Below are positions 1 to 64,000 of a stretch of DNA of 64,000 nucleotides, piece by piece; position 1 is the first letter of the stretch, and the number at the start of each line of letters is the position of its first letter. The notes below the pieces were generated by a model, which worked only from the letters and a program-made list of their open reading frames with translations, searched no databases and was not told the DNA's origin. The position numbers and the translations under genes were made by a program. Source of the stretch: Acidisarcina polymorpha (GTDB lineage: Bacteria > Acidobacteriota > Terriglobia > Terriglobales > Acidobacteriaceae); assembly GCF_003330725.1 (NCBI RefSeq), contig NZ_CP030840.1, forward strand, positions 2,046,001 to 2,110,000, given 5' to 3'.

Positions 1-1149
1 CGCCAGCTTTCCGGTGTGCAGCGCCACGCGATCAACGTGGCACGATGCCTGCTCACGACCAGCGACGTCTCTGCTGTTCATCTTATCGCTGCACCGTGGC
101 AGCAGGAGTTTCTTGAGGATTGCGTTCAGGATTCTGATGGTCGCTTATCTATCCACTCCGCGGCCATAGGTGAGAGCGCTCTCAGCCGCAATCGGTGGTA
201 CTACACGCGGCTTCCGCAGCTCGCCGCCGAGTTGAAGGTGGATATCGCCCATCTCGCCTATCCGGCGCCAGTTAAAACCAAGGCATTCCCTTGTCCGGCG
301 GTTGTGACCTTGCACGACCTTTATCCCTATGACATTCAAGAAAACTTTGGGTTCCCAAAGGTATTGTTCAATCGCCTCGTTCTAGGACAATGCCTCTCAG
401 GCGTGGACGCAGTCGCGTGTGTCTCTCATGGCACCCTCTCCCGGATGCGCCATTTCTACCCTGGGCTGGCAGAAGCGAAGGCCGTTGTTATCTCGAATTG
501 TGTCGAGTCATATTCGGCGGCCACCGGCGATTCTTCGTTTCTGAAGACAGGTGAGAAACCGTTTCTTCTCTGTGTTGCCCAACACCGTCGCAATAAGAAC
601 ATCCTCTTCCTTCTCCGGATCTTCAAACGCATGCTTAGTTCGGGGCAGCTCTCGCGAGAGACGCGGCTTGTCATCATTGGCATTCCAGGGCCGGAGACGA
701 AGCGCATCCTACACTTCCTCGCCGCGGAAGACCTCACCTCGAACGTCAAGTTGGTAAGCGGGGTCTCCGAAGCGGAGTTGCAATGGTGCTACCGGAATTG
801 CGAGCTGCTGCTGGCTCCATCGATCGTCGAGGGTTTTGGCCTTCCTATTGCCGAAGCTCTGCTTGCCGGTTGTCGCATCATCTGCTCCGACCTACCGGTT
901 TTTCGCGAGGTAGGCGGCGATCACTGCCGCTACATTCCCTTGGGCTCTGCGGCGGAGCAAGCATTCGTCGACGCCATCTGCCATGCCCTTAGCCAACCCG
1001 TTCCCGCTCCTGTTTCACTGCCGCAACTATCGGCGTCTGTCATAGGAAACCAATATATGAAGCTCTACCAGTCTCTCCAACTACAAGAGAGGCGTGGATG
1101 CGCAGACCTCCGGCCTGCATCGATGCAAGACACACAAAGGAAAGCGTAA
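1..1149 (+). CDS. Glycosyltransferase family 4 (GT-B), 5' end cut off by the window edge
   Basis: Transfers a sugar from a nucleotide-sugar donor, probably in exopolysaccharide or O-antigen assembly at the cytoplasmic membrane face. The reading frame is already open at base 1, and its first codons read R-Q-L-S-G-V-Q-R-H-A, the usual N-terminal acceptor loop of GT4 enzymes, so the GTG at 16 is probably internal and the true start lies upstream. Seen in the sequence: HDLYPYD near residue 100, a VSHGT segment near 138, and near the C-terminus the GT4 donor-site E-x7-E motif in EGFGLPIAEAL. About 380 residues are present, a normal GT4 length. The WecG/TagA gene follows 2 bases after the stop, so the two are very likely cotranscribed. 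Acceptor and linkage cannot be read from sequence. Confidence 0.88.
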   Translation, partial: RQLSGVQRHAINVARCLLTTSDVSAVHLIAAPWQQEFLEDCVQDSDGRLSIHSAAIGESALSRNRWYYTRLPQLAAELKVDIAHLAYPAPVKTKAFPCPAVVTLHDLYPYDIQENFGFPKVLFNRLVLGQCLSGVDAVACVSHGTLSRMRHFYPGLAEAKAVVISNCVESYSAATGDSSFLKTGEKPFLLCVAQHRRNKNILFLLRIFKRMLSSGQLSRETRLVIIGIPGPETKRILHFLAAEDLTSNVKLVSGVSEAELQWCYRNCELLLAPSIVEGFGLPIAEALLAGCRIICSDLPVFREVGGDHCRYIPLGSAAEQAFVDAICHALSQPVPAPVSLPQLSASVIGNQYMKLYQSLQLQERRGCADLRPASMQDTQRKA

Positions 1150-1151
1150 GC

Positions 1152-1988
1152 ATGATTTCCACCAAACCGGCTGCCGCGGCAAGAGTGCTTGGCGTCGCTG
1201 TCGAAGCCCTCAACATGAATCTCGCCTTAGAGCGTATCGCGGGCGAACTCCACGAACGTCGCAAAGGATATATCTGTCTCACCGGCGTTCACGGCATTAT
1301 GGAGGCCCAACGCGATCCGCGTCTTGCCGAAATTTATGCCTCGGCCGCAATGACTGTCCCGGATGGCGCGCCAACCGTATGGGTAGGTCGTTGGCAAGGC
1401 CATAGCTCGATGCAGCGAGTCGCAGGACCTGAACTCATGCTCGAGTTGATGCGCCGCAAGGAATTCGCGGGCTACACCCACTTTCTGTATGGCGGCGAAG
1501 AAGGCGTAGCGCAGCGGCTGCGCCAGCAACTGACACTCCGCTTCCCATGGGTCCGCATCGCCGGTACCTTTACGCCCCCGTTCCGGGATCTGAACGAAGT
1601 CGAGGAGGACGCGCTCCTCGCTGCGGTCGACGAGCTAAGACCCGATATCATCTGGGTAGGCATTAGCACCCCGAAACAAGAGCGCTTTATGCATCGCTAC
1701 TTGCATCGATTGAATACGACTCTTATGTTCGGTGTGGGTGCAGCCTTCGATTACCATACCGGTCGAATACAGGACGCTCCACAGTGGATCAAGGTTATTG
1801 GTATGCAGTGGCTACATCGGCTGGTTCAGGACCCACGACGCCTGTGGAAGCGATACCTGCGTAATAACTCGTCTTTTCTCTGGAACATTGCCCTGCAGCT
1901 TACCGGCTTGCGAGATTACCCGCCTATCCACAACGAGGTCGAAAGCTGGCGTGCGATCCAGCCTTCTGAAGTATCGAAGGCAGGATGA
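1152..1988 (+). CDS. WecG/TagA/CpsF family glycosyltransferase (GT26)
   Basis: Predicted to add a sugar (N-acetylmannosamine or its uronic acid in characterised relatives) to a lipid-linked intermediate in surface polysaccharide synthesis. 278 residues. Family hallmarks are visible: a TVPDGAP block near residue 75, the STPKQE signature near 175 and the GVGAAFDYHTG block near 198, followed by the basic RLVQDPRRLWKRY segment. I chose the ATG at 1152 because AGGAAA sits about 9 bases upstream; an in-frame start at 1098 would overlap the preceding gene by 52 bases. Forms an operon with the GT4 gene. The actual sugar is unknown. Confidence 0.9.
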   Translation: MISTKPAAAARVLGVAVEALNMNLALERIAGELHERRKGYICLTGVHGIMEAQRDPRLAEIYASAAMTVPDGAPTVWVGRWQGHSSMQRVAGPELMLELMRRKEFAGYTHFLYGGEEGVAQRLRQQLTLRFPWVRIAGTFTPPFRDLNEVEEDALLAAVDELRPDIIWVGISTPKQERFMHRYLHRLNTTLMFGVGAAFDYHTGRIQDAPQWIKVIGMQWLHRLVQDPRRLWKRYLRNNSSFLWNIALQLTGLRDYPPIHNEVESWRAIQPSEVSKAG

Positions 1989-2018
1989 AACTCCTCTTTT
2001 AAGCCGCAAGCACAGGCA

Positions 2019-2315
2019 TCAATCCGTAGGCCTATCGGCCTTGTTCTTCGCCTGCAGGGTTTCCAATAGATGTCGAGTGTAGAGTCCGGTGGCAATAAAA
2101 CTTGCTTGCTGCTGAACCATTTCGTAGAGCACTTCCTCGCCAATCCGGTCGATCGAGGTAACATCGGTGAGGTCGACAACACGCAGCCGCCGACATCCCT
2201 GACTCGGTGAGTTTCGCCACCTCTCACTCAACTCCGCGGCAAACTCTCCAACTAGCTGGCCCTGAAGGACCCATCTCTCTCCCGATGGGTTCTGAACGAC
2301 TGTAATTCTCAACAT
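2019..2315 (-). CDS. STAS-domain protein (anti-sigma-factor antagonist-like)
   Basis: A small single-domain protein of 98 residues that resembles the STAS fold of anti-anti-sigma factors and related signalling partners. It begins with a beta strand (MLRITVV), continues through an ELSERW helix and has a VVDLTDVTSID strand-turn, where STAS proteins carry their phosphorylatable or partner-contacting Ser/Thr. Here the D-V-T-S-I-D segment supplies Thr and Ser. The ATG at 2315 is preferred because AAGAAG stands 4 bases upstream; an in-frame start at 2384 would add 23 Cys-rich residues with no family support. It converges on the glycosyltransferase gene with a 30-base gap. No kinase or phosphatase partner is nearby, so its pathway is unknown. 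Confidence 0.65.
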   Translation of the reverse strand: MLRITVVQNPSGERWVLQGQLVGEFAAELSERWRNSPSQGCRRLRVVDLTDVTSIDRIGEEVLYEMVQQQASFIATGLYTRHLLETLQAKNKADRPTD

Positions 2316-2562
2316 GTCTTCTTTGGCGCCGCACCGGCAAACAACATCGTCGCATTCAATGGAACTGTACCTGACGTTCTGCAATATCCAGAGAACTCGA
2401 TGTCAATGTTTACGCAATCGGGTGACCAAAAACAGGAACTTTAGTGACCACTCTTGATTTGGATAATAGCCGAGGGTTTAGACCAAAGTAGGGGCGCAAA
2501 TCCTCACTAAGCCTTACACCTGCTGCTGAATTATTGGCACGCCGTCAGCATATTGGCACCGC

Positions 2563-4647
2563 TTAACGCTGGTTTGGTCGCGCGATTCCAAGCTTTCGCA
2601 TACGAAATTGCAGGGTTGGCCGCTTAATGCCCAGGCGAGCGGCGGCGCCGTTGGGTCCTGAGAAGACCCAGTTGCTTTGCTCAAGAACGTGAAGAATATG
2701 GCGCCTCTCGATCTCTTCTAGCGTCGTCACTCCGTTGCTCTCAGTAGGACGGGACTTTAGATCGGCAACTGGCACTTTCAACTCCCTGCCGGTAGAAAGA
2801 ATTACCGCCCTCTCGATAACATTTTGCAGCTCACGAATATTACCCGGCCACGGGTAGCGAACAATGCAATTCATGGTGTCAGCTGAAATGGTGTCAATCT
2901 GCTTCTTCATAAGCCGGGCGAAGTGCTGAGCAAAATGCCGCACAAGAAAAGGGATATCTTCGGTTCTTTCGCGCAACGAAGGGACGTAAATCGGGAAAAC
3001 ATTCAACCGATAGAACAGATCGGTACGAAATCGTTGTGCCTCGACCATTGCATAAAGGTCCCGGTTCGTTGCCGCAATCAGTCGTGCGGCCGTATGAAGG
3101 GTTCGTGAACTGCCCAGTCGCTCGAATTCTCGCTCCTGTAAGACCCTTAAGAGCTTCGGCTGCAGTTCCAAGGGTATTTCTCCAACTTCGTCGAGAAAAA
3201 TTGTTCCTTGCGACGCCAATTCAAATCGGCCGATGCGCTGAGAGATCGCGCCCGTAAACGCTCCTTTCTCATGCCCGAAGAGTTCGCTCTCTAACAATCC
3301 GGTAGGGATCGCCGCACAGTTGAGCTTTACGAAGGCATGGGAGCTGCGCTGGCTGAACTTATGAACAGCGCGGGCAATCAGTTCCTTTCCACTGCCCGTC
3401 TCCCCATAGATAAGGACGGTTGAATTGGTCGGCGCCACCGCTTCCACTTGGCGCAGCACCTTTCGTAGAGCTGCACTGTTGCCAACAATCTCTTCAAAGT
3501 TCAGCTCGCTCCGTATCTCGTCCTCTAGATAGAGCTTTTCTTGCGCAAGCTGATCCGAAAGCTCTGAAATCCTGCGATAGGCGAGAGCATTGTCGATCGC
3601 AATTGCTAACTGGCCGGCAATCTGGAGCAGGAAATCGACATCTTCACGCGTAAACGAGTTCCTCTTTAATCTCGCCACGGCAAGAACTCCCAAGGAACGG
3701 CCACCCCGAACCAGCGGTAGGAGGCTGAGCGCCTTAAACCCTTCTTGAATGGCAACCGTCCCGCCAAAATATGGCGATTGTTCTTCGCTTATCTCGCCAA
3801 CCCACGGTTTACCGTTCTCGAAAACTCTGGCAGCCACTGCCTCTGGCGACAGCACTGCTCCGGCGCGTATATGTCCCTTGCCGTCCGGGAAGTCCAGCGC
3901 ATAAACCTCCAGACCTTCTTTGCTGGGGGTAGGAAGCATGAGAGCCACGGCGTCCAGTTGCATGACGCTTCGGATGTTTGGCGATATTGCTTGAATGAGT
4001 TCTTTGAGATTCAGGTTCGAAACAACGCTATTGTTAAGGTCCAAAATGAGCTTGAGCTTGGTTCGCTCGTTCTCCAGCTGCAAACGCGCTCTCTCAGACG
4101 CATCGAAGTTCAGTCTGGCATGAATCGCCAGCGCCGCGTGATCAGCCGCCAGCGAAAGCAGACTAAGATCTTCCTCGGAAAATGCCTTTTCAAACGAACG
4201 TGCAGCGCAGATGATCCCCAATCGCCGAAGGGAGGTTTGCAGCGGGAGAATACAAAGGGAACGGTAACCATGGGTCTGGAACCAATCGAAAGCATCGCCA
4301 AACCTGCGTTCCCTGGCCAATGACTGGATAACGAGTGGCCTTTGACTCTCGTGTACCCAGCAATAGGAAGGACTGCCGACGAAGTGACCCGGAATTCCGT
4401 TCATCGTTGCACCGGAATCTGGAGAAACCTCCTTAGACGAAGCCAGTTCCCTCTCGTACACCACCATGAAAGTGTCAGCCGTAGAAAGACTATGCAGCTT
4501 TGAGGGCAGCGCCTGCAGCAGCGTCTCCACATCGCGGTATTGGTTTAGCTGTTGGGTGAAGTGGAGGAAGCTCGTTCCGTGGTCCACCGGAAAGGCGCCC
4601 TGGGATGAAATTAGTACCTGCTTGTCGCTCTGGCTGTCCATCTCCAT
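2563..4647 (-). CDS. Sigma-54-dependent enhancer-binding regulator with GAF sensors
   Basis: Activates RNA polymerase-sigma-54 promoters by ATP-driven remodelling. Domain order over about 694 residues: one or two GAF-like sensory domains (about 30-185 and 205-365), a short linker helix, the AAA+ domain with Walker A GETGSGK near 414 and the sigma-54-contacting GAFTGA loop near 468, then a Fis-type helix-turn-helix near 665-690 (AAARLGIKRPTLQFRMRKLG). The layout resembles FhlA-like activators. Three in-frame ATGs lie close together (4653, 4647, 4641); 4647 is chosen because an AGGA stands 6 bases before it, while it abuts 4653 directly. Transcribed divergently from the radical SAM/activase gene run, which makes that run a plausible target. 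The sensed ligand is unknown. Confidence 0.93.
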   Translation of the reverse strand: MEMDSQSDKQVLISSQGAFPVDHGTSFLHFTQQLNQYRDVETLLQALPSKLHSLSTADTFMVVYERELASSKEVSPDSGATMNGIPGHFVGSPSYCWVHESQRPLVIQSLARERRFGDAFDWFQTHGYRSLCILPLQTSLRRLGIICAARSFEKAFSEEDLSLLSLAADHAALAIHARLNFDASERARLQLENERTKLKLILDLNNSVVSNLNLKELIQAISPNIRSVMQLDAVALMLPTPSKEGLEVYALDFPDGKGHIRAGAVLSPEAVAARVFENGKPWVGEISEEQSPYFGGTVAIQEGFKALSLLPLVRGGRSLGVLAVARLKRNSFTREDVDFLLQIAGQLAIAIDNALAYRRISELSDQLAQEKLYLEDEIRSELNFEEIVGNSAALRKVLRQVEAVAPTNSTVLIYGETGSGKELIARAVHKFSQRSSHAFVKLNCAAIPTGLLESELFGHEKGAFTGAISQRIGRFELASQGTIFLDEVGEIPLELQPKLLRVLQEREFERLGSSRTLHTAARLIAATNRDLYAMVEAQRFRTDLFYRLNVFPIYVPSLRERTEDIPFLVRHFAQHFARLMKKQIDTISADTMNCIVRYPWPGNIRELQNVIERAVILSTGRELKVPVADLKSRPTESNGVTTLEEIERRHILHVLEQSNWVFSGPNGAAARLGIKRPTLQFRMRKLGIARPNQR

Positions 4648-4998
4648 GTCCATTCCTATATGTAGTAGGTCTGTCTGGAAGCGATTTTGTTACTTCATAG
4701 ATGTCGATGGGGTGCCCTCGGTGGCAACCCACTTTGCAGATAGGCCGCCTGGTCCCTAAGCATCGACGAATGCGATGCCAATCTGCTGGCACTATGTTAG
4801 TCCGTTGGCATTCTTCTTGGTGTTGCAAGATCCTAACTCCCTGTTCAGAGGAGAGTCATCCTTTTCGGTTTCAATAGCTTAGCCAATAGTTCTTTGAACT
4901 ATAAATCTGGCGAATCACATGCAGTTACCCTCAACGTCATCTCAGAGAAGCTCCAATAGATTCCTGTGAAGCGACGTTCGATCTTCTTGGAGGGCTGA
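4648..4998. promoter_or_regulatory. Divergent intergenic region with a dyad and a near sigma-54 promoter match
   Basis: This gap separates the sigma-54 activator from the radical SAM gene. It holds a TGCCA-N6-TGGCA dyad at 4776-4791 and a longer arm pair ATGCCAA (4775-4781) / TTGGCAT (4805-4811). The stretch TTGGCATTCTTCTTGG at 4805-4820 resembles the -24/-12 consensus (TGGCAC-N5-TTGC), but its -12 element reads GG in place of the conserved GC, so the promoter call is weak. No tRNA or convincing small gene was found. Confidence 0.35.
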
Positions 4999-6285
4999 AT
5001 GCCTGTTGAGCAACCGGCTGAGCACACTTCGAATTTTCGCCTGGATGTGCCGTTGCATAATCTTCTGACCCAGCCTTTAGGCCCGCCGACCGGGCTGCGT
5101 CCGGATGGCAAGCCGCAAACTTTTCCTAACCCCATCTTCCCGCAACATCCCGAACTCTTGGGACCAGTCGAGGACAACGTCGATTGGAATCCTCCTGAAA
5201 AGCGCAAATGGACGCCGGGTCAGATATACCACGGTATGCGCGGGTGGCTCTTCCCCTACATTCGCTCACGAGTTACGGCCGGCGATTTTCATCCACTCAT
5301 CGCATATCTCTTCACCGAGTTCAAGTGCAATCTGGATTGCCACTACTGCTGGGCCTTCGACAACAAAGTGAAGGGCATGAGCGAAGATACGGCGAAACGG
5401 TCAATCGACTGGCTTCATGGAACCGGCTGCCGGGTACTTGCCTATATGGGCGGCGAACCACTGCTGCGCCCTGACTTCATTCATAAGATCACTTACTATG
5501 CAGCGAAGAAAGATTTCTGGATTTACCTTCCCACGAACGCCCGCCTCCTGAGAACCGATGTGATCGACAAGCTCGCAGATGCTGGCGTGTCCACCTTTAA
5601 CATCGCCGTCGATGCAGTCGACCTCAAACCAGGCCTCCCGAAGGCATTGGCTCCCATTCGCAAACAATTCGATTACTTGATTCGCAAGCAGTACGGTTAC
5701 GGCTACTCTGTCTTCCTCAATATCAACATATGCCGTAACAACCTGGACGACGTGCGGCAGCTCACTGAAATCGCTCATGACTGTGGCGTCGCCACTGACT
5801 ATCACATCAACGAATCACCCTTGCTGGAACAGGACGAGCATTTCAAACATGCCGCCAATAACGTAACTTACATCACCAAAGAGGATTGGCCAGCTGTCGA
5901 GGAGACCATCCAATGGCTCACCGAAAAACAGGATTCGGGCTATAAGATGGTGAACTCTAATACCAGGCTGTGGCAGATGGTCGACTTTATGAAAGGAAAC
6001 CATTTCCCGTGGAACTGCCGCGCAGGACAAAATTCAATGATCATCCGCGCTGACGGGACCTTGGCGCCATGCTTCCCCATGTACACGGCAACCTATGACT
6101 GGGGCGTGGTTGGCGATCATAAGTTCGACACGAAGCAGCTCGACCATCAAAAAGAGACCTGCCAGACGCACTGCTTTTCGACGTTGAACCACATCCTCGG
6201 TTGGTGCTACAACGACCAACGAGTTATCAAGTACTTCTTCAAGCAGTTGGCACATGGATTCCAAGGCGTGAAAGGGCAGATGTAG
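4999..6285 (+). CDS. Radical SAM enzyme with SPASM-like C-terminus
   Basis: A 428-residue S-adenosylmethionine radical enzyme. The [4Fe-4S]/SAM motif is CNLDCHYC near residues 110-117 and the glycine-rich SAM-contacting MGGEP follows near 151. The C-terminal part has further cysteines (NCRAG near 339, APCFPMY near 357, then C-x3-C and a WC pair near 387-403), the pattern of a SPASM/Twitch auxiliary-cluster domain. The first 100 residues are Pro-rich and not recognised. GGAG stands a few bases before the ATG. It opens a four-gene run with two dehydratase/activase-like genes and a permease, all on the same strand. The substrate is unknown; a modifying or maturation role for its neighbours is only inference. 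Confidence 0.88.
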   Translation: MPVEQPAEHTSNFRLDVPLHNLLTQPLGPPTGLRPDGKPQTFPNPIFPQHPELLGPVEDNVDWNPPEKRKWTPGQIYHGMRGWLFPYIRSRVTAGDFHPLIAYLFTEFKCNLDCHYCWAFDNKVKGMSEDTAKRSIDWLHGTGCRVLAYMGGEPLLRPDFIHKITYYAAKKDFWIYLPTNARLLRTDVIDKLADAGVSTFNIAVDAVDLKPGLPKALAPIRKQFDYLIRKQYGYGYSVFLNINICRNNLDDVRQLTEIAHDCGVATDYHINESPLLEQDEHFKHAANNVTYITKEDWPAVEETIQWLTEKQDSGYKMVNSNTRLWQMVDFMKGNHFPWNCRAGQNSMIIRADGTLAPCFPMYTATYDWGVVGDHKFDTKQLDHQKETCQTHCFSTLNHILGWCYNDQRVIKYFFKQLAHGFQGVKGQM

Positions 6286-6368
6286 CCTTCCCGCAGAATG
6301 TATCTGCTGGTCTCACGACATCAAAGCCGGTACTACCGCAGCGACCCACTTGATCACAGGAGAGCAAT

Positions 6369-8153
6369 ATGCCAGTAGAAGAGATCGTGCTAACGGACTT
6401 CGAAGTAGAGATCCAGGCGCGCATCGATGCAGAACGCGCCCGGCTTCGCGCTGAGGCGGGATTGGCGCGTATGCGTGAGTTCAAGAAGCCTGTAGAGCGG
6501 AGTTTTACAGGCCCGGAACGCGACTACGTCACCATTCTCTTTGGCGGCCTCACCTGGAAGCACGAAGAGATGATCAAGGCGGTCTTTCATGGCAGCGGTT
6601 ATCGCTGCGAAAATATCCCGACCCCGGTTGTTGCTGACTTCCAGGCCGGGAAAGAGTTCGGGAACAATGGCCAATGCAATCCCACTTACTTCACCGTTGG
6701 CAATCTGGTGCGCTATCTTCAAAGTCTCGAAGAGCAAGGGCAAACCAAGCAGCAGATCATCGACAACTACGTCTTCTTCACTGCTGGGTCTTGTGGCCCG
6801 TGCCGCTTTGGCATGTATGAGGCAGAATACCGGTTCGCCTTACAAAATGCGGGCTTTGAAGGCTTTCGAGTTCTACTCTTCCAACAGACGGATGGCATCA
6901 AGGCCGCTAGCGGGGAGCCTGGGCTTAAGTTCTCAGTTGATTTCGGGATGGGGATGCTGAATGCGCTTAACCTGGGCGATGTTATCAATGAGCTCGTCTA
7001 TCAGATCCGGCCTTTTGAAGTGACTAAGGGAGAGACAGACCGTGTAATTCGCGAATCGGTCAAAACCCTTACCGATACTCTGCGCGACCGGAGGCGCTGG
7101 CACATCCTGGAGGCTGCGCCGGGGTGGGCTAAGCCATTCCTTGAAGGACACGCAAAATTTACGGGGATCAGTTGCACGCTCGGTAAAGTAGCTCAAAATG
7201 TCTACGGCAAAGAATACGTGGATGCCCTCCATGCCTGTCGCGATAGCATCAACTCAATCCAGGTAGATCGTTTGCGGGTCAAGCCGGTAATCAAGATAAC
7301 TGGAGAATTCTGGGCGCAGACAACAGAAGGCGATGGCAACTTCAACATGTTTGCTTTCCTCGAGCGCGAGGGAGCGCAGGTTCTGGTTGAGCCCATTGCG
7401 ACCTGGATTGCCTACATGATGTACGTAGCCAAGGAAGGGGCAAAGGCCCGCGCCTACGCAGAAGCTCCCTACCGCGACCCGAAGTGGTATGAAGTCAAGA
7501 AACACCTTGCCAATGAATTGAAGTTGTTGAAGAAGACCGGTGGTCTTAGTGCTGGAAGTGCGATGTGGGGTTATTTCTATCACCGCACAATTAAACATTT
7601 GGGAGACACCGCGCACCATCTCATCCCCCAGAAGGAGTTGTCGCGGCTGGCACATCCCTTTTATCACCAGCTCGCCAGGGGCGGCGAGGGCTACATGGAA
7701 GTCGGTAAGAATGTGTATTACACGGTGAACCATCTGTGTCACATGGTGCTAGCCTTGAAGCCTTTTGGCTGCATGCCTTCAACTCAGTCCGATGGCGTAC
7801 AATCGCGGGTCGTCAACAAGTTTAAAGATATGATCTTCCTTCCCATTGAGACCTCTGGTGAGGGCGAGGTGAATGCCCACAGCCGCGTTCAGATGGCGTT
7901 AGCTGAGGCGAAAGCCAAAGCGCGGGCGGAGTTCGATGGTGTACTGGTGCAAACCGGAAAGTCATTGGAAGATCTCCGCGAGTATGTCGACGCACACCCG
8001 AAACTCAAGCATGCACTTTATAAGGTTCCGCATCGCGAAGGCGTTGCCGGAACTGCGGCACAGTTTGCCTGGCACGTCAGCGACTTGATGGATCGCGACA
8101 GAAAGTATCGTCGCCCGGCGCGCGTTTCTTTGCCGGCATCTCAGGTTGCCTGA
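6369..8153 (+). CDS. 2-hydroxyacyl-CoA dehydratase/CoA-activase-related iron-sulfur protein
   Basis: A 594-residue protein of the HgdB-like superfamily usually annotated as CoA activase or activator-of-dehydratase-related, and often found beside BadF/HgdC-type ATPases. Conserved cysteines that could hold iron-sulfur clusters are visible in GQCNPTYF near residue 103 and in GSCGPCRFG near 141-145, with further single cysteines (GISCTLG near 268, GCMPST near 467). The N-terminal 50 residues are a charged helix. AGGAGA precedes the ATG at 6369. It lies 83 bases after the radical SAM gene and 197 bases before the giant activase. In characterised relatives the partner ATPase passes one low-potential electron to a cluster on such a protein; the substrate here is unknown. 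Double-cubane-cluster proteins are a second possible relationship. Confidence 0.78.
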   Translation: MPVEEIVLTDFEVEIQARIDAERARLRAEAGLARMREFKKPVERSFTGPERDYVTILFGGLTWKHEEMIKAVFHGSGYRCENIPTPVVADFQAGKEFGNNGQCNPTYFTVGNLVRYLQSLEEQGQTKQQIIDNYVFFTAGSCGPCRFGMYEAEYRFALQNAGFEGFRVLLFQQTDGIKAASGEPGLKFSVDFGMGMLNALNLGDVINELVYQIRPFEVTKGETDRVIRESVKTLTDTLRDRRRWHILEAAPGWAKPFLEGHAKFTGISCTLGKVAQNVYGKEYVDALHACRDSINSIQVDRLRVKPVIKITGEFWAQTTEGDGNFNMFAFLEREGAQVLVEPIATWIAYMMYVAKEGAKARAYAEAPYRDPKWYEVKKHLANELKLLKKTGGLSAGSAMWGYFYHRTIKHLGDTAHHLIPQKELSRLAHPFYHQLARGGEGYMEVGKNVYYTVNHLCHMVLALKPFGCMPSTQSDGVQSRVVNKFKDMIFLPIETSGEGEVNAHSRVQMALAEAKAKARAEFDGVLVQTGKSLEDLREYVDAHPKLKHALYKVPHREGVAGTAAQFAWHVSDLMDRDRKYRRPARVSLPASQVA

Positions 8154-8207
8154 AACTGGCGGCGTCCGCGGCGGTCGGCGCGCGATCCGGTTGTCGTTAC
8201 AACCATT

Positions 8208-8243
8208 TCTTTGCGCCACGACCTATCGACCGCGGCGCAAAGA
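8208..8243 (+). repeat. Perfect 10-bp inverted repeat between the dehydratase-like and activase genes
   Basis: TCTTTGCGCC (8208-8217) and GGCGCAAAGA (8234-8243) are exact reverse complements with a 16-base loop. No T-run follows on the plus strand, so it is not a classic intrinsic terminator. It could set relative expression of the two genes by mRNA processing or partial attenuation, or bind a dimeric regulator. Confidence 0.55.
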
Positions 8244-8350
8244 CTGGTGTTTCACTAGATCGTTCAGGGTAATGCAACAGAAACGTACGCGAGCTACTAT
8301 GGTCGGCCGCTCTCCCTGGTGAGGCGGCTGGTTGTAGTGCGGAGACGGGC

Positions 8351-11300
8351 ATGCAGAGTTTTTTTGTCGGTTTAGATGTCGGCTCAACTACAGTGAAGGC
8401 CATCGTCGTCGACGCAGCGACTGACAGGACGATCTGGCAGGATTATCAGCGCCACGAAACCAGGCAGCCGGAGAAGGTCCTGGAATTCCTCCGCCGTATG
8501 GAAGATGAATCACGGATTGCCCCGACCAACACGCGCATCTTTATTACCGGTTCAGGCGGTGGTGTCATCGCTGAAATGATCGGTGCAAAGTTCGTCCAGG
8601 AGGTGCACGCGGTCTCTCTCGCCGTGGAGAAACTGCATCCCGAAGTCTATTCCGTAATCGAACTAGGCGGTCAGGACGCCAAGATCATCGTCTTTAAGGA
8701 TGACGAAGAGACGGGACGGAAAAAGAAGATTCCGTCGATGAATGACAAATGCGCGGGCGGCACGGGAGCCGTCATCGACAAGATCAACGCGAAACTGAAG
8801 ATTCCGGCGTCTGAATTGTCGAACCAGGCTTATCACGGCATCAAGCTTCACAAGGTGGCTGGCAAATGCGGTGTCTTCGCTGAGACCGACATTAATGGCT
8901 TGCAGAAAACAGGCACACCACCAGACGAATTGATGGCCTCGCTTTTTGAGGCAATTGTCCTGCAGAACTTAAGTGTCCTTACTCGCGGGCACACCTTGCG
9001 GCCGCATGTGCTGCTGTTGGGCGGCCCGAACGGCTTTATTCGGGGCATGCGCGAAGCCTGGCAGGCAAACATTCCACGCATGTGGAAAGAGCGTAAGGTC
9101 GAGACGCCTGAGGGCATCGCTCCCGAAGAGTTGATTAAAGTGCCCGACAATGCGCAGTATTTTGCAGCACTTGGTGCGGTCGAGTTTGGTAAGGATGAGG
9201 AGCCTACGGTCGGCCGCTATCTCGGCACGGAGAGGCTCGTCTATTACATCGACTACGGCAGAGCGGAAGAGAAAGCGGATTCTGGCGGTAGGGGTTTAGC
9301 TGCTGAAGACGCTGAGTTGGTGTCATTCCAATCCTCCTATAAAAAGAACAAATTCATTCCGGCGCCATTCCTCCCTGGCCAGGTTGTCTTGGGCTTCATC
9401 GGAGTGGATGGCGGATCCACGTCAACCAAGGCCGTGCTGCTCGGAAAAGATGGCGAGATTCTCTGCAAGACCTATCAACTCTCCAATGGCAATCCAATTC
9501 AAGACACCATCGAGGTTTTCGAGAAACTAAGGAACCAGGTGGAAGACAAGGGAGCATCGCTCGAGGTGCTCGGGGTTGGCACCACGGGCTATGCCAAAGA
9601 CATTCTCAGAGATGTGCTCAATGCCGACGTCGCGTTGGTTGAAACCGTAGCGCATACCGAGTCGGCGCTCAAGTTCTACGACGATCCGCACGTGATTGTC
9701 GACGTTGGCGGCCAGGACATCAAGTTAATAGTCCTCAAAGATGGACGAGTCAAAGACTTCAAATTGAACACTCAGTGTTCAGCGGGCAATGGGTATTTCT
9801 TGCAGTCCACCGCTGAGGGTTTCGGCCTGAAAGTTGAAGACTTCGCTGACGTCGCTTTCTCAGCCAAATCAATGCCCTCCTTTGGCTACGGCTGCGCCGT
9901 TTTCATGCAGTCCGACATCGTTAACTTCCAACGCCAGGGCTGGCGATCGGAAGAGATCCTCGCGGGACTCGCCGATGTGCTGCCGAAAAATGTGTTCCTC
10001 TACGTGGCGAGCATTCCGAATCTGGCTGCGCTGGGCTCCCGATTTGTTTTGCAAGGGGGCACCCAAAACAATATGGCTGTGGTGAAAGCAGAAGTCGATT
10101 TCATCAAGTCGAGCTTCCGCGCCAACGGGAAAGAACCAGAGATCATCGTCCATGAGCACTGTGGTGAATCCGGCGCGATCGGTGCGGCGCAGGAGGCTTT
10201 ACGTCTTTGGGGCAATGGAAAGCAGACAACCTTCATCGGCCTTGAGGCGGTCGCAAATATCAGCTATCGCACCACTCGCAACGAAGATACACGCTGCTAT
10301 TTCTGCAAGAACAATTGCCTGCGTACCTTTATCGATGTCGACGTGAATGGCGGGCAAGCCGTTGCGGCCGGCAGCGGCGACCGCGCAGCCAGTGCTGAAG
10401 AGGTTCAGCAAGCTGCTAACTTGTTGCCGAGTCTCGAAGAAGTGCAGGCTAATTTGCCGCCGGTTGAGAAGCACGGATCTTCATGCAGCACGGGAGGAGG
10501 ATGCGGCACCAGCTCATCTTCTCCTTTCAAGGCCAAGGCGGAGCCTCTCATCCAGATTCAAATTTCTCCGGGATCCAGCAAAGTAGTGGAACTCCCCAAG
10601 CCAGTCGCATTTCAGCCGCGAAAGACTAAAGTCCCTCTACGCTTGGGTGAACAGCGCCTGATCATTGCAACCTGTGAAAAAGGCACCGTCGAAGATCTCG
10701 ACGAAATGAAAGACATCAAGTCGGATATAGACAAGATCAAGGATGCCAATCCCAACTTCGTTGATATTGCAGCCCACGATGTCTTTCGCCCCCGTCAAGT
10801 GGAGATCGTCGCCGATCCCCCGCCCATCACCAAAGGATTCTTCGTCCCCAAAAGCGCCAAAGAGCGTGCTGCGCTCATGGCCCGCAGGCAGGACTTTCGC
10901 GTCGGTATTCCGAGGCTACTGAACACCTATACCTATGCGCCGCTCTTCAATGCCTACTTTGCCAGTCTGGGGTTGAAGTCCGAGAATATTGTCTACTCCG
11001 ATTACACAACTCCCGAGCTCTATCGCGCGGGCGCCAGTCGTGGAGCCATCGATCCCTGCTATCCCTCGAAGATCGGGATCGCCCATGTTTATAATCTGCT
11101 CTCCACCAAGCACGCCAAGAAGCCGCTCCACGCCATCTGGTTCCCGATGTACGACGTCTTGCATTCGCATCTCGTCAATCTCACCGGCTCAAACGCCTGC
11201 CCCACTGTAACCGCCACGCCCGAGACAGTGAAGGCCGCATTCACCAAAGAAAGCGACATCTTCGCGGAGAATGGCGTTCTCTATTTGGATCCGATCCTTA

Positions 11301-12058
11301 ATCTCCAGGACCACAAGATTTGTGCCGACCAGATGTACAAGGTATGGGGACCAGTGCTTGGCCTGAGCCGCGAGGAGAACGAGCGGGCCCTCGAAGTGGG
11401 CTTCAACGCTCTACAGACCTGCGAGTCGGAAATACGCCGCCAGGCGCGAGAGACTCTGGATCAGCTTGAACGCGAGGACCGCATTGGAATTGTGATGCTG
11501 GGTCGGGTATATCACCACGACCCGGGTTTGAATCACGAAATCATGGAGGAGTTCCAGAAACTGGGGTACCCGGTGTTTTCGCAGAGTACACTCCCGATCG
11601 ACGAGGATATTCTCGACCGTCTCTTCGGCGATGAAGTACGCGCTGGACTGATCACGCATCCACTTGACATCTCCGACGTCTGGAAGAATCGGTATTCCAC
11701 CAGCACCAATCATAAAGTCTGGGCGGCGAAGTTCACGGCTCGCCATCCCAATCTTGTAGCTCTCGAAGTCTCCAGCTTCAAGTGCGGACACGATGCTCCC
11801 ATATACGGCGTGATTGAAGGCATCATTGAACAATCCGGCACACCTTACTTTTCGTTCAAGGATCTCGACGAAAACAAGCCATCCGGCTCGATTCGCATCC
11901 GCGTAGAAACCATTGATTACTTTCTGCGCCGCTACCGGGAAGACATCATCAAGCGGCGTCAGGTTGAAGGAGACATCGAAGCCCAACTTGCGGCCTTCGA
12001 GCAAGGACTACGCCGCCAAGCTGAGGAGACCTGCAAACTGGCAGTAGCTGGGGATTGA
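8351..12058 (+). CDS. Giant tandem BadF/HgdC-type activase fused to a DUF2229-like region
   Basis: A 1235-residue fusion. First ASKHA ATPase domain (about 3-285): phosphate loop GLDVGSTTVKA and the cluster-binding cysteines of HgdC-type activators in DKCAGGTGA and GKCGVFAETD. Second ASKHA domain (about 348-625): GVDGGSTSTKA, TQCSAGNGY and GYGCAVFMQ. Then a Cys cluster C-x2-C-x3-C near 648-655 (RCYFCKNNC), a Ser/Gly/Cys-rich linker near 708-720, and a C-terminal DUF2229/HgdB-like part (about 845-1215) with DPCYPSK near 900, NACPTV near 950 and FKCGHDAP near 1137. Homologous activases use ATP to drive an electron onto a dehydratase cluster. Here activator and acceptor-like parts are joined. Start ATG follows GGAGACGGGC. 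The next gene begins 13 bases after the stop. Confidence 0.9.
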   Translation: MQSFFVGLDVGSTTVKAIVVDAATDRTIWQDYQRHETRQPEKVLEFLRRMEDESRIAPTNTRIFITGSGGGVIAEMIGAKFVQEVHAVSLAVEKLHPEVYSVIELGGQDAKIIVFKDDEETGRKKKIPSMNDKCAGGTGAVIDKINAKLKIPASELSNQAYHGIKLHKVAGKCGVFAETDINGLQKTGTPPDELMASLFEAIVLQNLSVLTRGHTLRPHVLLLGGPNGFIRGMREAWQANIPRMWKERKVETPEGIAPEELIKVPDNAQYFAALGAVEFGKDEEPTVGRYLGTERLVYYIDYGRAEEKADSGGRGLAAEDAELVSFQSSYKKNKFIPAPFLPGQVVLGFIGVDGGSTSTKAVLLGKDGEILCKTYQLSNGNPIQDTIEVFEKLRNQVEDKGASLEVLGVGTTGYAKDILRDVLNADVALVETVAHTESALKFYDDPHVIVDVGGQDIKLIVLKDGRVKDFKLNTQCSAGNGYFLQSTAEGFGLKVEDFADVAFSAKSMPSFGYGCAVFMQSDIVNFQRQGWRSEEILAGLADVLPKNVFLYVASIPNLAALGSRFVLQGGTQNNMAVVKAEVDFIKSSFRANGKEPEIIVHEHCGESGAIGAAQEALRLWGNGKQTTFIGLEAVANISYRTTRNEDTRCYFCKNNCLRTFIDVDVNGGQAVAAGSGDRAASAEEVQQAANLLPSLEEVQANLPPVEKHGSSCSTGGGCGTSSSSPFKAKAEPLIQIQISPGSSKVVELPKPVAFQPRKTKVPLRLGEQRLIIATCEKGTVEDLDEMKDIKSDIDKIKDANPNFVDIAAHDVFRPRQVEIVADPPPITKGFFVPKSAKERAALMARRQDFRVGIPRLLNTYTYAPLFNAYFASLGLKSENIVYSDYTTPELYRAGASRGAIDPCYPSKIGIAHVYNLLSTKHAKKPLHAIWFPMYDVLHSHLVNLTGSNACPTVTATPETVKAAFTKESDIFAENGVLYLDPILNLQDHKICADQMYKVWGPVLGLSREENERALEVGFNALQTCESEIRRQARETLDQLEREDRIGIVMLGRVYHHDPGLNHEIMEEFQKLGYPVFSQSTLPIDEDILDRLFGDEVRAGLITHPLDISDVWKNRYSTSTNHKVWAAKFTARHPNLVALEVSSFKCGHDAPIYGVIEGIIEQSGTPYFSFKDLDENKPSGSIRIRVETIDYFLRRYREDIIKRRQVEGDIEAQLAAFEQGLRRQAEETCKLAVAGD

Positions 12059-12071
12059 TGGTCGGACCTGC

Positions 12072-13184
12072 ATGCGATTGCGCCTGAATTCCATCGACAG
12101 ATTTGTTCTGTCTAACGTGAGTTATCGCCCGGTGCGCACGTTTCTTAGCGTGTTCGCCATCGCCGTTGAAGTGACCATGATTCTGACGCTGGTTGGTGTC
12201 AGCTATGGAACTCTCGATTCAACGGCGCGTCGCGCCAGAGGAGTTGGCGCCGATATCATGGTCCGTCCTCCAGGATCTTCGATCATCGGACTTAGTTCGG
12301 CTCCGATGCCGGATCTGCTGATACCCATGTTGCTGAAGCAGCCGCATGTTACGCTGGCCACCGGCACCGTGGTGCAGCCGCTGGCCGGCTTCGATACGGT
12401 CACCGGACTTGATCTGAATTCGTTTACCAAGATGAGCGGAGGGTTTCATTTCCTGGAAGGGGGCCCATTCCAAAAGGATGACGATATCATCGTCGATGAA
12501 TACTATGCCCGTGAAAAACATCTTCATGTCGGGGACACAGTTCCGCTCATCAACCACGTATGGCATCTGAGTGGAATCTTCGAGTCGGGCAAACTCACTC
12601 GCATTGCGGTAAAACTGCCGGTGCTTCAGGAGTTGACCGGAAACCCAAACCATCTCAGCCAGATCTATCTCAAGGTAGATAACCCGAAAAATGCACACAA
12701 AGTAGTTAGTGCCCTGCAGCAGAAAATGCCCGGCTATCCCATCTACACGATGGAGGAATTTACTTCACTGCTTACCGTCAGCAGCGTTGAATTGTTACGG
12801 AATTTTATCGGCGTAGTGATCGGCGTGGCTGTGATCGTCGGCTTCATCGTCGTGTATATGGCAATGTACACCGCCGTTTTGGAACGGACCCGAGAAATCG
12901 GGATCCTCAAAGCCATGGGTGCCTCAGCGGGACTCATCCTTACTCTGCTGCTCAAAGAAACTCTGGTCCTGGCATCCTCCGGTGCACTGGCGGGAATTAT
13001 TCTGACATACGGGACCCAGTGGTGCATGCAGCATCTCGTGCCTTCAAGCCTGACTCAGGAAACTGTCTATGCATGGTGGCCGATTGCCGGCTGCATCGCG
13101 ATTGCCGGCGCACTTCTGGGCGCCATCGTGCCAGCGATGAAGGCCATCAACCAGGACGTCACCCAGGCGCTTGCGTATGAATAG
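12072..13184 (+). CDS. FtsX/LolC-type ABC transporter permease
   Basis: A 370-residue integral membrane protein of the MacB/FtsX family. One N-terminal transmembrane helix (about 18-42), a periplasmic MacB-like domain (about 45-245), then three C-terminal helices (about 250-275, 298-320, 335-358) with the ERTREIGILKAMGAS cytoplasmic segment typical of FtsX domains. Such permeases work with a LolD/MacB-type ATPase to move or extract lipids, lipoproteins or peptides rather than by a pore. No ATPase gene lies next to it in this window, which is unusual. The 13-base gap after the activase gene suggests cotranscription with the radical SAM/dehydratase-like genes. Confidence 0.88.
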   Translation: MRLRLNSIDRFVLSNVSYRPVRTFLSVFAIAVEVTMILTLVGVSYGTLDSTARRARGVGADIMVRPPGSSIIGLSSAPMPDLLIPMLLKQPHVTLATGTVVQPLAGFDTVTGLDLNSFTKMSGGFHFLEGGPFQKDDDIIVDEYYAREKHLHVGDTVPLINHVWHLSGIFESGKLTRIAVKLPVLQELTGNPNHLSQIYLKVDNPKNAHKVVSALQQKMPGYPIYTMEEFTSLLTVSSVELLRNFIGVVIGVAVIVGFIVVYMAMYTAVLERTREIGILKAMGASAGLILTLLLKETLVLASSGALAGIILTYGTQWCMQHLVPSSLTQETVYAWWPIAGCIAIAGALLGAIVPAMKAINQDVTQALAYE

Positions 13185-13218
13185 CGGCCCGGTCAGGATG
13201 AAGTAGCCCATCTCCCAC

Positions 13219-13239
13219 GTCTACTCAAATGAGGTAGAC
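13219..13239. terminator. Hairpin between the permease gene and the tiny convergent gene
   Basis: GTCTACTCA and TGAGGTAGAC can pair with one bulged G and a very tight loop. It lies between the convergent ends of the permease gene (+) and the 34-residue membrane-protein gene (-). There is no T-run on either strand, so termination is only a possibility. Confidence 0.3.
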
Positions 13240-13277
13240 ACGCCTCTCTCCAACTCGAGAGGAAGCATCGCAGGATA

Positions 13278-13382
13278 CTAATGGTTGTCTCTCCACTCTC
13301 GCCTCAGCATCGACCAGAGCACGTCGATCAGACCAGCGACGGGAAGAAGGAGGAACATGAGTAGCAGAATCCAGAACTCCAT
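13278..13382 (-). CDS. Tiny single-span membrane protein, 34 residues
   Basis: A very short open frame with an unusually strong translation signal: GGAGGTGA stands 3 bases before the ATG at 13382 on the minus strand. The product begins MEFWILLLMFLLLPVAG, continues through L-I-D-V-L-W and ends in a basic, polar tail (LRREWRDNH). That is one hydrophobic helix of about 20 residues with positively charged residues after it, as in small regulatory membrane peptides. It sits alone between the activase operon and the alcohol dehydrogenase gene and reads against both. I know no family for it. An overlapping plus-strand frame from 13357 also has AGGAGG before its ATG, but its 36-residue product has no recognisable feature. 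Confidence 0.55.
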   Translation of the reverse strand: MEFWILLLMFLLLPVAGLIDVLWSMLRREWRDNH

Positions 13383-13581
13383 GGGTCACCTCCATAAACA
13401 ACGCTATGCTGCTCAACGGCGGTTCGCAGTGTCCGCGCGCACTGCGGTGTGTGCTCTGGATCACTGAAATAGCTTCCCCATTTCAGGGAAATCCCTCGTC
13501 CGCTGCAAACTGTACTCCATGGATGTAGACTCCCCATGAGTAGGAAGTGAAAGACTCAGTCGGTGGCATGAGCAGAATTGG

Positions 13582-13597
13582 TTCTGATTGATCAGAA
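13582..13597. promoter_or_regulatory. Operator-like palindrome upstream of the alcohol dehydrogenase gene
   Basis: TTCTGAT-TG-ATCAGAA is a perfect 7-bp inverted repeat with a 2-base centre, ending 45 bases before the ATG at 13643. Position and symmetry fit the site of a dimeric transcription factor. No regulator gene is adjacent. Confidence 0.35.
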
Positions 13598-13642
13598 AGT
13601 CAGCTCTTAAGACCTCGTTCTGACGAATAGCCACCGGGAGGA

Positions 13643-14635
13643 ATGTCGTTGAAATCCGCCGTGCTGTCTGGCAACAACCGGGATCGTCCGCTCAGTATCC
13701 AAGAAGCTGCCAAGCCCGCCGCCGAGGCTGGGCAGCTTCTTTTGCGCGTGCGGGCGTGCGGAGTTTGCCGGACCGACCTTCACATCGTCGACGGGGAACT
13801 CGCCCCTTTAAGGTCCAACTTGATCCCAGGTCATCAGATCGTGGGTGAAGTCGTCGAAGGATCGACCTCAGAGCATCCGCCGGGAACAAGGGTGGGCGTC
13901 TCCTGGATCGGCGGGACGGATGGCCAGTGCTGGTATTGCAGGCATCAACAGGAGAACCTCTGCGATTCACCGACCTTCACCGGCTATACCGTTAATGGAG
14001 GGTATGCAGAGTTTGTTGCCGTACGCTCAGATTTCGTCTTCCCGCTTCCCGATTCGCTGGACGATACCTCTGCGGCGCCGCTGCTATGCGCTGGCATCAT
14101 CGGCTTTCGCAGTCTTCGGGTTGCTGGCGTTCAACCAGGAGAGCGCGTCGGCTTGTTCGGCTTCGGGGCCTCGGCACATCTCACCATTGATGTTCTGCGC
14201 GCTTGGCACTGTGAAGTGTATGTATCGACCCGTGGCACGTCACATCGGAAGTTAGCCGAGTCGCTTGGAGCGACCTGGGTTGGTACCGAAAACGAGAGGC
14301 CGCCGGTTGAGCTCGATCGTGCCGTTACCTTCGCTCCAAGCGGAGATGTCGTTGTTTCCGCCCTGTCCAGTCTCCGCAAAGGGGGCATCGTGGCCATCAA
14401 CGCGATTCACCTCGATCGAATGCCCGAGTTCGACTACGACCGTCTACTCTGGGGTGAACGTCAGATACGAAGCGTCGCGAACATGACCCGGCAAGACGCC
14501 CGCGACTTCCTGAACATCGCAGCAGAGATTCGAATGCGACCTAAGGTGACGATTTTCTCGCTCGACCAGGCGAACGAAGCACTTGCCGCCATTCGAAGCG
14601 ACTCGATTGATGGAGCAGTAGTGCTTGTGCCCTGA
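13643..14635 (+). CDS. Zinc-dependent alcohol dehydrogenase (medium-chain family)
   Basis: A 330-residue MDR-family NAD(P)-dependent oxidoreductase that interconverts an alcohol and an aldehyde. Catalytic zinc ligands are in GVCRTDLH near residue 39 and PGHQIVGE near 61. The structural-zinc loop reads DGQCWYCRHQQENLC near 93-107: three of the four cysteines are present, while the first position is occupied by Asp. A Glu at the equivalent place is known in the Sulfolobus enzyme. The Rossmann glycine motif is GLFGFGASA near 170. A strong GGGAGGA almost touches the ATG, so a downstream TTG at 13649 could also serve as start. It is monocistronic; the real substrate is unknown. Confidence 0.88.
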   Translation: MSLKSAVLSGNNRDRPLSIQEAAKPAAEAGQLLLRVRACGVCRTDLHIVDGELAPLRSNLIPGHQIVGEVVEGSTSEHPPGTRVGVSWIGGTDGQCWYCRHQQENLCDSPTFTGYTVNGGYAEFVAVRSDFVFPLPDSLDDTSAAPLLCAGIIGFRSLRVAGVQPGERVGLFGFGASAHLTIDVLRAWHCEVYVSTRGTSHRKLAESLGATWVGTENERPPVELDRAVTFAPSGDVVVSALSSLRKGGIVAINAIHLDRMPEFDYDRLLWGERQIRSVANMTRQDARDFLNIAAEIRMRPKVTIFSLDQANEALAAIRSDSIDGAVVLVP

Positions 14636-14691
14636 CCGGAAAAGCCCCCAGACTAACCGCGAGACCGTTCTGCCACTCACTTTCTGCCTGG

Positions 14692-15357
14692 TCAGCCGCC
14701 CCGCCTCATGCCGCCGCCTTGAGGTCCCAGAGCGTTCAAATCATCCAGAACGGCTTGCCGGTCTTGCGGACGGAACGACCCGGCGTTCATCGTTTGCTCG
14801 ATCTCCGACTTCGCCTGCTTGAGCGATCTGAATTGCTGCAGCTTCCCTTCGCCGCTGGCCTTCAGGGATTGCAACGAGTTCAGGCTTTGCTGCAACTGCT
14901 GCACCTGGGCTTCGGTCGGGTTGCCGCGCATCACCGCGAGGTAGACGTCCTTGCCGAGCTTCTTTCCTGGTGTCTCTGGCTCCGCGGAGGCAGTCGGCTG
15001 CTTGTTGGCGACCACCACCTGGAAGTCCTGCTCTAAAGTCTCGCGGTCCGGCTGCTTCACCGTAGCCATGACTGCTTTAATCTTTGAGACGGCGCCATAG
15101 GGCGTTACCAGATCGAGCGGAGCGCCTGGTTTTTGAGCAGCTTTGCTCTCCTTCAGCGCTGCCAGACTTGCCTGTAGTTCTTTGACTTGAGGAATGGTCA
15201 GGCTACCATTCATGACCGCGGTCTTGATGTCCTGGTGAAACTTCTCGGTAGCCGGGTTGGAATCGGGAGCGTCAACCGCCGCCGCCATAATGAAGCCCGC
15301 CGGTGCCACAAGGAGATACGTCCCAAGAGCAATTAATCTGAAGCTGGTTCTTATCAT
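14692..15357 (-). CDS. Exported protein with a duplicated helical repeat, function unknown
   Basis: A 221-residue protein with a signal peptide (MIRTSFRLIALGTYLLVAPAG, about 1-27). The mature part has two copies of one pattern: a Lys-Asp motif, then AVMNGSLTIPQVKELQASLAALK near 50 and AVMRGNPTEAQVQQLQQSLNSLQ near 145, so it probably arose by internal duplication of a roughly 95-residue helical unit. It ends in a Gly/Arg tail (GGGMRRGG). The ATG at 15357 is chosen because GAGGAAG stands 5 bases upstream; an in-frame start 18 codons earlier would put a charged stretch before the signal peptide. The glycine-zipper gene lies directly upstream on the same strand, with a gap of about 63 bases. I do not recognise a named family. 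Confidence 0.7.
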   Translation of the reverse strand: MIRTSFRLIALGTYLLVAPAGFIMAAAVDAPDSNPATEKFHQDIKTAVMNGSLTIPQVKELQASLAALKESKAAQKPGAPLDLVTPYGAVSKIKAVMATVKQPDRETLEQDFQVVVANKQPTASAEPETPGKKLGKDVYLAVMRGNPTEAQVQQLQQSLNSLQSLKASGEGKLQQFRSLKQAKSEIEQTMNAGSFRPQDRQAVLDDLNALGPQGGGMRRGG

Positions 15358-15420
15358 TTTTCTTCCTCGATAATCCCGGTACACCGTACTCGCAGTCTGT
15401 TTAGATCCCACATCGGGACC

Positions 15421-15966
15421 TTACTTGACCGAATAACCTCGAGCGTCAAGGCAGGCCGACATAGACCGCTTGAAGCCATCCATGGATTGTTCCTCCTGGG
15501 TCTTGCTCGCATTCGTCTGCTTCTCGGACTTTTCCGATTGTTCTTTTTCCTCGCGCTTTCTCCTCGCAGCCCCGATCAACGCCCCGCGCCGCGCGCCGAC
15601 GGCGGGGTCCCCTCCTGCGGCGCCCGCCACCACGGCGCCTCGTGCTGCATCTTTTCCGGTCGAACCATTCCCCTCTTTATTCCCCGAGGATGTCGAGGAG
15701 TGCGAGGCAGCGGGGGCCGTCGCGTTCGGGTCGAAGCCGGTCTGCGTCTTCGCATTGGAATAGCATTGTCCTTCGTCACTGAGCTGCTGGGTCGGGCTCT
15801 GTTGCGCCCGAGGATAGACATAGAGACCTACGGTGCTCGCCATCCCTTTGATGGGCGGAGCAGTATTGCTTTGACCTTTCAAGGCCGGCGTGCAGCTCAA
15901 CAGCAGTGTCATAGCGACAAGACTCGGTTTCCGGCAATTTACGGTAACGGGTTGTAGAGTCAACAT
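15421..15966 (-). CDS. Glycine-zipper envelope protein, possibly a lipoprotein
   Basis: A 181-residue exported protein. A hydrophobic N-terminus ends in LLLSC, a passable lipobox. The mature part has the LSDEGQCYSNAKTQTGFDP block seen in glycine-zipper envelope proteins, then a Ser/Gly linker and a GAVVAGAAGGDPAVGARRGALIGA glycine-zipper pair near 110-135, a strongly charged stretch, and a C-terminal FKRSMSACLDARGYSV block that resembles the end of the same family. The two separated cysteines could form a disulfide. The ATG at 15966 is preferred over a GTG nine bases upstream because AGGTGAG stands 4-5 bases before it. Role unknown; glycine zippers usually pack in membranes. Confidence 0.72.
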   Translation of the reverse strand: MLTLQPVTVNCRKPSLVAMTLLLSCTPALKGQSNTAPPIKGMASTVGLYVYPRAQQSPTQQLSDEGQCYSNAKTQTGFDPNATAPAASHSSTSSGNKEGNGSTGKDAARGAVVAGAAGGDPAVGARRGALIGAARRKREEKEQSEKSEKQTNASKTQEEQSMDGFKRSMSACLDARGYSVK

Positions 15967-16593
15967 TTTTCTCACCTGCGCGGTTGGTGGAATGAGTTAG
16001 CTTCGGAACTCAGTTCATGAGTTGATGAAGATCAAGGCGGATAACTCCATCCAAACCTCCATAGCGCGACAGGTCGCTTCCGGAGGATTGGAGACGAGCG
16101 TAGAAGTACGGGGCTATTCCCGCTATCGAAATGAGAAAAGTGTGGCAGGCACGGAGGGGGTTGTCGATACTCTCGAGGTAAAGCGTTGTAAATACGGTAT
16201 AAAGAAACGGGCTTATCCCCAACGATTCAATACGCCGGGCACAGTCGCGTCTGCCGACGCGTTCCTGGTAAGGGCTTTTTCGCAGATCCGGGTTAAGCCC
16301 TAGTTACTTGCGGCCCTGATAAAAATCTGGATTGCGAGACATCTGGATTTGGGGAGACCCTTGTCCACAAACGCACAAGCGCGCCCGATTGTGGACACCG
16401 CAGGTCTTCGAAGGATTAGCTCGGCGCATCATTGACCGCTTCCTATTGGGATTTTTCGAGCACTCGAACTGGCCGGGAAATTGCTGCGTCTGTCTACCAG
16501 GGCGATAGGTCAGCGCGTTCATCCAAATTCACTTTACATACAAAATAACTTTCTCAGGCGGAAGTGCAGTTCAAGAAATAAGCGAGGAAGTCG
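15967..16593. other. Gene-poor stretch before the ABC permease, with a 9-bp dyad
   Basis: About 630 bases between two divergently read genes. Short frames exist on both strands, but none has a good ribosome binding site, a signal peptide or a recognisable domain. The one structured element is TGTCCACAA (16362-16370) facing TTGTGGACA (16389-16397), an exact 9-bp inverted repeat with an 18-base spacer. No tRNA-like fold was found. Confidence 0.5.
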
Positions 16594-19017
16594 ATGCAAA
16601 CTCTGTTACAGAATCTCCGCTTCAGCCTTCGAATGCTGGCCAAGAATCCTGGCCTTACCTTCACCGTGATGGTGACCTTGGCGCTCGGCATCGGCGCCAA
16701 TACCGCGATCTTCACAGTGGATTACGCAACGTTGCTCGCCCCTCTCCCCTATCCTGAACCCGAACAACTGGTCATCGTCTGGTCGAAGATCCAGACTTCT
16801 CATAATGGTGTGTCGGCAGGCGATTTCACCGATTGGAAGCGGCAGAGTACAGTCTTCCAGGATCTCAACGCCTGGAACGGCGGACGATTCAACATTGCCA
16901 CCAAGGAGCAGCCGGAGCTCGTTCAGGGACGACAGGCGACCCCAGGTTTTTTCCAGATGATGGGGCAAAGCTTTTCCCAGGGACGCGGCTTTCTGCCTGA
17001 GGAAGGGCAGGACGGAAAGAACCACGTCGTCGTCTTGAGCCACAAATTATGGCTCAAGCTTGGTGGCAATCCGCACATTGTCGGTTCGACCATGCCGATG
17101 GATGGGGCGCCCTACACCGTCGTGGGGGTGCTGGCGCCGGGTCCGGATGACCGCGCCGACTCTCAATTGACGGTGCCGCTGGTCTTCAAGCCGGAACAGT
17201 TGAATCACGACTTCCATTGGCTGCTGGTGATGGGCAGGCTGAAGCCAGGCGTGACTCTTCGGCAAGCGCAAGCGGACATGGATGCGGTTACTGCGCACAT
17301 CGCGGAGCAGTATCCCAAGAGTGACAAGGGTTGGGGAGCGTTTGTTGAGCCGTTGAAAAACGATTTCCTCCCGAAGGAGAGAAAGCTGACCCTATGGCTG
17401 CTTTTGGGGGCAGTCGGGTTTGTACTGTTGATTGCCTGCGTGAATGTAGCCAACCTGCTGCTGGCGCGGAGCATGACTCGCCAAAAAGAGTTGGCCGTGC
17501 GGAGTGCGCTGGGCGCCACGCCAAGAACGATCTTTATTCAACTGCTTACCGAGAGCGTGATGCTCGCCCTGATGGGAGGTGTTCTCGGAATCGGGGTGGG
17601 CTATGCGATGCTGGCGGGGTTGACGGCGGTGATGCCGGAAGGCACGCTTCCTAGCGAAGCCGATCTGCGCCTGAACCTGCCTGTTCTCCTGTTCACTCTA
17701 TTGGCAACAAGCTTTGCGGGCCTGCTGTTCGGGTGTGTGCCATCGTGGTATTCGTCGAGAGTCGATCCAGCAGAGACGTTGAAGGAGGGCGGTCGTTCGG
17801 GGACCGGGGTGGGGCGGCACCGGCTGCGGCGAATACTGGTGGTGGCCGAATTCACCCTCGCGCTTGCGCTGCTTGCGGGAGCCGGTCTCGCCATCCATAG
17901 TTTCTGGAACCTGCTTCGTGTGGACCTTGGAATTCACACCGACCACGTTCTTACCTTCTCGCTTCCGGTCCCGGATTCGCGGCCGAAGGAGCCGGACAAG
18001 ATCATCTCGTACTACCGGCAGATGCTGGCGAGCATCCGCGCCGTGCCCGGAGTTTCGGGAGCCACCGCGATGACCGGACTGCCCCTGCAAGGGACATATT
18101 TCGGAATGCCCTTCACGATTGCCGGAAAACCTGCCTATACCGATCCCTCTCAGCGCCCGGGTGCAGGCTTCCAGATGGTGACGCCGGAATACTTCAAGAC
18201 CTTCGGGATTCGCCTCACCGGCGGCCGGGAGTTCAACGAACAGGACACTGCCTCGAGCGTGAAAGTGGCCATGGTCAATGAGGACTTCGTCAACAAGTTC
18301 CTCAAAGGGACTGATCCGCTGCAGCAACGGGTCGTCGTCGAACAGCTGATACCGGGAGTGACGAAGCTGGGACCAGCAGTCGAATGGCAGATTGTGGGCG
18401 TCTATCGCACTGTTCGCAATCGCGGCTTCCGCGAAGAGACTCCGGAGATTACGATACCCTTCTGGCAGATTCCCTGGCCGCAAGCCTCCGTCGGCGTGCG
18501 AACTGCGGAAGAGCCCGGAACGATGACCCGGAGTATCGCCGCCGCCGTACATGCGATTGACCCGCAGATCGCGCTCGATGAACCGAAGACGCTCGATGCA
18601 GTGCGTGACGACGTGTTAGCCAACGACCGTTTTACGGTGATCCTATTCGTGAGCTTCGCCATTGTGGCGCTTCTGCTTGCTGCGCTTGGAATTTACGGAG
18701 TCATGTCGTTTTCGGTGGCGCAACGGTCTCATGAAATCGCCTTGCGGATGGCCCTCGGCGCCACCCGAAACCGCGTGGTCGCCCTGGTGGTGCAAGAAGG
18801 AGTGATCCTGGTGCTGGTAGGGCTGGGCTTTGGTCTGGTCGGCGCCTACTTCGTGGGCCGGGCTATGCGCAGCACCCTCTTCGGCGTTGGAGCCATGGAC
18901 TTCTCCGCCTTTGGAGCGGTGGGATTGATTCTGGTGATCGCGGCGCTTCTGGCATGCTGGCTCCCCGCCCGGCGAGCCGCTTCGGTCGAGCCGATGCGCG
19001 TCCTCCGGACGGAGTAA
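16594..19017 (+). CDS. Large ABC permease with two MacB/FtsX units (acidobacterial type)
   Basis: An 807-residue membrane protein of the type found in many paralogous copies in Acidobacteriota. The N-terminal segment (SLRMLAKNPGLTFTVMVTLALGIGANTAIF) is the family's first transmembrane signature. Order: helix about 20-42, periplasmic MacB domain about 55-250, FtsX membrane unit about 268-400, a helix near 425, second periplasmic domain about 450-650, second FtsX unit about 685-800 ending ARRAASVEPMRVLRTE. In characterised MacB relatives a separate ATPase drives such a protein and exports peptides, siderophores or lipids; no ATPase gene is adjacent. GAGGAAG stands 3 bases before the ATG. Substrate unknown. 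Confidence 0.92.
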   Translation: MQTLLQNLRFSLRMLAKNPGLTFTVMVTLALGIGANTAIFTVDYATLLAPLPYPEPEQLVIVWSKIQTSHNGVSAGDFTDWKRQSTVFQDLNAWNGGRFNIATKEQPELVQGRQATPGFFQMMGQSFSQGRGFLPEEGQDGKNHVVVLSHKLWLKLGGNPHIVGSTMPMDGAPYTVVGVLAPGPDDRADSQLTVPLVFKPEQLNHDFHWLLVMGRLKPGVTLRQAQADMDAVTAHIAEQYPKSDKGWGAFVEPLKNDFLPKERKLTLWLLLGAVGFVLLIACVNVANLLLARSMTRQKELAVRSALGATPRTIFIQLLTESVMLALMGGVLGIGVGYAMLAGLTAVMPEGTLPSEADLRLNLPVLLFTLLATSFAGLLFGCVPSWYSSRVDPAETLKEGGRSGTGVGRHRLRRILVVAEFTLALALLAGAGLAIHSFWNLLRVDLGIHTDHVLTFSLPVPDSRPKEPDKIISYYRQMLASIRAVPGVSGATAMTGLPLQGTYFGMPFTIAGKPAYTDPSQRPGAGFQMVTPEYFKTFGIRLTGGREFNEQDTASSVKVAMVNEDFVNKFLKGTDPLQQRVVVEQLIPGVTKLGPAVEWQIVGVYRTVRNRGFREETPEITIPFWQIPWPQASVGVRTAEEPGTMTRSIAAAVHAIDPQIALDEPKTLDAVRDDVLANDRFTVILFVSFAIVALLLAALGIYGVMSFSVAQRSHEIALRMALGATRNRVVALVVQEGVILVLVGLGFGLVGAYFVGRAMRSTLFGVGAMDFSAFGAVGLILVIAALLACWLPARRAASVEPMRVLRTE

Positions 19018-19041
19018 GTGCGAGTGAGGAGCCAGTCTAGT

Positions 19042-20586
19042 TCATCCGTGCGTCGGCATCGAGGTATTCACCCCGGCGCGGATGCCGGTCGGCCACCGGC
19101 CCGTGACCGTCTTCACCCGCGTGTAAAATCGAACGCCTTCCATACCATGCACATTATGATCGCCAAAGAGCGAACGCTTCCACCCGCCGAAACTGTGAAA
19201 TGCCATCGGCACGGGTATGGGGACATTGATGCCGACCATGCCCACTTGCACTTGGTTGGCAAAGGCGCGGGCCGTGTCTCCATCGCGGGTGAAAATCGCA
19301 GTCCCGTTGCCGAACTCATGATCGTTCACCAACTCCAGGGCCTCTTGAAATCCTGAGACACGCAGCAACGACAGCACGGGACCAAAGATCTCCTCACGGT
19401 AAATTCGCATATCGGGAGAGACCTGATCGAAAACGCAGGGTGCCACGAAGAAGCCTTCCCCGGGCGGGAGCGATTCTTGAGCATGGCCGTCGGAGATAAG
19501 CATTGCTCCCTCCTGAACGCCCAATTCGACATAACCTCTGACCTTGTCCCGATGCGTTCCGGTAATCAGCGGCCCCATCTCGGCGCCCGCAGTCGTTCCT
19601 TCCGCGATCTTCAGGCGCGCGATGCGATCTTTCAAGCGTGCGAGCAACGCATCGCCGGTCCCATCTCCCACGGCAATAGCGACCGAGATCGCCATGCAGC
19701 GCTCACCCGCTGAGCCATACGCGGCGCTCGCCAACGCATCGGCTGCCTGGTCCATATCAGCGTCCGGCATCACGATCATGTGGTTCTTCGCGCCACCGAG
19801 AGCTTGCACGCGTTTGCCGGCATGAGTACCGCGGCGGTAGACGTATTCTGCCACCGGGGTCGAACCAACAAAGCTCACTGCGCGAATTTGAGGATGATCC
19901 AGAATGGCATCGACCACTCGTTTGTCCCCGTGAACGACGTTAAAGACCCCGTCGGGCAGCCCTGCTTCTTTCAGCAGCCTGCCGAGAACGAGCGAAGCCG
20001 AAGGATCGCGCTCGCTTGGCTTCAGAATGAAACAATTTCCGCAAGCCAGTGCGATCGGTACCATCCAAAGCGGGACCATCGCGGGGAAGTTGAACGGCGT
20101 AATTCCAGCGACGACGCCTAGCGATTGACGGTACGACCAGCTATCGATCCCGGTTCCGACCTGTTCGGTGAATTCGCCCTTCAACAGATGAGGAATGCCG
20201 GTGGCAAACTCGACCACTTCCAGTCCGCGCATGACCTCGCCCCGCGCATCGTCTAACACCTTGCCGTGCTCGGAGGTGATGACCGCGGCAAGCTCATCAG
20301 TATGCCGCTCCAGCAGGTCGCGGAACCGGAAGAGCACACGTGCCCGGCGCAGCGGAGGCTGGCTCGACCATTCAGGAAAGGCCGCCACCGCTGCTGCAAC
20401 AGCAGCGTCTAACTCCGAAGCGCCGTCCAGCGGAACACGGCGCTGAACCTGACCGGTCGCTGGGTTGAAGACGTCGCCGAAGGCTTTCGCCTCGCCATGA
20501 ACGGCACGCCCACCGATCCAATTTGGTACGCTTTCCAGGATGTGCGGAGTTTCCGCCTGTACCTCCGGAGCTGCAATCGTAGCCAT
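19042..20586 (-). CDS. mmsA: Methylmalonate-semialdehyde dehydrogenase (CoA-acylating)
   Basis: Oxidises methylmalonate semialdehyde or malonate semialdehyde with NAD and CoA to propionyl-CoA or acetyl-CoA, in valine, beta-alanine and pyrimidine breakdown. 514 residues. Class-specific segments are visible: [11 protein letters not shown] near 160, the [14 protein letters not shown] block near 258 and the catalytic cysteine in [11 protein letters not shown] near 285. ATG at 20586 follows AGGAGGAG with only 2 bases between; that ribosome site is an arm of a perfect 8-bp hairpin (see the RNA element at 20589-20640). It reads downstream of an N-carbamoyl amidohydrolase gene, which fits pyrimidine catabolism. 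A TTG at 20604 is an unlikely alternative start. Confidence 0.93.
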
Positions 20587-20588
20587 GA

Positions 20589-20640
20589 CTCCTCCTCTCG
20601 ACAAGGAGGAGCATACACCAGCACCCTCCTTTTGAGGAGG
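20589..20640 (-). promoter_or_regulatory. Two tandem hairpins that can swap partners over the mmsA ribosome site
   Basis: Reading on the minus strand there are four complementary blocks in order: CCTCCT, AGGAGG, CTCCTCCT, AGGAGGAG. The first pair can form a hairpin with a 4-base loop (20625-20640), the last pair one with 8 perfect base pairs and a 7-base loop (20589-20611). The last block is the Shine-Dalgarno sequence of mmsA. Pairing block 2 with block 3 instead would free it. The geometry is that of an RNA switch, or of a hairpin melted by ribosomes finishing the upstream gene 29 bases away. Confidence 0.5.
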
Positions 20641-20668
20641 CTTCGATCGGCATCGCAGGCCCGGAGCC

Positions 20669-21913
20669 TTAAGTGCCGGCTATCCATTGAAGCGTCTTAG
20701 AGGCGAGACGTTCAAAGGCCAAGACCGCCAATTCCAGATGCTCTAGCCGGGTATCTTCTATCTTGTTATGACTGATACCGGCGAGCGATTGCACAAACAT
20801 CATGACCGTCGGAATTCCCGCCCGCGAAACCTCGGCGGCATCGTGTAAAGGTCCGGACGGCATGCGGTGAGAGACTCCGACTGTCTCGAGAATCGCTTGG
20901 TCGCATAGCTCGACAAGCTCCGGGTGAAACGGAACTGGCTCGATACTCCAGATCTTCGACCACTCGACGGTGCAGCCCTCTTCCTGGGCAAAGCGCTGGC
21001 TGGCTTCATAGGCTTCGCGAAACATCTCTGCCAACACCCTAGAATCGAGATCTCGCTGATCGAGCGTCGCCTCGCATCGCCCCACTACGGCAGTCACGAT
21101 CCCAGGGAAGGTCTTGACGCTCCCCATCGTACAGACCGCATCCGGATGCTTTGCCGCGATCGAGCGGATCTCCAAGGCGAGCTTGGCTGCGCCGGCCAAG
21201 GCATCGCGGCGCGCCTTCATCGGAGTCGAGCCCGAATGAGCTTCCTGTCCGTAAAAGGTAATCGCATGCCGTTCCACCCCTTTGGTTCCGAGCACCACGG
21301 CAAGCGGCAGATCCATCGCCTCCAGCACCGGCCCTTGCTCGATATGAAGTTCCAGGTAGGCGGCAATATCCTTCCGGCCTTCAGCGACTTCGCCGATCCG
21401 GTCAAGGACAATCCCGCACTCCTTAAGTGCCTCATCGAGACGAATGCCATCACGGTCCTGACGCGCCCGATCCGCCTCGATTGTGTGGGTCCCGGCAAAG
21501 GCAGAAGACCCGAACAGGCTGCGGCCGAATCGCGCGCCCTCCTCATCGGCCCAGTCGACTAGACTCACAGTAACTGGGGGATGGCCCCCGTATTCCTCAG
21601 CGATGCTCCGTAGCACTTCGAGTCCAGTGAGAAGTCCAAGACAACCGTCCAGCCAGCCGCCATTTGGCACCGAATCCAGGTGGCTGCCGAGCACCAGCTT
21701 CTTTTCTGATGCGCCCCGCAGCGTCAGCCAGACATTCCCGGCGGCATCCCGATGCTGCGTGACCGGCAAGCCATCGAGCTTGCCCCGGAACCACTCCCGC
21801 GCCTTCAGCCACGTCGCGGTCCACGCCACTCGTTGAGCGCCGCTCGCATCCCCAGTGAGCTGCTGAAGCTCTTTAAGGTGAGCGACCACTCTCTTCGGAT
21901 CTACCGGCATCAT
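20669..21913 (-). CDS. N-carbamoyl-amino-acid / beta-ureidopropionate amidohydrolase (M20 family)
   Basis: Hydrolyses an N-carbamoyl amino acid to the amino acid, CO2 and ammonia; the family includes beta-ureidopropionase, hydantoin-linked carbamoylases and allantoate amidohydrolase. 414 residues. Dinuclear metal ligands are visible: His and Asp in [15 protein letters not shown] near 77-87, Glu in DEEGARFG near 123, His in LHIEQGP near 188 and a final His in [12 protein letters not shown] near 375. The linkage to mmsA suggests the beta-ureidopropionase role: N-carbamoyl-beta-alanine to beta-alanine, then (after transamination) malonate semialdehyde for MmsA. No dihydropyrimidinase gene is in the window. 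Two adjacent ATGs (21913, 21910) both fit a GGAGAAGG ribosome site. Confidence 0.85.
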
Positions 21914-22093
21914 CCTTCTCCAGCTTCAATCGATTTCGCTCCATCAACGATAGAACGATTTGGCGTAGACCGCCTGCTTTGTTGTTTCGCAGCAAATCGG
22001 AACTTGTTTGAGGCAATCGATAGAGGCGGGCAATAGCCGGCGCAGGTGCGAGAAGGCCCATCCCTCTCCACAAGGGGCTGCGTCTACCGCCGC

Positions 22094-24133
22094 TTACCCC
22101 TTCAACTCCGGGAATGCAGTGATCCTCAACTTCGCCGCCGCATAAGGCACAAGCGTCAGACGTTCACTGGGTTCGTCGCTGCTCACGGGGCTCTGCGGAA
22201 TGGGGTCGGCAACGCCATCGACCGCCCGCCAGGAAGGCAGCTTTCGTGCCTCGACCTCAAGAGTGACCGGCGTTCCTTCGCGCGCAAATGGAGATGCATC
22301 GAGCGAAGTTTCCTTGACTCGTATATCGCGCACAGTTCGTTCACTCGCAGCAAGCGCGTAGTTCCATGGGGAACTGGGGAAAACCTGCCAATCGGCCGTC
22401 ATGCCACGGTCGCGCAGCTTCACCCAGTCTTCGCCGATCGGATACGAAAAAACCAACGGACCGCGATTGACCGAGATCGATTCGTTGTACCCGCGAACTA
22501 AGGTCGGTTGCAATGGAAGCTGTAATTCAACGACATCCCCGCTCTTCCACTGCCGCTCCACTTGAACGAAAGTGCCCTTCTCAGCCGAAGGAAGAAGGCG
22601 CCCATTCACTTTGATGGTGGCGTCCTCAGCCCACCCGGGAACTCTCAAGCGGAGTGGAAAGGTAGACGCAGCAGCGGGATTGATCGCTATCCGAACGGCT
22701 CCGCGGAAAGGATAATCGGTATCTACAGAGACACGTACCGCGACCCCTCTCACGGTTGTGTTGACTTCACAGGGTGAATACACCGCAGCCACCAGTCCAT
22801 CATCGTGCGATGCCATCCACAGGGCTGCCGTGAACTTAGGCCATCCCTGGTGATAGTTTGCCGTACAGCATCCGAAGTTCGGTTCCAGGCCGTAGAGGTT
22901 GGATTCTGGCCCGTCGGTAGTCCACGGCTTGCGATGCAGGCTTACCTCAACCTGATTCGGCTCCTGGTTATATTGATGGGCCCACATATCATCGGTGAAC
23001 GTGCCGGGTAATGCGTTGAAAGCGATCTGCTCCAGACGATCGCCGATGCTTGCATCCCCCAGAATCGCGAGTGACTGCTCCAGCGAAAACATAGTCTCGA
23101 CAACCGTGCATAGCTCACTTCCCTGAGAAGGATTGCGGCCAGCAAGATGCTCGTCGCAGGAGAACATGCCATTTGGCAGTCCATGATAGGTGTCGAGCGC
23201 CGCAAGCATTTGATGGAAGCCGCGCCGGTCGATCTCGGCGCCTGAGACCATCGCCCAAACCGGCGCGGCTTTAAGCGCCTGCCCGTTGTTGACTCCGTGG
23301 GTCGACAATGCCAGATCAGCCAAGCCCTGACCTTCATTCAGCTTGATCATCTCTGCCGTGACCGGCTGAGTGTATTTGAAGTCGGCGTATTGCGCCTGCC
23401 AATCGAACCCTTGCCGGTGCAAGAGCCGGACAAGATCGACCAGGCTTGGATCACCGGTGCGGTTGTACAGCCAGATCGCGACCAGCGCATTATCCTGCCA
23501 ACGGAACTTCCCCCAGTCCCGCAGCGGTCTGTCGGGAAGAGTCTTCAATTGATAAGCGAAATAGCGCGAAAGCAATGGCAGTACTCGAGGATCGCCCGTC
23601 ACCTCTGAATATTGGACCAGTGCTTTGAGCATGACCATACGCGGCCACCAATCGTTGTTGCTGGACGGACCGATCATGCCGTCAGCTGCCTGATGCGTCA
23701 AAGTCCATTCGACATATCTTTGCGCCTTGGCTTTGAGGCGATCATCGTCAAGCAGGTAAGCCAACGGAAGCAATCCGTCGAGGTAATACGGGCCTCGTTC
23801 CCAGGAGTCGCCGGTACCGCCCAGCCAGCCACTGTTGTTTCCTACATCCGCCCAGGTTTCGTCCAGATGGCCAGACAGGCCATGCGCTTGAATGCGCAGT
23901 TGATTCAGCAGCCATCCCTTCGGCCGAACTGAACCGAGAGGCAGTAGATAAAATGCATTGGGGGCCATCGGCGAGCGGTTCTTAAAAACTTGCGAAGGAC
24001 GTGCGAGTACCCGGGCCGCGAACGTATCCGCAAGTGCGTGCCGGCTGCTTAGAGGCAAAGAAGCGATTGCCGCGCTTCCTGCCTGCTTCAGAAATCGCCT
24101 GCGGCTGTTTGCCTTTGCTTCAGGTTTTTTCAT
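22094..24133 (-). CDS. Secreted GH127-like glycosidase (beta-L-arabinofuranosidase type)
   Basis: A 679-residue enzyme with a Tat signal (SRRRFLKQAG near residue 10). The catalytic core looks like the GH127/DUF1680 family: an (alpha/alpha)-barrel followed by beta-sandwich domains. Key residues of the characterised beta-L-arabinofuranosidase can be matched: the zinc-site Glu and Cys in SELCTVVE near 345, and the vicinal cysteines in FGCCTANYHQGWP near 425, one of which is the nucleophile. Start ATG 24133 is preferred; an in-frame TTG lies three codons upstream. It likely trims arabinose- or similar furanoside-containing plant polymers outside the cytoplasm. It heads away from a block of secreted and TonB-linked genes on the same strand. 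Confidence 0.82.
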   Translation of the reverse strand: MKKPEAKANSRRRFLKQAGSAAIASLPLSSRHALADTFAARVLARPSQVFKNRSPMAPNAFYLLPLGSVRPKGWLLNQLRIQAHGLSGHLDETWADVGNNSGWLGGTGDSWERGPYYLDGLLPLAYLLDDDRLKAKAQRYVEWTLTHQAADGMIGPSSNNDWWPRMVMLKALVQYSEVTGDPRVLPLLSRYFAYQLKTLPDRPLRDWGKFRWQDNALVAIWLYNRTGDPSLVDLVRLLHRQGFDWQAQYADFKYTQPVTAEMIKLNEGQGLADLALSTHGVNNGQALKAAPVWAMVSGAEIDRRGFHQMLAALDTYHGLPNGMFSCDEHLAGRNPSQGSELCTVVETMFSLEQSLAILGDASIGDRLEQIAFNALPGTFTDDMWAHQYNQEPNQVEVSLHRKPWTTDGPESNLYGLEPNFGCCTANYHQGWPKFTAALWMASHDDGLVAAVYSPCEVNTTVRGVAVRVSVDTDYPFRGAVRIAINPAAASTFPLRLRVPGWAEDATIKVNGRLLPSAEKGTFVQVERQWKSGDVVELQLPLQPTLVRGYNESISVNRGPLVFSYPIGEDWVKLRDRGMTADWQVFPSSPWNYALAASERTVRDIRVKETSLDASPFAREGTPVTLEVEARKLPSWRAVDGVADPIPQSPVSSDEPSERLTLVPYAAAKLRITAFPELKG

Positions 24134-24198
24134 CTCAACCAAATCCGCCTTTTGTCTTGAAGTCCGCTCATGAGTGGTTTCTAGCTGATCGCCCCGTT

Positions 24199-25407
24199 TT
24201 AGCTAGTAGCCAACGTCAAAAGCTCGTCAAGGTTCTTAGCAGAGGTGGACTCCGCCCCTCGAGGCAGTCCAGGCGCTACCACCAGGGCCTGCTTATGAGC
24301 TTCGTACCACACCAGAAAAGAAGACTCCCCGGCTCCCGGCAATCGTTGCTGATTGATCCACTGATAGTAGGCGCCCATGTCGGCGTCAACCAAAGACCCG
24401 GCGAAGTCGAGGTTCGTCTCGCTGCGGCCGCTGGTCAGCAACTCGTTCATCGGCTTCTGCTCTTGCCGCGGAGCAAATCGAACCAGGAGCGTCAGCGGCT
24501 GTGCCCTGCGCAAGGTTTCGCGTGCGGCCCATTGTGCAAACGTGGTGCTGAATATCTGCGTTCCGGAGCCTTCCGTAAACAGCCTGACTTCAAACCGGCC
24601 GAGGACCTTATCTCCAGCCCGCTCCATACCAAGGTCCGCCGGGGACAACCTGGCAAGACGACTACGAAGTTCCTCCGGGCCCATCCCTGGCTGGCTGATC
24701 TCCGTCTGAACGTACTTCAGCAGCGCGGAGCGAACCGGCTCGAGCGCCCGATAGGACACGCATGTCAGCAATGGGCTATGGGCAGCTTCCTGCCCGCCAT
24801 CGACATACCAGTGACCGTAAGTGGCGGGATAAGTCTTCGCGCGGGCAGCAGCAGCGGCCAGCAAAAGTTCCACTCCATCCTTCGGGTCGACATTTCTGAA
24901 ATAAGTGCCGTGCGCACGCAAGTTACGGAATAGCGGTCCTTCATAAGAAGAAAGACCTTGCCCGATAATGGCGATCCCCAATCTGCGTACCGGCAGCTTT
25001 GGCTTTGGCAGGACCGCTTGCAGACGATCTCCATACGAAATAGCAGCCTGGCGAAATCCGTCCAGTTGATGCGTGGTCCAGAGATAGGCCGAAAGCTGTT
25101 CGACGAACTGTGCCGGCTGGTTGATCCAGTCGAACCGCTGCAGATTGGGCGAAAGCGAGAACGACGAAAAGGCCCCAAACCACTCCTGCATCTGTGCTCG
25201 CGACAAGGAACTCAGATTTGTAAGTTCGCCATCGATGGCCGCGCGCTCAGCCGGAAACTTGAAATCATACTCAACCAGCTCCCGCAATAAACTCGGCGCT
25301 ATCGAGAGCGGCAGTTGACGAATCGCATCCAGGTGAGAGATCACCAGCATTCTTGCTTCTGGCGGGTACCCGGCGAACTGCTCGGCCTTGAGTTCCGACG
25401 GAAGCAT
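24199..25407 (-). CDS. Conserved-looking hypothetical protein paired with a Tat-exported phosphatase-like protein
   Basis: A 402-residue protein without signal peptide or transmembrane helix, so probably cytoplasmic. The sequence is globular and rich in Leu, Ala and Arg, with a GIAIIGQGLSSYEG segment near 145 and a GHWYVDGGQEAAHSPL segment near 197. I do not recognise a family. It begins 4 bases after the stop of the alkaline-phosphatase-superfamily gene and lacks its own clear ribosome site, so translation is probably coupled to that gene and the two proteins may act together. Confidence 0.7.
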   Translation of the reverse strand: MLPSELKAEQFAGYPPEARMLVISHLDAIRQLPLSIAPSLLRELVEYDFKFPAERAAIDGELTNLSSLSRAQMQEWFGAFSSFSLSPNLQRFDWINQPAQFVEQLSAYLWTTHQLDGFRQAAISYGDRLQAVLPKPKLPVRRLGIAIIGQGLSSYEGPLFRNLRAHGTYFRNVDPKDGVELLLAAAAARAKTYPATYGHWYVDGGQEAAHSPLLTCVSYRALEPVRSALLKYVQTEISQPGMGPEELRSRLARLSPADLGMERAGDKVLGRFEVRLFTEGSGTQIFSTTFAQWAARETLRRAQPLTLLVRFAPRQEQKPMNELLTSGRSETNLDFAGSLVDADMGAYYQWINQQRLPGAGESSFLVWYEAHKQALVVAPGLPRGAESTSAKNLDELLTLATS

Positions 25408-25411
25408 AACG

Positions 25412-26617
25412 CTAGACCAGTTCCTTTACCGGCCGGCCCTGCGCCTGCGATGGGGAGAACCCCATCATCAATCCGAGCGTCGGCACCAGATCGATCGACT
25501 GCAACGGATTATCGTAGACCACGCCTTCTTTCACTCCAGCCCCCATCGCCATCATCCAGGTGGTTCGCGAGGCTGCATCGCCGGTGCGGTGATGCTGAAA
25601 CCCATTTCCCCCGGCATCCTCGTCGCCATCCCGCCCGAAATCGGGAAGGATAAACAGAGTGGTGTTGCCCGCGTACTCCGGTTCGCCTTGAGCCGCATTC
25701 CATAGCTCCGCGCAGAGACGATCCGTTCGCCGGATTGCATCAATGTACAGCGAGTAGGCTCCCGAATGGGCAATATCGATATCGTGCATGGTGATCCAGA
25801 GCAGACTCGGCGCCTGCTGCCGCATCAATCGCCGAGCGATGTACATTGAGAGCTCGTCCGGACTGGACACCGTAAGCGCGTGCGCTTTGAAGTCTTCCAC
25901 TGACAGCTTCAGGATCATCTCTAATTGCTGCAATTCAAATTCGCCGCCGGCCAGCTTTGGTGTGTAGAGCGGAGTCTCGTAGTTGTCATGCAGCAGATGT
26001 TCATAATCCGTCGAATTTCCCGACGTCGCCGCGTTCAACAAGTGTTTGGGCAGCACCACTCTCGCCCCCATCCCTGGTCCATACGAGCGATAGTCGCTCT
26101 CCCCGATACGGTTGAAGCCATTGCTGGGCGCCACCACCCAGGCGTCGGAAGAAGGCCGGTTCAGGTCCTTGCGAAAGTACTCGAAGACGGTTGGATGTTC
26201 CGGGGGGACCGCGGAAAAATTATTCAGCGTCTCATAGACCCCAGTTGCCAGGCTTGCCGTCGCCACATAGTGGCCGAGAATACCTTGGTTCATCACCTGC
26301 GTAAAAAAACTGGCTTGAGGGATTAGTTCGTGCAGCAGATGGGGGATGTTCTCCTGCCCCTGCGGGGCGAAGGTCTCCTGGTCTCGAGCTCCTCCGCCAA
26401 ATGTAATGACAATGACCTTCCGCTTCCTGGCAGCCGCCGCACCATGCACCAACGGGCTTGCGCCCAGCATTGTGGCGCCGAGTGCGACACCCGCCGCGCT
26501 GCGCAGAAAGTCGCGCCGGTTGCAGCTGAGGCCTCTCGCAAGTTCCAGCGGTGAAAAGCGACCCGGAGCGAGATATCCTGCTCGAACAGCCTTGCTTGGT
26601 AATGTCCAGTCCGACAA
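25412..26617 (-). CDS. Tat-exported alkaline-phosphatase-superfamily protein (sulfatase/DUF1501-like)
   Basis: A 401-residue secreted protein. A Tat motif (NRRDFLRSAAGVALG near 33) leads into a phosphatase/sulfatase-like core with VIVITFGGGARDQETF near 70, an internal DID-IAHSG metal-site-like segment near 278, DFGRDGDEDAGGNGFQHHRTGD near 325 (candidate metal-binding Asp/His cluster) and the usual terminal SIDLVPTLGLMMG. The nucleophile position is unusual (Gly-rich GGGARD instead of a Cys/Ser-x-Pro sulfatase motif), so hydrolase activity is uncertain. The start is TTG at 26617, chosen because AGGAAGG stands 6 bases upstream and no ATG fits. It lies between the TPR gene and the hypothetical gene, all on the minus strand. 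Confidence 0.78.
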   Translation of the reverse strand: MSDWTLPSKAVRAGYLAPGRFSPLELARGLSCNRRDFLRSAAGVALGATMLGASPLVHGAAAARKRKVIVITFGGGARDQETFAPQGQENIPHLLHELIPQASFFTQVMNQGILGHYVATASLATGVYETLNNFSAVPPEHPTVFEYFRKDLNRPSSDAWVVAPSNGFNRIGESDYRSYGPGMGARVVLPKHLLNAATSGNSTDYEHLLHDNYETPLYTPKLAGGEFELQQLEMILKLSVEDFKAHALTVSSPDELSMYIARRLMRQQAPSLLWITMHDIDIAHSGAYSLYIDAIRRTDRLCAELWNAAQGEPEYAGNTTLFILPDFGRDGDEDAGGNGFQHHRTGDAASRTTWMMAMGAGVKEGVVYDNPLQSIDLVPTLGLMMGFSPSQAQGRPVKELV

Positions 26618-26635
26618 GGCAAACCTTCCTAAGCA

Positions 26636-28171
26636 CTACTTGGCTGGCGGAGCGGCCTTTGCCGAGTAAACAAACTGCTGAACTTCCGTCGCTTCCTTGT
26701 CCACCTCAGCAAGATGTTCCGCCCGCAATCGCTGATAGACGTCAAATTCGGTCGAGGCCTGGCTCTTCTGTCCGACGTGAACATAATACTGAGCCAAACG
26801 ATAGTGAGCATCCGCAAGTTTGGGATCGACCTGCAAGGCCTGCGTGTACTCAGGCAATGCTTTCTCAGACTCATGCCCCTGGGTATAAAGAATGCCCAGC
26901 TGCAAGTGCGCCTCGGCAAGCTTAGGATCAAGGGCGACTGCTTTTTGGAGTAATGACTCGATCTGCGCATGCTCGGGGTTAGCTTCTTCCGCACCTTTTC
27001 CCTTCCACAAGCTCATAGCATAGTAGTATTGCGCGAGCCCGTTACTCGGCTGGAGTTCCGCGTAGCGGCGGAATCGTTCGATGACGTCTGCTGCCTGATT
27101 TGGCGAACTGTCGTACGCCTTTGCAAGAAAAAGATAGCAACGGGCATCTGAAGGATCGAGATCCGCGGCCGCCAAAAGAGACCTCACCGCCTCCTCGTAT
27201 TTTCCGCGCCAATAGAGGGCCATGCCCAAACCGATTCGCAGCCGGGGAGAGCTCGGATACCGTTCCGTAGCTTGCTGGAAAACCTCGATCGCCGGTCCGT
27301 AAGTCCGATGAAGAAGCAATTCGCTCCCCCAGGCAAACAGGTTGTCCTCGCTCGGATCCAGACGCGCGGCAGTCTCAAATTCCTTTGCCGCCTCCACGAA
27401 CTTGCCATCCTTCTCCTCGATCTGTCCCAGCAAATTATGTAGCTCACCGGTATTTTTCTCGAGAATCAGTCTTTGTACAACCAGCCTCGCTTCCGGAAGT
27501 TTTCCGATAAGAAGATCTGTCTGGGCGAGGTCGTAGCCATTGTCGTACGAGGTGGGTTGAAGACGCTGCGCCTCTTCAAGAAGGGGCTGTGCCTGAGCGA
27601 CCTTCCCGGTTTGGACGTAGAACTCGCCGAGGTTATGGTTCGCCTCGTAATCCCGGGAGCTAGCCCCGTGTGCCTTGAACAACTGGTCCCCTGCTAATTC
27701 CGGTTTTCCTGCGTGCGAGAGAGCCGCTGCAAGATTGGTCCTCGCTTCGGCTGAATTTGGCTTCAAGTGGACCGCCGCTTCCAGTTGTCCCACCGCCTTG
27801 TCATTCTGCGACTCGGCAGCGTAGACCAGGCCTAAGAGCTCATGAACCTCGTAGCTCTTTGGTGTCTTCGGTAGAAGAGCCTCTAAGAGAGCAGCGGCCT
27901 GGGCAAACTTGCCCGCATCATATTGAGCCACCGCTGATTGAAATTGCCGATCGAGCTGTTGCCCCGGCACTTCTGTCTGGCTGGAAGCGAACGCCATCCT
28001 CCCGAATGGAAGCAGAAAGGCGAGAACCGCAAGTACAGATCCGGAAGAAGTGGATCCGGCTGCTGGGCAAGTGGAATGCATCTTGTCGAGGAAAAATTGG
28101 GTAACCGCGTGCGACCGTGAGATACGGCTACTCTGTTTTTGCTGGAGCCGTAACCAAGGCCTGTTGCACAC
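26636..28171 (-). CDS. Exported TPR-repeat protein (paralogue of the one at 38.6-40.3 kb)
   Basis: A 511-residue protein with a hydrophobic export segment near 44-62 and about ten tetratricopeptide units from 75 to 490, for example AVGQLEAAVHLKPNSAEARTNLA near 125 and ALPEYTQALQVDPKLADAHYRLA near 440. TPRs form a scaffold for protein-protein contact. One segment (WGSELLLHRTYGPAIEVF near 300) is closely matched in the TPR protein at 38592-40277, so the two are paralogues that frame this block. The start is uncertain: GTG at 28171 has AGGTGGGG just upstream but puts 43 residues before the export segment; ATG at 28081 gives a normal signal peptide but lacks a ribosome site. Confidence 0.82.
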   Translation of the reverse strand: MCNRPWLRLQQKQSSRISRSHAVTQFFLDKMHSTCPAAGSTSSGSVLAVLAFLLPFGRMAFASSQTEVPGQQLDRQFQSAVAQYDAGKFAQAAALLEALLPKTPKSYEVHELLGLVYAAESQNDKAVGQLEAAVHLKPNSAEARTNLAAALSHAGKPELAGDQLFKAHGASSRDYEANHNLGEFYVQTGKVAQAQPLLEEAQRLQPTSYDNGYDLAQTDLLIGKLPEARLVVQRLILEKNTGELHNLLGQIEEKDGKFVEAAKEFETAARLDPSEDNLFAWGSELLLHRTYGPAIEVFQQATERYPSSPRLRIGLGMALYWRGKYEEAVRSLLAAADLDPSDARCYLFLAKAYDSSPNQAADVIERFRRYAELQPSNGLAQYYYAMSLWKGKGAEEANPEHAQIESLLQKAVALDPKLAEAHLQLGILYTQGHESEKALPEYTQALQVDPKLADAHYRLAQYYVHVGQKSQASTEFDVYQRLRAEHLAEVDKEATEVQQFVYSAKAAPPAK

Positions 28172-28212
28172 CGCCCCACCTCGAGATCAACACACCAACA
28201 AAATCCTACGCG

Positions 28213-28263
28213 AAACACCCCGGAAGGTCACTCCACCAAGTGTGGTGACCTTCCGGGGTGTTT
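28213..28263 (-). terminator. Strong intrinsic terminator after the TonB receptor gene
   Basis: AAACACCCCGGAAGGTCAC (28213-28231) and its exact reverse complement (28245-28263) form a 19-bp perfect stem with a 13-base loop, starting 20 bases after the receptor stop codon. The arm ends in A/T tracts. It separates the receptor transcript from the TPR gene that follows on the same strand. Confidence 0.85.
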
Positions 28264-28282
28264 TGCTTCAGTCGAATTGCAG

Positions 28283-31200
28283 TTAGTAGTACAACTTTAG
28301 AGCGAACTGGATCTGTCGCGGGTCGTAAGGAGCATCCCGGGTCGATCCGATTTCGCCAAAGCGTGAATCGGTAAAGTTGGTTGAGTTGGTAATCGCCACC
28401 ACGCCATTGCCGCCGAAGCCGGGAGCATTGAAGTTCGGGTGGTTGAGTATGTTAAAGAACTCAGCCCGGAACTGCATCGAGACCCGCTCCGTGACCTGGA
28501 AAGCTTTGAAGGCGGAGAGATCGAACTTCGTCACCCCAGGGGCCCTGAGAGTCTCAAGACCACCGCCCAGCGCAGCAAGCCCGTTCAACGGCACGCATCC
28601 AGATGGAGAATCCACTACAGGCACGGGGGCACCTGCTGTGCCTCCGAGCAAGCAAGGCTGTTGGAAGGCGGCTGGATTGCCAATCCAATTAAGTTTTCCG
28701 TTGGAGTCGGTGTGCAAACCGAGCTTCGCGCTTTGCCCCGGAACCAGCACGTCGTAGCAGCCGGTGCCGGCGCCTGATGTGGAGGGGCAGCTGAAGGTCA
28801 CAGGTTGGCCGCCCTCGAGGGTAGCGATCCAGTTCAGACTCCACCCTCCCACCGCTGAATTCGTCAGGGCGTTCGCATTACCCAGGAAGTGCTTGCCTTT
28901 GCCGAAGGGCAGCTCATACCCGCCGCTGGCGTGGAAGACATTCCGTATATCGAAGTCGGCAGGACCCCAATCGTACTTGATCCCGGCGCCCGGTACATAA
29001 GGAGCACGGTAGCCGCCATTGTTGCCGCCGTTGAGCAAGTCGCCGGCATCGGAGAGCGTCTTTGAGAAGGTGTAAGTGAAGAGGTAACTCAACCCATTCA
29101 CGGCCTGCTGCTCCAGAGTAAGCAGACCGCCGTTATAGATGCTCCTGCCGATTGTTCGTTGGTAGCTTCCACCATGGCCGAAATCGGGAAATGGCACAAA
29201 GTTCGAGGTGCTTGCGTTTGCCGGCAGTAGTTGGCTCACCTGGTTGTTCCCAATCCCGGTCTGAAGATTGGTGCCGTTCGTCAAGACATAGGCAGCCTGA
29301 ATCGAAAGCGTCCGGGTAACCGCATATTGCAGGGCAAAGTTAGAACTCAGCGTGCGAGGAGTCTTGTAGTTGAACTGAAGTCCCTGCAGACCCAAGCCCG
29401 AAGCATCCACTGCTAGAGGCGTGAAGCCGATGCAAGAGAATCCGGAAGAGAGCGTCGCCGTGCCGCCTGGACCGGCAGTCCCGCATCCCGCCCAGGGAGT
29501 GCTGGCGCTAATCGGAGTGACGCTGGGGACGTAACCAGGCAAATTCGCCTGCGAGTAGTTGAAGTTGAAGACGAAGGGATAGTTCTCGCCGATATTCGGT
29601 CCGTAACCCTGATTTTCAAAGGCGTTATAGGAGAATCCGAATCCGCCGCGCGCCACCAGCCTTGGTGTGGCCTGATAGGCAAAGCCTAGACGCGGCGCAA
29701 AGTTGGTCTTCTGCGTCTGATACAGTCCTTTGCCGTATCGGTCTGTCTCCTCCAGCGCAATGCCATCTTTCGCCAGAAGATCGAGGAAGCCACTGCCATT
29801 GAGCGCGGGGTTGTTGGCTGTTGAAGACAGGCTTCGATCGTCTTTCCCTGTCGCCGGGATCAGGTACGTCGGGACCCCGTTTGGCGGTCCGTCCTGCACG
29901 AAATTGGCTTGACCGCCGTTCGCTTCTCCGATCGGCCCGAAGTAGTCCCAGCGCAACCCTAGGTTGAGCGTCAGCTTCTGATTGACCTTCCAGTCGTCCT
30001 GAAAGTAGGCCGCGAAGTAGTTCCTGACGTCGTAGGTCTTGTTGATGTTGGAGGCTTGCACCTGATCGGAGCCGCCAACGTAATTGACTCCATTCGGAAC
30101 CGTCGCCAGCTCTGGAACCAGGAGGAATTGTCCTTTGCCGGTCGCCCCGCCGCCGACGTTGGGGATATCAGTAAAGCTGACCGAGCTGCTGTTTGAGTTA
30201 TAGCTGAAGGTGCCGCGCGAGTATGCCGGCTGGAGGGTCGAAAACTTGACGTGCTGATATTCGATACCGGTCTTGAAACTGTGGCTGCCGTAAATCTTGG
30301 TGAAATCGTCCGTGATCTGCAGCGTCTGGCTGACTTCGTCCGAAGGCAGATAAGAGTTGCTGCCCAGGGTCGACAGTCCGCTGATTGAGATGGCTGGGAG
30401 TCCACCGTTCTCCGAAACCTGGGGAATTCCCTGAATGCCAAACTGTGCAGGAATTCCAAGGGTGCTGCCCACCGGACCGTACCGGGTGGTATGAAGATGG
30501 TTAAATCCACCGTGGATTACGTTAATGGTGCTCGGGGTGAACACGTGCGTGTAGCCCGCGACCGCTTGATCCGACTTTGCCGACTGATTGCCCTCCTGAA
30601 AGCCGCCGCCATCAGCGATGCCGCCAAATGGTCCAGGAATCAGGTTGGGATCGTCTTCGTAACTGAACCGAACGAATACCTGATCTTTCGCGCTCGGATC
30701 ATAGTCTCCGCGAACGTCGAACTGGTTGCGATGCTCGTACAGGTTCGGACTCGATCCGAAATTCGACGAGACGCCAGCGCTGGTCGGGTTGGGGAAGAGG
30801 TTCAGCAGCTTGATGGCATTCGGATCCAGCCGGCCCCCTGGAAGCTGATTCAAATCGGGGCAGGCTGCCAGAGAATAGCTCGCCGTGCCTGGCCCGCAGG
30901 CAGCGCTAAATGGGTCCCGAACGTATCCAGTAGTGGGGGCAACGATGCCGGAGACTGGGTCCACAACTCCCTTCGTGACTGCCCGGGTCGTGGCCGGATC
31001 CAGAATCACACCGCCCGGTATCTGCCGGCCAAGCGCGTCGGCGCGTGGCGCACCCGTAATGATGTCGGCAAGGTTGGTGTAGTTGCTGCTGCGCTCGGCC
31101 ACGGTCGGAACCGTAACGCCGGACTGGGTGTTGCCCTGCACTCTCCGCAGACCCTCGTAATCCCCGAAGAAGAAGATCTTGTTCTTGAGAATCGGACCGC

Positions 31201-32110
31201 CGATCGATGCGCCAAACTGGTTCTGGCGCAGCTCGCCCTTGGGAATGCCCTGGTTGTCTTCAAACCAATCAGCAGCATCCAGCTTGTCGTTGCGGAAGAA
31301 CTCCCAGACCGCGCCGTGAATGCTATTGGTGCCGGACTTGATCGTCGCATTCAGGACAGCGCCCGCCGAGCGCCCGAATTCGGCGCTAAAGTCGGCAGTC
31401 TGCACCTTGAACTCTTGAATCGCGTCAACCGGCGGAAGAATGACGAAGTTCGTCCCATTCAAAAAGTCAACCGCGTTGGAGTTGTTGTCGATGCCATCCA
31501 GCAGGTAGTTGTTCTGCGCAGGACGCAATCCGTTGGCAGAAAAAGCGCCTGAGGCGGAGTTGCCGCGGGTGTCGGCTTGCGGAGTATTCACGCCGGCGCC
31601 GAGCTGCGCGAGAAACGTAAAGTTGCGCCCGTTCAGTGGCAGGCTGTTTACGCTTCTTTCGCCAATGACCTGGCCTACGGACGCGTCGTCGGCCTGCAAC
31701 TGTGGCGGCGCGGTGGTCACTTCGACCGTCTCGGTCGCAGCGCCAGTCTTGAGCTGCACATCCACTTGCAGATGCTGGCTGACCGACACGCTCAGATGCT
31801 GCTGGGTTGTGGTGGAAAAGCCGGGAGCGGTCACCGATACGGAGTAATTGCCGATCCTCACCGGAGAGAAACTGTATTCGCCGCTGCTGTTCGTACTCGC
31901 TTCGAGGGTCAAGCCCTGGTCGATATTCAGGAGCGTCACCTTCGCGCTCGGAACCACGGCGCCGGTAGGATCGGTCACCGTTCCTGCAATCGAGCCTTCA
32001 TCGACCTGTCCAAAAACCCGCTGCCCTTGCGCCAAAAGCAGGCAGAGACACGCCGCGGCGAGAAAGCCTCTAGTTTGCCACCAATTTTTAATATTGCGAC
32101 CACAGCCCAT
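28283..32110 (-). CDS. Oar-like TonB-dependent receptor with carboxypeptidase-regulatory domain
   Basis: A 1275-residue outer-membrane protein. Signal peptide (about 1-34), then a CarboxypepD_reg/Ig-like domain (GSIAGTVTDPTGAVVPSAKV, about 38-120), a plug domain (about 130-250, with LPLNGRNFTFLAQL and the YLLDGIDNNSNAVDFL signature), and a long beta-barrel to the C-terminus, which ends in alternating aromatic residues (QIQFALKLYY), the usual outer-membrane assembly signal. Receptors of this type are the large, expanded family of Acidobacteriota and are thought to import or bind oligosaccharides or other polymers; the ligand cannot be read. A promoter with a LacI-type operator lies upstream and a perfect terminator downstream, so it is probably transcribed alone and induced by a sugar. 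Confidence 0.95.
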   Translation of the reverse strand: MGCGRNIKNWWQTRGFLAAACLCLLLAQGQRVFGQVDEGSIAGTVTDPTGAVVPSAKVTLLNIDQGLTLEASTNSSGEYSFSPVRIGNYSVSVTAPGFSTTTQQHLSVSVSQHLQVDVQLKTGAATETVEVTTAPPQLQADDASVGQVIGERSVNSLPLNGRNFTFLAQLGAGVNTPQADTRGNSASGAFSANGLRPAQNNYLLDGIDNNSNAVDFLNGTNFVILPPVDAIQEFKVQTADFSAEFGRSAGAVLNATIKSGTNSIHGAVWEFFRNDKLDAADWFEDNQGIPKGELRQNQFGASIGGPILKNKIFFFGDYEGLRRVQGNTQSGVTVPTVAERSSNYTNLADIITGAPRADALGRQIPGGVILDPATTRAVTKGVVDPVSGIVAPTTGYVRDPFSAACGPGTASYSLAACPDLNQLPGGRLDPNAIKLLNLFPNPTSAGVSSNFGSSPNLYEHRNQFDVRGDYDPSAKDQVFVRFSYEDDPNLIPGPFGGIADGGGFQEGNQSAKSDQAVAGYTHVFTPSTINVIHGGFNHLHTTRYGPVGSTLGIPAQFGIQGIPQVSENGGLPAISISGLSTLGSNSYLPSDEVSQTLQITDDFTKIYGSHSFKTGIEYQHVKFSTLQPAYSRGTFSYNSNSSSVSFTDIPNVGGGATGKGQFLLVPELATVPNGVNYVGGSDQVQASNINKTYDVRNYFAAYFQDDWKVNQKLTLNLGLRWDYFGPIGEANGGQANFVQDGPPNGVPTYLIPATGKDDRSLSSTANNPALNGSGFLDLLAKDGIALEETDRYGKGLYQTQKTNFAPRLGFAYQATPRLVARGGFGFSYNAFENQGYGPNIGENYPFVFNFNYSQANLPGYVPSVTPISASTPWAGCGTAGPGGTATLSSGFSCIGFTPLAVDASGLGLQGLQFNYKTPRTLSSNFALQYAVTRTLSIQAAYVLTNGTNLQTGIGNNQVSQLLPANASTSNFVPFPDFGHGGSYQRTIGRSIYNGGLLTLEQQAVNGLSYLFTYTFSKTLSDAGDLLNGGNNGGYRAPYVPGAGIKYDWGPADFDIRNVFHASGGYELPFGKGKHFLGNANALTNSAVGGWSLNWIATLEGGQPVTFSCPSTSGAGTGCYDVLVPGQSAKLGLHTDSNGKLNWIGNPAAFQQPCLLGGTAGAPVPVVDSPSGCVPLNGLAALGGGLETLRAPGVTKFDLSAFKAFQVTERVSMQFRAEFFNILNHPNFNAPGFGGNGVVAITNSTNFTDSRFGEIGSTRDAPYDPRQIQFALKLYY

Positions 32111-32202
32111 GGGAATGCCTCCAAACTCTTACGCCATGGCGCTTCTTTCAAACCATGGTCGGCGCGCGGACTCCAAAATCGCCGCGCTGATTCGTTTTTC
32201 TA

Positions 32203-32214
32203 GTAACCGGTTAC
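32203..32214. promoter_or_regulatory. LacI/GalR-type operator of the TonB receptor gene
   Basis: GTAACCGGTTAC is a perfect 12-bp palindrome with the central CG step typical of LacI-family operators. It lies about 10-20 bases downstream of the predicted transcription start of the receptor gene, a position suited to repression. Confidence 0.72.
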
Positions 32215-32231
32215 ATGTGTGCCGGAATGAA

Positions 32232-32261
32232 GATATAGAACAGCGTAAGAACCTTTGTCAA
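32232..32261 (-). promoter_or_regulatory. Sigma-70 type promoter of the TonB receptor gene
   Basis: On the minus strand a consensus -35 TTGACA (32256-32261) is followed after 18 bases by TATATC (32232-32237) as -10. Predicted start of transcription is near 32225, giving a leader of about 115 bases that includes the LacI-type operator. Confidence 0.65.
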
Positions 32262-32338
32262 TCAAAAGTTGTAGATCGCGAGCACCCGCTAGTACCGTTT
32301 GAGGAACACGCGGTATTCGGATTCTGATCGAACTGCGC

Positions 32339-35300
32339 GTGCCGCTGCCCTTTGGGGCTACGTGGTGCATAATGCTAGCATTCAATCACTTGGCCGACGA
32401 CACGAAATCCGTGGGAATGGCGCGTCCTCACAACAGCAAAAGCCAACTCCTCTCAAGGCGGGCCATTCTCAAAAGCATGGGACTGACGCCATTGCTCCTG
32501 CGGCCGTCCCCCCTTTTTGGATCTTCGCTGCTCTTCGACAGCCACATCAACTCGAACTTCGCCCGAGGCCAGGATTTTGCCTTCGCCGATGCCCGGCTCA
32601 TCCCCCACTATCCCGCGAAGTCTCCACTGGCGGCGGTGCTCCGCCTGGTTTCACCAGGATTGGACGAGTACCCTACCGAAAAATATGTTTCCGAAATAAT
32701 GCCCGCTTTTCAGCAATGGGGTCAAGCTCTCCGGCAATCGCTAAGTGACTTGTCGGCGCTTGCCCGGTGTTTGGATCCGCAGATCGAAGCCTCCACACTG
32801 ATTCCTCGCAGAGAGACGACGCTTCGCTCGGACGGGGCGATAACCGTCCTCAGGAGAGAGTTTGGCGACGAGGTCCTCGCCGGAGACGAACGCTTTCTTG
32901 CGGCGATCCAAGCCTGGGTCAGGCCGATTTCCCGGGTGGAAACAGCGGCCTTCGAAGCTACGGCCATCGAAGAAATGTCGTCAGAGCCATTAACCGTCAG
33001 CCTTGTTATTCGATACGATATTGTCGCAAGCGATAATAAAGGCCAGCGCGAAGAACGGATCGGCTCCTGGCGCACCGAGTGGTATCGCAATCCAGAGGGA
33101 ACCTGGAAAGCTAGGCGATGGGTAGCCGGAGAAGAGACGCACAGTGTCGCTCGAGGGCCGGTTTTCCTGGATGTAACGGCCCAGGCAATGGGCAGTACGG
33201 CATCATATCTATCCCAGTTGCTTCGCGGCTCAGACTACTGGCGGACCGTCCTTGACGGTGCAAGCGGCATTGACGTTTATGGCAACAATGGCGTAGCTGC
33301 CGGCGACTACGACAACGACGGATTCGACGATCTCTACATTTGTCAGCCGGCCGGATTGCCGAACCGGCTGTACCGCAATCGCGGCGACGGCACCTTCGAA
33401 GATGTCACTGAAAAGGCTGGGGTCGGTGTTCTGGATAATTGCTCATGCGCCTTGTTCGCCGACTTCGAAAATAAGGGCTTACAGGATCTGTTGGTCGTAG
33501 GGGGTAGTGGGCCCTTGCTCTTCCTGAATCAAGGAAACGGCACGTTCTCGATGAAGCCGGACGCCTTCCAGTTCAAGAATCCACCCCAGGGGACCTTCAC
33601 CCATGCGGCAGTCGCCGACTACGACGGCGACGGGCGGCTGGATGTTTATTTTTGCTTATATTCCTACTACCTTGGCCTGGATCAATATCACTATCCTGTC
33701 CCATACTTCGACGCCAGGAATGGTCCTCCGAATTTTCTCTTCCACAACCAGGGAAACTCAACCTTTGTCGATCGAACCGAAGCTGCAGGGTTGAACGCGG
33801 AAAACGATCGCTATAGTTTCGCCTGTTCGTGGGGCAGTTCGGGTGCAAAAGGCCTGCCCGACCTGTTCGTCGCCAACGACTTCGGACGGGCCAACCTCTA
33901 TCGCAACAATGGGAACGGGAGCTTTACCGCCGTCTCCAGAGAGGCCCATGTGCAGGATGTGGGTGCCGGAATGAGCGCCACCTGGTGCGACTTCGATAAC
34001 GACGGAAATCAGGACATTTACGCCGCCAACATGTGGTCGTCGGCAGGCCAGAGGGTTTCGGCACAGAGCCCCTTCCACGAAAAGGCCACGCCTGAGCTCC
34101 AGGCGCTATACCGGCGGCACGCACGAGGAAATGCGCTCTACCGGAACCAAGGCAATGGAGAGTTCCGTAACGTGAGCGAGCAGTCTGGGGTTGAAATGGG
34201 CCGCTGGTCGTGGTCATCCGACTTCTGGGACTTCGATCATGATGGCTGGTCAGATCTCTACATCGCCAACGGGTACATATCTGCGCGCGAAGACAGCGAT
34301 CTTGCAAGCTTTTTCTGGCGGCAGGTGGTCGCCAAATCGCCCGAGGACTCCACGTCATCGCCGGCCTACGAACGAGGCTGGCAAGCTCTCAACGAGCTGA
34401 TTCGATCCGATACTTCGTGGAACGGATACGAGAGGAATGTGTTGTACGCCAACAACCGTGATGGTACGTTCTCGGAGGTTTCAGGCGCAGTCGGCTTGAA
34501 TTTTCCTGAGGACGCCCGTTCGTTCGCACTCGCCGATCTCGATCATGATGGGCGGCTTGAGGTCATCCTCAAGAATCGAAATGCTCCTCAGCTGCGGATC
34601 CTGCACAATGTCATGACAGACCTTGGCGGCTCGGTTGCCTTCCGTTTGCGTGGGACGAAGAGTAACCGGGATGCCATCGGGACTGCAGTCACCGTCGAGG
34701 CTGGCAGCCTCCGCCAAACGAAGTATCTGCAATCGGGATCTGGATTTCTCGCCCAGCACTCCAAAGAGCTCTTTTTTGGAGTCGGAAAGTTTGACCAGCC
34801 CGTCCAAGCCACCATACGTTGGCCGAGCGGCCTGACACAGAAGTTCGAGCAATTGCCCATCAACCACCGGATCGAGATTGAGGAGGGCGCAGTCCGCTTT
34901 GTGGCTAAGCCTTTCAGCGCTGCGCCACCCGCCTTTGCCCAAGCAGGCTCGGCTCCGGACACACAGTCTCTGCCAACTCAGATCGAGACCTGGCTCATCG
35001 AACCCCTCCTCGCACCCGGGTTTTCTCTTCCCGATCTCGCGGGTAATACGCGGGAACTCCGCTCTTTCCGGGGCGGCCTGGTCTTACTGCACTTCTGGTC
35101 CACAACCGCGCCCCTCTGTCGCGACCAGCTGAGACTTCTCCATCAAAACCTGCCGGCCTTCACCGCCAGCCAACTCAGCATCGCTGCCATCAACGTCGAC
35201 GACGCGGCAAACAATCAGGTAGCACACTCCTACGCGACCCAGCAGAGCTTTCCTTTCCCGATCCTGTTTGCGACCGAAGAGGTAGCCGGTATTTACAACA

Positions 35301-36259
35301 TCATCTATCGCTATCTCTTCGATCGGCGCCGTGATCTGGCCATTCCGACTTCTCTCCTCCTGAATGAAGAGGGGATGATCGTGAAGGTCTATCAAGGACC
35401 ACTCAATCCTGGCCGCGTGCTTGCGGATGTGAGGGAGGTTCCCAAGACGGCGGCAGAACGCGTACAAAAGGCACTGCCTTTTGCGGGAACTCTCTACCAG
35501 GGAAGCTTCCAGCGCAACGATTTCACCTACGGCGTGGCGATGTTCCAGCATGGCTACCTCGAGCAGGCAGCAGAGTCCTTTCAGCAGGTCATCGCCGCCA
35601 AGCCGGACAACGCCGAGGGTTATTACAACCTGGGCACTCTCAACCTCAGAAGGAATGATTTGCCGCAGGCGCGCCACTACCTCGAAGAGACCGTAAAGCT
35701 GCGCCCGAATTACCCCGAAGCATGGAATAACCTCGGCATGATCGCCGCTCAGGAGGGGCAACCGGACGAGGCTATCCAGAACCTTCAGCACTCCATCGAT
35801 CTGAGGCCCGGCTATTCCATCGCACTCTTGAACTTAGGAAACGTGTATCGCCGCCAAGGGTCCTTTGCGAAGGCGCAGGATTGTTTGAGTCGCGCACTTG
35901 AGATCCAACCCGATGATCCCGAGGTCAATTACAGCCTGGGAATGTTTTATGCCCAGCAAAACCAGCCGCGACAAGCGTCGAACTACCTTGAAAAAGCGAT
36001 AAGCCTGCGCCCCGACTATGCCGAAGCTCTCAACAATCTTGGCGTTCTCTTCGTGCGCGAGCAGGACTATACAAAGGCCGAGGAAGAGTTCAAGACCTGC
36101 ATTCGCACGGTACCCGCCTTTGATCAGTCTTATCTCAACCTGGCTCGCCTGTATGTGTTGCAAAAAGACACCGAAAAGGCCAAGGCAGTGTTGAACGAAC
36201 TTCTCACCCTCCAGCCTCACAATGCTGCGGCCGCACAGGCTATGGCAATTCTGAAATAA
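32339..36259 (+). CDS. FG-GAP / ASPIC-UnbV protein fused to a thioredoxin-like domain and TPR repeats
   Basis: A 1306-residue exported fusion. After a Tat-like signal (LSRRAILKSMG near 40) comes an unassigned domain (about 70-290), then FG-GAP/VCBS beta-propeller repeats with calcium-binding D-x-D-x-D-G loops (AGDYDNDGFDDLY near 322, VADYDGDGRLDVY near 425, CDFDNDGNQDIY near 550, FWDFDHDGWSDLY near 632, LADLDHDGRLEV near 735), an ASPIC/UnbV domain (about 765-850), a TlpA/AhpC-type thioredoxin fold (about 885-1030) and six or so TPRs (1055-1300). The thioredoxin motif reads FWSTTAPLCR, so the first active-site Cys is Ala. Start unresolved: candidates at 32339, 32372 (ATG) and 32417 (ATG before the Tat motif). 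Another FG-GAP gene follows after 12 bases. Confidence 0.88.
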   Translation: MPLPFGATWCIMLAFNHLADDTKSVGMARPHNSKSQLLSRRAILKSMGLTPLLLRPSPLFGSSLLFDSHINSNFARGQDFAFADARLIPHYPAKSPLAAVLRLVSPGLDEYPTEKYVSEIMPAFQQWGQALRQSLSDLSALARCLDPQIEASTLIPRRETTLRSDGAITVLRREFGDEVLAGDERFLAAIQAWVRPISRVETAAFEATAIEEMSSEPLTVSLVIRYDIVASDNKGQREERIGSWRTEWYRNPEGTWKARRWVAGEETHSVARGPVFLDVTAQAMGSTASYLSQLLRGSDYWRTVLDGASGIDVYGNNGVAAGDYDNDGFDDLYICQPAGLPNRLYRNRGDGTFEDVTEKAGVGVLDNCSCALFADFENKGLQDLLVVGGSGPLLFLNQGNGTFSMKPDAFQFKNPPQGTFTHAAVADYDGDGRLDVYFCLYSYYLGLDQYHYPVPYFDARNGPPNFLFHNQGNSTFVDRTEAAGLNAENDRYSFACSWGSSGAKGLPDLFVANDFGRANLYRNNGNGSFTAVSREAHVQDVGAGMSATWCDFDNDGNQDIYAANMWSSAGQRVSAQSPFHEKATPELQALYRRHARGNALYRNQGNGEFRNVSEQSGVEMGRWSWSSDFWDFDHDGWSDLYIANGYISAREDSDLASFFWRQVVAKSPEDSTSSPAYERGWQALNELIRSDTSWNGYERNVLYANNRDGTFSEVSGAVGLNFPEDARSFALADLDHDGRLEVILKNRNAPQLRILHNVMTDLGGSVAFRLRGTKSNRDAIGTAVTVEAGSLRQTKYLQSGSGFLAQHSKELFFGVGKFDQPVQATIRWPSGLTQKFEQLPINHRIEIEEGAVRFVAKPFSAAPPAFAQAGSAPDTQSLPTQIETWLIEPLLAPGFSLPDLAGNTRELRSFRGGLVLLHFWSTTAPLCRDQLRLLHQNLPAFTASQLSIAAINVDDAANNQVAHSYATQQSFPFPILFATEEVAGIYNIIYRYLFDRRRDLAIPTSLLLNEEGMIVKVYQGPLNPGRVLADVREVPKTAAERVQKALPFAGTLYQGSFQRNDFTYGVAMFQHGYLEQAAESFQQVIAAKPDNAEGYYNLGTLNLRRNDLPQARHYLEETVKLRPNYPEAWNNLGMIAAQEGQPDEAIQNLQHSIDLRPGYSIALLNLGNVYRRQGSFAKAQDCLSRALEIQPDDPEVNYSLGMFYAQQNQPRQASNYLEKAISLRPDYAEALNNLGVLFVREQDYTKAEEEFKTCIRTVPAFDQSYLNLARLYVLQKDTEKAKAVLNELLTLQPHNAAAAQAMAILK

Positions 36260-36271
36260 TCATCCCAATCT

Positions 36272-38053
36272 ATGAACTTCCTTCGGCGGCGTTTTCTCGG
36301 CTCCTCGCTTTTCGTGCTCGGCGGAGCGTTGACCGATGCTCTTGCCACTCCTCTCTGGAGATGGAACAATTCGACGCCGCTGCAAGCCGTAATAGCGACT
36401 CCGGATTCGTCATCGGTCCAGTTCATCGATGTCGCTCAGCATGCCGGCTTAACGGCGCCGAACGTCTGGGGTGGTGTCGATCACAAGCGGTCGATTATCG
36501 AGACCAAGGGAAGCGGCGTCGCTTTTTTCGATTACGATAACGATGGCTGGCTGGATATTTATCTCACCAACGGAAATCGTCTCGACACGCAGTGGCCCAC
36601 TGGCCAGGCCCCAACCTCTCACCTCTATAAGAACAACCGCGACGGCACCTTCACCGATGTTACCGCGAAGTCGGGACTAGGAATTACCGGTTGGCAGACC
36701 GGCGTCTGCATCGGCGATTACGACAATGACGGATGGGACGACCTCTTCTGTTGCTTTTGGGGACATAACATCCTCTTTCATAACAACGGTAATGGGACCT
36801 TCACCGATGTGACCCGCAAATCCGGTCTATATCAGGAACAGGCACGCTGGGGCGCGGGCTGCACCTTCCTCGACTATGATCGCGATGGACATCTCGACCT
36901 CTTCGTCTGTAACTACCTCACACTGGATTCTAAGAAAATTCCCTCCCCGACCGATCCCAGTTACTGCCAGTGGAAGGGCGTTCCCATCTTGTGCGGCCCC
37001 CGCGGCTTGCCCGGCGACACTAACATTCTCTACCACAACAATGGGGATGGCACCTTCACCGACGTCTCGCAGAAATCCGGAATCCTGAAACCCGGACCGC
37101 GTTATTCAATCACCGCGGTCTCCTATGACTTCGATAATGATGGATGGCCCGATATCTACGTCGCAGTCGACTCCCAACCGAGCATCCTGTTTCAGAACAA
37201 TCATGACGGTACCTTTACCGACGTTGCCGTCATGTCCGGCACAGCCTATAGCGACAGCGGCCACGAACAGGCTGGAATGGGCGTGGCTGTCGCCGATTAT
37301 GACTGCGATGGCTGGTTCGATATCTTCAAAACCAACTTCGCGGATGATACTTGCAACCTATACCACAACAACGGCGATGGCACCTTCAGTGATGTCACCT
37401 TCAGCGCCGGAACTAGCGTGAACAGCCGCTATGTGGCCTGGGGCTGCGGCTTCGTCGATTACGACAACGATGGTTGGCAAGATATTGTTCAGATCAACGG
37501 GCATGTCTATCCCGAGATCGACAACTATCACTTCGATCAAACCTTTAAGAATCCGCGTCTGGTCTACAAGAACCTGGGCAATGGCCGCTTCAAGGATGTC
37601 TCGGCAGAGATGGGCGCGGGCATCAGTGAGCATTTCTCCAGCCGCGGCGCCGCATTCGGCGACTATGACAATGACGGCGGCATGGACATCTTAATACTGA
37701 ACCTGAATGACCTTCCGTCGCTGCTTCACAATGAAGGCGGCAGCAAGCAGAACTGGATCAAGATCAAGCTGGTAGGCACAAAGTGCAACCGTACTGCCAT
37801 CGGCGCTCGTGTCCGCGTCATCACCGGCAAACATGCGCAGATGGATGAAGTCCACAGCGGCACCAGCGTCATGTCCCAAAGCGATCTTCGCCTGCACTTT
37901 GGCCTGGGAGCGATCGATACTGTCGACCTTATCGAGGTAAAGTGGCCAACGACCCAGAAGATCGAAAGCTTCAAGCAAGTCCGCGCTAACCAGATACTCA
38001 CGATTCGCGAAGGCGACGGTATCATCGACACGTTCAAACCCAAATTGCGATAG
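36272..38053 (+). CDS. FG-GAP / ASPIC-UnbV (CRTAC1-like) exported protein
   Basis: A 593-residue protein with an RRRFLGSS Tat-like signal and seven calcium-loop repeats of a beta-propeller, each about 50-60 residues apart (FFDYDNDGWLDIY near 86, IGDYDNDGWDDLF near 148, FLDYDRDGHLDLF near 200, YDFDNDGWPDIY near 287, ADYDCDGWFDIF near 346, VDYDNDGWQDIV near 394, GDYDNDGGMDIL near 463), followed by an ASPIC/UnbV domain from about 495 (KCNRTAIGARVRV). Such proteins are extracellular and probably bind ligands or polymers; no enzymatic activity is established. It starts 12 bases after the large fusion gene and shares its domain type, so the pair probably forms an operon that arose by duplication. 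Confidence 0.9.
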   Translation: MNFLRRRFLGSSLFVLGGALTDALATPLWRWNNSTPLQAVIATPDSSSVQFIDVAQHAGLTAPNVWGGVDHKRSIIETKGSGVAFFDYDNDGWLDIYLTNGNRLDTQWPTGQAPTSHLYKNNRDGTFTDVTAKSGLGITGWQTGVCIGDYDNDGWDDLFCCFWGHNILFHNNGNGTFTDVTRKSGLYQEQARWGAGCTFLDYDRDGHLDLFVCNYLTLDSKKIPSPTDPSYCQWKGVPILCGPRGLPGDTNILYHNNGDGTFTDVSQKSGILKPGPRYSITAVSYDFDNDGWPDIYVAVDSQPSILFQNNHDGTFTDVAVMSGTAYSDSGHEQAGMGVAVADYDCDGWFDIFKTNFADDTCNLYHNNGDGTFSDVTFSAGTSVNSRYVAWGCGFVDYDNDGWQDIVQINGHVYPEIDNYHFDQTFKNPRLVYKNLGNGRFKDVSAEMGAGISEHFSSRGAAFGDYDNDGGMDILILNLNDLPSLLHNEGGSKQNWIKIKLVGTKCNRTAIGARVRVITGKHAQMDEVHSGTSVMSQSDLRLHFGLGAIDTVDLIEVKWPTTQKIESFKQVRANQILTIREGDGIIDTFKPKLR

Positions 38054-38090
38054 CGACATAAGGATTAAAATATTCGGACGCAAAACGCCG

Positions 38091-38552
38091 CTATTTCTTT
38101 GTGAGCGCATCCAGGCCAGCTTGTGCGACCTGCTCGTCTATCTCAGATTTCGCTCCGCTCGCTGAAATTCCTCCCAGCGTCTGACCATCGATCTTCACCG
38201 GCAGTCCTCCCTGGTTCGGAAAGAACTCTGGAAACGCTAATACCTCGACGTTTCCCTTCTTGATTGCATCGGCTCCGTCCTTTGACGGGCTCCCGTAAAA
38301 GGCAGCGTGGCGGGCTTTCTTTTGGGCGAACTGTATGGTGTTCAGGCTCGCGGTTTCACCCTTCTCCAGAAAAAGCAGGTTGCCGCTCTCATCGACCACA
38401 CAGATCGTGACACTGACATTGAGGTCCTTGGCCTTGGCCTCGGCGGCAGCGACCATGATCTTAATCGTGTTCAGGTCAAGGTATTTCTTGTTGGGTAGAT
38501 CGCTGGCATAGACAGCACTAGAAACAAGCATCATGACCAATAGCTTGAGCAT
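38091..38552 (-). CDS. Exported GlcG/HbpS-family protein
   Basis: A 153-residue protein of the GlcG/HbpS (DUF336) family. A signal peptide (MLKLLVMMLVSSAVYA) precedes a compact domain with the family segments ICVVDESGNLLFLEKG near 50 and GGLPVKIDGQTLGGISASGA near 115. Characterised relatives bind haem or act as small ligand or redox sensors, and some of them are secreted. No haem-binding residue can be assigned here with certainty. AGGAGG stands 8 bases before the ATG. It sits between FG-GAP genes and a TPR gene, 39 bases before the latter's convergent-side neighbour and on the same strand as it. Confidence 0.85.
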   Translation of the reverse strand: MLKLLVMMLVSSAVYASDLPNKKYLDLNTIKIMVAAAEAKAKDLNVSVTICVVDESGNLLFLEKGETASLNTIQFAQKKARHAAFYGSPSKDGADAIKKGNVEVLAFPEFFPNQGGLPVKIDGQTLGGISASGAKSEIDEQVAQAGLDALTKK

Positions 38553-38591
38553 AGAAAGGCCTCCTGTCGTTCGTGTGACAGCTGTATATCT

Positions 38592-40277
38592 TCAATGACT
38601 CGCTGAACTGGCGGGCTGACTCTGCGACACAACTAAGAACTGTTTTACGTCTCGCCGCTCGCGCTCAATAGCGGCGGCCTGGACTCTCTCGATTTCGTCG
38701 TGGATCTGGAATTCCTGCTTCGCCTCCGCTGGTTTGCCGATGCGATCATAAACTACGCCCAGCCGGTAATGGGCCTCACCCAGTTCAGGATTCACTTCGA
38801 TCGCCCGCCGGTAACGGTCGATCGCTTGCTCAATATCGTGTCGCGAGAACGCGAGAATACCGAGTTGCAGATAGGCTTCTCCGCATTTCGGATCAAGCGC
38901 GACGGCTTTCTTCAGCATGGTCTCGGCGGAGCTCTGTTGATCGCCGGCCTGCTCTCGTCTCAGCAGGGCCATCGCATCGAGGTAATTTGCGATCGGATTG
39001 TCAGGTTGCTGCTGCACGAAATTTGCGAGCCTCTGACCGATGCACGGCAACGGCGTAGGCGAGGCCATTTCTATCTTCCCCATGAAGATATACGGCTCCG
39101 GATCTGCCGGATTCAAGTCAGACGCCTCACATAAGCGAAGCGACGCCTCCTCGTACCGAGCTGTAGCAAAGAGCGCCGCGCCCAGGGCCGCGAGCATCCG
39201 GGGAGATTTTGGATATGCCTTCGCCCCATTGCCGAAGACCTCCACGGCTTGCCACATGGCGCGGTGAAGCAGAAGCTCTGATCCCCATTCAAAATAATTT
39301 TGCTCGCTTGGGTCCAACCGCGCAGCCTGCTCCTGCTCATGGACGGCAGACAAAGGATCCCCTAACTTCTCATCGAGTTCACCTGCCAGCCGATGAAGAT
39401 CGGAGCGATCCGCCTTTGCCAACAATGCCCGCACATGCCCTCGGGCCCGCGAGTAATCGCCGGTCGCGTTATAGGCGAGCGCCAGATCGTATTCGTTTTC
39501 ACGGTTGGAAGGGTCGATCTTGTAGGCAGCCTCCAGCAGCGGAATCGATTCCTGGTATCTGCCCGCGTGGAGGTAGAAGATGCCGAGCTTCCGGTTAGCC
39601 TCAAAACCAGCAGGCGCTGCCACCAGAGCAGCGCGTAGTTCGCTCTCCGAACCATCCACTTTACTGGCGCTCTCCAGATGGGGCGAGGAGCTGTTTTCCA
39701 GGGACTTCGATTTCAACGCTGAGGTTTCGCGTGCAAGCGCTTCGCTCGTTCGCAAACTGGCATCCGAGCCATGACCGCCGACCGCAGTCCAGTCGGTCAC
39801 GCCCGCCACGGTAAAGTTAGGCTTGTCGGCGAACTCCATCGCATCCGTCGGGGCTCCAGAAGAACCCGCGTTCTCGGAGGGACTTGTTCCTGAAGCTGCT
39901 AAGACCAGGTCTATCCTGAGCTCGCCTCCTGTGGCTGATACAACCACCGGGATAGCAGCGCGCAATGAGGACTTCTCTGCGCTGATCACATATGCCCCGG
40001 CTTTAATCCCTGAGAAGGCAAAATTGCCAAGCGCATCGGTGTGCGTCTCGGTCGTAGCAGCGGCGCTCTGTTGCCGCAGCCGGACAATTACGTCTGCAAC
40101 TGGTTTTTTCGCGCTATCGAGAACCTGACCTTGGACGATATCAGAGCTGGATGGCTGGGCGCCAGCTCCCTTCGCCAGAGCCAACCCCGTCACCATAAGG
40201 ATGAAAAAGAGCCTAGAAATTCCCGGGAGGCGCCACAGATCCCGGATTGCATGCGACGGCCGCAAGGCGTTACCCAT
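38592..40277 (-). CDS. Exported TPR protein with N-terminal carboxypeptidase-regulatory domain
   Basis: A 561-residue protein: transmembrane or signal segment near 20-42, a CarboxypepD_reg/Ig-like domain (about 48-130, VQGQVLDSAKKPVADVIVRL), a Ser-rich linker, and TPR units from about 205 to 545 (AIDRYRRAIEVNPELGEAHYRLG near 490). The segment EWGSELLLHRAMWQAVEVF near 335 closely matches one in the TPR protein at 26.6-28.2 kb, so the two are paralogues; only this copy carries the regulatory-like domain, which also occurs at the front of the TonB receptor. It probably acts as an envelope scaffold. The role is unknown. GlcG/HbpS follows downstream on the same strand. Confidence 0.85.
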   Translation of the reverse strand: MGNALRPSHAIRDLWRLPGISRLFFILMVTGLALAKGAGAQPSSSDIVQGQVLDSAKKPVADVIVRLRQQSAAATTETHTDALGNFAFSGIKAGAYVISAEKSSLRAAIPVVVSATGGELRIDLVLAASGTSPSENAGSSGAPTDAMEFADKPNFTVAGVTDWTAVGGHGSDASLRTSEALARETSALKSKSLENSSSPHLESASKVDGSESELRAALVAAPAGFEANRKLGIFYLHAGRYQESIPLLEAAYKIDPSNRENEYDLALAYNATGDYSRARGHVRALLAKADRSDLHRLAGELDEKLGDPLSAVHEQEQAARLDPSEQNYFEWGSELLLHRAMWQAVEVFGNGAKAYPKSPRMLAALGAALFATARYEEASLRLCEASDLNPADPEPYIFMGKIEMASPTPLPCIGQRLANFVQQQPDNPIANYLDAMALLRREQAGDQQSSAETMLKKAVALDPKCGEAYLQLGILAFSRHDIEQAIDRYRRAIEVNPELGEAHYRLGVVYDRIGKPAEAKQEFQIHDEIERVQAAAIERERRDVKQFLVVSQSQPASSASH

Positions 40278-40393
40278 TTACGAAGAACTTGACCAGACTA
40301 CCTCGTGAATTCTACTAGCTCGCGTTGCTGCTCCGGTAGCAACCGCTTCGGCTGTTGACCACGCCCGCGATCATGAGCGAATACTGAGCATGC

Positions 40394-40831
40394 TTAATAC
40401 AACATTTGGCTCTCGATAAACTCTTCAGGAGTTCCATCCTGGGGATTTACAAAAATAACGTCTCTCGGGTCTCGTCGTGGCGTATCCACGGAGAAAACGA
40501 CAAATGGTTCCTCCAGAATCTCACTGGTGCCGTGGACGGTACCCTTCTTGAAGAAGACCAGTTGCCCGGGCCCAAGTTCAAACCCAGGCATCTCGCCCAG
40601 GAAGAAGCGCGCCCGTCCGGAAACCACCAATAAATACTCGTCGCAGGTTGCGTGATAATGGGCAGGCACCCTGGTGTAGACGCGGAAAACCCGGGCGCTT
40701 GCCTCCGGCTCATCCGTAAGGCGCGTGTCGATCAGCATCGTACGGGCTTCGTCGGGAAAAGCTTTGGCGATCGCGTGAATATCGAAGACCGCTGACTTTT
40801 GAGACGACTGGGCATTGGGGCTTTCAGACAT
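40394..40831 (-). CDS. Cupin-domain protein
   Basis: A 145-residue single-domain cupin. Metal-binding first motif H-x-H-x3-C-D-E (AHYHATCDEYLLVVSG near 65) and second motif with a final His (PGQLVFFKKGTVHG near 95) are intact. This is a small beta-barrel that binds a metal and a carboxylate or sugar ligand; it may be an isomerase, dioxygenase or sensor, and the sequence does not say which. The ATG at 40831 is chosen because GAGGTC lies about 7 bases upstream; an open frame reaches 40948 but its first 39 residues are Arg-rich with no family support. Divergent from the methyltransferase-Ddl gene with a gap of about 150 bases. Confidence 0.82.
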   Translation of the reverse strand: MSESPNAQSSQKSAVFDIHAIAKAFPDEARTMLIDTRLTDEPEASARVFRVYTRVPAHYHATCDEYLLVVSGRARFFLGEMPGFELGPGQLVFFKKGTVHGTSEILEEPFVVFSVDTPRRDPRDVIFVNPQDGTPEEFIESQMLY

Positions 40832-40980
40832 TTGTGACCTCACTCTTCGAGGACGAACAACGTCGCATGTTTGTTCCCTTTGAACTACGAATTCGTGCCT
40901 CCTCCGACGCTCGCGCCATGACAGACTGAAAGAGTGAATGATCTGCATTTACCGCCCGATCCACTTCCTTGCGAGGCCGC

Positions 40981-42957
40981 ATGAGTGGACGACCGCGACT
41001 GTTGCCCGGCCTGCGCGTAAGCGAGGGGTTTATGCAGCATCCCTTCGACGCCGCAGCCGGCGTCCAGACCAGCGGCCTGGTGAGCGGCCGCAATCTGAAG
41101 ACGGGACACGCTCACGACCGGCACAACACCGCCTATTATGGCGTGGCGCCATCGGTCTTTCGGGAGCTGTGCAGACGCTGGCTTGGCTCGTCTCCGCAGA
41201 TCCAGTCCTCACAAATCAAGCTGGAAGACCGCACTTTTATTGACTTCGGCGCCGGAATGGGCCGAGCCATGCTCCTCGCGGCCGAGCTGCCGTTTCGCGA
41301 AGTCCTCGGGGTCGAGATCAATCCTTTCCTGGGCCGGATCGCGGAAAAGAACATCGCTATTCAGCTTCAGTCCGAACAGCCCCGATGTTCGATGCGTCTG
41401 CTTCGTCAGGACGTTCTCGACTTCGAGTTTCCCGACAATCCTTGTGTCGCATTCCTCTTCAACCCCTTCAGCGGCACAGTCCTTCGGCGTCTCTTGAAGC
41501 GAATCGGGTCCGCATTCGAAGCTAGACCCGGAACGCTGGACCTGCTCTATGTCAACCATGAGTTCAAGTCGGTATTAGGGCAACATCGAGGCTTCGTTCA
41601 ACTCTGGAGCGGAGACATCTTCAAATCGAGCGAGGACGAAGAGGCCGACCGCAACATCCTGCAGAACCAGCCTGACGGGGAGTATGCCGCCAGCGAGTAC
41701 GAATCTTGTTCGATTTTTCGCTGGGTGGGCGTTCCTCGGTTGACACTTCCCCGGCACCGCAATGATGTCCGTGGCCCGTACAATCAAGAACGCATGACTA
41801 CAAAACACTCCGGAACAATCCCTAAGCATTCGCCAAAACCCAGGGTCGGAATTTTATTCGGTGGCCGCAGCGGCGAACACGAAATCTCCTTGCTCTCAGC
41901 AGCCTCGATATTGAAGGCCATCGACCGGGAGCGCTACGAGGTCGTACCGCTCGGCATTACCAAAGAAGGCCGCTGGATTACCGCACAAAACGCCGAAGCC
42001 TTGCTCGCAGGCGACGCTGGGGCCCTACTGCTAGTCAGTTCTGCCAACCCTGATGCACCTGCCCCTGCCCGTGTGGAAGCGACAATTCAGCCGACCGCGC
42101 TCAGTCAATCACTGCACGTCGATGTCATCTTTCCGGTGCTGCACGGCACCTTCGGCGAGGACGGCACCATCCAGGGACTCTTCGAACTTGCGGACATTGC
42201 GTATGTCGGGTCCGGCGTGCTCGGTTCGGCCGCCGCCATGGACAAAGACATCATGAAGCAGCTCTTTGCCGCAGCGGGTCTGCCTATCCCGAAACACGTG
42301 GGTATCCTCCGCAAAGAGTGGAAGGCTGCACCCAGGAAAGTCATCAAACGTGCGGAAGATGCACTGAAATATCCAATGTTCGTGAAGCCGGCGAACCTGG
42401 GCTCCTCGGTGGGAATCAGCAAGGTCCATGATCGCAGGGAACTTGGTCCGGCCATCGATCTGGCGGCCACTTACGACCGCAAGATCGTGATCGAACAGGG
42501 CGTCGGAGGCGCAAAAGGAAAAGCTCGAGAGTTAGAGGTCGCCGTGCTCGGCAACGATGAACCTCTCGCCTCGGTCGTCGGCGAAATCGTTCCCGGCAAA
42601 GAGTTCTACGACTACGAAGCCAAGTATCTCAGCGAAGGTTCGGTGCCGATCATCCCCGCAAAACTGACAAGATCTGAATCGAAGCAGGTTCGCCAGATGG
42701 CGATCGCCGCCTTTCGCGCCTGCGACTGTTCGGGTCTAGCCCGGGTTGATTTCCTGATGGAGCCCCAGGCCAAATCTGGCAAGCCGCCTCGCATCTACGT
42801 CAATGAGGTCAATACCATGCCTGGATTTACCAAAATCAGCATGTATCCAAAACTGTGGGAAGCTTCTGGAATCGCCTATACGCAACTTATCGACAGGCTC
42901 ATCGAGCTGGCCTTGGAGCGACGAGCGGAAAAAGACGAGACCAAATACAGCCGATAG
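40981..42957 (+). CDS. ddl: SAM-dependent methyltransferase fused in frame to D-alanine-D-alanine ligase
   Basis: One uninterrupted 658-residue frame. Residues about 1-270 form a class I methyltransferase: SAM-binding FIDFGAGMGRAML near 88 with the acidic GVEINP after it, and an NPF motif near 162. The Ddl part begins at an internal Met (ATG 41794) and is complete at 387 residues: GGRSGEHEISLLSA near residue 298, the HGTFGEDGTIQGLFEL block near 390, ATP-grasp MFVKPANLGSSVGI near 465 and metal-binding NEVNTMPGFT near 612. Ddl makes the dipeptide for peptidoglycan. ATG 40981 has GAGG 5 bases upstream. The internal start at 41794 has only a weak AAGAA, but independent synthesis of Ddl from it is possible. 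If not a sequence error, this is an unusual fusion. Confidence 0.85.
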   Translation: MSGRPRLLPGLRVSEGFMQHPFDAAAGVQTSGLVSGRNLKTGHAHDRHNTAYYGVAPSVFRELCRRWLGSSPQIQSSQIKLEDRTFIDFGAGMGRAMLLAAELPFREVLGVEINPFLGRIAEKNIAIQLQSEQPRCSMRLLRQDVLDFEFPDNPCVAFLFNPFSGTVLRRLLKRIGSAFEARPGTLDLLYVNHEFKSVLGQHRGFVQLWSGDIFKSSEDEEADRNILQNQPDGEYAASEYESCSIFRWVGVPRLTLPRHRNDVRGPYNQERMTTKHSGTIPKHSPKPRVGILFGGRSGEHEISLLSAASILKAIDRERYEVVPLGITKEGRWITAQNAEALLAGDAGALLLVSSANPDAPAPARVEATIQPTALSQSLHVDVIFPVLHGTFGEDGTIQGLFELADIAYVGSGVLGSAAAMDKDIMKQLFAAAGLPIPKHVGILRKEWKAAPRKVIKRAEDALKYPMFVKPANLGSSVGISKVHDRRELGPAIDLAATYDRKIVIEQGVGGAKGKARELEVAVLGNDEPLASVVGEIVPGKEFYDYEAKYLSEGSVPIIPAKLTRSESKQVRQMAIAAFRACDCSGLARVDFLMEPQAKSGKPPRIYVNEVNTMPGFTKISMYPKLWEASGIAYTQLIDRLIELALERRAEKDETKYSR

Positions 42958-43200
42958 AGCAACCGCAGGGAACTGGTGACAAGCCGGCGGTGTCAATTTA
43001 GATTGGAACTGCTCTGAGACAGCGCCGCTTGGCAAGCCCTTCTTGCGGCGACCCAAGAGTGCATCTTAGGCATGAGAGCACTTTGACTTCCGGGGCATGC
43101 AAGGCCGTCGGTCAGTGCGTTGCTTTTTAGCCAGAAAGCCACACCTCGCAACTCTCGGCTGTGATTAGAAGTGAGAATGCTCTAGAGGGAAGACAGAACG

Positions 43201-43656
43201 ATGACGCTGCTCGATGCACCGCAGTACAACGAAAAACGGGCCAAGCTGGTTCGCAACCTCTCGATTGCTGCCCTGGTCATCGTTCTCGTCGGCGGTTTTT
43301 GCACGTTCTGGTTCTGGAATTGGCCGGCGGAACACCGCATCAACAATTTCATGGCCGTCGTCGAATCTGGCGATTTTGCCAAGGGCTTTGCCGAATGGAA
43401 TCGAGACCCCAATTGGCAGAAACATCCTCAGCAATACTCGGCCTATGACTTTGACCAATTCCAGAAGGACTGGGGTCCCATGAGCGAGTACGGCAAGATT
43501 CGCAGCCACAAGCTGCTCATGGCCAAATCAGTCGGAAACGGCACGGTGGTCGGCATGGTGATCAACGGAGACACGGCCCACCCCTTGTTTCTCCGCGTGG
43601 ACAACAAAACCAAGACGATCGGATTCTCGCCAGTCGAACTCTACGTAGGCCCGTAA
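43201..43656 (+). CDS. Membrane-anchored small protein, function unknown
   Basis: A 151-residue protein with one transmembrane helix near 20-42 (NLSIAALVIVLVGGFCTFWFW), after a charged cytoplasmic N-terminus, and a small soluble domain outside (Trp- and Tyr-rich, MAVVESGDFAKGFAEW near 50). Such an arrangement of helix plus a sub-100-residue domain recalls small envelope proteins with a lipocalin-like or cystatin-like turn, but I cannot assign a family. AGAGGGAAG stands about 10 bases before the ATG. It converges on fabD. Confidence 0.75.
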   Translation: MTLLDAPQYNEKRAKLVRNLSIAALVIVLVGGFCTFWFWNWPAEHRINNFMAVVESGDFAKGFAEWNRDPNWQKHPQQYSAYDFDQFQKDWGPMSEYGKIRSHKLLMAKSVGNGTVVGMVINGDTAHPLFLRVDNKTKTIGFSPVELYVGP

Positions 43657-43749
43657 CGAATGATGGAAGCCGGGTCATGCTTTCAGGCGACGAGAGACCG
43701 GCGAAATCAACCAGTCGATCCTGCCGAGTCCCCGCTGATGCGAGTTGTT

Positions 43750-44700
43750 TCACGCTCCTGCAATCATCTCGATTGCGTGATTTAAGGTCGCCGCGTCCTG
43801 CACGTGAGCATGCTGCTGCTCCCGGTCGATCTGACGAACCAGACCGCTCAGAACCTTGCCTGGACCAACCTCCAGGAAGAGGTCCGGCTTTTCCGCGATC
43901 AACAGCTGCATCGATTCCACCCAGCGTACCGCGCCAGTCACCTGCCGGATCAGCGCGTCCCGCAGCGCCTCTGCTTCGGTGCTAAAGACTGCACCGACAT
44001 TGACCACGACTGGAATCCTGGCGGCAGTGAACGACATTTCCTTCAGCAAAACCGCCAGCCTGTCCTGCGCCGGCTGCATCAGCGGGCAGTGGAATGGGGC
44101 GCTTACCGCCAGCAGGACCGCCTTGCGTGCACCACGCTCTTTCGCAAGAGCAATGGCGCGCTCCACGGCTGTAGTTGTCCCTGAAACCACGATCTGCGAA
44201 GGGGAATTGATGTTCGCCGTGGCCACGATCTCCCCCGTCTCAGCCGACGCGTCGACGCATGCCTTCAGCACCTCGTCTGCCGCCATGCCGAGAATGGCCG
44301 CCATCGCACCTTTTCCCGCCGGGACCGCCTCTTGCATGTAGCGTCCCCGCTCCCGGACCGTCTCCACGCCATCGGCAAAGGTGATTGCGCCGGCCGCAAC
44401 GTTGGCGGAATATTCGCCTAGAGAATGACCGGCTGCGTAGCTCGGAGTGACACCCTTCTCCGCGAGAACGCGCTGCGCCGCAACCGACACTGTGAAAATC
44501 GCTGGCTGCGTGTTTTCAGTCAAACGAAGCTCTTCTTCGGGCCCCTCGAAACACAGTTTCGAAAGCGAAAACCCGAGAACATCATCGGCTTCCTCGAAGG
44601 TTTGCCGCGCTACCGGGAAATTCTCATAGAGGTCGTGGCCCATACCGACGGATTGCGAACCCTGGCCAGGGAAAAGAAATGCGAGTTTCTTATCGATCAT
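43750..44700 (-). CDS. fabD: Malonyl-CoA:acyl-carrier-protein transacylase
   Basis: Transfers the malonyl group from CoA to acyl carrier protein to feed fatty-acid elongation in the cytoplasm. 316 residues, the normal length. Active-site GHSLGEYSA with nucleophilic Ser near 93, the oxyanion GQGSQ near 12-16 and the catalytic His in SAPFHCPLM near 200 are all intact. It reads in the same direction as plsX, rpmF and yceD-like genes farther up, as in many bacteria, but a membrane-protein gene on the other strand separates it from plsX and no fabH is present. No strong ribosome site is visible before its ATG. Confidence 0.95.
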   Translation of the reverse strand: MIDKKLAFLFPGQGSQSVGMGHDLYENFPVARQTFEEADDVLGFSLSKLCFEGPEEELRLTENTQPAIFTVSVAAQRVLAEKGVTPSYAAGHSLGEYSANVAAGAITFADGVETVRERGRYMQEAVPAGKGAMAAILGMAADEVLKACVDASAETGEIVATANINSPSQIVVSGTTTAVERAIALAKERGARKAVLLAVSAPFHCPLMQPAQDRLAVLLKEMSFTAARIPVVVNVGAVFSTEAEALRDALIRQVTGAVRWVESMQLLIAEKPDLFLEVGPGKVLSGLVRQIDREQQHAHVQDAATLNHAIEMIAGA

Positions 44701-44748
44701 GTCAGTGGTTATTCAAACGGAGTTCCCTGGAGGATGCAAGCCCGGACA

Positions 44749-44790
44749 AGACTCATATTTCCCAGACTCATACTTCCCAGACTCATCTCT
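44749..44790. repeat. Short tandem repeat, 15-bp unit, 2.8 copies
   Basis: The unit AGACTCATATTTCCC recurs almost exactly at 44749, 44764 and 44779 (last copy partial). It lies in the gap before fabD and is followed by a small CATCTCT/AGAGATG hairpin. No coding role seen. Confidence 0.6.
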
Positions 44791-44946
44791 TCAAGAGATG
44801 CCGTCCTTCCAGTCAAGGAGATGCTGCTTCCCGTCCGACCCTGAATGACAAGTGTCACCCCATCTTGCTGACAAACGCCTCTACACGAGCTTCGTGAGCA
44901 TAGCCATACTTGTTTTCAGAGTGGCGATCGCCACAGGAGCGCAATC

Positions 44947-45549
44947 ATGACACAGACTGGCAAAACGGCAGCGGCGGTTTCGGGGAGGGCAATAGGGGTG
45001 CTTTTCTTGGCGGGCTTCGGGTCCATCTGGTTGTTGAACGGCCTGACCGCCCTGCACCGTCTCAACGCCATTAGCCTGGGAGCAGTTGTGATGATCCTCG
45101 CGGTCTTCGCCATCCCCGCGCTACGGCTGCTGCGCATGGCTGGCAAGCGTGACGCTCATGCAGAGGCAACTCCGGAAGAACGTCAAACCAGGCGCGTGTT
45201 GCTTCGCGTCAACGCCACGCAAGGGGTGGCTATCATCGTTTCCGTCTGGCTGCTGAACGCCATCCATCGCGGAGAATTTGTTGCCCCGGTGATCGCATTC
45301 ATCGTCGGAATGCATTTATTCCCGCTGGCGGAGCTCTTCAACTATGCACCCTATAACGTGGCCGGAACCCTGCTGGTGGGCTGGTCAACTGTGGCCGTCA
45401 CCATCCTGCCACCGGAGCTGCTTTCTTCGATTGGAGCGTTGGGGACGGCGATCATTCTACTGGGAAGCGCGGCATACACACTGATGTCCGCAAGCAGGGC
45501 CGCACGAGCAACGCCAAGTTCCCCCAGATTGACCCATCAGACCGCTTGA
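44947..45549 (+). CDS. Multi-span membrane protein, function unknown
   Basis: A 200-residue protein with about six hydrophobic helices: near 15-35, 40-60, 83-105, 110-128, 135-155 and 158-178. A cytoplasmic loop near 65-82 is charged (KRDAHAEATPEERQTRR). The family is not recognised with certainty. AGGAGC stands 8 bases before the ATG. It sits on the opposite strand between plsX and fabD, where fatty-acid genes such as fabH usually are. Confidence 0.75.
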   Translation: MTQTGKTAAAVSGRAIGVLFLAGFGSIWLLNGLTALHRLNAISLGAVVMILAVFAIPALRLLRMAGKRDAHAEATPEERQTRRVLLRVNATQGVAIIVSVWLLNAIHRGEFVAPVIAFIVGMHLFPLAELFNYAPYNVAGTLLVGWSTVAVTILPPELLSSIGALGTAIILLGSAAYTLMSASRAARATPSSPRLTHQTA

Positions 45550-45569
45550 ACGGTTCCTTCTGAGATCCC

Positions 45570-46646
45570 TTACTGAAGCGGCAAGCCGAATCGGTTTGCG
45601 GGAGGAGGATCGATCGGGCGCTGAGAAAACTCGCGCTCGATACGATCGTTGATCCCGGCTTGCGCGAACTCGGCTGCCACCCGAATCCCATTCATGATAG
45701 CCCGGTCATTCGATGACCCGTGGCCAACGATGCAGACGCCCCGAACCCCTAACAACGGTGCCCCGCCATACTCGCGATAGTCGAGCCGCTTTTTGAATTC
45801 CTTGAGGGCCTTTCGAGAGAGCAGGGCGCCTGCCTGGGCAGTCACCGTGCGGGTGAGGGACTCGCGAAGCATCTCGCTCACCAGCCGGCCTAGTCCCTCC
45901 GAAGTCTTGAGCGCAACGTTGCCGACAAAGCCGTCGCAAACGATCACGTCGGCGTTGCCGTTATAAATATCGCGGCCTTCGACGTTCCCGATGAAGTTGA
46001 TGGGCAACTGCTTGAGCAAGCCGTACGCCTCGCGAGTGAGTTCGTTGCCCTTACTCTCTTCTTCGCCGATCGAAAGCAGGCCCACCCGGGGACGAGCGAT
46101 CTTGAGCACACTTCGCGAGTACATCTCACCCATTACCGCGAATTGTTCAAGATTCTGAGGCTTGCATTCCACGTTGGCGCCGACGTCGAGCAAGACGCAG
46201 GGGGATCCGGAGGAGGTCGGCAGGATGGCTGTCAGCGCCGGACGATCCACCCCAGGAAGCGCACCTAACACCATCTTCGCCGTCGCCATCGCAGCGCCCG
46301 TGTTGCCGGCGGTGAGAAATCCGGCGGCGCGCTTCTCACGCACTATTTTGAGCCCGACACGCATCGAGCTATCGCGCTTATTGCGCACCGCAACGGCAGC
46401 CTTTTCGTCCATGCCAATCCGCTCGGTTGCATTCACGACGTGAATAGGCAGGCGCTCGCCCTTAAGATAATCATCGAGGGTGGCGCGCAGCGCAGCTTCC
46501 GGGCCGACTAAATGGACGCGTACCGCATGCTCGCGGCAAGCCAGAATCGCGCCGCGAACCTCGGGCTCCGGCGCCTTGTCCGATCCCATCGCATCGAGAA
46601 CGATGTCAGTCAACGCGATCTTAGGCCATGCTGGCTGGGACATCAT
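45570..46646 (-). CDS. plsX: Phosphate acyltransferase
   Basis: Converts acyl-ACP and phosphate to acyl phosphate, the donor for the first step of glycerophospholipid synthesis. 358 residues. Family segments are visible: [15 protein letters not shown] near 16, [13 protein letters not shown] near 110, [12 protein letters not shown] near 150 and [18 protein letters not shown] near 305. The gene order with rpmF just upstream, 16 bases between them, is the classic lipid/ribosome cluster. Two adjacent ATGs could start translation. Confidence 0.96.
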
Positions 46647-46661
46647 GGATGCGTGGTAGGA

Positions 46662-46847
46662 CTAGCTTGCTTCCTTAACTTCCAGGACGTCGCGGCCTTT
46701 ATAGGTGCCGCATTTAGGGCATGCGCGGTGCGGTAGCTTGCGCTCGTGACAGTTGGGGCATTCGGAGAGCCCGACCGCAGTCAGGCCGTCATGCGCGCGG
46801 CGTTTGGAGGTGCGGGCCTTGGAGTGGCGCCGCTTTGGGTTTGCCAT
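46662..46847 (-). CDS. rpmF: 50S ribosomal protein L32
   Basis: A 61-residue basic protein of the large ribosomal subunit. The N-terminal PKRRHSKARTSKRRAHD block and a zinc-ribbon of four cysteines (C-x2-C near 31-34 and C-x2-C near 44-47) mark the zinc-binding form of L32. AAAGGAA stands 5 bases before the ATG. Flanked by a YceD-like gene and plsX. Confidence 0.97.
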   Translation of the reverse strand: MANPKRRHSKARTSKRRAHDGLTAVGLSECPNCHERKLPHRACPKCGTYKGRDVLEVKEAS

Positions 46848-46937
46848 TACAAATTCCTTTCATACGCGTCCCCTGAGCGGCATCACGCACGCTGACAGGT
46901 CACGGAACCACATTCTTGATAATGCCTTGAAGCCATC

Positions 46938-47489
46938 TTAGTGTCTGATCCGAGTGCGCAAGTTGGAGAGCGCCGACCATCGAGGATCGGTCAGGGTCTC
47001 GCTGCAAGTGCATGTTTCGGAATTCAGATGCCGTCCGCAATGAGGGCAAAGCCCTTTACAGTCCTCGCGGCACAGGGTCTTCGCTGGAAGCGACAGCAAC
47101 ACCTGCTCACGCAGGATGTCTTCCAGCAAAACACCATCTTTCTGATAATACCCGATTTCAGTCTCAGAGGTGGTAATGGAATGCTCCGAAGCGTCCCCAT
47201 CTGCCCCGGTTGGCCGAAAAAGCAGGTCAAACTGGCCCACCAACGGATGTTCGACGGGGTCCAGGCAGCGGGCGCAGAGCACCTCGAAGCGACCCTTGTA
47301 ACTCGAGCGGACGCGGATATCGTCCACCAGCTGCCCCGGCCCGCGGTGCTCGACAATTAAGTCGGCGCGTCCTTCGACGGCAAGCGGGTCAAGCTGCCGT
47401 ATATCGAAGCCGTATTCGATGGAGCCGGGTTCAAAAGTCTGATTGAACTCGAGTGGATCTTTCTGAAGAGCAAGAACCGTGATCAACAT
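46938..47489 (-). CDS. YceD/DUF177-family protein
   Basis: A 183-residue protein of the family that nearly always precedes rpmF and in several organisms acts in 23S rRNA processing. It has the usual layout: an N-terminal beta-rich half with GRADLIVEH near 44, a CARCLDPVEHPL near 72, and a C-terminal zinc-like cysteine cluster near 145-165 (LCREDCKGLCPHCGRHLNSETC). The ATG at 47489 is preferred over a frame that reaches 47570, because the sequence from MLITVLALQ matches the family N-terminus. It is the first gene of the yceD-rpmF-plsX group. Confidence 0.88.
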   Translation of the reverse strand: MLITVLALQKDPLEFNQTFEPGSIEYGFDIRQLDPLAVEGRADLIVEHRGPGQLVDDIRVRSSYKGRFEVLCARCLDPVEHPLVGQFDLLFRPTGADGDASEHSITTSETEIGYYQKDGVLLEDILREQVLLSLPAKTLCREDCKGLCPHCGRHLNSETCTCSETLTDPRWSALSNLRTRIRH

Positions 47490-47603
47490 GGCATGTGCGG
47501 AGCCTCTTGGTACGAAACTCCCTATTTCAAGGGTAACATCTGAAAATCTGGGCCGGCCAGCGAGAGGCATACTGAAGGGTCTTCTGAAACAGACTTGAAG
47601 GAC

Positions 47604-48275
47604 TCAGGGGTTCGTTTCACGAAGCCGCCTCCATCCTTCTCCAAGAAACAGCCGGATCGAGGCGACGCCGGCCGCCCCCGCAGCGGCACATTGATTCGCG
47701 TTCTCTACCGTGACCCCGCCCAGCGCAAGCACCGGAAGCGCGCGCTCGGCCGCCCCCTGGTGACCGGCGCGGCACGCCGCTGCCAGAAGATCGAGACCGA
47801 CTCCACAGGTTGCGCCCTTCCCGGGTATGTTTTTGTGGAAGACGGGAGCGAAGAGCGCGAGGGTAGCCCCGGCCGAAGCCGCGGCGGAGACCTCTTCTGT
47901 CGAATGGCACGAAACGCTGACGGGCGTGCTCGCGGCAAAGCTCCTCCGGATCAGCGAGATGGCGGCAGCCAACTGCTCCGCGCTTAATCCTCCGGTCAAA
48001 TGGACGCCATTTGCCCCGGATCCGGCGAGAATCCCCGCGGCTGAATCTGGTCTCGAGTTGACGAAAACCTGGGTAGAACCCCCACTCTGGCGACAAGCGC
48101 GAACAATCCCGGCAGCCAAGGAGATGAGCGCGGCAACGGGCAAGTCTTTCTCGCGGACCTGGATGTAGTCGACTCCGCCGGCGCTCCATTGCGCAGCCAG
48201 CGAGAGGAGGATGCGCTCGCATTCACCGCAATTGCCAGCGAGCGAATTGCGGTCGGTAATGGCGTATAGGAGCAT
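47604..48275 (-). CDS. ThiE/TenI-family TIM-barrel protein, more TenI-like
   Basis: A 223-residue TIM barrel of the thiamine-phosphate synthase/thiazole tautomerase family. The pyrophosphate-binding IQVREKDL near 38 is kept, but two magnesium-site aspartates of ThiE are absent: the VND position reads VNSRPD near 73 and the HLGQxD segment reads HLTGGLS near 92. A VSCHSTEE segment near 119 carries a His like the catalytic one of TenI, and ALGGV near 186 is normal. I read it as TenI-like or a divergent ThiE. It sits alone downstream of the lipid gene cluster and diverges from sthA. The tautomerase role is inference. Confidence 0.72.
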   Translation of the reverse strand: MLLYAITDRNSLAGNCGECERILLSLAAQWSAGGVDYIQVREKDLPVAALISLAAGIVRACRQSGGSTQVFVNSRPDSAAGILAGSGANGVHLTGGLSAEQLAAAISLIRRSFAASTPVSVSCHSTEEVSAAASAGATLALFAPVFHKNIPGKGATCGVGLDLLAAACRAGHQGAAERALPVLALGGVTVENANQCAAAGAAGVASIRLFLGEGWRRLRETNP

Positions 48276-48552
48276 AAGAACGATTCCAAACAGGCTTCTA
48301 GCGCGAGCCCAGAATGGTGCGTAGCTCGTTGCTTGTCTCTACTTTACGAATATTCACGCAGGGAAAACAAAGCTCGCGCTGTAATATGGGCGCATTGAGC
48401 TTAAAGTCAGGTGAAACGGCCGAGTCTTGGTGGCGCTGACTATCTCTGCAATCCGAATTGACCGATAATCGAACGAGTGACGGTAATCGCGCGAAGAGTG
48501 TGGCCTGTGGTGTTGATGGCTGCGGATTGTGAGTGGAAATTTTGGTTCTGCT

Positions 48553-49947
48553 ATGAATGAATACGACCTGTTAGTCATCGGCTCCGGGCCCTCTGGGCAA
48601 AGGGCAGCGGTAGCGGCTGTGAAGCGCGGTAAACGTGTCGCCCTGATTGAAATGCGGGATGTCGTCGGCGGCGTGTGCATCAACACCGGGACGATTCCCA
48701 GCAAGACCATGCGCGAGGCGGTGCTGCATCTCTCCGGCTATAACTATCGGTCGGTTTACGGCATGAACTACCGGGTGAAGGAAAAGATCACCATGGCCGA
48801 TCTCGCCTTCCGGGTGCAGCATGTCATCAAGACTGAGGTCGATGTCACCGAGGCGCAATTATCGAGAAATGGCGTAGAGGTGTTGACCGGCATCGCGAGC
48901 TTTGAGGATCCGACTCACGTCCGAGTGACCAGTTCCCGGGGCGCCAGCGTCTACGCGGCAGAAAATATTTTGATCGCTGTCGGCACCAAGCCTGCCGCCT
49001 CCGCCAAGGTGCCAATCAACGGGCGGACGATCATTGACAGCGACCAGATCCTCGACCTTCCCGAACTGCCAAAGACCCTGATCGTGGTCGGCGGGGGCGT
49101 CATTGGCGTTGAATACACCTGTATGTTTTCGGCCCTCGGGGTGCGCGTAACGCTGATTGAGAAGCGCCCTAAACTGCTCGAATTCGCCGATCAGGAGATC
49201 GTTGAAGCGCTCAGTTATCACCTGCGGGATACGCGCGTCACCATGCGCACCGGCGAGGAGGTCGAGAGTGTTGAGGAGATGCCGGATGGCTCGGTCGTCG
49301 CCAATCTCGAGAGTAAGAAACGCATCAGCGGGAATGCTCTGCTCTATGCCGTCGGCCGCCAGGGAAATGTGTCGGAGCTGAATCTACCGGCCGCCGGCAT
49401 CGAGGCCGACAGTCGGGGGCGCATTCCGGTCGACAAGGATTTCAGGACAAAGCAGGCTCATATTTATGCGGTAGGCGACGTGATCGGCTTTCCCAGCCTC
49501 GCATCGGTATCTATGGAGCAGGGGCGCATCGCGGTCGCCCGCATGTTTAACGACGAATCCGTCCACACCAACCCGAGCGTCTATCCATACGGCATCTACA
49601 CCATCCCTGAGATATCTTTCATCGGGAAGACCGAAGAACAGCTTACCGACGAAGACGTCCCTTACGAAGTGGGAGTCGCTTACTACCGGGAGATCGCCCG
49701 CGGCCAGATTCGCGGAGACACGACCGGGCGCCTGAAGCTGATCTTCCATCGTCAGAATAAGCAATTGCTCGGGGTGCATATCATTGGAGAAGGCGCCGCG
49801 GAACTCGTGCATATCGGGCAAGCGGTCATGACCCTGGGCGGCACAGTGGATTACTTCATCGAAACTGTGTTTAACTACCCAACGCTGGCCGAATGTTACA
49901 AAGCAGCAGCATTCAACGGCATCAACCGTCTCTCTAGATTCGAATAG
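48553..49947 (+). CDS. sthA: Soluble pyridine nucleotide transhydrogenase
   Basis: A cytoplasmic flavoprotein that transfers hydride between NADPH and NAD to balance the two pools. 464 residues of the two-dinucleotide-domain disulfide-reductase fold: FAD motif VIGSGPSGQ near 8, second NAD(P) motif VVGGGVIGVE near 178, and dimer-interface C-terminus (IGEGAAELVHIGQAV). The active-site loop reads GGVCINTGTIPSK near 44: the second cysteine of the usual C-x4-C pair is Thr, which excludes a disulfide reductase and fits SthA. ATG 48553 is preferred over GTG 48529. Confidence 0.9.
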   Translation: MNEYDLLVIGSGPSGQRAAVAAVKRGKRVALIEMRDVVGGVCINTGTIPSKTMREAVLHLSGYNYRSVYGMNYRVKEKITMADLAFRVQHVIKTEVDVTEAQLSRNGVEVLTGIASFEDPTHVRVTSSRGASVYAAENILIAVGTKPAASAKVPINGRTIIDSDQILDLPELPKTLIVVGGGVIGVEYTCMFSALGVRVTLIEKRPKLLEFADQEIVEALSYHLRDTRVTMRTGEEVESVEEMPDGSVVANLESKKRISGNALLYAVGRQGNVSELNLPAAGIEADSRGRIPVDKDFRTKQAHIYAVGDVIGFPSLASVSMEQGRIAVARMFNDESVHTNPSVYPYGIYTIPEISFIGKTEEQLTDEDVPYEVGVAYYREIARGQIRGDTTGRLKLIFHRQNKQLLGVHIIGEGAAELVHIGQAVMTLGGTVDYFIETVFNYPTLAECYKAAAFNGINRLSRFE

Positions 49948-50039
49948 CCGACCTCGACTGTGGCGGTCGGTTCCCCGGCGCTCTCTCCGGTTTGGCTGAA
50001 GGAACTGAAAGCCGTTGGGCGGCGAAGAAAGGTTTCATT

Positions 50040-50942
50040 ATGGCGAGAACCATCGGAGTAGTGATGGCTGAGCGCGTGGTCACAGCCCTCATTGAGGACC
50101 ACAAGATCGTTGGACAGGTCCACGAGTACCCCGAAGATGCCGAACAGTTCGACGGTCTGGTCGAAGTCCCCTCCGAGGATTTATGCGACATCATCTGTGA
50201 CCAGATCGTCAAGCTCGTTCCGGAGGGATCGCACATTGACGCCATTGGCGTCGCCTTACCCGGCATCGTTCGCAATGGCATTATCGAGGACTCCCCCAAT
50301 CTCGCCCAGCTGAAAGGCGCAAAGATATGCGCATGGATTCAGGAGACGCTCCAGGAGCGTGGACGCGATTACCCGGTCAACATCTTTAATGACGCGGATG
50401 CGGTCGCAGCGGGGCTTGCCGCTACCAGGGGGCAGCTCGATCGCCTTATTCGCGTTTGGACGATTGGCAATGGCATAGGTTTCGGCAGGTTTCCCTATGC
50501 CGAGGGCCCATGGGAGGGGGGACATACGGTCATCTCCCTCGATCTTAAGGAAAATTACTGTGGCTGCGGCGGCCGGGGACACCTTGAAGGCATCATGGGA
50601 CACCGCGCCATGCGGCTACGCTTCATGGACATGGAACCCGACGAGGTCTTCGCTGCGGCAAAAAAAGGCGATAAGCGCTGCACCCAGTTTGTCGAGCTGT
50701 GGCATCGTGCGCTGGCCGCGGCAACCGCCACCCAGATCCACCTGGAGGGGCCGGGGCGCTTCTACTTCACCGGCCGGGATATCAGCCGGCTCGACCTGGT
50801 CCTGCTCAAAGAGTACCTCTGGGAAATGGTGAAAATGAGCCCGCTGCAGAGCTATACGCTCGAAGTGGTTCAGGAGAATGCGGAGCTCGCCATCATCGGC
50901 GCGGGAGAAGCCGCCGCCCATGTACGCATCGGAGATCGGTGA
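50040..50942 (+). CDS. ROK-family protein with a lost phosphate-loop motif
   Basis: A 300-residue ROK (repressor/kinase) protein. The zinc-binding signature CGCGGRGHLE near 175 is complete, and an FNDADAVAAGLA segment near 117 matches the catalytic-Asp helix of sugar kinases (usually NDANAA). At the N-terminus, where a sugar kinase has the ATP-binding D-x-G-G-T loop, this one reads MARTIGVVMAERVV, lacking Asp and Gly-Gly-Thr. It may thus be a non-catalytic sugar sensor or bind another ligand. The ATG at 50040 has GAAAGG about 7 bases before it. It follows sthA by about 90 bases on the same strand; no sugar transporter is near. Confidence 0.8.
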   Translation: MARTIGVVMAERVVTALIEDHKIVGQVHEYPEDAEQFDGLVEVPSEDLCDIICDQIVKLVPEGSHIDAIGVALPGIVRNGIIEDSPNLAQLKGAKICAWIQETLQERGRDYPVNIFNDADAVAAGLAATRGQLDRLIRVWTIGNGIGFGRFPYAEGPWEGGHTVISLDLKENYCGCGGRGHLEGIMGHRAMRLRFMDMEPDEVFAAAKKGDKRCTQFVELWHRALAAATATQIHLEGPGRFYFTGRDISRLDLVLLKEYLWEMVKMSPLQSYTLEVVQENAELAIIGAGEAAAHVRIGDR

Positions 50943-51045
50943 ACCTCCTGACTCGTATGCGACTACCCGTATGCGACCATGGAGCAGCGGCGCATCTGGG
51001 AACTCGTGACAGACGCAACCCGACAGACGATCCAGGGTCACCAGG

Positions 51046-52410
51046 TTATCGATAACTCCGCTGGTAAGTCCGGCTGATCCGGTCATGCCATCCCAGCCGG
51101 TCATCGTCGAAGAAGGCCCATAAAATTCCGAGGCCTAGCGGGCTGGCGGAGAGCAAGAGCGCCCCAACCCGTTGACGCATTGCCTGGCGAGTGGGATTTT
51201 CATCATCGAAGGTGCACAAGGCGATCTTGGTATAGCGCATCCCCGGCGTATCGGACCCGAAACAGAAGAAGAGCAGCTGATAGAGGAGCCCGAAGCAGAA
51301 AAACGCAACGGCGGCGCCGATCATCGCTGGCTTTCCAGTCGGCGGATGAGTCGTGCAGGCGACAAAAACGAAGATGAACAGGAGAAATCCTGCAACCACC
51401 AGCAAAAGGTCAACCAAAGAGGCCATGAGCCGGTCTTCGAGCGACGCAGTCTGCAGCGGTAGCTCAAATGCGGACGCGGCCGGTCTCCTCTCCGCAACCG
51501 GCGGCGAGGAGCGATGTTCCTGCAATTGCTCGAAAAACCCTCCCGATCGAGGGGCGTCCCGAGAAGCGGCCGAATCAAGACGGATGGTTGACCAGCCCGG
51601 CAGCACCTGTTCGACCGCCGGTTGAGTGGAAATACTCTCCTGCTCCACCTCGAAAATCCTCAGCTGCGACTGCGAAGTCTCCCGATCGTACTCCTCGCGC
51701 AGTGGCCCTTCGGCTAGACGAGGACGCGCCTTGCGCGCAGCCACCAATTCGCGGGGGAACTCAAGCAATTTCGCGGGAAGAGGCTGAATTGGAGCTATCG
51801 GCTCTTCTCTCTCAAGTTCATCGAGCTGCTCCAGGACCGAAGGTTGATGGGTCGAATCCTGATGGATCGAATCCCGATGGATTGAGGCCGGATGGGTCGA
51901 GGCTTGATGCTCGGCAGCCATCTGCGAGTGCCGTTCGAATCTCCGCGCAGCGGTAAGGTCCTTGCTGGTCTGAGGAACATTGCCCGGACCGCTTTCGTAG
52001 AGCAGTTCCTCGTCTAGACCTTCCTGGGTCTCAAGGTTGAGACCGCTCAGGATCGCCTGCGCGGCGTCTCTCGCTTCTCCAGCCGCCACCGCTGCTGCCT
52101 CCGCGGCGCGAACCGCATTCCGCGCCTCCGCGGCGAGCATTTCACTGTAGCTGGGCGCCTGCGCATAACGCGCCGCAACCCGATCGGCAACGTTCTTTCC
52201 TCTCGGCCGAACGACAGGCTCGCTGGCCGCCACGGTTGTGCCCTCAATCGCTTCCATTCCAGGCAGTGGATGTTGAAGCGAGTGGTGTTTGTCGCGACGG
52301 GCGCGATGCGCAGCAAGGCGATGATTAGCTTCCCGCTTCCATTCCGAAGAAGATGGGTTGAAGGGTGCTGAGGATGACTCGACTTCTGCGCCCGATGATG
52401 AAGATCTCAC
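51046..52410 (-). CDS. RDD-family membrane protein with long disordered N-terminus
   Basis: A 454-residue protein. The C-terminal 150 residues form an RDD domain with three transmembrane helices (about 332-355, 368-390, 423-440; RLMASLVDLLL at its start). The first 310 residues are low complexity: Ala/Glu-rich helical (ARNAVRAAEAAAVAAGEARDA near 110) and a pentapeptide repeat of the type THPAS-IHRDS-IHQDS-THQPS near 175-195, encoded by a 15-bp DNA repeat. The GTG at 52410 is chosen as start because AGAGGA stands 6 bases upstream; an open frame runs to a TTG at 52488. The RDD domain is common but of uncertain function. Confidence 0.78.
   Translation of the reverse strand: MRSSSSGAEVESSSAPFNPSSSEWKREANHRLAAHRARRDKHHSLQHPLPGMEAIEGTTVAASEPVVRPRGKNVADRVAARYAQAPSYSEMLAAEARNAVRAAEAAAVAAGEARDAAQAILSGLNLETQEGLDEELLYESGPGNVPQTSKDLTAARRFERHSQMAAEHQASTHPASIHRDSIHQDSTHQPSVLEQLDELEREEPIAPIQPLPAKLLEFPRELVAARKARPRLAEGPLREEYDRETSQSQLRIFEVEQESISTQPAVEQVLPGWSTIRLDSAASRDAPRSGGFFEQLQEHRSSPPVAERRPAASAFELPLQTASLEDRLMASLVDLLLVVAGFLLFIFVFVACTTHPPTGKPAMIGAAVAFFCFGLLYQLLFFCFGSDTPGMRYTKIALCTFDDENPTRQAMRQRVGALLLSASPLGLGILWAFFDDDRLGWHDRISRTYQRSYR
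51845..51904 (-). repeat. 15-bp tandem repeat coding a His/Ser pentapeptide
   Basis: Four units of about TGATGGRTCGAATCC (51845, 51860, 51875, 51890) lie inside the RDD-protein gene in phase with the codons, giving the TH/IH-x-x-S pentapeptides of its disordered region. In-phase length changes would not break the frame. Confidence 0.75.
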
Positions 52411-52606
52411 TTCGATTCCTCTTCGTTGTTCAACATGAAGCAATTGCTCTTTCAAGCATGAGGCTTTGCTATTCTGAAATCGCTCCAAAGCATTTTCGTA
52501 GCGGGTGAATGCCCGGGAGTAGAAAACGGCGCGCGTGATTCATCCAATACCCAGTTGCACCCAAAAGTTTGCCGGTCGCTTTCACCATGAAAATGCTTTG
52601 TTAGAA

Positions 52607-55105
52607 ATGGCAGCCCGCTTTTGTTGGTGTATCACGCTGTGCCTGCTATGTCATCCGCAGCTTGGTGCGCAGGCGTTGTCAGAACAGCTTCCCCCCTCCC
52701 AGACGAGGCCGCAAACAGTGTCAAAGCTAGCGGCAACGGCTCCGCCGGTTGAAGCGTCGCCAGCAACCGATAGCGCGTTGCAAGATTCGATCCCTGTGGC
52801 CCAGGTGGTCCCGCCGATGGATGAAGGCGTGCCTGTGCGGATTTTCGCGAAGCAACAGGGAAAACGTGGCGACGTGTGGACACTCAGCGGGGAAGCGGAG
52901 ATCGACTACCGCAACTACATCGTGCGAGCCGACAAGATCACCTACAACGAAGCCATCGGTACGGTAGAGGCGGTTGGCCATCTCCATCTTGAAGGTGGTC
53001 CGGATGAGGAACAAATCGACGCTACCCGCGGGACCATGAACCTCGATGCCCAGACCGGTCATTTCTACGATGTGTCGGGCTCGATCGGCGTACGCCGTGT
53101 TCCGGCCACCAACAGTAAGATCTATACCACCTCGAACCCCTTCCTCATGACCGGGCGCGAGGTCTTCAAGGATGGCCCGGAACGATACCGGGTGCTGGAT
53201 GGCACAATGACTTCTTGCCATCTTCCCAAGCCCGACTGGCAACTGCTCTCCGCCAAGATCAACGTGGCAGACGGGAAAGCGACGGCCCGCAGTACGTGGT
53301 TCACTTTGCTCCGCATCCCATTGATTTTCCTGCCGTACGTCACTCATCCGGTCAACACGGAAAGCCGGCAGTCGGGACTTCTGATCCCGGTTATCTCGAA
53401 TTCAACCACCAAGGGCGTTGTGCTGGGGGATCAAATCTATTGGGTCATCAATCGCAGCGCCGATCTCACCATTGGGACCGAATACTACTCGAAACGCGGC
53501 TTTGCACCGAGCGCCGAGCTCCGCTATCGCGGAAAGGGACTCGACTTCGCTACCGCTAATTTCCACGCCCTGTTTGATCGGGGCCTGCCCTCAGGTCTCG
53601 CCAACGTCCCCCCGATTGATCAGGGCGGTCAGGATGTCATCATCAATGCGCGGCGGGATTTCACTCCGCAAATTCGCGCCGTGACCAATATCGAGTACCT
53701 GAGTTCCTATGTATACCGGCAGGCATTCGAGCCCAGTATCGTGAACGCAACCAACTCCGAGGTGAAGTCAGAGGCGTTTGTGCAGCATGAAGACCATGGT
53801 GTTGCCGAGAGCGTGTATCTGGCAAGGTACCAGAGCTTTCAGAGTGACACTGCCGGGGATGAAATCCGCATCCTCCACTTGCCCTCATTCCAGGCCAGCG
53901 CCATTGACCATTCTCTTTGGAGTGGTCGCCTACTAGGCAGCTTCGCCGTCTCACTGGATACCCTGACCCGCTCCGAGCCCCTGTTTCATGCGCGTAACCT
54001 GGAACGGATTGACCTCCACCCTCGCCTGGCACTGCCGCTCGGTTTCGGCGGATGGAACATCCGCACCGAAATCGGCGGCAGGGAGACGTTCTATTCCAAA
54101 TCCGAGCTGCTACCCTCCACTTTGAATGGAGAAGTCTCCCCGACCCTCCAGCCAGGCAGCCTCAACCGCGCAGACTTCGAGACCGACGTCGACCTGCGCC
54201 CTCCAGTCGTGCAACGCGATTTCTCCGCCCCCTGGATGGAGAAGCTGTTTGGCGGGGACGTGCGCCACACCATCGAGCCGGATCTTCACTATCGCTACGT
54301 GACGGGCGTCGGCAACTTTAATTCCGTCCTGCGCGTAGACAATGTCGATATCGTCAGCAACACCAATGAGATCGAATATGGGTTGACGCAGCGGTTCTTT
54401 GTGCGCAACACCGCAACCCACCCCTGTCGCGATGATGAGCCGCAGACGCCAAGTGGAATGTGCGGAGGCGGTGCCATCGATCGGGTGTCGTGGCAACTGG
54501 CGCAGAAATATTTTTTCGATTCAGACTTTGGCGGAGCCGTGACCGAGGGCGCCCGTAATGTTCTGGCCACGACCCTGGATTTTTCCGGCGCGGCGTTTCT
54601 TGAGGGCCCGCGCTCCTCATCGCCAGTAATCTCAAGACTGCGCCTGGCGACGACTTCGTCGAGCGACGTGCAGTGGGATCTGGACTACGACCCCAAGGTC
54701 GGTAGGATCAATTCCAGCAATATCTTTGCAGACCTTCACTATGGCGACCTGCATGTTGCGGCTGGCCAGTTTAAATTAGTCTCACTCGACGCGCCGGTCA
54801 CGTCCCCACAGACCGTCACTGCCGCCGTCACTCGTTACAACCAGGCGCGGCTTTCGCTGTCCTACGGAAACTCCAAGCATGCCGGCTTCGGCGCAGGCGT
54901 CAACGGCGGTTACGACTTCATCCACGAACAAGTCCAGTTCGGTACCATCCAGGCCTCCTATAACTGGGATTGCTGCGGAATCAGTGTCGGATATCGCCGA
55001 TACTCCCTTGGCCCGGCACGTGATGAGAGCCAGATGGTCTACAGCATCACTCTTGCGGGCGTGGCGACCGCCGGGAATTTCCGCCAGTCGGAGAAGGTCT
55101 TTTAG
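52607..55105 (+). CDS. lptD: LPS-assembly outer-membrane protein LptD
   Basis: Inserts lipopolysaccharide into the outer leaflet of the outer membrane. 832 residues: signal peptide (MAARFCWCITLCLLCHPQ), linker, OstA/LptA-like jelly-roll domain (about 80-220, GEAEIDYRNYIVRADKITY) and a C-terminal beta-barrel. Cysteines occur in TSCHLPKPDW near 204, CRDDEPQTPSGMCG near 607-617 and as a vicinal pair in NWDCCGISVGYRR near 789. E. coli LptD has a vicinal pair at a similar place that forms the interdomain disulfides. Directly followed by a DsbA-like thiol protein and a SurA-like chaperone, the two kinds of helper LptD needs in E. coli. The start is uncertain (GTG at 52535 is the outer limit). Confidence 0.93.
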   Translation: MAARFCWCITLCLLCHPQLGAQALSEQLPPSQTRPQTVSKLAATAPPVEASPATDSALQDSIPVAQVVPPMDEGVPVRIFAKQQGKRGDVWTLSGEAEIDYRNYIVRADKITYNEAIGTVEAVGHLHLEGGPDEEQIDATRGTMNLDAQTGHFYDVSGSIGVRRVPATNSKIYTTSNPFLMTGREVFKDGPERYRVLDGTMTSCHLPKPDWQLLSAKINVADGKATARSTWFTLLRIPLIFLPYVTHPVNTESRQSGLLIPVISNSTTKGVVLGDQIYWVINRSADLTIGTEYYSKRGFAPSAELRYRGKGLDFATANFHALFDRGLPSGLANVPPIDQGGQDVIINARRDFTPQIRAVTNIEYLSSYVYRQAFEPSIVNATNSEVKSEAFVQHEDHGVAESVYLARYQSFQSDTAGDEIRILHLPSFQASAIDHSLWSGRLLGSFAVSLDTLTRSEPLFHARNLERIDLHPRLALPLGFGGWNIRTEIGGRETFYSKSELLPSTLNGEVSPTLQPGSLNRADFETDVDLRPPVVQRDFSAPWMEKLFGGDVRHTIEPDLHYRYVTGVGNFNSVLRVDNVDIVSNTNEIEYGLTQRFFVRNTATHPCRDDEPQTPSGMCGGGAIDRVSWQLAQKYFFDSDFGGAVTEGARNVLATTLDFSGAAFLEGPRSSSPVISRLRLATTSSSDVQWDLDYDPKVGRINSSNIFADLHYGDLHVAAGQFKLVSLDAPVTSPQTVTAAVTRYNQARLSLSYGNSKHAGFGAGVNGGYDFIHEQVQFGTIQASYNWDCCGISVGYRRYSLGPARDESQMVYSITLAGVATAGNFRQSEKVF

Positions 55106-55230
55106 CGAATCGATCCAGGCCTTGGACTCCGCCATTCAAACCCTTCCCCTTTTTCGAAGTCCAATAGGATGCGTTGCGAAATGAGATAATCGAGAGAGTG
55201 TCGCGAGGCGCGTCGCGAAAGGTGGTTCGT

Positions 55231-56199
55231 GTGGTTCGGAGTCGACTTCTATTTTCTTGCCTGCTAGCCGTGGCAGCCTTAGGTTGTCGCGCCCAAACTG
55301 CATCGACCGCGCCGACTGTTGCAGAAAATGCGCAACTGAATCGCCGTATTGAAGTGCAGGTGCGCTCCCAATTGCAGGTGCCGTCCGATTACGCCGTCTC
55401 GATTGGAACTAGAACGAAGAGTGCTTTTACCGGTTATGACACCGTGCCGATCACCTTTTCTCTGCCTTCAAAACCCGGATCGAAACCGACCACGGTCGAC
55501 TTTCTCTTGTCTCAGGACGGAAAGACTTTGGCCCGCATGCAGAAGTTCGATCTGACCAAAGATCCGGCCCAGGTGGCCCAACTGACCAATCGGCCGGTCC
55601 GCGGCCCGGAAGCCGCCAAAGTTGTCATCGTGAATTTCGATGACTTGGAATGCCCTTACTGCGCTCGTATGCACCAAGAACTCTTTCCTCAGACTTTCGA
55701 ACGCTATAAAGGGCTGATCAAGGTCGTCTACAAGGATGATCCGCTGGTTGAAATTCACCCCTGGGCCATGCATGCGTCCGTTGACGCTAATTGCCTCGCC
55801 GACCAGAGTGGGGCCGCCTATTGGTCCTATGTTGATTATGTCCATAGCCATGGAGATGAAATCAGCGGCGCCGATCGCGATCCGGCGAAAGCCAACGCCG
55901 CCCTGGACCGCATTGCTCGTGAACAAGGCTCCCGAGAAAAGGTCAATCCGGCGAACCTCGACGCCTGCCTGCAGAAGCAAGATAACGGAGCGGTGATCGC
56001 ATCGATGAAGGAGGCCGATCACTTGAATATCGACGGCACCCCTACCTTGTTCGTGAACGGCGAACGCATCTCCGGTGCTGAACCGATAGAGCAGGTTTGG
56101 GCAGCCATTGACCGTGCCCTTGAGGCCGAGGGAGAAAAGCCGCCGCCACCAAGCAGCGTTCCAGCGAGCACACCGGCCAAAGCGCCCGCCGGAAACTAG
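55231..56199 (+). CDS. DsbA-family thiol-disulfide lipoprotein
   Basis: A 322-residue periplasmic thioredoxin-fold protein. N-terminal signal ends in the lipobox LAVAALGC, so it is probably membrane-tethered. Active-site CPYC (DLECPYCARMH near 142) and the cis-Pro in GTPTLFVNG near 270 are intact. Two more cysteines (DANCLAD near 189, LDACLQK near 246) likely form a structural disulfide. The C-terminus is Pro-rich. The GTG at 55231 is chosen because AAAGGTGG stands 5 bases upstream and gives a clean signal peptide; an in-frame TTG at 55174 is the outer limit. Its place between lptD and a SurA-like gene suggests it oxidises outer-membrane proteins such as LptD. Confidence 0.85.
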   Translation: MVRSRLLFSCLLAVAALGCRAQTASTAPTVAENAQLNRRIEVQVRSQLQVPSDYAVSIGTRTKSAFTGYDTVPITFSLPSKPGSKPTTVDFLLSQDGKTLARMQKFDLTKDPAQVAQLTNRPVRGPEAAKVVIVNFDDLECPYCARMHQELFPQTFERYKGLIKVVYKDDPLVEIHPWAMHASVDANCLADQSGAAYWSYVDYVHSHGDEISGADRDPAKANAALDRIAREQGSREKVNPANLDACLQKQDNGAVIASMKEADHLNIDGTPTLFVNGERISGAEPIEQVWAAIDRALEAEGEKPPPPSSVPASTPAKAPAGN

Positions 56200-56369
56200 C
56201 CCGGTGACGACTCAAGTCGTCCGGAAGGTATCAGGATCGTCGCGCAATCTGCCGTCACGACTCAACCCCCACGTGCTTCCATCGGAAATCGACAGACCAG
56301 GTCTCGACGAATGCCTGGGACCGCGATTCTCCGATTAAGTCAGCAATCAAGTTCCCCAGGAGAGAGCTT

Positions 56370-57488
56370 TTGCACGAACAATTGGTAGCAAGCGCAAGAA
56401 AGTCGCCGGTTTCGAATTCTTTCGGAAGCTGTCACAAACAGGTTTTAGCAGTGCTTGTCTCGGTCTCTCTCGGTACCGGCCTGTCAGGCTGCCAACGGCA
56501 GCATGGCCCCGATGTCGTAGCCATGGTGAACGGTAAGCCGATCATGCGCGCCGATGTCGAAACCGTCTACCGCAGCAACCTGGGAGACTCAAAGCAGGAA
56601 CCGCCCAAAGACCAGGCCGACAATGTTCGCCTCAACATCGTGCGCGAACAGATTGACGAAGAAATTGTGGACCAACGTGCTGCCAAGCTGAATCTGACCG
56701 CAAGCGATGACGAGGTAGAGACGAAGCTTGCTGAGTTCAAAGCGCCCTACACTCAGGAGGAGTTCGATCAGAAGCTGAAGAGCCAGCACCTCACGCTCGA
56801 TGAGCTCAAGAAAGAAATACGCAAGAATCGCACTCAGGAAAAGCTCTTCAATAAAGAAATTAATTCCAAGATCAACATTACCGACGCAAATATCACCAAC
56901 TACTACAACGCCCATAAGGCGGACTTCAACCTGGTGGAGCCCCGATATCATCTCGCCCAGATTGTCGTCACCCCACAGCCCGCGCAGCAAGGTCAGCAGC
57001 AGCCGATCAACATGCAAAACAGTAAGGCCGGCAGCGATGCCGACGCCAAGAAAAAGATTGATGTGCTGCATGGACGGCTGGAGAGTGGAGAGGACTTCAG
57101 TACCCTCGCCGCCAACTTCTCAGAGGACCCCAATACCTCCACAAACGGGGGCGACATGGGCGGCATCCAGGAGTCGGTGCTGCGCCGTCAACCCGAGGTC
57201 TTTCAGGTCATCGATAAGCTTAAAGCAGGTCAGATGACACCAGTGATGACGATCCCCGACGCGCCCGGTTCGAAGCGCGCCGCTTACTACGTCATCTTCA
57301 AGCTCATTGACCGCGAGGCCGCCGGGCAGCGCGAGCTGAACGATCCCCGCGTGCAGCAGACCATCCGCGCCGAGCTGCGTCAGGAAAGATCCCAGTTGCT
57401 CAAGAACGCCTACATCGAAATGCTGCGCGACCAGGCCCACGTGGAAAACTACTTTGCTGAAGAGATCTTCAAGAATGGCGCACAGTAG
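56370..57488 (+). CDS. SurA-like periplasmic peptidyl-prolyl isomerase/chaperone
   Basis: A 372-residue exported protein with an N-terminal SurA-type chaperone domain (about 50-195, VVAMVNGKPIMRADVETVY) and one parvulin rotamase domain (about 200-310, EPRYHLAQIVV then SGEDFSTLAANFSED and GGDMGGIQESVL). Signal ends in GLSGC, a lipobox, so it may be a lipoprotein. It shields unfolded outer-membrane proteins on their way to the BAM complex. The start is TTG at 56370, supported by AGGAGAG about 10 bases upstream. Third gene of the lptD run. Confidence 0.87.
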   Translation: MHEQLVASARKSPVSNSFGSCHKQVLAVLVSVSLGTGLSGCQRQHGPDVVAMVNGKPIMRADVETVYRSNLGDSKQEPPKDQADNVRLNIVREQIDEEIVDQRAAKLNLTASDDEVETKLAEFKAPYTQEEFDQKLKSQHLTLDELKKEIRKNRTQEKLFNKEINSKINITDANITNYYNAHKADFNLVEPRYHLAQIVVTPQPAQQGQQQPINMQNSKAGSDADAKKKIDVLHGRLESGEDFSTLAANFSEDPNTSTNGGDMGGIQESVLRRQPEVFQVIDKLKAGQMTPVMTIPDAPGSKRAAYYVIFKLIDREAAGQRELNDPRVQQTIRAELRQERSQLLKNAYIEMLRDQAHVENYFAEEIFKNGAQ

Positions 57489-57620
57489 ATCGGCCCAAGT
57501 ATCTCCGAGAATCTCGAAGATACATCCCGCCTAGGATCCGCTCGGACTCGAGCCTTGGACACCTGCGGCGAAACGTATAGTTCCGTCTTCGCTGAACGCA
57601 GTGTCCTGAAATGGCAGCGC

Positions 57621-57662
57621 CCTGGCGGTTCTCAGGTAAGACTAGTGGAGCGCACCGCCAGG
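57621..57662. terminator. GC-rich inverted repeat between convergent genes
   Basis: CCTGGCGGT (57621-57629) and ACCGCCAGG (57654-57662) are exact 9-bp arms 24 bases apart, between the surA-like gene (+) and the acyltransferase gene (-). The position suits a bidirectional terminator, but there is no T-run. Confidence 0.4.
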
Positions 57663-57681
57663 CCGCATTGAACCCGCTAAT

Positions 57682-58842
57682 TTAAACCAGCGTCTGCGCC
57701 TCGGTGATTTCGGGTGACCGCTTCGCAACTCCAAAGCTGTCGATTTCCGAAGCTCTCAATTTCTTTGGCGAGAGAGCCCTCATCAGTGGCCGTTCAACCA
57801 ACGGATACGTGAGGGAAGCTCCGGCGATGGTCACGATGCCCGCCACGATGATGGTCAGATCCCCCGGAAAATGCCCAAGCCGAGGATATTTCTTGAGCAC
57901 CACCGCGTAGGTCATCGAAAAAAATGCGTGCGTCAAGTAGATCGAATAGGAAGCGTCTCCGAGATAGACCAGCCAGCGGGGGCAACGCGAAGAGCCTAAC
58001 ATCGCGGCTCCCGTCACCATCAGCAAAGCCGGAACTCCATAGATCACGAAACGCAGGTAATCTGCCGCATGATAGAAGCCCGTGCTTAAGAAGCCGAGCG
58101 CACCTATGACGATGAGAGCGACGGCTAATCTCTTCATGGAATCTTCGTTAGAATCCGACGCCAGGCGAAGTAGCACCTGGGCGGCCAACACGCCGAAGAG
58201 GAACTCGATAATGATCGGTTCGGAAAAAAGATATTTTAGGCCATTATGCTCGGGCAGAACTAAGCTGAAGAGCGCCAACAAGGCAAAAGATGCACACAGA
58301 AATGGCAGCTTCCAGCGCTTGAAATTGATCAATATCCCAATCGAAAAGACTATGTAAAACAACATTTCAAAGGAAAGCGTCCATCCCTGAGAGAGAAAAG
58401 GATGATAGTTTCTGCCATCGAAGAAAGGCAGCAGAAGGTAGGAATGAATGAGAAAAGAGGGCTGGTAATGATGGGACTTCAGCGCAACCCCGACCAGCCA
58501 TAGCAGGAGCAAAGCCGTCGTCCAGACCCAGTAAAGGGGGTAGATGCGAGTGGCCCGCTTCCGCAAGAAATCAAGCGCATCTGCCGCTCCAGCTTTCTTC
58601 GTCGTGGTGTAAACCATAATGAAGCCGGAGATGACAAAGAACAGATCCACGCCCGCCGCTCCGAGCGTCTTGAAGCCCCCATCAGCGATCCATGATGGCC
58701 GATTCGTATATTCCTTGAGGACCCATTCATAGTGGTAAAAGACCACCATGGAAGCCGCTATTCCGCGAAGGACCTGAATTGAAGGTAGCTTGCCGCGGCC
58801 TGCAGAGAGGCGTTGGACGCTTGCTGTGGAGTCTGGATGCAT
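57682..58842 (-). CDS. Acyltransferase-3 family membrane protein (OafA/NodX-like)
   Basis: A 386-residue integral membrane O-acyltransferase with about ten helices. The catalytic first-helix motif VVFYHYEWV near 35 and the GVDLFFVISGF signature near 65 are intact, and RATRIYPLYWVW follows near 92. Such enzymes acetylate or acylate sugars of surface polysaccharides, macrolides or peptidoglycan. A substrate cannot be inferred from neighbours, since it stands alone. Confidence 0.9.
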   Translation of the reverse strand: MHPDSTASVQRLSAGRGKLPSIQVLRGIAASMVVFYHYEWVLKEYTNRPSWIADGGFKTLGAAGVDLFFVISGFIMVYTTTKKAGAADALDFLRKRATRIYPLYWVWTTALLLLWLVGVALKSHHYQPSFLIHSYLLLPFFDGRNYHPFLSQGWTLSFEMLFYIVFSIGILINFKRWKLPFLCASFALLALFSLVLPEHNGLKYLFSEPIIIEFLFGVLAAQVLLRLASDSNEDSMKRLAVALIVIGALGFLSTGFYHAADYLRFVIYGVPALLMVTGAAMLGSSRCPRWLVYLGDASYSIYLTHAFFSMTYAVVLKKYPRLGHFPGDLTIIVAGIVTIAGASLTYPLVERPLMRALSPKKLRASEIDSFGVAKRSPEITEAQTLV

Positions 58843-59187
58843 GCAGAAATCCTTGGTAAGGCCGCAGTTCAGGCCCGAATCAGACTTTTCTCGCTATGAA
58901 GACGAGTTATTCTCTTTCCGCGGAACTCTGGGCAAAATTCTGAAGTAGATCAAGAATGTGACTACAAAGGCTGGAATACCCCGGAGCCCTGGTGACGACG
59001 GCCCTCGGTTTCTTACTGGCTGACTCGGTGCTTCGCCGGCCAGTTGGAGAGACGAAGGATTTGCTGCTCTCCATGAATAGGTGGCTATGGCAAGTCTATC
59101 GGCAGCCTGTAGGCGTGTCTAGTCAATTTCGAGAGAGAGCGAAGAAGAAGCCTCGGGCCGTCTATTCAGCGAATCCGGTAACGAGGC
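58843..59187. other. Intergenic stretch, no supported gene
   Basis: About 345 bases between the acyltransferase and a radical SAM gene. Short frames occur but none has a credible ribosome site or a recognisable product. No tRNA fold or strong inverted repeat seen. Confidence 0.5.
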
Positions 59188-60219
59188 CTAAAGCTGAATA
59201 TTGACAAGCTCCGCGACCGTCCCCTCAAGACCGGGACTTACCTGACGCGTCTGCGGCGCGCGCCAGTGATCAATGTAAGAAATCTGGTGAACGCAGGAGA
59301 TCGTGCAATTTGGTGCGCATGTTTTCTCTGTCAGGAACTCCCGTTTCAGGTCCTCCCGGGTGTACTCCGCCAAAGGCACTCCTGGCCAGCCGCGCTGCTG
59401 AGAACAATAGTGGACCAGCCCATCTTCGCAAATGTATAGGTAGCGGGATCCGGCCCGGCAGCGCCACTGATTCGGCTCGCCATTGGCGATGGCTTCCTGG
59501 AAGTGATTGAAGCGGGAATAGTTCTCTTTCTTCATGCCACGCATTTCGAAATAGACGCGGCGTTCTTCATCTTGAAGCGGCTTGAGTTGACCATCCCCAT
59601 CGTGAATGATCCCAATCGTCGAAGTGAATCCAAGGCCCAGAGCGCGCCGGCCAATCGTCAGAGCGTCCTGCGGGTTCTTGATGCCGCCGCCGACCACGGA
59701 ATTTATATTGACGTGAAAGTCTGCGTATTCCGCCAGAAACTCGAGCTTCTTATCCAACACTTTGAGACTCTTCTTTGAAATCTCGTCGGGCTGGACATTG
59801 TCGATTGAGATCTGCATGTGATCCAGACCAGCTTCATTCAACCGCTTGATCCGATCCGGCATAAGAAAGTAGCCGTTGGTGATCATGCCTGCAATTCGGC
59901 CATGGTGGCGAATGCGAGCAATGATCTGATCGAGATCCGGATGAGTCAGCGGTTCGCCGCCCGAGATGGTGATTATGCTTGTTCCCAGTCGAGCCAGGTG
60001 GTCGATGCGTCGCAGCATCTCCTCTAGCGGCACCGGGTCCGAGACCTTGTCGTACTCATTGCAGTAGGCGCAGGATAGATTGCAAAACCGCATCGGCACA
60101 ATCTGGGCCATCACGACGTGATCGGTAGCCGCGAGGGCGTGACCTACGGTAGCCAGCTCCCGCACCTTGCGGCTTGCAGCGCGCATCCGGCGGGAGATCG
60201 AAGTTGATGTTGCTGCCAT
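59188..60219 (-). CDS. Radical SAM/SPASM-type protein
   Basis: A 343-residue radical SAM protein. Cluster-binding CNLSCAYC near 46-53, GGEPLTHPD near 88, and a SPASM-like C-terminal set of cysteines (WRCRAG near 248, YICEDG near 260, HYCSQQ near 268, CAPNCTISC near 300-310). Such proteins often modify peptides or prepare cofactors. The N-terminal 30 residues are basic. Not the same subfamily as the radical SAM gene at 5.0 kb: that one has a long Pro-rich N-terminus. No precursor peptide gene is evident next to it. Substrate unknown. Confidence 0.87.
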   Translation of the reverse strand: MAATSTSISRRMRAASRKVRELATVGHALAATDHVVMAQIVPMRFCNLSCAYCNEYDKVSDPVPLEEMLRRIDHLARLGTSIITISGGEPLTHPDLDQIIARIRHHGRIAGMITNGYFLMPDRIKRLNEAGLDHMQISIDNVQPDEISKKSLKVLDKKLEFLAEYADFHVNINSVVGGGIKNPQDALTIGRRALGLGFTSTIGIIHDGDGQLKPLQDEERRVYFEMRGMKKENYSRFNHFQEAIANGEPNQWRCRAGSRYLYICEDGLVHYCSQQRGWPGVPLAEYTREDLKREFLTEKTCAPNCTISCVHQISYIDHWRAPQTRQVSPGLEGTVAELVNIQL

Positions 60220-60503
60220 CCTTATCCTATTGAATCACAATGGCGTCGCAGGCAGCGAATTGCGGGGGCCGAGTGGTGCAGTCGCGGCTTCGAACGGATC
60301 GAAGCGGACATTTAGAGGTCAGATTTGTCGAGGTCAGTACATTTGCTGTGTTCGAGAATTGCACGAATTTGGGTTTTCGTGGAGGATCTAGTGGCCTCGC
60401 CGGCTTGCTCCGCCTATTTGCGACACGGCTATTCTTCGGCCAACCAAGATCGATGCCTCCCGTTGACCCTTTCATCTTGTCAGCAATGCTGCCGCAATAT
60501 TGT

Positions 60504-61448
60504 TCAGTTCCATTGCAACTCCGCAACGGTCGCAGCAGCCGGTGCTTCGAAGTCGTGATATCGCAGATCGCTGCTGTTTTTCACCTCCCCGACCACCATG
60601 CTGAGCGTCTGTTCTTTCTTGTCACGAATAAGCGTCAACTGCACCTGTTTGCCGTGATTCATCCGTATGGCGCGTTCCCAGTCGGAGAGGCTTACGATCG
60701 GTTTGCCGTTTACCTTCTCGATAACGTCGGCGACCTTCAGCCCGGCAGCGGCAGCGGGGGTATTGGGAAACACATTGCCGACCAGCATGCCCGTCCCGCC
60801 GTGGACACCAAAATACTCACTGAGGCCAGAGGTCAGTTGTTCGAGTTCCACACCGACGTAGTAGCGGTTGCGGGTGAAAGTGCCGAGGAAGCTATTGGCG
60901 TGGCCCGTCCGCGCCCGTCCCGAACTATTCGGGATCGGCGCTGCCTGGGCCGTGGCGCTAGTGGCCTGCGGCGCCGAGGATGAATCCTCATCCAGGCCCA
61001 CGATGATGTCTTTTGCGACGGTAGCGCGATCGGCCAGTTGCACCGTGATATTTACCGCCTGGCCATCCCGCATAGCGACCAGCATCACCCTGCGGCCAGG
61101 CGGAGTCTCGTGCAGCATCCGGCTGAACTGGGAGACGCCCTCGATCCGTTGTCCGTTCATCTGGATCACGACATCGTGAACCTTGAGGCCCGCCTTGGCT
61201 GCCGGTGCATCCTGATCAACAGTAATAATTTCGGCTCCATGCGCATCTTTGAGCTTCAGCGAGGAGGCACGGTCATCGTCCACGTCGTTCAGCCCGACTC
61301 CTAAATACCCCTGGGAGGAATGAGAAAAGAGCATCTCTTGCGTCAGCGCGGGAAATCTCGCTTCGATCCCGTCTGCATGAACCATGGGGAGTAAAACCAC
61401 TCCGCCCACCAGCACTGTCAGCGTTCCGAGCCTCGAAAAATAAATCAT
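60504..61448 (-). CDS. Exported protein with two PDZ domains
   Basis: A 314-residue protein with a signal peptide (MIYFSRLGTLTVLVGGVVLL) and two PDZ domains: one near 45-125 (GYLGVGLNDVDDD, then VVIQMNGQRIEGVSQFSRML) and one near 220-300 (GMLVGNVFPNTPAAAAGLKVADVIEKVNGKPI). No serine-protease triad is present, so it is a binding protein and not an HtrA-type protease. It is the third gene after an ECF sigma factor and its anti-sigma factor, so it may sense misfolded or C-terminal peptides and relay envelope stress, in the way that PDZ domains of DegS do. That link is inference. Confidence 0.85.
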   Translation of the reverse strand: MIYFSRLGTLTVLVGGVVLLPMVHADGIEARFPALTQEMLFSHSSQGYLGVGLNDVDDDRASSLKLKDAHGAEIITVDQDAPAAKAGLKVHDVVIQMNGQRIEGVSQFSRMLHETPPGRRVMLVAMRDGQAVNITVQLADRATVAKDIIVGLDEDSSSAPQATSATAQAAPIPNSSGRARTGHANSFLGTFTRNRYYVGVELEQLTSGLSEYFGVHGGTGMLVGNVFPNTPAAAAGLKVADVIEKVNGKPIVSLSDWERAIRMNHGKQVQLTLIRDKKEQTLSMVVGEVKNSSDLRYHDFEAPAAATVAELQWN

Positions 61449-61553
61449 GGTCTGATGCCTGCCTTGTCTGGCTCTGATGTCCTGCTTCCAAACCACCCGC
61501 TCAAAATGAATATCCCTGAGCTTTTATAAAGAGGATGCGCCTGCTCGAAAGGT

Positions 61554-62531
61554 TTACTGTATCTCCGGCAGACCGCTGAGCATCTTCTGCGAAACCGTAC
61601 GCAGATAGGGGTTCTCGTCGGTATCGGCCACATTGTGGAGCACCTGGCGAACGCTGCTGTCGCTATCGACCGGCTGCAATAGAGCGACTGCTTTAAGCCG
61701 GACCTTGGGATCGGAGTCTTTTCGCAAAGCGTTCAAAATCACATTGCGAACGTTCCTGTCCTCTCCCACATAGGGCTGTAAGCCTTCAAGCGCCTTGAGC
61801 CGCACTTCGGCGTCTTTATCGCGCCGCAAAGCAGCTATAAGTGCATCGCGCTCCTGGCCGGCTTCGCACTGATGCCCGGCCCGGCACTCTCCGGCCAGCA
61901 ACGCCACTGAATCAGAGCGGACACCGGTATCCAGATGGCTCGATGCGCCAATCAGCAGCATCTTCCGTATCTCGGGACTGTCGAGCGAACCGGTCATCGT
62001 CTCCGGAACCAGCCGTTCATAGGTGATCTTCACATCCTCCGACCCCGGCTCTTGCTCGATCCCGTGAATAGCACCGATATTCAAGCTGTCCTGAGCAGCA
62101 TCGGCACCTTGGGAGATCGTTACGTGAGGCGTGATGGGAGCGGTTTTCTTCCCCATCCGATACCCTGCAGCGCCGCCCGTGCACAGTCCAATGATCAGCA
62201 ATACCGAGGCCATCGCCGGGGCGGACTGGACGCGGGCGATGCCATTAAAAAGCCGGTCAATGACCTTCGTCATCCAACCACTGCGGGGAACCGCATCCAG
62301 CGCCTCTTCCAGCCGAAGCCGGGTGCGCGTCAGCAGATTCGGAGAGGGCTCCAGCATCGGGTAAAGCGACATTGCCTGACGGAGTCCCTGGACGGCTTCC
62401 ATCTCCTTTCGACAATGCCCGCATTCGGAAAGGTGGCGTTCTAATCGGTGACTGGCGTCATCGGGCAATTCCCCGTAGATCGCCAGCGCAATATCCTGCT
62501 GCGCGGTTTCGCACTGTGATTCGTGCTTCAT
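61554..62531 (-). CDS. Anti-sigma factor with zinc-finger and extracytoplasmic HEAT repeats
   Basis: A 325-residue protein. The cytoplasmic zf-HC2 motif H-x3-C-x2-C (HLSECGHCRKE near 33-40) binds the sigma factor encoded just upstream. One transmembrane helix lies near 104-126. The outer part carries HEAT-like repeats (for example RDALIAALRRDKDAEVRLKALEGL near 228, RNVILNALRKDSDPKVRLKAVALL near 263). HEAT repeats as the sensing domain of an anti-sigma factor are unusual. It starts 21 bases after the sigma gene stop, so the pair is cotranscribed. Confidence 0.88.
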   Translation of the reverse strand: MKHESQCETAQQDIALAIYGELPDDASHRLERHLSECGHCRKEMEAVQGLRQAMSLYPMLEPSPNLLTRTRLRLEEALDAVPRSGWMTKVIDRLFNGIARVQSAPAMASVLLIIGLCTGGAAGYRMGKKTAPITPHVTISQGADAAQDSLNIGAIHGIEQEPGSEDVKITYERLVPETMTGSLDSPEIRKMLLIGASSHLDTGVRSDSVALLAGECRAGHQCEAGQERDALIAALRRDKDAEVRLKALEGLQPYVGEDRNVRNVILNALRKDSDPKVRLKAVALLQPVDSDSSVRQVLHNVADTDENPYLRTVSQKMLSGLPEIQ

Positions 62532-62552
62532 GGTGTTCCTTTGCTCCTGGCC

Positions 62553-63221
62553 TCAACGTAAAGTCGCCAAATTTGCTCTTAATTTTTTTGTCGCCCGGAA
62601 GAGCGTATTCTTGGCGGTCTCTTCCGTGGTGTTCAGCATTTCGCCGATGGTCCTTAATTTCAGACCCTGGTAATGCTTGAGTTCAAAAACCATGCGCTCG
62701 CGGGGAGTGAGAGTATCGAGTGCTGCCTTAATTCTTTCGCCCAGGAACTTGCGCTCCAGTTCGCGATCCGGATTGGCCATCGAGCGATCGTCCGACACAT
62801 TGCTCAACAGATCGATCTGCTCCCCCGAAGAGTCAACCATCACCGCCTGATCTTCCCGCCGCGACTTCCTGCGGCGTAGATGATCCAGACAGAGATTAGT
62901 CACGATCCGGTAGAGCCAGGTGTAAAAGGAACATTCAAACCGAAAATTTCCGAGATACCGGTACGCCTTGAGAAACGCCTCCTGGTGAACATCCTGCGCA
63001 TCCTGTTCCGAGCCCGTCAAATGCAAAGCCAGCCGCAGCACCGCCTGGTCATATTGACGAACCAGCGAGTCGAATGCCGGCCGCGAGCCCTGTTGGGCCT
63101 CGCGAATCAGTTCATTCTCGTTTTCGCGAGTCCGGGCATCGATGGCCATGCTAGAAGAGGATTGTAGCCTCCGCGGCTTGGTCGCTATTTGCGCGGGAAG
63201 GCGAAGGGCGTCGGTGGCCAT
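62553..63221 (-). CDS. RNA polymerase ECF sigma factor
   Basis: A 222-residue extracytoplasmic-function sigma factor. Region 2: ALHLTGSEQDAQDVHQEAFLKAYRYL near 75 and the SFYTWLYRIVTNLCLDHLRRRKSR segment near 105. Region 4 near 170-215: LTPRERMVFELKHYQGLKLRTIGEML and ETAKNTLFRATKKL. ATG 63221 is chosen because AGGAG stands about 10 bases upstream; an open frame to 63386 lacks support. It controls an unknown regulon, probably including its own operon with the anti-sigma and PDZ genes. Confidence 0.92.
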   Translation of the reverse strand: MATDALRLPAQIATKPRRLQSSSSMAIDARTRENENELIREAQQGSRPAFDSLVRQYDQAVLRLALHLTGSEQDAQDVHQEAFLKAYRYLGNFRFECSFYTWLYRIVTNLCLDHLRRRKSRREDQAVMVDSSGEQIDLLSNVSDDRSMANPDRELERKFLGERIKAALDTLTPRERMVFELKHYQGLKLRTIGEMLNTTEETAKNTLFRATKKLRANLATLR

Positions 63222-63420
63222 GCGATCGTGCTCCTGTTTGGTTAAGGGACGGGTAGGTATTGAGTTGGTGAGCATAGAACAGCAAAATTCTTCTGGATTC
63301 CCCAAGTGCTCGATACCCAAAGATGGAAACTCCAATTTGAGCGAAAAGTTGTCGGCTGCGCAAACGCCGGCCGCTCGGCGACGCAAGACCGGGCGGTGAC
63401 TCTCGTTCTAAACTTGTGAA

Positions 63421-64000
63421 ATGGTTCAAAATAACGCAGAGAACGAAGGCGAAGAACTTTTCGCCCGCGCCACAAAAGCGGCTCCTGTTTTAGCATCAGC
63501 CGGTTGGATCACCGCCTATTGTGACGGCGGGTCGCGCGGCAATCCCGGTCCCTCTGGCTATGGCGTCTACCTCCAGGACGAAAGCGGAAAACCGCTCGCT
63601 GAATTGAGCGAATACCTGGGTAAGCAAACCAACAACTACGCCGAATACTCCGGTCTGCTGGCAAGCTTGAATTTCGCCCTGGAACATGGGCATTCGCGAC
63701 TGCGGGTGGTCTCCGATTCGGAGCTCATGGTCAAACAGATCAAAGGCCAGTACCGAGTCAACAGTCCCGATCTGCGCCCGCTCTACGACGAGGCCAAACA
63801 GCGTATCGCCAGGCTCGATCAGTTCCAGATCCAGCACGTTTTACGAGGAAAAAACAAAGACGCCGACCGGCTAGCTAATCTAGCTATGGATCGGGGCGCC
63901 AACCGGGTCGCGTCGGCGCCCGCCGCAGGCTCCACCTTTCGCGCAGCAATCAAGGCAGTCGCCGGGAGCGGTCCCGCAAAGGATACTGCCCCCGCAGCGG
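63421..64000 (+). CDS. RNase HI-like protein, 3' end cut off by the window edge
   Basis: Cleaves the RNA strand of RNA-DNA hybrids in characterised relatives. 193 codons are visible and the frame is still open at base 64000. The RNase H fold is clear: first Asp in CDGGSRGNPGP near 34, Glu in NNYAEYSGLL near 74, Asp in VVSDSELM near 99, and the late KNKDADRLANLAM near 143, where the final Asp belongs. The first 25 residues and the Ala-rich tail after 155 lie outside the domain. Divergent from the ECF sigma gene with 199 bases between. Confidence 0.88.
   Translation, partial: MVQNNAENEGEELFARATKAAPVLASAGWITAYCDGGSRGNPGPSGYGVYLQDESGKPLAELSEYLGKQTNNYAEYSGLLASLNFALEHGHSRLRVVSDSELMVKQIKGQYRVNSPDLRPLYDEAKQRIARLDQFQIQHVLRGKNKDADRLANLAMDRGANRVASAPAAGSTFRAAIKAVAGSGPAKDTAPAA

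Follow-up and report, generated by a model that had tools for sequence, protein, structure and literature searches.

The window analysed here is a stretch of 64,000 nucleotides from the genome of the soil bacterium Acidisarcina polymorpha (NZ_CP030840.1, positions 2,046,001 to 2,110,000). Four open reading frames follow each other on its + strand with intergenic gaps of 83, 197, and 13 bases, and the ORF coordinates agree with the arrangement given in the initial annotation. The first frame (4999..6285) encodes a radical-SAM/SPASM-like protein of 428 aa (Pfam PF04055, 3.4e-17). The second (6369..8153) encodes a protein of 594 aa, designated R594, which appears to be an HgdB-like reductase half (PlsR/Red2 equivalent; AlphaFold, Foldseek, and fused relatives) and has cysteines at residues 103, 142, 145, and 468. 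The third (8351..12058) encodes A1235, a protein of 1235 aa with the PlsA-type B-B-DUF2229 layout: two BadF/HgdC-type activase domains, a CxxCxxxC linker, and a DUF2229/HgdB-like half (Pfam, cysteine conservation). In A1235, Pfam placed BcrAD_BadFG (PF01869) in two stretches, the second domain at residues 350-614 (9398..10192), and DUF2229 (PF09989, 8.5e-45) at residues 850-1079 (10898..11587). The fourth frame (12072..13184) encodes an FtsX/MacB-type permease of 370 aa (Pfam FtsX and MacB_PCD). The frames are real genes: R594 orthologues with the same conserved cysteines were found in many genomes.

The conserved unit consists of three of the four genes, namely the radical-SAM gene, R594, and A1235. 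R594 adjoins A1235 in 91/96 non-redundant loci, the contig running out in the remaining 5/96, and the radical-SAM gene adjoins the pair in 16/49 loci; two duplicate loci were left out of these counts. Rows L038, L048, L049, and L050 were left out due to in-frame stops, and row L126 was left out too. In the set L056-L153, where some loci stop short of the permease position, the permease was present in L074 alone, a relative at 91% identity, and it was missing from three loci of genus g34 at approximately 89% identity (L176-L178). The permease was therefore judged to be a neighbour and rejected as part of the system. The four-gene order proposed earlier recurs for the pair and in part for the radical-SAM gene, but not for the permease, from which a membrane-linked or exported substrate had been argued. 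The substrate is probably membrane-linked. Within genus g34 the unit is patchy: 11/62 genomes had a match, one of the 11 being broken. Once R594, A1235, the radical-SAM gene, and the antisense frames of the pair were set aside, the most frequent neighbouring gene family was a sigma-54-type regulator, which occurred in 5/98 loci (smaller clusters were left unannotated). No conserved fermentation or CoA-transferase gene context was found beside the pair in the same set. The earlier claim of novelty depended on homologues that keep together and stand apart from fermentation genes, and this is what was found.

A gene for a GAF-GAF sigma-54-dependent regulator (2563..4653, - strand; Pfam) lies divergently upstream of the unit and likely controls the operon. 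It is divergently placed likewise in L074 and in G361, G253, and G326 (L176-L178), and in G008 (L071) a 47%-identical regulator stands tail-to-tail with the A gene. The divergent intergenic region contains the inverted repeat TGCCA-n6-TGGCA (4776..4791, unstranded), a possible operator, both half-sites of which are invariant in the window and four aligned relatives, two of these (G253, G326) being near-identical in this region. The search for sigma-54 -24/-12 promoters gave no convincing site upstream of the unit and no one-mismatch match in the intergenic region; the whole window contained three one-mismatch matches, with 2.2 expected. Scans for sigma-70 promoters and terminators gave fewer sites than in shuffles.

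Cysteines 134/173, 476/515, 649/652/656, 775, 903, and 950 of A1235 were conserved in 79/79 aligned rows, and Cys 1145 in 77/77 rows having a residue there, the window included in both counts. Four cysteines were conserved across the aligned orthologues of R594. The tail of A1235 has a predicted fold resembling HadBC, BzdNO, and DCCP; in VIA-align, Z was 9.8-13.7 against HadBC, BzdNO, Mbd, and DCCP, and 7.5 for the next row. Sequence searches against solved structures gave no significant match for the profile of this tail (best E 0.5) or for R594 (best E 0.09). The AlphaFold model of R594 (pLDDT 80) was matched by Foldseek first to DCCP 6eno (prob 1.00, E 4e-3) and 7yzm (prob 0.99, E 1e-2), with nothing at E <=0.001; benzoyl-CoA reductases ranked 5 and 7 (prob 0.63-0.69), interspersed with unrelated rows. 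The Z of R594 against DCCP was 8.1 (VIA-align), a value equalled by unrelated rows aligning far fewer residues. R594 has no Pfam or NCBIfam match, and the name HgdB-like was retained on the strength of its fold and of its resemblance to fused PlsA/Ger-type proteins in their C-terminal half. Pfam and the folds agree with the earlier view that the locus has the components of an ATP-activated BadF/HgdB system of very low potential.

DCCP and benzoyl-CoA reductase / 2-hydroxyacyl-CoA dehydratase share the fold of both reductase halves and the activase family with the window proteins, but differ from them in cysteine number, tandem activase-DUF2229 fusion, and gene context. The double-cubane lead of the initial annotation, in which the pair would be a DCCP-type reductase of small molecules, agrees with the top of the Foldseek list, but the same fold is common to HadBC and BzdNO. 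It also seems to fit poorly with the four cysteines conserved in R594, since a double cubane [8Fe-9S] in one subunit should need more Cys ligands. DCCP acts as a homodimer and its one-domain activase is a separate protein, whereas the window activase is tandem and fused to a second reductase half, and we consider this reading very unlikely. The predicted fold of both halves would also suit a 2-hydroxyacyl-CoA dehydratase of amino-acid fermentation. The sparse gene neighbourhood described above and the large fused tandem activase, a feature foreign to the HgdC/HgdAB layout, make that role very unlikely, the least probable of those weighed here.

Together, R594 and A1235 look like a single low-potential reductase, activated by ATP and divided between two proteins. 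In the available text of PMC13274423 and PMC8788747, PlsA/Ger proteins are described as combining B domains with reductase halves, a link to alkyl ethers is drawn for those with two B domains, and work is cited in which Ger activity was demonstrated by heterologous expression. The same parts were found here: two B domains with cluster cysteines (Cys 134, 173, 476, and 515), DUF2229, and an HgdB-like second half. Residues 1-664 of A1235 were 34% identical to the fused Collinsella and Haliovirga proteins (E 7e-94 and 4e-104), and its DUF2229 matched them at E 4e-22 and 5e-30. R594 matched both of these fused proteins in their C-terminal part, with 20-21% identity (Haliovirga E 2e-18, Collinsella E 4e-18); its identity to the named relatives overall was 20-24%, and it had no direct BLAST match to the 404-aa Fusobacterium partner at E 1e-6. 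In a midpoint-rooted tree of 41 proteins, the window-type proteins (21/21) formed one group (100/100) with a stem branch of 2.14, and its sister (100/100) was a group holding Collinsella, Haliovirga, Acetoanaerobium, and Fusobacterium proteins. By these alignments and the tree, the pair appears to branch deeply within the PlsA/Ger family as a clade of its own, placed via named unassayed relatives, with validated Ger and PlsA compared by description only. Rather than the undescribed electron system initially proposed, the locus thus seems to hold a divergent clade of an ester-to-ether reductase family.

The plasmalogen synthase PlsA/PlsR of Clostridium perfringens is CPE1195/1194 (available text of PMC12838417) and was compared by description only. 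Its relatives in Fusobacterium, Collinsella, and Haliovirga also have two BadF domains, a DUF2229 half, and an HgdB-like half, and Fusobacterium animalis, in the neighbouring group of the tree, likewise has two genes. The window differs from Fusobacterium in its reversed gene order (R before A) and in R594, which is approximately 190 residues longer than the Fusobacterium partner and has an extra conserved cysteine, and from these relatives in the radical-SAM neighbour found in part of the window-type loci. Ger of Thermotoga maritima and Desulfatibacillum alkenivorans has the B-B plus reductase architecture in common with the window form, which is split into two proteins; this likeness was drawn from descriptions only (available text of PMC13274423). 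The same text states that Ger and PlsA are at present not distinguishable from sequence alone. For ether bonds in Solibacter usitatus, PlsAR homologues have been proposed (available text of PMC10087280).

We predict, with moderate confidence, that R594 and A1235 are the two components of a PlsA/Ger-type reductase of glycerol esters (or acyl esters) that is activated by ATP. Alternatively, the family and the electron-transfer machinery would be the same but the substrate would differ: it could be, for instance, some other lipid ester, amide, or thioester, a cofactor, or an intermediate attached to a lipid, and the radical-SAM protein would then make or finish it. The depth and separateness of the clade, with its long stem branch, the extra length and cysteine of R594, the common radical-SAM neighbour, and the coexistence of PlsA/Ger-type paralogues side by side in one genome (G004, where a second pair lies beside R594/A1235; L064) are consistent with this alternative. 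Cys 142, the fourth conserved cysteine of R594, is missing in that other acidobacterial pair, and the R594 cluster may therefore differ. Collinsella and Fusobacterium make plasmalogens, and closeness to their group, together with the co-occurrence with a homologue of tetraether synthase (Tes) and its limits given below, points to lipids instead; we regard the other-substrate reading as rather unlikely.

The radical-SAM protein has CxxxCxxC at 110/114/117 and auxiliary cysteines at 245, 340, 358, 388, and 392, all invariant in 15 aligned rows, the window included. It lacks the full SPASM motif, and the label SPASM-like is fair but loose. As a candidate for Tes itself, the radical-SAM enzyme of membrane-spanning lipids, it was rejected: NF045702 gave 32 bits across the core only (profile 92-208 of 486), against a cut-off of 450. 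In a single-sequence search of the PDB the best match was Tes 7tol (E 6e-6); with the 15-row profile, 5wgg ranked first and 7tol next, viperin-like chains scoring close to it, and every match was confined to the core. In the part of the literature covered, the pairing of a radical-SAM protein with a PlsA/Ger-type reductase was found in no paper title or abstract.

For co-occurrence, 395-genome draws of the phylum were taken as one draw (the handles agree), and self-chosen thresholds were applied: E <=1e-40 for R594 (36 genomes) and the radical-SAM protein (28), E <=1e-60 for Tes (208), and E <=1e-5 for DUF2229 (91). At E 0.001, R594 matched 71/395 genomes, the weaker matches being other PlsA/Ger-type proteins. 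DUF2229 was present in 20/28 genomes with the radical-SAM gene and in 71/367 without it. The radical-SAM protein, a frequent partner of the pair, may be either a lipid-chain modifier or a reductase maturase. A Tes-family homologue was present in 33/36 genomes with R594 and in 175/359 without it (p 2e-7, kinship uncorrected). Among the genomes listed for the window's own family, a Tes homologue was found equally in R594 carriers and non-carriers, so Tes does not separate the two there, and all listed genomes of genus g34 had one (only some rows without an R594 match being listed). Outside Acidobacteriota, only 2/8 carriers had a Tes homologue; this check covered 15 self-chosen genomes, that is, all 8 non-acidobacterial named carriers and 7/72 acidobacterial ones. 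The window genome has a Tes homologue elsewhere, full-length (2-483 of 486) at 324 bits, and by this score, below the cut-off of NF045702, it is a homologue and not an equivalog. In two loci, L175 (Tes-rSAM-TetR-R-BB-DUF2229) and L137, a Tes homologue lies beside the unit on the same strand. This linkage is little above chance: the 98 loci L056-L153 have 973 kb of flanking DNA, for which approximately 0.3 Tes genes would be expected (a rough estimate, taking ~1.4 copies for each 4.5 Mb) and 1 was found, and the other locus came from a radical-SAM-selected set. In G201 and G254, a different PlsA/Ger-type pair directly follows a Tes gene.

In the predicted ester reductase, A1235 would pair its two BadF-type domains as a pseudo-dimer, with a single [4Fe-4S] cluster held between them by Cys134/173 and Cys476/515. 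ATP hydrolysis would pass single electrons of very low potential into iron-sulfur clusters of the DUF2229 half and R594. There, a membrane glycerolipid would have its ester carbonyl reduced through a radical intermediate, and dehydration would then yield a vinyl or alkyl ether. The role of the radical-SAM protein would be to modify the lipid chain or to mature the reductase.

Branched tetraether (brGDGT) lipids serve in reconstructions of past temperature and pH, and Acidobacteria are known producers. In the available text of PMC11868695, the acidobacterial brGDGT pathway is still called unclear, elb or agps genes being limited to a part of the subdivision 4 genomes. The pair and the radical-SAM enzyme are a candidate part of this little-understood chemistry. 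Tentatively, and with more doubt than confidence, the unit may serve soil Acidobacteria as a module dedicated to ether lipids. It would be a separate split-reductase clade with its own radical-SAM enzyme (lipid-chain modifier or reductase maturase), would complete brGDGT ether bonds where a Tes homologue is present, and by its patchiness would explain ether-making versus ester-only Acidobacteriaceae. The patchy occurrence in genus g34, in which the listed genomes all have a Tes homologue, would allow a direct genetic test of ether-lipid makers, and a lipid ester reductase partnered by a radical-SAM enzyme, if true, would be a new enzymatic link.

Four same-strand ORFs lie where the initial annotation had placed them: a radical-SAM gene (4999-6285, +), the genes for the 594-aa HgdB-like protein R594 (6369-8153, +) and the 1235-aa tandem activase A1235 (8351-12058, +), and an FtsX/MacB permease gene (12072-13184, +). 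Pfam searches assigned BcrAD_BadFG in two stretches and DUF2229 to A1235, and a divergent GAF-GAF sigma-54 regulator (2563-4653, -) was identified upstream; R594 had no match in Pfam or NCBIfam. In a search of the window's own genome, R594, DUF2229, and a close copy of the radical-SAM gene were each found once. A second radical-SAM protein (343 aa, 59191-60219, -), encoded close to genes for an acyltransferase and a PDZ-domain protein, was only distantly similar to the first.

Gene order was compared in 18 stretches of relatives and 80 loci (the best 80 of at least 578 confirmed relatives from a genome scan), 96 of which were non-redundant. A1235 adjoined R594 in 91/96, and in the remaining five the contig ended within 850 bases downstream of R594. 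Flanks of 2.5 kb were available on either side at 49 non-redundant loci; of these, the radical-SAM gene was present in 16 and absent from 33, and its position varied (R594-A1235-radical SAM in seven, radical SAM first in five, between the two in four). In neighbour-gene clustering it was the only other widely recurrent neighbour of the pair (24 loci by ORF call); a further cluster (19 loci) was made up, at least in part, of frames that run antisense to the pair, and the sigma-54-type regulator (5 loci) came after it. The permease was found in one locus of the set, L074. Of the proposed four-gene unit, R594 and A1235 are conserved together, the radical-SAM gene accompanies them at part of the loci, and the permease is not conserved. 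The divergent regulator was kept in L074 and three genomes (G361, G253, and G326), and an inverted repeat at 4776-4791 in the intergenic region was shared by the window and the four relatives aligned with it; two of these relatives are near-identical in that region. In five loci (L175, L184, L185, L186, and L188), A1235 was cut into two ORFs, giving a three-protein form in which the DUF2229 protein (about 390-520 aa) is separate from the tandem activase (about 730-770 aa).

Proteins of the plasmalogen synthase/glycerol ester reductase (PlsA/Ger) family from several genomes, fused (about 1400-1500 aa) or split, matched both A1235 and R594 (20-34%). In A1235, the two activase domains (34%, E 7e-94 and 4e-104) and DUF2229 aligned with fused proteins from Collinsella and Haliovirga, whose C-termini aligned with R594 (E 4e-18 and 2e-18). 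Fusobacterium animalis has a two-gene form (975 + 404 residues); the large protein matched A1235 (E 1e-93), and the small one matched the Collinsella C-terminus but, at E 1e-6, not R594. In a maximum-likelihood tree of 41 A1235-type proteins, all 21 window-type rows formed one group (support 100/100). Its neighbour in the midpoint-rooted drawing (100/100) was a group of seven, comprising Collinsella, Haliovirga, Acetoanaerobium, Fusobacterium, and three fused Acidobacteriota proteins (L201, L203, and L204). Other PlsA/Ger-type proteins, including one linked to tetraether synthase (Tes) in genome G201 and a long-branched Paraclostridium row, fell outside both groups. Published papers describe such parts as the plasmalogen synthase PlsA/PlsR and as Ger, associate the presence of two B domains with alkyl ethers, and state that Ger and PlsA are not yet distinguishable from sequence alone (PMC13274423, PMC8788747, PMC12838417).

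The predicted R594 structure (pLDDT 80) had the double-cubane-cluster protein (DCCP) as top structural matches (probability 1.00 and 0.99, E 4e-3 and 1e-2); benzoyl-CoA reductases ranked fifth and seventh, and no match reached E 0.001 or better. The A1235 tail model (pLDDT 86) matched 2-hydroxyisocaproyl-CoA dehydratase, DCCP, and BzdNO. In A1235, Cys134/173 and 476/515 (activase), 649/652/656, 775, 903, and 950 were conserved in 79/79 rows, window included, and Cys1145 in all 77 rows having a residue there. R594 Cys103, 145, and 468 were conserved in 42/42 aligned rows and Cys142 in 98%, the observed exception being L071, where the cysteine sits one position off; all four were invariant in a separate 25-row alignment. 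By eye, the PlsA/Ger-type pair at locus L064 has counterparts to Cys103, 145, and 468, and none to 142. Judging from the families, each conserved cysteine place would hold a [4Fe-4S] cluster.

The best 80 of at least 578 relatives comprised 72 Acidobacteriota (by title) and eight from Latescibacterota, Neomarinimicrobiota (3), Zixiibacteriota, Poribacteria (2), and Dadabacteria. In the phylum draw, 36/395 genomes carried R594 at E 1e-40 or better. Within genus g34, R594 matched in 11/62 genomes, one copy being broken (G332), and the trait is therefore accessory. In G332 (contig C7, 12504-15354), both the radical-SAM gene and R594 are broken, and other carriers in its genus mostly have them intact; the operon is apparently in decay in this genome. 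DUF2229 was also present in the control genomes of the aerobes Deinobacterium chartae and, at a looser threshold, Thermus composti.

Of the 28 genomes carrying the radical-SAM gene in the phylum draw (E 1e-40 or better), 14 had R594 (p 3e-9), 20 had DUF2229 of any kind (vs 71/367 others, p 2e-8), and seven had neither. Six genomes of genus g67 (G131, G155, G171, G187, G195, and G256) carried the gene and a fused PlsA/Ger-type protein on different contigs and lacked both R594 (at E 1e-40) and a Tes homologue (at E 1e-60); two others (G096 and G240) had the fused protein without the gene. The tie to Tes was weaker (22/28 vs 186/367, p 0.005). Together, the DUF2229 tie, the g67 co-occurrence, and the weaker Tes tie point to the ester reductase, and not Tes, as the enzyme with which the radical-SAM protein would work; its candidate roles are to modify the chain or to mature the enzyme.

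Of the two coupling enzymes, Tes and Mss, the comparison covered Tes. The own genome encodes a full-length Tes-family homologue (324 bits, under the curated cut-off of 450). In the phylum draw, Tes homologues (E 1e-60 or better) occurred in 33/36 R594 genomes vs 175/359 others (p 2.5e-7), the exceptions being G049, G318, and G379, and Tes over the cut-off in 13/36 vs 20/359 (p 5e-7), both uncorrected for kinship. The co-occurrence is partly a family effect, because the listed genomes of the window's family have a Tes homologue with or without R594. Locus L175 (G367) has six same-strand genes (Tes homologue, radical SAM, TetR regulator, R594 type, BB, and DUF2229), and at L137 a same-strand Tes homologue lies about 1.2 kb downstream of the pair, with a 214-aa opposite-strand frame between; adjacency at two loci is little above chance. 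Seven of seven tested acidobacterial carriers had a Tes homologue vs 2/8 carriers outside the phylum, which speaks against strict coupling of the pair to Tes, and ordinary diacyl lipids may therefore also be among its substrates. In two genomes of one genus (G201, L216 2949-9087; G254, L217 66-6151), a different PlsA/Ger-type pair (DUF2229 protein of 1032/1046 aa, then R594-type protein of 475 aa) comes immediately after a same-strand Tes gene over the cut-off, likely a tetraether-lipid cassette from a different PlsA/Ger lineage. At L064 (G004, 9047-15609), window-type R594/A1235 stand back to back with a different PlsA/Ger-type pair (1046 + 453 aa), possibly two ester reductases at one locus, perhaps serving two glycerol positions.

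Earlier reports proposed PlsAR homologues for ether bonds in Solibacter usitatus (PMC10087280) and acidobacterial Tes homologues, one in Edaphobacter aggregans, for coupling (PMC8941075); the PlsA/Ger family as maker of acidobacterial ethers is therefore a published idea. Neither a separate clade with R594 before A1235 nor the radical-SAM partner was found described in the literature searched. The practical interest of the pair is that it opens the ether step in Acidobacteria to testing.
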